From a virus, in the IMG/VR virus record IMGVR_UViG_3300013112_000473, positions 1 through 21,182 of that record: a DNA stretch of 21,182 nt, one strand, 5' to 3'. Below are positions 1 through 21,182 of this stretch, piece after piece. Positions within the stretch are counted from its first letter, which is position 1. Each line of letters begins with the position of its first letter. Position numbers and translations under genes: made by a program. The notes below the pieces were generated by a model that ran no database searches, was not told the origin of the DNA, and was given only the letters and a program-made list of their open reading frames with translations.

Positions 1-803
1 CCCATTCGTCTTAACATTTCATCACCAACTACAGAACCAATACCATAACCAAGAGCACCAGATATCATATCACCTCCAGCCTTCGGAATCAGTTTACCAG
101 CCATATAACCTACACCAGCCGCCACTTGTTCACCAGCAGCAGCTGCTCCTACATAAGCATCTTCAGCAGTAAGATTTCCCATCTCCCCATCCATTGCTAG
201 AGCAGCTGCCTTCCTAGACAATTGTTCATAATTCATTGAATCATTTACAGCTATTGCTGGAGTCATATAAAGAGCGATAGTCTTGTTGATGTATCTCTTA
301 CCAATCTTCTCCTTGATTTCTTCGATTTCTTTAGAAATCATCTCTTGACGAGCTTCTATTTGAACTTCTTCCTCGTCGGATATTGGATCGTCGACATCAT
401 CAGCAAACCACGAAGCAACTGTGAAATTATCAATCCACAACTTATTATCCCAATGATCATCTTCCTCTTCCAATACTGTTATTTGAGATTTGTAGTCTTC
501 TTGTTCAGTTTGTCTCATGAATTGAAACATAATAAACGGTTCTGCATCTCCAGCGTACTTACCTAAATTAGCATCAGATACTTCACTAGATTTCTCATAT
601 AATTTAACATCCTTACCTTCTTCAAGGTCAGCTGAATTGTAGTCTATACTATCTGCGCTACTAGCATTACCTAAGGTTAAAGGGTAAGAAAGAAACTTAC
701 TCTCGGATGGATCTGACTTGCCATGGCCTTTTGACCACGCATCAGCTGCATCTCCTGCAAATTCAGAGACAGCACTAGAAACCTCTTTGAATGGATTACC
801 CAT
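1..803 (-). CDS. 48: gp48-like baseplate tail-tube cap protein (partial, 3' end outside window)
   Basis: This gene reads leftward off the window edge, giving about 267 residues from the ATG at 803, which is preceded by an AAAGG ribosome site. The N-terminal half is polar, with a YPLTLGNASSADS segment. An acidic region and a helical stretch (about residues 145-167) follow. Next comes TIALYMTPAIAVNDSMNYE, and then an Ala/Gly-rich segment. This order resembles gp48-type proteins of T4-like phages, where gp48 caps the baseplate and starts the tail tube. The C-terminal tube-fold part lies outside the window, so gp48 cannot be separated from another baseplate protein. A perfect T4 late promoter sits 34 bases upstream, which fits a virion gene. 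It diverges from gene 4. Confidence 0.55.
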   Translation of the reverse strand, partial: MGNPFKEVSSAVSEFAGDAADAWSKGHGKSDPSESKFLSYPLTLGNASSADSIDYNSADLEEGKDVKLYEKSSEVSDANLGKYAGDAEPFIMFQFMRQTEQEDYKSQITVLEEEDDHWDNKLWIDNFTVASWFADDVDDPISDEEEVQIEARQEMISKEIEEIKEKIGKRYINKTIALYMTPAIAVNDSMNYEQLSRKAAALAMDGEMGNLTAEDAYVGAAAAGEQVAAGVGYMAGKLIPKAGGDMISGALGYGIGSVVGDEMLRRM

Positions 804-836
804 ATTAATACCTTTGTTTAAATATCATATAATACT

Positions 837-844
837 TATTTATA
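837..844 (-). promoter_or_regulatory. T4-type late promoter TATAAATA for the gp48-like gene
   Basis: An exact TATAAATA on the minus strand, the T4 late-promoter core read by the gp55/gp33/gp45 machinery. It leaves a leader of roughly 28 bases containing an AAAGG ribosome site before the ATG at 803. Confidence 0.7.
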
Positions 845-851
845 CAGTTTA

Positions 852-859
852 CATAAATA
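852..859 (+). promoter_or_regulatory. Late promoter variant CATAAATA ahead of gene 4
   Basis: CATAAATA fits the NATAAATA late motif of marine T4-like phages. It ends 5 bases before the gene 4 ATG at 865, so the expected transcript start falls on the start codon. No Shine-Dalgarno sequence is present. The same geometry recurs at 1443-1450. Confidence 0.5.
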
Positions 860-864
860 ATAAT

Positions 865-1356
865 ATGAGAAAAACCTACAAGGGGAAATGGAAACCTAAG
901 AATATCCATAAATATAATGGCGACCCCACAAAAATAACTTATCGTTCTTTATGGGAACGTAATGCATTTCGCTACCTCGACAAGCATCCTGCAGTCAAGT
1001 GGTGGAATTCTGAAGAGACTATAGTACCTTATATATGTGGGACAGATAGAAAGCCCCATAGATATTTTATAGATCTCACTATACGATTTGTTGACGGAAC
1101 AACTGTATTAGTAGAAATCAAGCCAAAGAAACAAACTCAACCTCCAAAGAGAAAGAGTATTAACGAGTCATTAACGTATATTAAGAACACTTCGAAGTGG
1201 AAATATGCTAAGAGATATGCGAAGGATCGAGGATGGAAATTTGAGATTTGGACAGAAGATACTTTAGAAGGGCTTGGTATTAAGACAATGACATATAAGA
1301 AAAAGGCATCCAACGTAATTAAGAAGGTAAAGAAGAAATGCAAGAAACGACGATAG
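865..1356 (+). CDS. 4: Head completion nuclease gp4
   Basis: A 163-residue basic protein very like T4 gp4 (also called gp50), which completes the filled head before tail joining and belongs to the PD-(D/E)XK nuclease fold. Visible signature: an N-terminal TYKGKWKPKNIHKYNGDPT segment, then ITYRSLWERNAFRYLDKHPAV, a WNSEETIVPY strand, HRYFIDLTI (acidic metal ligand) and VEIKPKKQTQPP (the ExK part of the active site). The C-terminus is lysine-rich. I use the ATG at 865 rather than the upstream TTG at 718 because homologues begin with this KxTYKG region and the earlier codons lie antisense to the gp48-like gene. There is no ribosome site; see the late promoter at 852. Confidence 0.9.
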   Translation: MRKTYKGKWKPKNIHKYNGDPTKITYRSLWERNAFRYLDKHPAVKWWNSEETIVPYICGTDRKPHRYFIDLTIRFVDGTTVLVEIKPKKQTQPPKRKSINESLTYIKNTSKWKYAKRYAKDRGWKFEIWTEDTLEGLGIKTMTYKKKASNVIKKVKKKCKKRR

Positions 1357-1451
1357 CTCTTCCTGACAAACAACCTCCCCGCCCTAAAGAAAGAAGTGTT
1401 GTCCTGCATATGATATCTATCGAAAACCATCCTGTATTATCGTATAAATAA
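1338..1451 (+). CDS. Small hypothetical ORF (37 aa)
   Basis: An open frame of 37 residues that overlaps the last 19 bases of gene 4 and runs to just before the next gene. It is proline- and lysine-rich at the start (residues 9-18 include DKQPPRPKER). It lacks a clear ribosome site apart from the purine-rich AAGAAG upstream, and its end contains the next gene's late promoter. I do not recognise it. It may be a real translationally coupled gene or simply spacer between gene 4 and the next promoter. Confidence 0.3.
   Translation: MQETTIALPDKQPPRPKERSVVLHMISIENHPVLSYK
1443..1450 (+). promoter_or_regulatory. T4-type late promoter TATAAATA
   Basis: An exact TATAAATA that ends 5 bases before the ATG at 1456, the same spacing as the CATAAATA ahead of gene 4. 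It probably drives the tail run 1456-5696. Transcription would begin at or next to the ATG, so the first gene's mRNA looks leaderless. Confidence 0.65.
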
Positions 1452-1455
1452 GAAT

Positions 1456-2046
1456 ATGGCGAAAGAATCATTATTTGATAAACTAGAAGCAGAGGCGTTC
1501 CGAAAAGGTTTCCAAAAGAGATCTAAGGAAGCTCAGAAATGGTTTATGCAAAAAACAAGAGATATGGGCAAGATCAATATGCATAAGATGATCAAGGACC
1601 CAAGACTTGTAAGGAAACAGAGACCTCGTATTGGCGATATGTTTATGTATCACTACGATCCAAAACACAGAAAGACTCTCCCTTATTATGATTCGTTTCC
1701 TTTAACTATTATGGTACAAAGGGCTCCTGGTGGATTTTATGGACTGAATCTTCATTATCTGCCACTAAAGCAAAGAGCTATATTCCTCGATAGATTAACA
1801 GAAATTGCTAATAACAAAAAGTTTGATGAAACAACTAGATTGAAATTAAATTATGATTTGTTAAAAACAGCAGGGAAATATAAATATTTCAAACCTTGTT
1901 TTAAACATTATTTAACTGAACACATAGATTCTAAGATTATGAAGGTAGAAGCTTCTGAATGGGATGTTGCAATATTCCTTCCAACAGAGAACTTTATGAA
2001 GGCTAAGAAGACTAAGGTTTGGAAAGACAGTAGGAGTAAGTGGTAA
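1456..2046 (+). CDS. Conserved virion-associated protein of marine T4-like phages
   Basis: 196 residues, strongly basic. The first 60 residues are helical and rich in Lys/Arg (FRKGFQKRSKEAQKWFMQK). The core is GDMFMYHYDPKHRKTLPYYD, then FPLTIMV and a GFYGLNLHYLPLKQRAIFLDRL motif. I know this LPYYD...FYGLNLHYLP pattern from conserved proteins beside tail genes in marine T4-like phages, but not its biochemical role. The position after gene 4 would fit gp53 of T4, yet the sequence does not look like gp53. A DNA end protector or neck/baseplate role is possible. It has no ribosome site. Its stop overlaps the next start as TAATG, which suggests translational coupling. Confidence 0.7.
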   Translation: MAKESLFDKLEAEAFRKGFQKRSKEAQKWFMQKTRDMGKINMHKMIKDPRLVRKQRPRIGDMFMYHYDPKHRKTLPYYDSFPLTIMVQRAPGGFYGLNLHYLPLKQRAIFLDRLTEIANNKKFDETTRLKLNYDLLKTAGKYKYFKPCFKHYLTEHIDSKIMKVEASEWDVAIFLPTENFMKAKKTKVWKDSRSKW

Positions 2047-2747
2047 TGATCCCAGTAGGAATAGATACACTAAAATCAACAATTGGAAAGCGTGGAGGAT
2101 TAGCAAGAGCTAATCGCTTTGCAATTTACATTACCCATCCTATGATGAAAGGTCCAATGGGTAATGGACTTATTAATACTGATATTACAGGGCTTGCTTC
2201 TAATATTGGTGGATCATTATTATCAGGTGGTTCAATTGATCCTATGGCATTTATTAATGATCCAAGAGATATGTTCTTGCTTTGTGAAAGTGTTCAACTT
2301 CCAGGTAAGAGAATTGCTACAATGGAACAGTTCGTCACCCACAAAGCGATCAAAAAACCATACTCATATCTTGTTGATGAAGTAACATTTACATTTGTTC
2401 TAACTAATGATTATTTTGCTAGAAAATATATGGACCAATGGCAACAAATGGTAATTGATCAAGAGGATCTAAAAGTTAATTATAAGAATGATTATGTCAC
2501 AGATGTTACTATTCAACAGTTAAGTACATCTAATGATATGATTCCTGCATATAGTATCAAGCTATTGAATGCTTTCCCTATTGCAGTAAATGCAGTTGAA
2601 TTATCAAACTCATCTGAAAACAGTTTATTACAATGTTCAGTAACCTTGTCATTTGATGATTGGCAACAACAAGGTATTCTGGATGGTATAATTGATATGG
2701 TAGGACAAGCTAGTTCTATTGTTGATGCAACACGTGGATTATTTTAA
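2046..2747 (+). CDS. 54: Tail-tube-fold protein, gp54/gp19 family
   Basis: 233 residues. The tube-type pattern of T4 gp54 and gp19 is clear: an N-terminal ARANRFAIYI strand, the MFLLCESVQLPGKRI loop near residue 80, VDEVTFTFVLTNDYFARKYMDQWQ, an IKLLNAFPIAVNAVELS strand and a C-terminal SVTLSFDDWQ. The length and the AFPI..NAVELS...LLQCSVTLSFDDW ending favour gp54, the baseplate protein that starts tube polymerisation, but tube protein gp19 is not excluded. The start is the ATG at 2046, overlapping the previous stop, with AGGAG 9 bases upstream. A GTG two codons earlier is less well placed. The gene sits just before the chaperone gene, as a tube gene does in many tailed phages. Confidence 0.7.
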   Translation: MIPVGIDTLKSTIGKRGGLARANRFAIYITHPMMKGPMGNGLINTDITGLASNIGGSLLSGGSIDPMAFINDPRDMFLLCESVQLPGKRIATMEQFVTHKAIKKPYSYLVDEVTFTFVLTNDYFARKYMDQWQQMVIDQEDLKVNYKNDYVTDVTIQQLSTSNDMIPAYSIKLLNAFPIAVNAVELSNSSENSLLQCSVTLSFDDWQQQGILDGIIDMVGQASSIVDATRGLF

Positions 2748-2765
2748 ACATAATGGAGAAATATT

Positions 2766-3479
2766 ATGAATACATTACCAACGTTATCTGTACCTTCGTA
2801 TAGATTAACAATCCCCTCAAGTGGGAAGGAAGTACAATTTAGACCTTATCTTGTAAAAGAAGAAAAGATCTTAATGATTGCGCAAGAGTCTACTGATGGA
2901 GATCAGATTCAAGATGCAATATTAAATGTGATTGAAAATTGCTTAATTGATTATGATGGAGATGTTAGACAGTTAACAGCATATGATGTGGAGTGGATTT
3001 TCCTTCAACTAAGAAGCAAGAGTGTAGGAGAATCAATCGATATCATTAAGTTTTGTGATGAAGAAGATTGTGATGGAGAGACACAAATTAAGATTGATAT
3101 TGGAAAGGCAATAATTAAGAACAAAGAGAAGTCTGCCAATACATCTATTAAAGTTGAAGAAGGATTGGTTGTAGAGGTTAAGTTCCCTACTATTGAATCT
3201 GGTTCTGATGTGGGAGATGATGATACAGATATTTTAATTAATACTGTAGCTAATGCATTATCATATATTCATTATGGAGATGAGATTTATGATGCTAATG
3301 GTGTTACTATAGAAGAAAGAAGAAAGTTCGTAGAAAGTCTAACGAATGAACAATTTGGTAAGATTATTGATTTCTTACTAGATGCACCATATGTGTATTA
3401 TGAAGATGAGTTTACTTGTAGTAAATGCGGAACAAAACAAACGTTTAATTATGAAGGAATTTTAGATTTTTTTATTTAG
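2766..3479 (+). CDS. 26: gp26-like baseplate hub / tail assembly chaperone
   Basis: 237 residues of the T4 gp26 baseplate family. A short N-terminal strand region (PSYRLTIPSSGKEVQFRPYLVKEEK) is followed by a mostly helical acidic body. Four cysteines form two pairs, C97/C102 (FCDEEDC) and C218/C221 (CSKC), which could make one zinc ribbon. The start has GGAG 7 bases upstream. The last codons read GAT TTT TTT ATT TAG, a seven-T run straddling the codons just before the stop. The gp51-like frame lies in -1 with no start codon of its own, so a fraction of ribosomes probably extend this protein to 297 residues. The place between a tube-type gene and a tape-measure-like gene is that of lambda G/T-type chaperones. 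Confidence 0.85.
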   Translation: MNTLPTLSVPSYRLTIPSSGKEVQFRPYLVKEEKILMIAQESTDGDQIQDAILNVIENCLIDYDGDVRQLTAYDVEWIFLQLRSKSVGESIDIIKFCDEEDCDGETQIKIDIGKAIIKNKEKSANTSIKVEEGLVVEVKFPTIESGSDVGDDDTDILINTVANALSYIHYGDEIYDANGVTIEERRKFVESLTNEQFGKIIDFLLDAPYVYYEDEFTCSKCGTKQTFNYEGILDFFI

Positions 3480-3519
3480 CTCTTTCGCATGAGGCCCTTG
3501 AGTCTTTCTATAGGCTCAA
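3454..3519 (+). promoter_or_regulatory. Programmed -1 ribosomal frameshift signal at the gp26/gp51 junction
   Basis: Slippery run T TTT TTT at 3467-3473 in the zero frame, followed by ATT TAG, so the stop comes one codon after the slip. An AAGGA Shine-Dalgarno-like sequence at 3454-3458 lies 8 bases upstream, as in dnaX-type signals. A stem TTGAGTC/GGCTCAA (3498-3504 with 3513-3519, 8-base loop) lies downstream, although its 24-base spacing is long. A slip at 3473 enters the gp51 frame exactly. Confidence 0.7.
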
Positions 3520-3658
3520 TTTCTCATTGATGGAGGAGCACAAGTATAGCTTGACAGAGCTAGATAACATGGTCCCTTGGGAGCGTGAGATTTACACGAG
3601 CTTACTTATAAAGCAGATTAATGAGGACATAAAGAATGCCGAAGCAAACAACAACTAA
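3473..3658 (+). CDS. 51: gp51-like segment expressed as a -1 frameshift extension of gp26
   Basis: This frame encodes 61 residues, beginning YLALSHEALESFYRLNFSL and continuing with a KYSLTELDNMVPWEREIY motif, which is characteristic of gp51-type hub assembly proteins in marine T4-like phages. No ATG, GTG or TTG opens it before the conserved part. The only ATG (3530) would remove half of the motif and has no ribosome site. The frame closes on the left at a TGA at 3452. The reasonable reading is translation by slippage at 3467-3473. The 3' end overlaps the next gene by 23 bases. In T4, gp51 is a separate gene that catalyses hub assembly. A frameshift fusion would make this the gpGT-like partner of gp26. 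Confidence 0.75.
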   Translation, partial: YLALSHEALESFYRLNFSLMEEHKYSLTELDNMVPWEREIYTSLLIKQINEDIKNAEANNN

Positions 3659-5696
3659 TTTGAATCAAGGAGGGCCGGGTCTAAAAGCGAGGGAATCAGA
3701 ACGCCGAATGCAATCAAACCTTGATAGCAGTCGTAAGTCATTAAACACTCTTGAATCTAAGTTTGAAGAACTTAACAAGAATATCATTAATCTAAACCAA
3801 GTTGTAACTCAATTAAGAAATGTTGAGTTGATACAAGTTGGACATGATATGAAATCTGCCAAAGAAGACAAGAGCTTCTATATGGACAGATTACAACATG
3901 ATAAGGAGTCTGAAAAAGCTGCTGATAAATCTGGGGACCACCTAGTAGAAGCAACTGCTCGACAAGAAGCAGGCCTCCGTGATATATCTAAGCGTATATC
4001 ACTACTCCACTCATTCATGGCTGGGGATTCTGTAAAGCGTACGAAGGAACGACTTTCAATATCATCTAAAGAACATACTGAACAGCTTAAAAAGCACAGA
4101 TCAATTGGTATGGCTCAAATGAACTTTATGAAAGAACACGGTATTTCTAATATCGCTGGTCTTCGTAATGTGATGAAGGATGGTAAGAGGAAGTTTAGTG
4201 AAGATGATGTATTAAGATTAAGGAACGAATGGGATGATATCACTAGGAAGAAGAAACAAGATCGTGATTTTTCTACTTTAAGAGACGCATCATTAGATAA
4301 AAGATCTAAGTATAGTCATCAAGGATTAAGTCCTCAATTATTTGATAGACTAGCTGCCAAGTACTCTGATTCTGACGATCAGAAAAAGCTGTATCAATTA
4401 TTTGGTAGATCTACTACTGCTGTTATGGATGGTGGTAAAGGATTTAAGGGTCTAGGTGGTTCTAACCTAGATTGTGATCCATGTGATCCCCTAAAGAACA
4501 TTGATAAGAATGTTGGTGATATTCTCGATTTAATGAAAGGTAATGTTCTTGCTGATAAAGAAAAAGCAAGAGAAGCAAAGAAAGCATTAAAATTATTAGA
4601 AGATAAAAGACATAAGCAATTAGGACATACTCCTGCATTACCAGCTCCTGAAGGGGGATCTGGAGGATTAAAAGGAGGAGCTGCTCTCCTCGGTTCTACG
4701 GTTCTTTTAGATCGTGTTAAGAAACATAGAAATACACAAAGGGGTAAGGCTAAGTCACGTGCTGAAAAAAAAGTTTTAGCAAAGAGGGAAGCTGAACGTA
4801 TAGCTAAAGAAAAAGCTGAAAAGAAGGCAAGACAAAAAGCTGAAAAGGAAAAGGCGATTGAAAAGAAGAAGCAAGATCGTATAAAAGAACAGGAGCGTAA
4901 GAGAAAGGAGGCTGAGGAAAAGAAGGCAAGGGAAAAGAAGGCTGCTGAGGAAAAGAAGAAAAAGGAAAAGGAGGCAAAGGAAAAGCGGGAAAAGGAAAAG
5001 AAGGAAAAGCAGACAAAGGAAAAGCAAGCAAAGGAAAATAAGGCAAAGAGTCAGAAGAATGTAAAAACTCCTGAAGGTGATAAACCAGTTAAAACTAAAT
5101 CAGCAACTCCTAACCCTAAAAAAGCTGCTAGTCCATCTGTTATTAAGTCATGGATAAAGAAACATTTGAAGAGCTTATCTCCATCTGCTTATAAGAATGC
5201 TAAAAATATTATAAAACTTAGACACTATGGTAAGTTAAGAGCTCTTTTAGCAGCAGGGGGTCCTGCAGGATGGGTTGCATTAGGATTATCGTTTTTAGCA
5301 GAGGCAGTATTAGTCTCTTATGCAGAAGAAGCAATAGCTGAGATTGAAGCTGAAAGAGGCCCAGAACCAACTGCTGATGACATAACAGCTTCAGATTGGG
5401 GTGAAGGTGATACAAATCCTTCAGCGGAATCAGGTGCTATTGTAACAGGAACAAGAGGTAGAAGTCGTCCTAGAAGTATGGCTGATGGTGTTGATGCTGC
5501 TACAGCTAATATGAAAGTTGTTCAAAGTCAACCTTCTGTGCAAGGAGATGGTAAAGAGAGCTCGAAAGGAGCTACTGTTATTAAGGATTCTAACAACACA
5601 AGTAATACATCAACTACTAATGTGTATGCTATTCCAATAAGTCCTCCTGTTGATGGTTCTAATGGTGGTTGGAACCAGATGGATCCGGGGATATAA
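3636..5696 (+). CDS. Putative tape-measure / gp29-like tail protein with long KE-rich helix
   Basis: 686 residues, not recognised by sequence but shaped like a tape measure. Residues 1-130 are coiled-coil-like (ERRMQSNLDSSRKSLNTLES). A C280/C283 pair (DCDPCD) follows. Residues about 380-475 are almost entirely Lys, Glu, Ala, Arg and Gln, a TolA-like single helix. A hydrophobic stretch at about 534-563 (LLAAGGPAGWVALGLSFLAE) could cross a membrane. The C-terminus is Ser/Thr/Asn-rich. Its start overlaps the gp51 frame, with AGGA 9 bases before the ATG. Position directly after the chaperone pair is the normal place for a tape measure, and T4 gp29 likewise follows the hub genes. A separate baseplate or injected protein is the alternative. 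Confidence 0.6.
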   Translation: MPKQTTTNLNQGGPGLKARESERRMQSNLDSSRKSLNTLESKFEELNKNIINLNQVVTQLRNVELIQVGHDMKSAKEDKSFYMDRLQHDKESEKAADKSGDHLVEATARQEAGLRDISKRISLLHSFMAGDSVKRTKERLSISSKEHTEQLKKHRSIGMAQMNFMKEHGISNIAGLRNVMKDGKRKFSEDDVLRLRNEWDDITRKKKQDRDFSTLRDASLDKRSKYSHQGLSPQLFDRLAAKYSDSDDQKKLYQLFGRSTTAVMDGGKGFKGLGGSNLDCDPCDPLKNIDKNVGDILDLMKGNVLADKEKAREAKKALKLLEDKRHKQLGHTPALPAPEGGSGGLKGGAALLGSTVLLDRVKKHRNTQRGKAKSRAEKKVLAKREAERIAKEKAEKKARQKAEKEKAIEKKKQDRIKEQERKRKEAEEKKAREKKAAEEKKKKEKEAKEKREKEKKEKQTKEKQAKENKAKSQKNVKTPEGDKPVKTKSATPNPKKAASPSVIKSWIKKHLKSLSPSAYKNAKNIIKLRHYGKLRALLAAGGPAGWVALGLSFLAEAVLVSYAEEAIAEIEAERGPEPTADDITASDWGEGDTNPSAESGAIVTGTRGRSRPRSMADGVDAATANMKVVQSQPSVQGDGKESSKGATVIKDSNNTSNTSTTNVYAIPISPPVDGSNGGWNQMDPGI

Positions 5697-5698
5697 AA

Positions 5699-5716
5699 AG
5701 GCCCCTTTCGGGGCCT
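5699..5716 (-). terminator. Rho-independent terminator after gene 32
   Basis: A seven-pair stem AGGCCCC/GGGGCCT with a GAAA (GNRA) loop on the minus strand, followed on that strand by TTTTTATA. On the plus strand no T-run follows, so it serves the leftward transcript ending with gp32. It begins 3 bases past the stop of the rightward tape-measure-like gene, with which it converges. Confidence 0.8.
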
Positions 5717-5752
5717 AAAAACTGCTATCTAGCTCTTATATAAACAGAGTTT

Positions 5753-6625
5753 TTATTCGGCAGCTGCCAGTTTAGCGAAGTAGCTCATAGTATCATCCCC
5801 TTCCTCACTAGTGGTTGCAGGTGTAGGAGTAGGTTCAGCTTCAATTGTTTCATCAAGATCAACCTGTTCAGCTGTGGATGTCACTTGACCATCTTCACCA
5901 AGAACACGAGTCAATTTCAACTTTAACTCATCATAAGACTTGAAAGTACTAGGATCAGTAAACTCTGCAAGGGAGTACTCCTGATTATAGATCGCTTCAA
6001 GTTTTGTATCATCATCAGATAATGCTTCAACAGGACCAAACTCTGATCGGTCGTAGTTACGATAACCAGCAACCTTGGCAATCTTCAACTTGAAGTTTGC
6101 CCCCTTCCATAGATCGAATGGGTTTATAGGAGTTTCATCCTGATACTGCGGTTGCATCGCATCCATAATCTTATCAAAGATCTTCTTGCCATACTCATAA
6201 AGGAATACCTTTCCTTCGTTTTCTGGATTAGCAGGATCTGAAACAATATAGATGTTTGAAACATAATGAAGACCTCGTTTCTGCTTACGAGCTTGTGCCT
6301 TTCCTTCTTCTGTTCCATTATTCCACAGCTTAGAATTTAGTTCTGATAGAGGATCGTCCTTACCAAGGGTAGTTAGAGATTTCTCTACATACCACTGACC
6401 TGTTGGCCCTTTAAAGAAATGATCCCAATACTTTGCCCAAGGCAATTCATCACCTTCGACAGCAGGCAAGAAACCAATAACTGCATATCCATTACCAGCC
6501 TTATCTACTGTTGGTTTCCACTTACGCTCATCAACATAACTCTTCTTTGCGCCCCCAGCTTCCTGGGCAGCGCCTACCAATGAATCCATATTCATTGCTT
6601 TATCTTTTAAGTTTGCAAAACTCAT
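5753..6625 (-). CDS. 32: Single-stranded DNA-binding protein gp32
   Basis: 290 residues. The order matches T4-like gp32: an N-terminal basic segment (MSFANLKDKAMNM) for cooperative self-binding; the OB-fold core with WKPTVDKAGNGYAVIGFLPA, WYVEKSLTTLG, ARKQKRGLHYVSNIYIVSDPANPENEGKV and a KLKIAKVAGYRNYDRSEF strand; then a Pro/Thr/Glu linker and acidic tail ending MSYFAKLAAAE, which recruits replication partners. There are no cysteines at all, so the zinc site of T4 gp32 is absent, as in many marine relatives. The ribosome site CGGAGAA is strong. It is the last gene of the leftward run 33-59-32, the same order as in T4, and is closed by the terminator at 5699. Confidence 0.95.
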   Translation of the reverse strand: MSFANLKDKAMNMDSLVGAAQEAGGAKKSYVDERKWKPTVDKAGNGYAVIGFLPAVEGDELPWAKYWDHFFKGPTGQWYVEKSLTTLGKDDPLSELNSKLWNNGTEEGKAQARKQKRGLHYVSNIYIVSDPANPENEGKVFLYEYGKKIFDKIMDAMQPQYQDETPINPFDLWKGANFKLKIAKVAGYRNYDRSEFGPVEALSDDDTKLEAIYNQEYSLAEFTDPSTFKSYDELKLKLTRVLGEDGQVTSTAEQVDLDETIEAEPTPTPATTSEEGDDTMSYFAKLAAAE

Positions 6626-6656
6626 ATAGTATTTCTCCGTATATTTAAAGTATATT

Positions 6657-7220
6657 TTAGTATAAGGTATCTAACACTACCTTCTTCATCTTATCCTCAT
6701 CGAATGAGATGAACGGTTGGTACTTCAACACCTTGCTTTTAATATCAGGCCACAAAATTGTGTCTGATACATCCTGATTCATAAATCCCGTAAGGCTATT
6801 TAAAACGCATACAGTCTCTAATGAAACCAGTCCTTCCATATAGTCCGTAATGACCCTTGGATAAGGAGTCCCCGTCAAGGATTCATCTAACGATCTATCT
6901 GAAATCTCTTCTAACTCTTGCTTGAAGTTATATGTTAAACTCTCTTGAACCCTCAAGCAAGAGTTATATGTCTCATCACTCTTCATCATATCGCCAATCC
7001 AAGTGATGTCATTAATAAAGTGACACGCAAAGTATTTAGTAATATCCTCACGATTATTGAATCTATTTCCAACTTTCGTAAGCTGATACTTGTCGTGTCG
7101 ACCCCAATAACTCTTTTGTGTTACTCGAGTCTTAAAATTATATTTGAAAGCATCATAGCTGTCAGAAGTGAAGTGCATCTTGACAGCCATGTAGTACTTA
7201 TAAGCATCATATCCATCCAT
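6657..7220 (-). CDS. 59: Replicative helicase loader gp59
   Basis: 187 residues, somewhat shorter than T4 gp59 (217). The opening DAYKYYMAVKMHFTSDSYDAFKYN follows the T4 pattern of YKLYLMIKQHM...YDVIKYN, and HFINDITWIGDM corresponds to the T4 FISNLVANQDAWIGDI region. gp59 binds forked DNA and gp32 and loads the gp41 helicase. It lies directly upstream of gene 32. The start ATG at 7220 sits inside a perfect TATAAT (see promoter), so translation from this codon must use read-through mRNA from gene 33; the next in-frame ATG is at codon 11. There is no good ribosome site. Confidence 0.9.
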   Translation of the reverse strand: MDGYDAYKYYMAVKMHFTSDSYDAFKYNFKTRVTQKSYWGRHDKYQLTKVGNRFNNREDITKYFACHFINDITWIGDMMKSDETYNSCLRVQESLTYNFKQELEEISDRSLDESLTGTPYPRVITDYMEGLVSLETVCVLNSLTGFMNQDVSDTILWPDIKSKVLKYQPFISFDEDKMKKVVLDTLY

Positions 7221-7247
7221 TATACAATAATCTCAATCAAATGTCAA
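7219..7247 (-). promoter_or_regulatory. Strong sigma70-type promoter overlapping the gp59 start
   Basis: TTGACA (7242-7247), 17-base spacer, TATAAT (7219-7224) on the minus strand, all consensus. The ATG of gene 59 overlaps the -10 box, so its transcripts begin inside gene 59. They could serve gene 32 or a shortened gp59. Confidence 0.65.
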
Positions 7248-7473
7248 CAGGTAAAGTGTGAGACGTGTTTCCTCCAATCAACAGATTCAGCTCTCTTGCT
7301 TCGAATTCTAACCTCTCTATAATATCCTTAGAGACGAGCTTCTTAGCATCTCTCGGATCAATTTCATTCTGTTCACATAACTCTACTATTGCATCCATGT
7401 AAGATGTGCCTCTGTGTGTGAATACAAAATTCTCTACCATTCGTGAGAAAGCTTTCTTGTTTATATCATCCAT
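7237..7473 (-). CDS. 33: Late transcription co-activator gp33
   Basis: 78 residues, shorter than T4 gp33 (112). The core aligns by eye: FSRMVENFVFTHRGTSYMDAIVELCEQNEIDPRDAKKLV against the T4 stretch with MVEEFGMSYLEATTAFLEENSIPETQFAKFI, followed in both by a helix ending ...EARELNLL (T4: EAIDENLL). gp33 binds the beta flap of host RNA polymerase and connects it to the gp45 clamp at late promoters. It abuts the upstream gene (stop at 7474) and precedes gene 59, as in T4. The hydrophobic clamp-binding tail typical of T4 gp33 is not obvious: the protein ends HTLPVDI. Confidence 0.85.
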   Translation of the reverse strand: MDDINKKAFSRMVENFVFTHRGTSYMDAIVELCEQNEIDPRDAKKLVSKDIIERLEFEARELNLLIGGNTSHTLPVDI

Positions 7474-8574
7474 CTACTTTACCCTTAATATAATTGTTTG
7501 ATCATTAATCCTCCCACTTGGAGTTTTCTTGTTTGCTTTGATTTGATCTATAAACTTGTCAATCTGCTTTGGGGTCTTCTTCATAATGACAGGAAGAACG
7601 TCAGCAGGTTTTCTGAGTTTTAGTACTCTCGAAAGTTCTTTATCAAACCCTCTAATGGTTGAACCAGACACTATCAATCCATCTCTGCTAGCAGAAACAA
7701 ATTGAGTGAGTTGTCGTGTCTTTGTATTAAACACATACAGATTCATTGAACCTGGAACCCTCATTGGATTTATTGAAGTTAGTTGATACTCGTTGTTTTC
7801 CTTTTGGAATTTCATCTTCTCAACCTGTTTGTCAGCTCCTCTACGCTTTGTAGTCGTAACTCGACGAGTGGCCTTCTTAGATGATTTAATCGACTCTACG
7901 GCCGTCTGAAACGATTTGAGAGTCTTAATTCGAGCTTTGATAGCTCTCATTCCAAGATGATTATAAGCTTCTGTTATCTGATCATCACTTTTAGATACAA
8001 ATGCTTCATAATCATATAGGTGTTCATCAATCCAAGCTTGAATTTCAACAAGTCTCTTGATCTCTTTAATCTTCATTTCTGTGTATAGATCAACAGTGGC
8101 TTTATTGTCTCCCTCATTCCACTTATCTTCTATAGCATACAGAACTGGCATAATCTCTTTGATATTCTTTTCACGTGCTCTTTCAGCAGGACTCTTTACA
8201 ATAGATACAACCTTTGGCTTACGAGCAGCTACGATCTCTCTTCCTGATTCAAGCAATTCCCCGAATCTTTCTTTAAGGAAATCTACAGCATGGGAATACA
8301 TACCAGTAAACTCATTACCAAGAGCTTTCCAGTAAACCATAGCAGCAATGTGTGAATACGTGAATTCGTACGATTCATTAGCAAGGATTGCCTTAGCATC
8401 GTCCTTACTATATTCTCTCTTGATGTAGTTCTTAATTATCTCGACGTATTCTTTGGTGTCGAGTTCTCTATGAACATACAATTTGAATTCCATGAACGAA
8501 CCATCAATAGGAGCGGCAGCAAGGCCGAACTTTTGACGAGCTTTTACTTTCTTTTTTCGTTTAGTCCCAGCCAT
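7474..8574 (-). CDS. Conserved T4-like protein of unknown function (366 aa)
   Basis: 366 residues from the ATG at 8574, chosen over an in-frame start 26 codons earlier because AGGAGAT lies 7 bases upstream and the protein then opens with the basic MAGTKRKKKVKARQK. Key stretches: GSFMEFKLYVHRELDTKEYVEIIKNYIKREYSKDDAKAILAN, then YSHIAAMVYW and FTGMYSHAVDFLKERFGELL. A long helical middle with a basic patch (SSKKATRRVTTTKRRG) and a C-terminal beta-rich part follow. A protein with this beginning is found beside gene 33 in marine T4-like phages. I know no function. The basic ends suggest nucleic-acid binding, which is inference only. Confidence 0.8.
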   Translation of the reverse strand: MAGTKRKKKVKARQKFGLAAAPIDGSFMEFKLYVHRELDTKEYVEIIKNYIKREYSKDDAKAILANESYEFTYSHIAAMVYWKALGNEFTGMYSHAVDFLKERFGELLESGREIVAARKPKVVSIVKSPAERAREKNIKEIMPVLYAIEDKWNEGDNKATVDLYTEMKIKEIKRLVEIQAWIDEHLYDYEAFVSKSDDQITEAYNHLGMRAIKARIKTLKSFQTAVESIKSSKKATRRVTTTKRRGADKQVEKMKFQKENNEYQLTSINPMRVPGSMNLYVFNTKTRQLTQFVSASRDGLIVSGSTIRGFDKELSRVLKLRKPADVLPVIMKKTPKQIDKFIDQIKANKKTPSGRINDQTIILRVK

Positions 8575-8752
8575 CGTACTGATCTCCTTGTGTGGAATAA
8601 TAGGCATCAAGTACCCCAGCATCTTCCCAAGCATCAAAAATCTCTTGATCACTCATATATAGATTTTCAGGCTGATTGGCTTCAAAAGCATTTGAACTCT
8701 TGGTAGCACGACGGAGAGCAGCTCGCTCTCTCAGGATTTCGTTTCTAGTCAT
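8561..8752 (-). CDS. Small hypothetical phage protein (63 aa)
   Basis: 63 residues: a basic N-terminal third (RNEILRERAALRRATK) and an acidic, aromatic C-terminal part (DQEIFDAWEDAGVLDAYYS). A strong AGGAG lies 7 bases before the ATG at 8752. The 3' end overlaps the next gene by 14 bases, so the two are probably coupled. First gene after the promoter at 8784. Function unknown. Confidence 0.65.
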   Translation of the reverse strand: MTRNEILRERAALRRATKSSNAFEANQPENLYMSDQEIFDAWEDAGVLDAYYSTQGDQYDGWD

Positions 8753-8783
8753 AATATAACTCCTTTCTCAATTGTATGCAGAT

Positions 8784-8812
8784 ATTATCCCTCCATACGC
8801 AACAAAGGTCAA
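8784..8812 (-). promoter_or_regulatory. Sigma70-type early promoter
   Basis: TTGACC (8807-8812), 17-base spacer, GATAAT (8784-8789) on the minus strand, preceded by CTG as at 17520 and 18350. It lies about 30 bases upstream of the gene starting at 8752 and probably drives 8752 to gene 32. Confidence 0.7.
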
Positions 8813-8815
8813 CAG

Positions 8816-9073
8816 TTATTTTGAATAAATCTGTTGAATAAATGTTTCAAACTGTTCAACTTTTGATACACGATCAGGCCATTTGATGTATTCCTTTTCA
8901 GGATTGGCTTTTAGATTGTTCAGTAGAGGTGTAATAGCATTATATAGATTATCCAATTTCCCTTGGATGTGATCAAGATCGTTACGAGATGCTTCTACAT
9001 CTTTCGACGCTTCTTGTACCGAATCTAGCTCTTCTTCATCAACGAGAGTAAATCCAAAATCAAATGAATCCAT
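8816..9073 (-). CDS. Conserved small T4-like protein (85 aa)
   Basis: 85 residues, acidic N-terminus (FDFGFTLVDEEELDSVQEA), a helical centre, and a C-terminal NLKANPEKEYIKWPDRVSKVEQFETFI motif. Proteins with this FGFT...NPEKEYI.WP.R..K arrangement recur in marine T4-like phages near replication genes. No function is known to me. The predicted helical content and small size would suit an adaptor. AGGAGG lies 7-8 bases upstream of the ATG, just after the previous stop at 9077. Confidence 0.7.
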   Translation of the reverse strand: MDSFDFGFTLVDEEELDSVQEASKDVEASRNDLDHIQGKLDNLYNAITPLLNNLKANPEKEYIKWPDRVSKVEQFETFIQQIYSK

Positions 9074-9076
9074 ACG

Positions 9077-9307
9077 CTAACCTCCTTTATTAATATGTTC
9101 TACGAAGGCTTTTATTCTATTATTGCCCTCTTCTACTTCTTCTCTTGTAATATAACGTTGAGATTCTCTGTCCTGGAATTCAGAAGTCTTTTCTAAGAGA
9201 TTAACTCTCTTTTCTAAACATTCCATCATTCCATTCATGTCTTTTATAACTTGAACTTGTCTCTCAATGACATCCATCATCATGTCTCCGGTTTCACATC
9301 CTTTCAT
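9077..9307 (-). CDS. Small coiled-coil hypothetical protein (up to 76 aa)
   Basis: A mostly helical protein with heptad spacing (VIERQVQVIKDMNGMMECLEKRVNLLEK). The first ATG at 9307 has no ribosome site and lies in a 13-base tandem repeat. A run of ATGs at codons 9-11 has GGAG just upstream, so the real start is probably one of these and the product nearer 66-68 residues. No family recognised. Confidence 0.55.
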   Translation of the reverse strand: MKGCETGDMMMDVIERQVQVIKDMNGMMECLEKRVNLLEKTSEFQDRESQRYITREEVEEGNNRIKAFVEHINKGG

Positions 9308-9330
9308 ATTCTAATTCCATATTCTAATTC
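9305..9330. repeat. 13-base tandem repeat at a start region
   Basis: CATATTCTAATTC occurs twice in direct tandem (9305-9317, 9318-9330) with a further partial copy, CATATT, at 9331-9336. On the minus strand each unit carries an ATG, so the repeat multiplies candidate starts ahead of the 9077-9307 gene. Confidence 0.75.
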
Positions 9331-9352
9331 CATATTTGTCATATTATATTTA

Positions 9353-9547
9353 TCATTCATATTTATTATTCACTTCTAATAACCTTAACAGATCGGCAGC
9401 TTGTTCGATAATATTAAGAGCTCCTTGATCACTAATTGATACTTTATTCTTAAACTTAATAGTGATATAGTCAGTCACCCAAATCTCAGGCTTCTGTTCA
9501 ACCATCAAATGACTTGCATTTTTTGTACTAATCATGATCCAATTCAT
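9353..9547 (-). CDS. Small hypothetical protein (64 aa)
   Basis: 64 residues, beginning MNWIMISTKNAS, with beta-like strands (IWVTDYITIKFKNKVSIS) followed by a C-terminal helix (GALNIIEQAADLLRLLE). The ATG directly follows the TAG stop of the upstream gene, so translation is probably coupled. A weak GGTGG precedes it. Not recognised. Confidence 0.55.
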   Translation of the reverse strand: MNWIMISTKNASHLMVEQKPEIWVTDYITIKFKNKVSISDQGALNIIEQAADLLRLLEVNNKYE

Positions 9548-10063
9548 CTACCACCATAAATTCCTATAATATTTTGCGAATAATTCTAAGCCTTCTTGAA
9601 CATCTTTCCAATGTTGTTCTTCATCTGCTCTATGTTTATCATACTTGTCTTGATCTTTGATATTCATATGCCATTCTCTATTACCATTTTCATCTGGTTC
9701 ACCATACGTAGAATCCCCAAAGATACCATCAGGTACTTCAGGTTCATCCGAGTCAAAGGCATAAATCATTTTATCAATAACACTAACCCACTTCCTGAAG
9801 TGTTCATCTTCCATCTTATTATAATCAAGATTTCTTGCCACTCCGTGTTCATCATCAGGTACTAATCCTGGCTGAGAGTGTTGTTGTATTGGATCTTCAA
9901 TTTCATCATCAACAACCTGTAATGGATAACCAGCACAGTTATCGTCGTTCATAATAACTTCTTTGAACTTCTTTAATCCTTCAGCAATGATTGGTGATAA
10001 CGTAGCATCTAAATTCCACGTATCGTCATAACTTGCTATTGGTTTCTTTCCCTTAAATCTCAT
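9548..10063 (-). CDS. Phage hypothetical protein with a W-LDKMI-type core (171 aa)
   Basis: 171 residues, very acidic. The layout (NLDATLSPIIAEGLKKFKE near the start, then WVSVIDKMIYAFD and a C-terminal YDKHRADEEQHWKDVQEGLELFAKYYRNLWW) recalls a widespread phage family with an N-terminal L.P.I..GL..F motif, a W..+DKMI helix and a final aromatic helix. Function unknown. I use the ATG at 10063, which has GAGAGG 7 bases upstream; a TTG five codons earlier overlaps this ribosome site. Confidence 0.65.
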   Translation of the reverse strand: MRFKGKKPIASYDDTWNLDATLSPIIAEGLKKFKEVIMNDDNCAGYPLQVVDDEIEDPIQQHSQPGLVPDDEHGVARNLDYNKMEDEHFRKWVSVIDKMIYAFDSDEPEVPDGIFGDSTYGEPDENGNREWHMNIKDQDKYDKHRADEEQHWKDVQEGLELFAKYYRNLWW

Positions 10064-10084
10064 TATGCTTCCTCTCAACTTGTT

Positions 10085-10318
10085 TTATAGTCTATGATTT
10101 TGTTCTTTTAACCACAATATAGTCTTCTCTTCAATTTCTTTTAATAATTCGTGGTCTGTAGGTTCTCCTAACCTTGGATAATATTTTCTTTTAATATGGT
10201 TTGGACTATAAACAATAGCAGACTCTAATTGTTTTACATAGACATAAACCGACTCAGGCACTTTAAAGTTTTTTAATTCTTTAGTTTCTAAATCATAACA
10301 ACTAATAAGGTTAATCAT
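10085..10318 (-). CDS. Small hypothetical protein (77 aa)
   Basis: 77 residues from the ATG at 10318, which overlaps the upstream stop as ATGA (a TTG two codons before is unlikely). Reads MINLISCYDLETKELKNFKVPESVYVYVKQLE, then a basic middle and a helical end (DHELLKEIEEKTILWLKEQ). Not recognised. It belongs to a run of coupled small genes from 11326 down. Confidence 0.6.
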   Translation of the reverse strand: MINLISCYDLETKELKNFKVPESVYVYVKQLESAIVYSPNHIKRKYYPRLGEPTDHELLKEIEEKTILWLKEQNHRL

Positions 10319-10533
10319 TCCCAAATTCCTGTTCCGTACATACTATCTATCATATTTTCAAAATCGATTAAACGATTCTCATCAATCAATTCTTGACTCC
10401 AATCATCTACCATTCCTTGGTAGGTAATACCATTCTCTTTATCTACATTTATAAAAAATGCTACAACTGGTCCACGAGTACCTTTAAGACCTTCAATCTT
10501 TTCCATAATTCTTTCTGCTACTTCATTATTCAT
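10315..10533 (-). CDS. Small hypothetical protein (72 aa)
   Basis: 72 residues, acidic: a helical start (NNEVAERIMEKIEGLKG), a strand PVVAFFINVDKENGITY and an acidic helical end. ATGA overlaps on both sides link it to its neighbours, a strong sign of a translated gene. Function unknown. Confidence 0.6.
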   Translation of the reverse strand: MNNEVAERIMEKIEGLKGTRGPVVAFFINVDKENGITYQGMVDDWSQELIDENRLIDFENMIDSMYGTGIWE

Positions 10534-10964
10534 TTTTCTTCACCCATTCCTAATTTAAGTGCTGAAATAAACCCAAAGTGGAATAGAGCATTTGCATCAT
10601 CGTCAGACAATTCCCAAGTCTTAGTCTCTTCACTAAATCCATTTGGGTCTAATACTTTAACTTTATCATTCATTCTCATCTCTTCAATAAGGTATGTTAA
10701 ACCTTGCTTCATAAAAGCTTGTTGAGCTTCAGGTGTTATATCCATAGTAATCTTTGCTGAACCATCAGGCATATCAGTTACTTCTACATTTTCAATTAAG
10801 TTTTCTTCTATCATATCACTAACCTCATCATTAGGAAATTCATTGGGTCCTAACTTACCAAATTCAGATGTTTCATCTTCTTCTCGACGACCACACCAAT
10901 TACATTCTTTTCCGTCTTCAACGTACATTACAGTACGTTCTACTTTACAATCGTGTTTCCACAT
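10530..10964 (-). CDS. Hypothetical protein with a small Cys cluster (144 aa)
   Basis: 144 residues from the ATG at 10964, which has GGGAG 6 bases upstream (a TTG 11 codons earlier precedes this site). The N-terminus MWKHDCKVERTVMYVEDGKECNWCG has Cys6, Cys28 and Cys31 with His4, a possible zinc knuckle. The acidic C-terminal part (ITMDITPEAQQAFMKQGLTYLIEEM, then DDDANALFHFGFISALKLGM) is repeated-helix-like. The T/D-TPE...GL.YL pattern is common in small phage proteins of unknown role. Confidence 0.6.
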   Translation of the reverse strand: MWKHDCKVERTVMYVEDGKECNWCGRREEDETSEFGKLGPNEFPNDEVSDMIEENLIENVEVTDMPDGSAKITMDITPEAQQAFMKQGLTYLIEEMRMNDKVKVLDPNGFSEETKTWELSDDDANALFHFGFISALKLGMGEEK

Positions 10965-11127
10965 TACTTGCTCCCAATAAAATTTTAGTAGCGGCAAGTT
11001 TAGCTAGTGCTTCATCTCGCTCTTTTTTCATCTCTTGATACATTTGGATGATAGATCTACCCGACATAATATCTCTATATATGTCTTCATTTTGTTTTGT
11101 TTTCATTGTCATATGATTAACATCCAA
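10945..11127 (-). CDS. Small hypothetical protein (60 aa)
   Basis: 60 residues. A helical middle with IYRDIMSGRSIIQMYQEMKKERDEALAKLAATK looks like a short coiled coil. The ATG at 11127 has GGAG only 4 bases away. A second in-frame ATG five codons on is 13 bases from it. It overlaps the upstream gene by 11 bases and the downstream gene by 20. Function unknown. Confidence 0.5.
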   Translation of the reverse strand: MDVNHMTMKTKQNEDIYRDIMSGRSIIQMYQEMKKERDEALAKLAATKILLGASNVETRL

Positions 11128-11326
11128 CTCCTGCGTTTACACATTCAGTATTTGCATAAGATTCAACATACCCAGCTGCGTAATCTTCAAAAAGCTTTTG
11201 GTGGCGAATGTTATCAGACTTGAAGGTTTGAGGCTCTTCTCCTCGTTCAGCGTCTAGCCAACCACATTGATAAAAACGGTTCTTTGTTCTTAGATAATCA
11301 TCTCTTTCACATTTCAACACCAGCAT
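11117..11326 (-). CDS. Small hypothetical protein (69 aa)
   Basis: 69 residues with LRTKNRFYQCGWLDAERGEEP and a later YAAGYVESY, a Y..G..DAE pattern seen in many small phage proteins of unknown function. AGGAG lies 6 bases before the ATG at 11326. First gene after the promoter at 11353, heading the coupled run down to about 9077. Confidence 0.6.
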   Translation of the reverse strand: MLVLKCERDDYLRTKNRFYQCGWLDAERGEEPQTFKSDNIRHQKLFEDYAAGYVESYANTECVNAGVGC

Positions 11327-11352
11327 ACATTTCTCCTTAGCAAATAATATAT

Positions 11353-11381
11353 ATTATACATAACTTTCTACAAAAGATCAA
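11353..11381 (-). promoter_or_regulatory. Sigma70-type early promoter inside the ligase 3' end
   Basis: TTGATC (11376-11381), 17-base spacer, TATAAT (11353-11358) on the minus strand. The -35 box lies in the final codons of the ligase gene. A short leader with AGGAG leads to the ATG at 11326. Confidence 0.65.
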
Positions 11382-12639
11382 CAGCATCTTTGTCTTCTCT
11401 TATTTCCACAAACACAGGAAGAAATAGAGATGCTTTGTCCTTTCCCTTACTGTTGATCTTGGCATTGTACTGAACAGCAACAATCTTTCCAATCAACGAG
11501 TTTCTTGACTTCCAAATGGCTTCCCTCTGTTCTTCTGAGAAACCAGTTCCAACCGATACTTCAACTTCTCCTGATTTATCTTGAACAACCATAGCTCCAA
11601 GGCGACCTTCATTCTTTCCAGTGCCTTCAACAAATCCAATTATCTCAAGATCAGCTTCATGAATGTCCTTCATCTTCACAAGATCAGGAGAACGCTTCGC
11701 AACCCATAGTGAGTCATGATTTTTAAGAATAACCCCTTCTTCTCCCTCTTCAAGTTTACTCTTGAATAAGGCTCGAGCAGAGTCAATATTAACGGCTGTA
11801 TGACTTTCAATCATAGAAATAAATGGAGCATCATCAATTACAATTTGAAGGGCTTCTAGGCGCATTGAGGCACCCTGAGAGCTCTTTCCAGCCCTAAACT
11901 CGTTTAGGGGGATTAAGTCCCAAGCAGTCATTCGAATACGGCTACGTTCCTCATCAGAGATTGTTCCCTTTTGGGCCTTATTTAGTATTCCGTTTCCAGT
12001 CTTACGATCAAGAATATTATTGTTTTCATCTACAACCAGGAGTTCTCCATCAATCACAAATGAAAGATCTGTATCAAATTCCATGTGTGCTGCAATGTCA
12101 AGCTCTTTTCCATTTCGGGTGAAAGCATTAAACGATCCACGATCTACAACAAGTTGACATCTCATTCCATCCATCTTTGTTTGGGCGATAGCAGGAAAGT
12201 TGATGCGTTTCAGATTCTTTTCATTGAATGATGAAGCAAGCATTACCGGAAATTCAGGAATAAAAGACTTCCCGAATACTTTGTTTGCAGTTTTGCTGGA
12301 AACCCCAATACGAAGATCCTTTTGAATGATCCTTTCTACAACAGTCGCATCATCAACAGAAAGGTATCTCAAAAGTGTTTTGAGATGCTCAATAGCACTA
12401 TTGCCAGTTACTTCTCGAGCAGAAAGATAATCGAGAGATGCAAATGCATCTTCGAATGTAAATTGAATCTCCTCAGAAGGTGTGTAGCTTGGAATCTTCT
12501 TGATGTAAAATCTCAGATGAGGATCCAAAGCATATTTCATGACTTTCCTGAATGTATCTACATCTTTATATCTTTCAAGAATAGCAAGCTTCTCTAATTT
12601 TTTGGTGGTAGAGGCCACTTCATTTAAAATATTAATCAT
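11368..12639 (-). CDS. 30: ATP-dependent DNA ligase gp30
   Basis: 423 residues from the ATG at 12639 (a TTG two codons earlier is the alternative), against 487 in T4. An N-terminal DNA-binding domain (about 1-135, with LSVDDATVVERIIQKDLRIG) precedes the nucleotidyltransferase core: motif I KMDGMR with the AMP-accepting Lys155, motif III FVIDGELLV, motif IV EEGVILKN, and motif V in LVKMKDIHEADLEIIGF. An OB domain follows, with GRLGAMVVQDKSGEVEVSVGTGF. It seals nicks between Okazaki fragments using ATP. The ribosome site is weak (AGAGAA). The gene precedes the coupled small-gene run. Confidence 0.95.
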   Translation of the reverse strand: MINILNEVASTTKKLEKLAILERYKDVDTFRKVMKYALDPHLRFYIKKIPSYTPSEEIQFTFEDAFASLDYLSAREVTGNSAIEHLKTLLRYLSVDDATVVERIIQKDLRIGVSSKTANKVFGKSFIPEFPVMLASSFNEKNLKRINFPAIAQTKMDGMRCQLVVDRGSFNAFTRNGKELDIAAHMEFDTDLSFVIDGELLVVDENNNILDRKTGNGILNKAQKGTISDEERSRIRMTAWDLIPLNEFRAGKSSQGASMRLEALQIVIDDAPFISMIESHTAVNIDSARALFKSKLEEGEEGVILKNHDSLWVAKRSPDLVKMKDIHEADLEIIGFVEGTGKNEGRLGAMVVQDKSGEVEVSVGTGFSEEQREAIWKSRNSLIGKIVAVQYNAKINSKGKDKASLFLPVFVEIREDKDAVDLL

Positions 12640-12676
12640 TTTCAAACTTCTCTGCTAAAGCAGCTAAACATATACC

Positions 12677-13066
12677 TTATACTCCCATCCGGTGAATGCC
12701 GCTGCTGCTTCTTACTTGAGCCTCAGACAGCTTAAAACGTTTTCCAGGACGAACGCCTGTCTCTTCAGCAATGTATGGATATTTACGGTTGGATCTCTTG
12801 TATCCAACAAGTCTCACAAAAGACCCATTAATCTCTACACAGTCTCCGACATTAAAGTCGGAAAACAGTTCAAGATCGCTCTCCATTCGAGACATCCCAC
12901 CAACAACAGAACCTTCAATTTTCATTGTAAACGATTCTGGATTGAAACGAGCATTACCAAGACTGATATTTACACCAGTCTTGTCAGCAAACTCAGCCAA
13001 CATTAATTCTAACTCTTTGCGCGTTTGGTTCATAGTAGCGCGATCAAATTCTGTAATTTTTTTCAT
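12677..13066 (-). CDS. Phage hypothetical protein, common tailed-phage family (129 aa)
   Basis: 129 residues. An N-terminal helix (RKELELMLAEFADKTG) is followed by strands GVNISLGNARFNPESFTMKIEGSV, a DVGDCVEINGSF-type segment (here FNVGDCVEINGSFVRLVGY) and NRKYPYIAEETGVRPGKRFKLS. This order occurs in a widespread phage family of unknown function; the second half looks like a small beta barrel. GGAGAA lies 7 bases before the ATG in a repeated leader. A shortened, rearranged copy of its 5' end lies just upstream (13078-13242). Confidence 0.65.
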   Translation of the reverse strand: MKKITEFDRATMNQTRKELELMLAEFADKTGVNISLGNARFNPESFTMKIEGSVVGGMSRMESDLELFSDFNVGDCVEINGSFVRLVGYKRSNRKYPYIAEETGVRPGKRFKLSEAQVRSSSGIHRMGV

Positions 13067-13077
13067 AATATTTTCTC

Positions 13078-13242
13078 CTATATTTTCTCAATCAACATTG
13101 GCTTCACTTGCTTTTGTTGTAGCACCTGTTGCATCAGTCGAAGCTTCACTTGCTTTAGTTGTTGCTGTAGTAGCATCTCAGCAAACTCAGCACCAAAATA
13201 ATTCAACATTAAATCTACCTCTTTGCGCGTAATTTTTTTCAT
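13078..13242 (-). CDS. Chimeric small ORF: duplicated 5' end of the 12677-13066 gene joined to a repeat fragment (54 aa)
   Basis: The first about 22 residues (MKKITRKEVDLMLNYFGAEF) parallel the start of the downstream gene, including the leader and poly-A start region, with the residues between MKKIT and RKE missing. The remainder is Gln/Lys/Leu-rich (MLLQQQLKQVKLRLMQQVLQ). Read one frame over, the same DNA gives an Ala/Thr/Ser/Glu repeat with ATTKASEA twice, 14 residues apart, as in spacer parts of fibre proteins. It has its own promoter at 13280 and a weak GAGA ribosome site. It may be a broken relic or a translated small protein. Confidence 0.45.
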   Translation of the reverse strand: MKKITRKEVDLMLNYFGAEFAEMLLQQQLKQVKLRLMQQVLQQKQVKPMLIEKI

Positions 13243-13279
13243 AATATTTTCTCTTGTATTTTCTCAATCAACATAGCCC

Positions 13280-13307
13280 ATTATACACAAAAATGAACAA
13301 AAGGCAA
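13280..13307 (-). promoter_or_regulatory. Early promoter of the leader-repeat type
   Basis: TTGCCT (13302-13307), 16-base spacer ending TG, TATAAT (13280-13285) on the minus strand. TTGCCTTTT, the terminal GTG and TATAATGGGCTATGTTGATTGAG are shared with 13773-13800. It heads the 13242 and 13066 genes. Confidence 0.7.
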
Positions 13308-13320
13308 TAGCAAATCCGAA

Positions 13321-13479
13321 TTAATTTTCAATCTGAGCAGCACCAGCAAACATAATAAACACACCAACCAACGAGAGAGCAAATCCTGTCATCATATCCA
13401 TACTGTTCGTTGAAGCTTCAACAGCACCAGCTCCGCCAAGTGTTAGCAGCAAACCAGTAAAAATCATCAAACCATTCAT
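13321..13479 (-). CDS. Two-helix membrane miniprotein (52 aa)
   Basis: 52 residues with two hydrophobic segments: 3-22 (GLMIFTGLLLTLGGAGAVEA) and 31-49 (TGFALSLVGVFIMFAGAAQ), separated by a short polar turn STNSMDMM. GGAGAG lies 6 bases before the ATG at 13479, which overlaps the preceding stop as ATGA. No family recognised. A role in the inner membrane (lysis timing, exclusion, ion leak) is possible but unsupported. Confidence 0.6.
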   Translation of the reverse strand: MNGLMIFTGLLLTLGGAGAVEASTNSMDMMTGFALSLVGVFIMFAGAAQIEN

Positions 13480-13547
13480 GCAAATCTCTCCATTAAAGCA
13501 GCACCAATCACTCCCAACAAATATCCAATAAACATTATTTCAATCAT
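13476..13547 (-). CDS. Single-helix membrane miniprotein (23 aa)
   Basis: 23 residues, MIEIMFIGYLLGVIGAALME plus RFA, essentially one transmembrane helix. GGAGAA lies 6-7 bases before the ATG and the stop overlaps the next start as ATGA, so translation of this tiny frame is credible. Function unknown. Confidence 0.5.
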   Translation of the reverse strand: MIEIMFIGYLLGVIGAALMERFA

Positions 13548-13564
13548 AATTATTTCTCCACTCA

Positions 13565-13732
13565 TCAAACAACATCAAAAACAACAATTCCATGGTCCTC
13601 GCAAACAGCGCGAAGCTTTTGAGCGACTACATCAACTCCATCCAGAAACGCTTCGTGCATTTCATTGATAGGACGTTCTTCTTCTTCTGCCCATTCCAAG
13701 ACAGACATCAAATCAGCGTGTAAAGTATTCAT
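13565..13732 (-). CDS. Small acidic hypothetical protein (55 aa)
   Basis: 55 residues, helical and acidic: LMSVLEWAEEEERPINEMHEAFLDG, then VAQKLRAVCEDHGIVVFDVV. CGGAGAA lies 9 bases before the ATG in the repeated leader, with its own promoter at 13773. First gene of a coupled trio with the two membrane miniproteins. Not recognised. Confidence 0.6.
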   Translation of the reverse strand: MNTLHADLMSVLEWAEEEERPINEMHEAFLDGVDVVAQKLRAVCEDHGIVVFDVV

Positions 13733-13772
13733 AATATATTCTCCGTTAGGTTTTTCTCAATCAACATAGCCC

Positions 13773-13800
13773 ATTATACACGATATTTTGGAAAAGGCAA
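13773..13800 (-). promoter_or_regulatory. Early promoter of the leader-repeat type
   Basis: TTGCCT (13795-13800), 16-base spacer ending GTG, TATAAT (13773-13778) on the minus strand, giving an extended -10. It heads the trio 13732, 13547, 13479. Confidence 0.7.
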
Positions 13801-13827
13801 CACTAATTTGAGACATTTTCCAAAATA

Positions 13828-13845
13828 ATCTCCCCGAAGGGAGAT
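13828..13845 (-). terminator. Hairpin with UUCG-type loop after the 13853-14299 gene
   Basis: On the minus strand the seven-pair stem ATCTCCC/GGGAGAT closes a TTCG loop, followed by TATTTTG. It lies 7 bases beyond the stop at 13853. The T-run is poor, so termination may be partial. Confidence 0.6.
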
Positions 13846-13852
13846 CAATAGG

Positions 13853-14299
13853 TTAGGCAAGAGCTTTCTTACAATTGAAGTAGTAAGTGCCAGCACCAGC
13901 TTTCGTCATACCAATCTCAGTCATAAACATCTCAATGTACTCTTTTCGAGCAAGACCAGGATTCTTCTTCATAATTGCAAGAGCTCGTTCCTTCTTAGTA
14001 GGACCCTTATTCTTACATTTAGCAATCAGTGCTTGGATTGCTGGGGTTCTGGCGGCGGCGGAGGCGGCAGCGCGAGATTTACGACGTCGCACATCACTGG
14101 CGGAGGCCTTGGCCTTAGCGCGAGATTTACGACCGATCTCAAGAGATCCTTCGTTAAGTGGAAGAGTAACAATTCCGCTACGCATCTTAATGTCAATGTA
14201 CTCATCATTAACACAAGTACAAACTCCCTTCATCACAACAGGAGCACCATTCTCAAGCTCATTAGCAGTATAAGTAACAACACGATTCATTGGATTCAT
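13853..14299 (-). CDS. Hypothetical protein with basic Ala/Arg/Lys linker and C-terminal phage domain (148 aa)
   Basis: 148 residues in three parts. Residues 1-57 are beta-rich (VVTYTANELENGAPVVMKGV, DEYIDIKMRSGIVTLP). Residues about 57-90 are a low-complexity basic linker with RKSRAKAKASAS and RRRKSRAAAS, built from near repeats and locally GC-rich compared with the window. Residues 98-148 form a helical domain, KERALAIMKKNPGLARKEYIEMFM..IGMTKAGAGTYYFNCKKAL, a pattern seen at the end of other phage proteins and suggestive of a DNA-binding helix bundle. Function unknown. Leader repeat with CGGAGAA. Confidence 0.6.
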   Translation of the reverse strand: MNPMNRVVTYTANELENGAPVVMKGVCTCVNDEYIDIKMRSGIVTLPLNEGSLEIGRKSRAKAKASASDVRRRKSRAAASAAARTPAIQALIAKCKNKGPTKKERALAIMKKNPGLARKEYIEMFMTEIGMTKAGAGTYYFNCKKALA

Positions 14300-14338
14300 A
14301 ATATATTCTCCGTTAGGTTTTTCTCAATCAATATGGCT

Positions 14339-14367
14339 ATTATCTTCGATCTTGGCTCTGAAGGCAA
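14339..14367 (-). promoter_or_regulatory. Early promoter of the leader-repeat type
   Basis: TTGCCT (14362-14367), 17-base spacer, GATAAT (14339-14344) on the minus strand. Same family as 13280 and 13773 but with a diverged spacer. Drives the 14299 gene. Confidence 0.55.
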
Positions 14368-14444
14368 CACTTTTTTCAGATTTTTTCGAATTTTTTTAAC
14401 CTCTTGATTTTGGGCTCGGGCCTTTCCCTCACCAGATGACCCCT

Positions 14445-14472
14445 ATTATACATCTTTTGAGTCGAATGACAA
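14445..14472 (-). promoter_or_regulatory. Strong sigma70-type promoter into non-coding DNA
   Basis: TTGTCA (14467-14472), 16-base spacer ending TG, TATAAT (14445-14450) on the minus strand. The first start codon downstream that I can defend is at 14299, beyond a second promoter, so about 140 bases would be untranslated. Confidence 0.6.
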
Positions 14473-14685
14473 CCGCTGAACCAAAATAATTACCCTCCAA
14501 TTATTGATGAGCCAATAACTCCCCTAATCATCGCCATTTTTAACTGACGATAACCTATTGATTAAAAAGGATTATTTTTACGGAGAAACAAGAGGTTAGA
14601 GCTCTTGCTCGAATTTGAGAGCTTTGACCAGTATCATTAGCCCTCAAAATTACGAAAAAACACTAACCTATTGTTTCAAAACGAA

Positions 14686-14713
14686 AAAACCCTTGGGTCT
14701 CCCCAAGGGTTTT
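14686..14713 (-). terminator. Strong terminator after the porin-like gene
   Basis: A 12-pair stem AAAACCCTTGGG/CCCAAGGGTTTT with a four-base loop, followed on the minus strand by TTCGTTTTG. T-rich on both flanks, so it may work in both directions. It lies 20 bases beyond the stop at 14734. Confidence 0.85.
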
Positions 14714-14733
14714 CATTTGAAAGCGTACTATTA

Positions 14734-15594
14734 TCAGAAAGTTAGAGTGATAGTAGCTTTGATGATGCCGTCTGCATCTTCTGTCTTAGAATACTCATAT
14801 TCCATAACACCTCTCTCAAGAGCTGCAACATATGTGTTCTTATCATTCTTATTGATAAGTTTACCAGTCACCCCACCAAGAGTTGAATCAGTTGTAAGAA
14901 CCAATGCTTTAACAGTAGATCCGGAATTAGCATCTGAAATATCACCAAGGATTCCATCATCCTGTGTAATGCCAGCTGTGTCTTCAACATCAATCAATAC
15001 ACCAGCAACGCCAAGACCACCAACATCAGTAGATACGGTACCACCCATATTAGTACCAACTGATGTCTTCTGATACTCACCATCTAGATCAACACCAGCA
15101 GCAGAAGTTGAAGCAGTTACAAAACGATCAGAATTAGTGATGTTTTGTACTTTAACATCAATTCCCCCTACTGTAAATGATGTATCTAAAGTGGCATTAC
15201 CATTTCCAGATGCTTGGCCAACTGTTACACCAAAATTCCCAACTGATGCAGATAATTCCATCTGGTTGGCAGCAGGAGCCTTCTTTTGAAAAAGTCCATG
15301 CCCGTTTCTTGTCTTGAATTTACCGCCTTTAAAATCTAGACCTTCAATACCAGCCTCAACATAACTTTCCTGTACAACTAGTGAATCACTACCGGTCTTA
15401 TTTTCGAGTTTAATTGTAGCTTTACCTGCTTCTGCAGATCCAACAATATTTAGATCTAAATCTTGTTCATATGTAGCAGCGCCTGGATTACCGTCTTGGA
15501 TAATACCTTCATATTCACCAGTAATAGAAATATCCGCGAATGCAGACGTAGTTAAAGCAGTTGCAGCAAACAACGCGATTAAATTTTTATTCAT
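14734..15594 (-). CDS. Outer-membrane porin-like beta-barrel protein with signal peptide
   Basis: 286 residues. A signal peptide MNKNLIALFAATALTTSAFA is cut before DISITGEYEG. The mature part alternates short polar/hydrophobic strands rich in Gly, Thr, Ser and Asp (DLNIVGSAEAGKATIKLENK; NFGVTVGQASGNGNATLDTS; VAALERGVMEYEYSK) and ends in TLTF, the terminal aromatic that the BAM complex recognises. There is no cysteine. This is the architecture of bacterial general porins, at the short end of their size range, and resembles porins of marine proteobacteria, but I cannot name a family. In a phage it could alter the infected cell's surface or permeability, or mask the receptor. The ribosome site is AGGAAA or GGGAA. 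The strong terminator just upstream isolates it from 15709-15906, so its expression may be separately controlled. Confidence 0.7.
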   Translation of the reverse strand: MNKNLIALFAATALTTSAFADISITGEYEGIIQDGNPGAATYEQDLDLNIVGSAEAGKATIKLENKTGSDSLVVQESYVEAGIEGLDFKGGKFKTRNGHGLFQKKAPAANQMELSASVGNFGVTVGQASGNGNATLDTSFTVGGIDVKVQNITNSDRFVTASTSAAGVDLDGEYQKTSVGTNMGGTVSTDVGGLGVAGVLIDVEDTAGITQDDGILGDISDANSGSTVKALVLTTDSTLGGVTGKLINKNDKNTYVAALERGVMEYEYSKTEDADGIIKATITLTF

Positions 15595-15614
15595 TTCCCA
15601 TTTTCCTATGTTAT

Positions 15615-15639
15615 TAAAAAAGCCCGTTTGAGGACGGGC
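15615..15639 (-). terminator. Terminator between the small secreted gene and the porin-like gene
   Basis: Minus strand GCCCGT-CCTCAA-ACGGGC (15622-15639) followed directly by TTTTTTAA. A near-ideal intrinsic terminator only 21 bases before the porin ATG, so it could attenuate the porin gene. Confidence 0.85.
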
Positions 15640-15657
15640 AACTCCTTTTTTTACATT

Positions 15658-15703
15658 ATTATATATACTACTTTTTATTGCAAAAATAATAAAAAAGTAG
15701 TAT
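15658..15703 (-). repeat. AT-rich inverted repeat with embedded -10-like box
   Basis: ATACTACTTTTTATT (15665-15679) pairs with AATAAAAAAGTAGTAT (15688-15703), one bulge, small loop. It starts 6 bases after the stop of 15709-15906. On the minus strand TATAAT (15658-15663) follows directly, without a good -35. It may be a second hairpin after the small gene or an operator for the porin gene. Confidence 0.6.
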
Positions 15704-15708
15704 TTTTG

Positions 15709-15906
15709 CTACTCTTTCCAATAACCATTGGATTCATTATATGCTTGAATATCTTCATCAGTCAAGTCGATGGTTGGGCAATCAACTATGGCATCATCTA
15801 CCACATACCATGTCCCTTCATACATGTCTTTAATATAATCTATTACATCTGCGGATGCGCCAAAAGAAGCTACAGTAAGTAGCGTAGTAAAAATAATAGT
15901 CTTCAT
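15709..15906 (-). CDS. Small exported protein (65 aa)
   Basis: 65 residues from the ATG at 15906, with AAGGAAA 7 bases upstream. The longer frame beginning 18 codons earlier is rejected because it would bury the signal peptide. The signal peptide is MKTIIFTTLLTVASFGASA. The mature part, about 46 residues, is acidic (DVIDYIKDMYEGTWYVVDDA, DLTDEDIQAYNES) with a single cysteine. Probably periplasmic. No family recognised. It starts 2 bases after the 16219 gene ends and is followed by two hairpins. Confidence 0.65.
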   Translation of the reverse strand: MKTIIFTTLLTVASFGASADVIDYIKDMYEGTWYVVDDAIVDCPTIDLTDEDIQAYNESNGYWKE

Positions 15907-15907
15907 T

Positions 15908-16219
15908 TTAATTTCCTTTATAACCGTAGTAATGAGGAGCAGATGCATAGTGATTATCATTTACTCCATTAAAACGAGAATTAGTGTCTCCATCAATGTC
16001 TGCATTCATTTTAGAATTACCAGAGCCAGAAGCATTGATAGTCATAGAAAAATTGCCTTCCATGTCAGCTCGGCCGTATCCCTTTCCATGGCCTCTACCA
16101 TCGAAAGTTCCATCAGTATCGTTAGTAAAATAACCATTAGTGTTGCTATCATTGCCAAAGAACGCATTAGCAGAACCAATAGTCAGGGTTAAAATTACAG
16201 TTGTTAAAAGTTTTTTCAT
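15908..16219 (-). CDS. Exported Asn/Gly-rich protein (103 aa)
   Basis: 103 residues from the ATG at 16219 (GGAGAA 6 bases upstream; another ATG two codons earlier is too close to this site). The signal peptide MKKLLTTVILTLTIGSANA precedes FFGNDSNTNGYFTNDTDGTF. The rest is Asn, Gly, Asp, Ser and Tyr-rich (GRGHGKGYGRADMEGNF, INASGSGNSKMNADIDGD), ending HYASAPHYYGYKGN. The composition recalls secreted glycine-rich proteins of sulfur-oxidising bacteria grouped as sulfur-globule-like, but the match is by composition only. A surface-matrix or structural role is plausible. First gene of the envelope cassette. Confidence 0.6.
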   Translation of the reverse strand: MKKLLTTVILTLTIGSANAFFGNDSNTNGYFTNDTDGTFDGRGHGKGYGRADMEGNFSMTINASGSGNSKMNADIDGDTNSRFNGVNDNHYASAPHYYGYKGN

Positions 16220-16243
16220 TTTCATTTCTCCAAATATTTCAAT

Positions 16244-16270
16244 GTTAGTCATTAATAAAAGGGGACTAAC
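16244..16270. repeat. Inverted repeat upstream of the envelope cassette
   Basis: GTTAGTC-N13-GACTAAC, a perfect seven-base palindrome 24 bases upstream of the 16219 start. Size and position would suit a dimeric repressor or a leader hairpin. No protein can be assigned. Confidence 0.5.
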
Positions 16271-16275
16271 TAAAC

Positions 16276-16413
16276 CTATGTTGATATATTAAGTTCAGGA
16301 TTAAGCTTTTCTATCCATTCCTTTTCTTTTTTAATTAATATGTGTTTTGGTGTATTATTATCACATCGCTCTAATACGCTGAATACCAGCTCCGATGGAT
16401 TATCATTATACCC
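16276..16413 (-). pseudogene. Decayed GIY-YIG-like endonuclease fragment
   Basis: A 45-codon open stretch with no start codon, closed upstream by TAA. It reads NPSELVFSVLERCDNN, then KKEKEWIEKLNPELNIST. The pattern F.VLE.C....(L)...E..WI..L.P..NI is that of the C-terminal part of GIY-YIG nuclease domains. The GIY-YIG strands and the catalytic Arg are missing. The gap between a terminator and the secreted cassette fits a leftover from a homing event. The call rests on a short motif. Confidence 0.4.
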
Positions 16414-16451
16414 TTATATAATTGTTTACTGATATTATAGTTTTACTTATA

Positions 16452-16479
16452 AGAAAAGCGGACGCGAATCCGCTTTTCT
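16452..16479 (-). terminator. Terminator after the 16493-16630 gene
   Basis: An 11-pair stem AGAAAAGCGGA/TCCGCTTTTCT with a six-base loop. On the minus strand it continues TTTTCTTATAAG. It closes the leftward run beginning at 21182 and separates it from the envelope cassette. Confidence 0.85.
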
Positions 16480-16492
16480 GTGATGAAATTAT

Positions 16493-16630
16493 TTAATCGA
16501 CTTGATTAGTTTCTTTGATTATGATATATTTAACTGCTTCTACATGACCTTTAACACGGCCGATCTGATACACCACAAATAACGTGAATCCTAGGAGCAG
16601 GCTTTGCATCAGGTTAAAATTATCTATCAT
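16493..16630 (-). CDS. Single-helix membrane miniprotein (45 aa)
   Basis: 45 residues. A hydrophobic helix at about 6-23 (NLMQSLLLGFTLFVVYQI) is followed by a basic junction GRVKGH and an amphipathic tail EAVKYIIIKETNQ. The positive charges after the helix suggest an N-out, C-in inner-membrane protein. The ATG overlaps the upstream stop as ATGA and has AGGAGAA. No family recognised. Confidence 0.6.
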   Translation of the reverse strand: MIDNFNLMQSLLLGFTLFVVYQIGRVKGHVEAVKYIIIKETNQVD

Positions 16631-17208
16631 ACTTCTCCTGTGACTTTATTGTAAATTTCCTTCCAGCTTTGAACACGAATATCTTCATGCTGTCCAGCGT
16701 TGTGTTGGTGTGCCATCATAATAGGAGACAAGCCAGCTTCATATCCAGCATCAATGTTAGCTGGTTTATCTTCTACCCAATAACACCCAGTATTCTTCCA
16801 CTTGGCTAGTTCTTCATCCTTGTCTTGACCAGCATTAAGAATAGTGATTCCATGAAATACCTCTTCGCCAAATAATTTCTTCAAGTTATATCGACGAAAT
16901 TCACGACCTGCCTCTTGATCTGTTTGACTTGTAATAACATGCAAACGATAACCATGTTCTTGATATAATTTACGAACATATTTAACCACATCACGAAGAG
17001 GACCTAAGTTAGCCATATGTGCAGAAGCATTATACTCTGCAACAAGTTTACGACCATCACGAGGAGTCATCCCAAGAGATTTTCCTACATTATATTCACT
17101 AGGATCTTGAATAGAAAAACCATAACGTTCTTCTGCCCAATTGAAAAAGTAGGCTTCCCAATCCAACAAGACTCCGTCACAATCTACTAAAATAATGTTA
17201 TCTTTCAT
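16627..17208 (-). CDS. HAD-family 5'(3')-nucleotidase-like phosphatase
   Basis: 193 residues. HAD motif I is VDCDGVLLDW with nucleophile Asp9 and acid Asp11; motif II is VITSQ (Thr93/Ser94); motif IV is VEDKPANIDAG (Glu146, Asp147). The helical cap between residues 15 and 70 and the length fit the deoxyribonucleotidase (NT5C-like) branch, which removes phosphate from nucleoside monophosphates. Phages carry such enzymes to adjust nucleotide pools, though the true substrate cannot be read from sequence. ATGA overlaps with genes on both sides mark it as part of the 17462-16493 operon. Confidence 0.8.
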   Translation of the reverse strand: MKDNIILVDCDGVLLDWEAYFFNWAEERYGFSIQDPSEYNVGKSLGMTPRDGRKLVAEYNASAHMANLGPLRDVVKYVRKLYQEHGYRLHVITSQTDQEAGREFRRYNLKKLFGEEVFHGITILNAGQDKDEELAKWKNTGCYWVEDKPANIDAGYEAGLSPIMMAHQHNAGQHEDIRVQSWKEIYNKVTGEV

Positions 17209-17462
17209 GACTTTACTAAGCTAATCGAATCAATGCGGATTGAACGCCATCCTTCATTAACAACGTCAAATAGTGTTACAATGTCTGGATTCTGATTGCG
17301 TTGAACAGACTGACGTTTTGCATCAGAAAACGATGGCATATTTACCATCTTAGTGAAATCTAGTGTTCCTTCAAGAACACGACTTGTTCCATTTCGTTTT
17401 GTGAACTCAACGGTAATGATCCCACTTCTTGCAATATCAACTAATTCTTTCTTTGTGAACAT
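17205..17462 (-). CDS. WYL_2-like SH3-fold phage protein (85 aa)
   Basis: 85 residues with ITVEFTKRNGTSRVLEGTLDF and a C-terminal DIVTLFDVVNEGWRSIRIDSI. The V.FTK.+G..R...TL...V.V.D...GWRS.R.DS layout is that of the small beta-barrel family called WYL_2 (DUF2693), common in tailed phages, of unknown function but Sm-like. AGGAG lies 9 bases before the ATG, with a strong promoter at 17497. Confidence 0.75.
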   Translation of the reverse strand: MFTKKELVDIARSGIITVEFTKRNGTSRVLEGTLDFTKMVNMPSFSDAKRQSVQRNQNPDIVTLFDVVNEGWRSIRIDSISLVKS

Positions 17463-17486
17463 AATATATCTCCTATCTTGACTTGT

Positions 17487-17669
17487 TTATGCGTATATTA
17501 TACTATGATTTGTGTTATAAGTCAACAGTTTTTTTCCAACTTTTTCGTATTCAACACATTTTTCTGTAATTCTTAGAGGAGGCCATATTGGACAGCCCCC
17601 TCGTCCCTTATAAGCTTTTGTACAATCAGAACACAAATCAACACACTTAAATAACACTCTGCTCATCAT
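17487..17669 (-). CDS. Small Cys-rich protein (60 aa)
   Basis: 60 residues with five cysteines in CVDLCSDC...GGCPIWP...KCVEY, which could bind a metal. The start overlaps the exonuclease gene end by 23 bases; AAAGGAA is 4-7 bases before the paired ATGs. The last 13 codons double as the promoter for the next gene, so the true functional end may be the KCVEYEKVGKKL region. Not recognised. Confidence 0.5.
   Translation of the reverse strand: MMSRVLFKCVDLCSDCTKAYKGRGGCPIWPPLRITEKCVEYEKVGKKLLTYNTNHSIIYA
17497..17525 (-). promoter_or_regulatory. Strong sigma70-type early promoter
   Basis: TTGACT (17520-17525), 17-base spacer, TATAAT (17497-17502) on the minus strand, preceded by AACTG exactly as at 18327-18355. 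It drives the 17462, 17208 and 16630 genes. Confidence 0.75.
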
Positions 17670-18318
17670 TAAATTCCTTTATGCATCTAATAAGTTCTTT
17701 ATCCCAATTATCACGATGTTCGATGAATACTTGGGGTTCATCATCATCAACTGATATTACAGTAACTAGTTGAGTAATAGGCATACCAGTTCTTTCTTCC
17801 CATGCAATTGCATAAAAACACTCTTGCATGAAGTAGTTAGTTACCCACTCATATTTCTTCTTCTTTCGTGAAGTCTTATAATCAATAATGCTTAGCTTTC
17901 CGTCAAATTCTGCTACACAGTCTACTCGTCCTGCAAGCTCAAGGTAGTCAGAATAAAGGGGAAGTTCTTGACCATACACAACTCCTATCCTCTCATCAAG
18001 AATGGGTTTGATACGACAGAAATCATGGATGATGTTTGGCATAGCACCCGTCTTCCAATCCGGATCATTATTTACATATTTCTCTGCCATATCATGCACG
18101 GCAGTACCTCTATGAGATGCTCTTCGAGAAATCTTGTTAGCTTCTTCTTCTCCAACGCGAGCTCGCCATTCAGCGATAGCTTTTCTGGATTGAAGAGATA
18201 ACACAGTTGTTATCGATGGATAAGTTTTCCCTTTTGGGGTTTGATACTTACGACCGGATGTCTTAGTAACACATCCGAGGTCGTCGTATCCTAAGTCAGT
18301 TGGTTTGTGTATGAACAT
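17647..18318 (-). CDS. PD-(D/E)XK exonuclease, Cas4/RecB-like
   Basis: 223 residues. RKYQTPKGKTYPSITTVLS opens the protein. HRGTAVH (His75), a glutamate in YGQELPL (Glu118), AGRVDCVAEF (Asp133), SIIDYKTSRK (Asp146, Lys148) and YFMQECFYAIAW (Gln165) give the PD-(D/E)XK set in order, as in Cas4- and RecB-type nucleases of T4-like phages. It lacks the Cys cluster of true Cas4. The role is DNA end processing in recombination or host DNA breakdown. The ATG at 18318 has no ribosome site and lies 8 bases after a TATAAT, so its transcript would be nearly leaderless. Confidence 0.8.
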   Translation of the reverse strand: MFIHKPTDLGYDDLGCVTKTSGRKYQTPKGKTYPSITTVLSLQSRKAIAEWRARVGEEEANKISRRASHRGTAVHDMAEKYVNNDPDWKTGAMPNIIHDFCRIKPILDERIGVVYGQELPLYSDYLELAGRVDCVAEFDGKLSIIDYKTSRKKKKYEWVTNYFMQECFYAIAWEERTGMPITQLVTVISVDDDEPQVFIEHRDNWDKELIRCIKEFNDEQSVI

Positions 18319-18326
18319 AATATAGC

Positions 18327-18355
18327 ATTATACTCTAAAATGAGAGAAAAGTCAA
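18327..18355 (-). promoter_or_regulatory. Strong sigma70-type early promoter
   Basis: TTGACT (18350-18355), 17-base spacer, TATAAT (18327-18332) on the minus strand, preceded by AACTG. The predicted transcript start falls within 1-3 bases of the ATG at 18318. Confidence 0.75.
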
Positions 18356-19050
18356 CAGTTTTTAAACTTTTTAGCTTTGCATGTTTTCTCTTTGATTAAA
18401 AAATCTTTTACAAGACCCGAGCGAACGATGTCATCAACTTCGAATTCTACAACGTCAAAATGTTTTGGCATTGATTTTACTACTTCCATAAAATCATTTA
18501 TACCATTCATCTCCTTGTCTCTATGGAAATCTGATTGATCATAATCACCTGAAAACACAATCTTACAGTTCTTACCAACACGAGTGATAACCGATACTAG
18601 TTCGTGATAGTTAAGATTTTGCATCTCATCAACTATGATAACTGTATTATTGTATGTAATGCCTCTAATAAATGAAGTGCTTTCAAAGTGAAGAAGATTG
18701 TTTGCCATAAGATTATCCCATGCAGTTAAGCATTTAAATATCTCTTGGAATATTGATCTATACGGAGCAGTATATGCGTCTTTCTTCTCTTGTTCGTCTC
18801 CAGGCAAAAATCCTATGTCTCTCGTAGGAACAATTGATCTAACAATCACAAGATCTGTATATTCTGTGCTCTTATCAAGAACAGCTTCTAAGGCAAGTGA
18901 CAATGCTAGAAAGGTCTTACCTGTTCCTGCATATCCAGATAATACTAGATTCTTATTGTCAAACGATTCAATCGCCTTTGCTTGGTTGAAGTTTCTAGGA
19001 CTTAATTTTGGAAGGTCCTCTAGTCTAACCTTCTTTTGTTTTCTATTAAT
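18352..19050 (-). CDS. phoH: PhoH-like ATPase, apparently starting at AUU
   Basis: 232 residues if it starts at ATT (19050). Order: basic N-terminus (NRKQKKVRLEDLPKLSPRNF) with the PhoH Q motif FNQAKAI; Walker A GYAGTGKT (about residues 39-46); IVRSIVPTRDIGFLPGD; FIRGITYNN; Walker B VIIVDEMQN (about 137-145); and SGDYDQSDF. This is a complete PhoH-type P-loop ATPase related to RNA helicase ATPase domains. Between the in-frame TAA of the upstream gene (19054-19056) and Walker A there is no ATG, GTG or TTG. Homologues as I remember them begin right about here. AAGGA of the upstream gene lies 9-10 bases before ATT, which supports AUU initiation, with TAA read-through or a base error as alternatives. 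Confidence 0.85.
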   Translation of the reverse strand: MNRKQKKVRLEDLPKLSPRNFNQAKAIESFDNKNLVLSGYAGTGKTFLALSLALEAVLDKSTEYTDLVIVRSIVPTRDIGFLPGDEQEKKDAYTAPYRSIFQEIFKCLTAWDNLMANNLLHFESTSFIRGITYNNTVIIVDEMQNLNYHELVSVITRVGKNCKIVFSGDYDQSDFHRDKEMNGINDFMEVVKSMPKHFDVVEFEVDDIVRSGLVKDFLIKEKTCKAKKFKNC

Positions 19051-19053
19051 AGT

Positions 19054-19302
19054 TTACCATCCTTCCATCTTGGCCGCATTTGGGCCTGTGGTTGGATATC
19101 CTTTCTTTACCGCTTTCATCTTATCTTTAAATACATCACTCGATCTAGAAAAGACATCTCCTGACGTCCCCAGCACTTGAGGAGTTGATAAAATAATACT
19201 ATGACAGTTATGCTCTTTCATATAGGATTCTTTCTCAGAGTAGGACATAGTATCTTCCCATATATCACCTGTTTCATTATGTTGAAAATCGTACGTTGGC
19301 AT
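19054..19302 (-). CDS. FmdB-like protein without zinc cysteines (82 aa)
   Basis: 82 residues starting MPTYDFQHNETGDIWEDTMSYSEKE, the layout of FmdB-type zinc-ribbon proteins (MPTYDF.C..C) with the cysteine pair replaced by His/Thr. The C-terminal VFKDKMKAVKKGYPTTG matches the basic linker of phage versions in T4-like genomes. Function unknown. It has no clear ribosome site; it follows the stop of the 25-aa gene by 3 bases and is probably coupled. Its TAA stop is in frame with phoH. Confidence 0.7.
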   Translation of the reverse strand: MPTYDFQHNETGDIWEDTMSYSEKESYMKEHNCHSIILSTPQVLGTSGDVFSRSSDVFKDKMKAVKKGYPTTGPNAAKMEGW

Positions 19303-19305
19303 AAT

Positions 19306-19383
19306 TTAGTTTCTACAACAATAAATAATCCCCACCAGTGCTATAATAGCTACTGATATAAGGACAATATCATTTAATGTCAT
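19306..19383 (-). CDS. Single-helix membrane miniprotein (25 aa)
   Basis: 25 residues, nearly all one helix: NDIVLISVAIIALVGIIYCC then RN. The ATG overlaps the upstream stop as ATGA, and the stop is 3 bases before the next ATG, so the frame fills a gap exactly in a coupled operon. Function unknown. Confidence 0.5.
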   Translation of the reverse strand: MTLNDIVLISVAIIALVGIIYCCRN

Positions 19384-19772
19384 TTTAAGATGTTTGTTCC
19401 CCAAGTGTTTTCAATTAACATTTTAGTAAGGCCTTTAACTTTAAGTTTTTTCTTAGATGCTTCAACTAGATACTGAGCATCCATTGGATGAATAGACTCT
19501 AACATTGCCTTAAATGACTTGTCTGCTCTTTCTAGTGACACATCACCTTTTGAAAGAGGTACAAGATATTTCGTGATATCTCTCAGACTTTTAGTGGGGG
19601 CGGAGTTGGGGCTCCAATTGATCTTCTTTGATATATGAATAGTTAGATTATCATCAAAGTTTATTTTCATGATGTCTCTTAGCGCAAGACAATCATTATC
19701 ACCTAATATTTTTTGTTTTTCTTCTCGAGTTTGAGCTGAACCAACAGCTTCTAAAATTTCATATATTTCCAT
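19380..19772 (-). CDS. DUF6433-like conserved T4-phage protein (130 aa)
   Basis: 130 residues, helical. EILEAVGSAQTREEKQKIL, LRDIMKINFDDNLTIHIS, a middle SLRDITKYLVPLSKG and FKAMLESIHPMDAQYLVEASKKKLKVKGLTK resemble the small family named DUF6433 in T4-like phages, usually about 130 residues. By eye the order of elements also mirrors the N-terminal domain of this phage's own DNA ligase (12639). Function unknown; DNA binding is a reasonable inference. TAATG overlap with rnh and ATGA overlap with the next gene. Confidence 0.7.
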   Translation of the reverse strand: MEIYEILEAVGSAQTREEKQKILGDNDCLALRDIMKINFDDNLTIHISKKINWSPNSAPTKSLRDITKYLVPLSKGDVSLERADKSFKAMLESIHPMDAQYLVEASKKKLKVKGLTKMLIENTWGTNILK

Positions 19773-20629
19773 TAAAATTCACCTGCACATTCGATTAACA
19801 TATTCATTTTATTATCAACAAGGTAGTTGAAAACATTACCTCTACTTGGATATTTATACCTTTCTAATTGGCTGATTGCAGATTGTTTAACATCATCCGG
19901 CATCAGTTTCAAATCAATCATAACCTTATTGCGTATATAGTTGCGATATTCTGACTCTTCCATCACATCTTCAAGTTTGTCTTTATTCTCCCATAAGAAA
20001 TCCATTTTCTTCTTTCTCATAGGGGTTTGTCTAATCTTGTCTGTGAAAGCGTTATCAGGAGATAAGATGTTTGGTACTCCATCAGAAGAGTCCCCTTTCA
20101 ATACATGGTCAAATAAGTAACGATTTGGATTATCATCTTTAACCATTTTATCTTGCATAGGAGAATATTGAACAACATCGCCTAAACTATGTAGCTGAAT
20201 GAAGTCTTTATCAGCTGATACAATAGCTACTTTGTCTCCTCCGAACTTTTCCATCTCTTCAATGGTGATAGCACCAATAATATCATCAGCCTCTCCATTA
20301 TCTACTTTGATTACTGCGTACGGGAAATTATCTCTGATATCATCAGCTGTTGCTTCAAGAAGGTGATAGATTTCAGTCCAATCATACTTGTCTTTTTCAC
20401 GATTGGTTTTGCGGGAAGCTTTATATTCAGGATAGTAATTTTTTCGCCAAGAAAGTCCCTCTAAACATATAATCATTTGCCCCCACTCATCTTCAGGGAA
20501 TCTGTTTCTATATGTTCTGATATTGTTCAGGATGATGTGCTTAACAAGACTTTCTGACAACACCTCTCCTCTATTCAATTGTCCTAATATGGATCCAACT
20601 GAAATACCATTGTAATCTACAAGTACCAT
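19772..20629 (-). CDS. rnh: RNase H (FEN-type 5'-3' exonuclease)
   Basis: 285 residues against 305 in T4 RNase H, which removes RNA primers and adjacent DNA from Okazaki fragments. Acidic metal ligands in order: Asp5 (VLVDYNG), Glu57 (IICLEGLSWRK, where T4 has Asp71), VDNGEADD (Asp110, Glu113, Asp115/116), SADKDF (Asp140, Asp142) and KGDSSDGV. The helix-hairpin region is followed by a C-terminal YKYPSRGNVFNYLVDNKMNMLIECAGEF, close to the T4 ending YKLPPRGKIYSYF...NEF. AGGAG lies 6-7 bases before the ATG. In T4, rnh also lies in the 33-59-32 neighbourhood. Confidence 0.9.
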   Translation of the reverse strand: MVLVDYNGISVGSILGQLNRGEVLSESLVKHIILNNIRTYRNRFPEDEWGQMIICLEGLSWRKNYYPEYKASRKTNREKDKYDWTEIYHLLEATADDIRDNFPYAVIKVDNGEADDIIGAITIEEMEKFGGDKVAIVSADKDFIQLHSLGDVVQYSPMQDKMVKDDNPNRYLFDHVLKGDSSDGVPNILSPDNAFTDKIRQTPMRKKKMDFLWENKDKLEDVMEESEYRNYIRNKVMIDLKLMPDDVKQSAISQLERYKYPSRGNVFNYLVDNKMNMLIECAGEF

Positions 20630-20632
20630 AAT

Positions 20633-21049
20633 CTACTCCTTCAAATTCTTTACCGAACCAATACCCAACTTGATTGCGATAATACCATTATAATTATCCT
20701 CCCTAAGAAGGACATCTTCATCGAACTGGATCTTTGCTTCCATATAGTTCGTTTCACCTCTTGTTTTACATAGTCTGATAATTTCTCTTTTAAACTTATC
20801 TTTTCCTAGTAACTCAATGTCTTCTAGTAGTCTCTTACTGGAACCCCAATAATCCATCCAGTCGGTTTCCGTGATCTTATGTCGCTTGTTTTTACGTCCT
20901 TTGAGGGGGGCGAGTTTTCTTTTACTTTTGAAGTACTTTCTCCCCACGTAATCATGTCCGGATTCCAAATTAGTAATTCTATAAACAAAGCCATAATGAT
21001 CACCAATATCAGTAGAAGTAAACTCTTTACCGTCATAAATCCACATCAT
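20633..21049 (-). CDS. SegE-like GIY-YIG endonuclease
   Basis: 138 residues from the ATG at 21049, giving the usual family opening MMWIYDGKEFT. Longer starts at 21058 (ATG) and 21082 (GTG) are possible but overlap the upstream gene more. GFVYRITN (about 20-27) and HDYVGRKYF (about 32-40) are the GIY and YIG strands with the Arg. WMDYWGSSKRLLEDIELLGKDKFKREII and NYMEAKIQF (the metal-binding Glu) follow. This is the SegE-like GIY-YIG family common in T4-like phages, often free-standing homing enzymes or repair nucleases. It is followed by rnh after 3 bases, so it is fixed in the operon rather than inserted. Confidence 0.75.
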   Translation of the reverse strand: MMWIYDGKEFTSTDIGDHYGFVYRITNLESGHDYVGRKYFKSKRKLAPLKGRKNKRHKITETDWMDYWGSSKRLLEDIELLGKDKFKREIIRLCKTRGETNYMEAKIQFDEDVLLREDNYNGIIAIKLGIGSVKNLKE

Positions 21050-21182
21050 CGAATCCATCTCGCCATTCACATTCACATCCACAGAACGGGCAATAGGGAG
21101 TTTCGATCTCCATTTCAGTCACATTAACCATCATCGGACCATCAGCATCTACCAAAACTTCGTACTCGCTATTACATTGTTC
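21033..21182 (-). CDS. Zinc-ribbon protein (partial, 5' end outside window)
   Basis: The last 49 codons of a leftward gene whose start is beyond the window. It reads EQCNSEYEVLVDADGPMMVN, then METPYC-type sequence: YCPFCGCECEWRDGFDDVDL. A CPFCGC knuckle plus a leading Cys gives half or all of a small zinc ribbon. It overlaps the SegE-like start by 17 bases. Family unknown; such short ribbon proteins are common near phage replication genes. Confidence 0.6.
   Translation of the reverse strand, partial: EQCNSEYEVLVDADGPMMVNVTEMEIETPYCPFCGCECEWRDGFDDVDL

Follow-up and report, generated by a model that had tools for sequence, protein, structure and literature searches.

Three consecutive genes of a viral contig encode a protein resembling sulfur globule proteins (SGPs), a small phage-specific protein and a porin-type barrel. 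With a confidence just short of even, we propose that they form a host-adapted auxiliary module by which a T4-like phage of sulfur-oxidizing Gammaproteobacteria would act on sulfur storage and outer-membrane permeability. The basis of this reading is homology, predicted fold and co-location, and the function is predicted. It is supported by the SGP likeness, the homology of phage and host barrels, the restriction of the barrel to Thioglobaceae among the genomes searched, the association of the cassette genes, the adjacency of dsrC, the refilling of the porin slot and the globules of strain EF1. A broader form of the proposal is held more tentatively: viruses of sulfur oxidizers could encode proteins like the coat of sulfur globules together with a loop-stripped barrel, thus rebuilding the granule as well as the cell surface across which sulfur is taken up.

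Organization of the window and of the three-gene block

The window, which is the full IMG/VR contig IMGVR_UViG_3300013112_000473 (21,182 bases), is identified by its gene content as a fragment of a T4-like phage. Family matches were obtained for head closure, DNA end protector, tail tube and gp32-type single-strand binding proteins, as well as for ATP-dependent ligase, PhoH and exonuclease. No tRNA and no Rfam family was detected in the window. It also lacks dsrC, the sequence at hand being a fragment of the phage genome, and this absence counts against the proposed module. The block comprises the following features:

15908..16219, minus strand: SGP-like gene (family A7), encoding an exported, Asn/Gly-rich protein of 103 aa
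15709..15906, minus strand: 65-aa gene (family A3), phage-only, product exported and with a C-terminal ESNGYW motif
14734..15594, minus strand: porin-type barrel gene (family A6), 286 aa, 18 predicted strands, C-terminal Phe
14685..14714, minus strand: intrinsic terminator 3' of the porin gene, 13-pair stem and T run
15622..15639, minus strand: terminator-like hairpin in the gap that separates the porin gene from the 65-aa gene, 28 nt ahead of the porin start codon
16453..16478, minus strand: 10-bp hairpin upstream of the block, read from the sequence and absent from the terminator scan

A GGAG ribosome site precedes the ATG of the 103-aa gene (at 16219) by 8 nt. The product of this gene starts with MKKLLTTVILTLTIGSANA, followed after the predicted cleavage site by FFGNDSN. 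The corresponding segments are MKTIIFTTLLTVASFGASA and DVIDY in the 65-aa protein, which ends in YNESNGYWKE, and MNKNLIALFAATALTTSAFA and DISITGEYEG in the 286-aa protein, which ends in ITLTF. Several of the analyses used a version of the 65-aa gene that lacks three residues (15709-15897), with no effect on their outcome. Predicted export signals of all three consist of a K/R-containing n-region, a hydrophobic core and an AxA-type cleavage site, as scored by an in-house heuristic and not by SignalP. The three successive leftward genes with signal peptides described in the initial annotation were thus confirmed as ORFs of 103, 65 and 286 aa with heuristic signals.

The same annotation considered the block to be isolated by terminators. 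Its borders were corroborated by the strong terminator at 14714-14685 and by the hairpin at 16478-16453, a probable terminator of the preceding gene, but the status of the block as one unit was not established. Because of the hairpin 15639-15622 inside the block, the three genes need not form one operon. The porin-gene leader (15592-15708) includes two hairpins, one of them this stem, and folds better than its shuffles (z -3.06). Since a promoter cannot be accommodated downstream of the 15639-15622 stem, an attenuator or read-through is possible.

A remnant at about 16275-16395 (...LERCDNNTPKHILIKKEKEWIEKLNPELNIST) resembles by eye the C-terminus of a GIY-YIG homing endonuclease. The broken nuclease fragment proposed at this side of the block was not substantiated, as Pfam gave no match and the best PHROGs hit (E 0.018) was to a family of unknown function.

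Likeness of the 103-aa protein to sulfur globule proteins

Sulfur globule proteins (PF17228; SgpA/SgpB type) have in common with the phage protein a Sec signal and a small Gly-rich mature part. They also share the GD/EGNFSMTINASG core type, and the profile likeness goes beyond composition. A signal peptide alone yields about 95% hhalign probability, as demonstrated by the comparison of the second exported family, A8, with SGPs; for this reason family A7 was compared with SGPs once more, using mature parts. The SGP profile scored 32.0 bits on the mature 103-aa protein, compared with 10.4 bits for the best of 1000 shuffles, and 21.9-39.6 bits on the mature parts of five relatives; across all six proteins, the highest score among 1000 shuffles of each was 13.0. 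Mature-only hhalign of A7 and SGPs gave a short match of 29 columns (probability 92). A search with family A7 in 25 sulfur-oxidizer genomes disclosed 12 matches at E < 0.02, 11 of them on PF17228 genes above the cut-off, and the reverse profile, from A7 to SGPs, detects only five of ten SGPs, those that are nearest.

The Pfam model PF17228 itself recognizes several phage relatives in their mature part (E 0.00037-0.003), with scores under the curated cut-off. In bits, the window protein scored 13.7 and its phage relatives at most 21.7, so that the cut-off of 26.7 was not reached, a point against the proposed module. Because of this cut-off and of the reverse test (5/10), the protein is labelled SGP-like with no family membership implied; judged by profile comparison, it is a remote relative of sulfur globule proteins and not a filed PF17228 member. 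It further differs from them in being Asn/Asp-rich, in lacking the Ala/Pro-rich tail of the cellular proteins and in being phage-encoded. An assignment to TrAA12 (Pfam) was rejected, since the match was partial, short and Gly/Asn-rich (E 0.0016, 17 bits against a cut-off of 30.9).

No relative of the 103-aa family was found in the Thioglobaceae genomes searched, and PF17228 matched none of 83 Thioglobaceae genomes in a search run without a positive control. The donor of the SGP-like gene may therefore be another lineage, or divergence may be too great for detection, and host and donor of the module are not fully aligned, which also counts against the proposal.

The porin-type barrel and its chromosomal counterpart

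The AlphaFold model of the 286-aa protein, built on a 26-sequence alignment, comprises 18 strands (mean pLDDT 82.8, pTM 0.69). Foldseek related it to the porins OmpM1 (E 2e-8) and OmpU (E 1.7e-7), and VIA-align to C. jejuni MOMP (Z 20.4) and to OprD/Occ porins (Z about 20) over about 265 residues. Identity to MOMP/OprD-class porins is 6-13% in structure alignments, and sequence searches in Pfam, NCBIfam and the PDB returned nothing useful, including no match of the window protein to Porin_4. The product of 14734-15594 is accordingly modelled as an 18-strand outer-membrane porin-type barrel with a MOMP/OprD-class fold, differing from MOMP/OprD/Occ porins by much shorter loops and by sequence (about 10% identity). 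The model and the structure search uphold the porin-like barrel ending in Phe that had been proposed from the letters of the sequence. A DUF4352 match on this protein was rejected as noise (E 0.22).

In viral contigs, a search with the barrel family alignment recovered 40 loci, most at 43-62% identity, while tblastn against named phage genomes gave no match. At one of the related loci (L009:8001-8857) the barrel gene is broken into two ORFs (79 and 143 aa) that are intact as a single gene in the near-identical L006/L007, which represents either natural variation or an assembly error.

Among cellular genomes, the barrel profile matched 42 of 83 Thioglobaceae (best E 9e-29) and none of 25 other sulfur oxidizers. 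This overturned an earlier genome scan with porin motifs, which had found none. Phage and host barrels align in hhalign over 284 columns (probability 99.9, E 6e-36), including the signal peptide and the C-terminal Phe. By these alignments the phage barrel is a full-length homologue of the SUP05/Thioglobaceae chromosomal barrel, as exemplified by L167:4936-5934 of EF1, with which it shares signal-peptide style and terminal Phe. In the genomes read, the host gene has mutM-type and YgfZ-type genes in its vicinity, at a chromosomal position that is conserved; the phage gene is not at such a locus and sits among phage genes. Phage barrels make up one clade separate from the host copies (support 0.995).

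Precursors are 282-315 aa long in phages and 270-359 aa in hosts, the phage form being usually shorter, mostly in predicted outer loops. Both termini of porins face the periplasm, and outside loops were assigned by this rule. Mapped on the model, outer loops have a median total of 63 residues in phage barrels versus 107 in host barrels, whereas strands amount to 184 residues in both and periplasmic turns to 19 and 23, respectively. A second, independent alignment placed internal host insertions in outer loops (207 residues), periplasmic turns (4) and also within strands (121). Since two of 16 host barrels have the short length of the phage form, loop loss in phages is a trend and not a rule.

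These differences bear on the best rival reading, receptor masking by a loop-trimmed porin. Here the phage barrel would dilute or replace the host barrel, with the small exported proteins as accessories, and would either prevent competing phages from adsorbing or keep progeny from sticking to debris. The homology along the whole length, the shorter predicted outer loops at equal strand content and the occurrence of the barrel alone in many phages argue for such surface remodelling or superinfection exclusion. So does the EF1 barrel, whose 34.3-kDa precursor coincides with the reported 34 kDa of the most abundant EF1 surface protein, termed "S-layer"; judged by mass, the two may be the same protein. 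The short host barrels and the 121 inserted residues within strands speak against it, and it leaves the SGP-like and A8 genes and the dsrC neighbourhood unexplained. We regard it as rather unlikely, yet compatible with the sulfur-storage module.

Association of the cassette genes in viral lineages

Relatives of the 65-aa protein occur in other viral contigs at 40-51% identity, with no credible match in 83 Thioglobaceae genomes. The family is present in six non-redundant viral lineages, and in all six it is accompanied, on one strand and at a distance of no more than about 0.7 kb, by both a porin gene and a gene of the SGP-like or A8 kind. The trio thus recurs elsewhere, which was the test set for it by the initial annotation, and its co-occurrence exceeds chance. 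One further locus (L048:2822-3019) encodes a 65-aa exported protein with an NGYWD motif near its end, located between a barrel gene and a DsrC-like gene; it is possibly a distant relative of the window protein.

In a wider sample of 53 non-redundant viral lineages, a porin gene occurs together with an SGP-like or A8 gene within the available stretch in 15, and in each of these the genes share one strand. As the loci were found through the same families, these counts express association and not prevalence. In many phages, no globule-like gene accompanies the barrel within the available stretch, which counts against the sulfur-storage module.

The window-type SGP-like gene is combined with a porin of another type (type B) in five of six lineages. 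Examples in sister cassettes are:

L011:3413-4249: type B porin
L018:7029-7889: type B porin, Porin_4 by Pfam
L181:8210-9046: type B porin, Porin_4 by Pfam

Type B was found in none of 83 Thioglobaceae genomes. Since the slot is filled by unrelated porin types, the cassette appears to need a pore and not one particular barrel.

The second exported family, A8 (DNGIFAYNGYDFFDPRW), was found at 47 viral loci. Among 83 Thioglobaceae genomes, 51 contain homologues of it, and these usually belong to tandem clusters of genes for secreted, Asn/Gly/Trp-rich proteins. A8 was rejected as an SGP family because its hhalign match is confined to the signal peptide region. EF1 contains four A8-type genes in a row, and "four putative sgp genes" were reported for this strain (PMC6509183); the two sets agree in number. 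The tandem clusters of small secreted Asn/Gly/Trp-rich proteins at L147-L152 in SUP05-family genomes match no Pfam family and are possible sulfur globule proteins unlike PF17228.

The variability of the cassettes could also be explained by capture of host genes without a strong common purpose, at a point between phage core genes that tolerates insertion, through shared hosts and recombination. Gene content and order vary by lineage, many lineages have one gene only, and in the window the internal hairpin sets the porin gene apart, all in agreement with such capture. However, the constant company of the 65-aa family, the refilling of the porin slot by an unrelated type and the conservation of intact frames at 43-62% identity across many viral contigs make it improbable. 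The earlier view of a host-derived or moron-type envelope module is borne out insofar as the module is mobile and at least partly host-derived, its barrel being homologous to the host outer-membrane barrel.

dsrC neighbourhood, probable host and proposed role

DsrC-family genes above the cut-off were detected in 10 of 46 related records. They adjoin module genes in L194, L182, L186, L030/L006, L044, L048 and L058, with the order A8-DsrC-porin in L194 and SGP-like-DsrC in L182. Both two-cysteine and one-cysteine forms are present. For the one-cysteine DsrC-like form, a function in sulfur oxidation is doubtful (PMC4164917), which is a further point against the module.

The nearest cellular relatives of DsrC of a related phage are from Thioglobaceae (77-82% identity). 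Considering the restriction of the barrel to this family among the genomes searched, together with the related contigs, the host of the window phage is most likely a member of SUP05/Thioglobaceae. The cultured SUP05 strain EF1 has visible periplasmic globules (PMC6509183).

Sulfur phages of SUP05-type hosts with dsrC, dsrA or sox genes are already known (PMC8190135, PMC4164917), and dsrC also lies beside cassettes related to that of the window. The genes listed in these papers are sulfur-oxidation enzymes and carriers, and neither porins nor phage globule proteins came up in the texts searched. A viral porin beside amtB is known as well, namely OmpL next to glnK-amtB (PMC8115048). It is virus-encoded and from oxygen-poor marine water, as in the present case, but Bacteroidetes-derived and in a nitrogen-uptake context; the passages on it describe no globule-like partners. 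No description of phage sulfur globule proteins or of the barrel family was found in the open-access literature, which is weak evidence of novelty as most subscription papers fall outside the search scope.

For the proposed module, the SGP-like protein would be exported by Sec and would join or alter the protein envelope of periplasmic sulfur globules, with the 65-aa protein as its putative phage-specific partner. The porin would hold the outer membrane open to small solutes during shutdown of host synthesis. Together, and with phage DsrC in related phages, they would feed stored or incoming sulfur to the reverse-Dsr pathway and keep the cell powered until lysis. The initial annotation had placed the effect of the block at the cell surface. 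The shorter predicted outer loops usual in phage barrels agree with this part; the SGP likeness, the secreted-cluster homologues in SUP05 and dsrC beside sister cassettes shift the emphasis to periplasmic sulfur storage. The module suggests that viruses of sulfur oxidizers remodel, beyond the surface of the infected cell, also the periplasm in which it stores sulfur; if true, they would affect sulfur storage and uptake in a major dark-ocean carbon fixer.

Export signals and a position among small phage genes would also suit proteins that stress the envelope for lysis and release, with no role in sulfur storage. The likeness to cellular globule proteins and barrels points instead to retained cellular roles, and we consider this explanation very improbable.

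Additional features of the window and related contigs

An exported Cys-containing family (GPSGTYxCKDVKTCWLLY) was observed near the cassette in several contigs (L016:8788-9102; L041:6131-6385 and 7790-8098). On one barrel-carrying viral contig, the exported product of L051:3089-3415 contains the haem-binding motif CIGCH and is probably a small c-type cytochrome.

In addition, the window contains a 44-nt element in three copies (13234-13277, 13727-13770 and 14294-14337) with 68-95% identity among them. Each copy spans the leader and the start of one of three small minus-strand genes, and the repeat probably serves early phage genes as a common promoter/leader.
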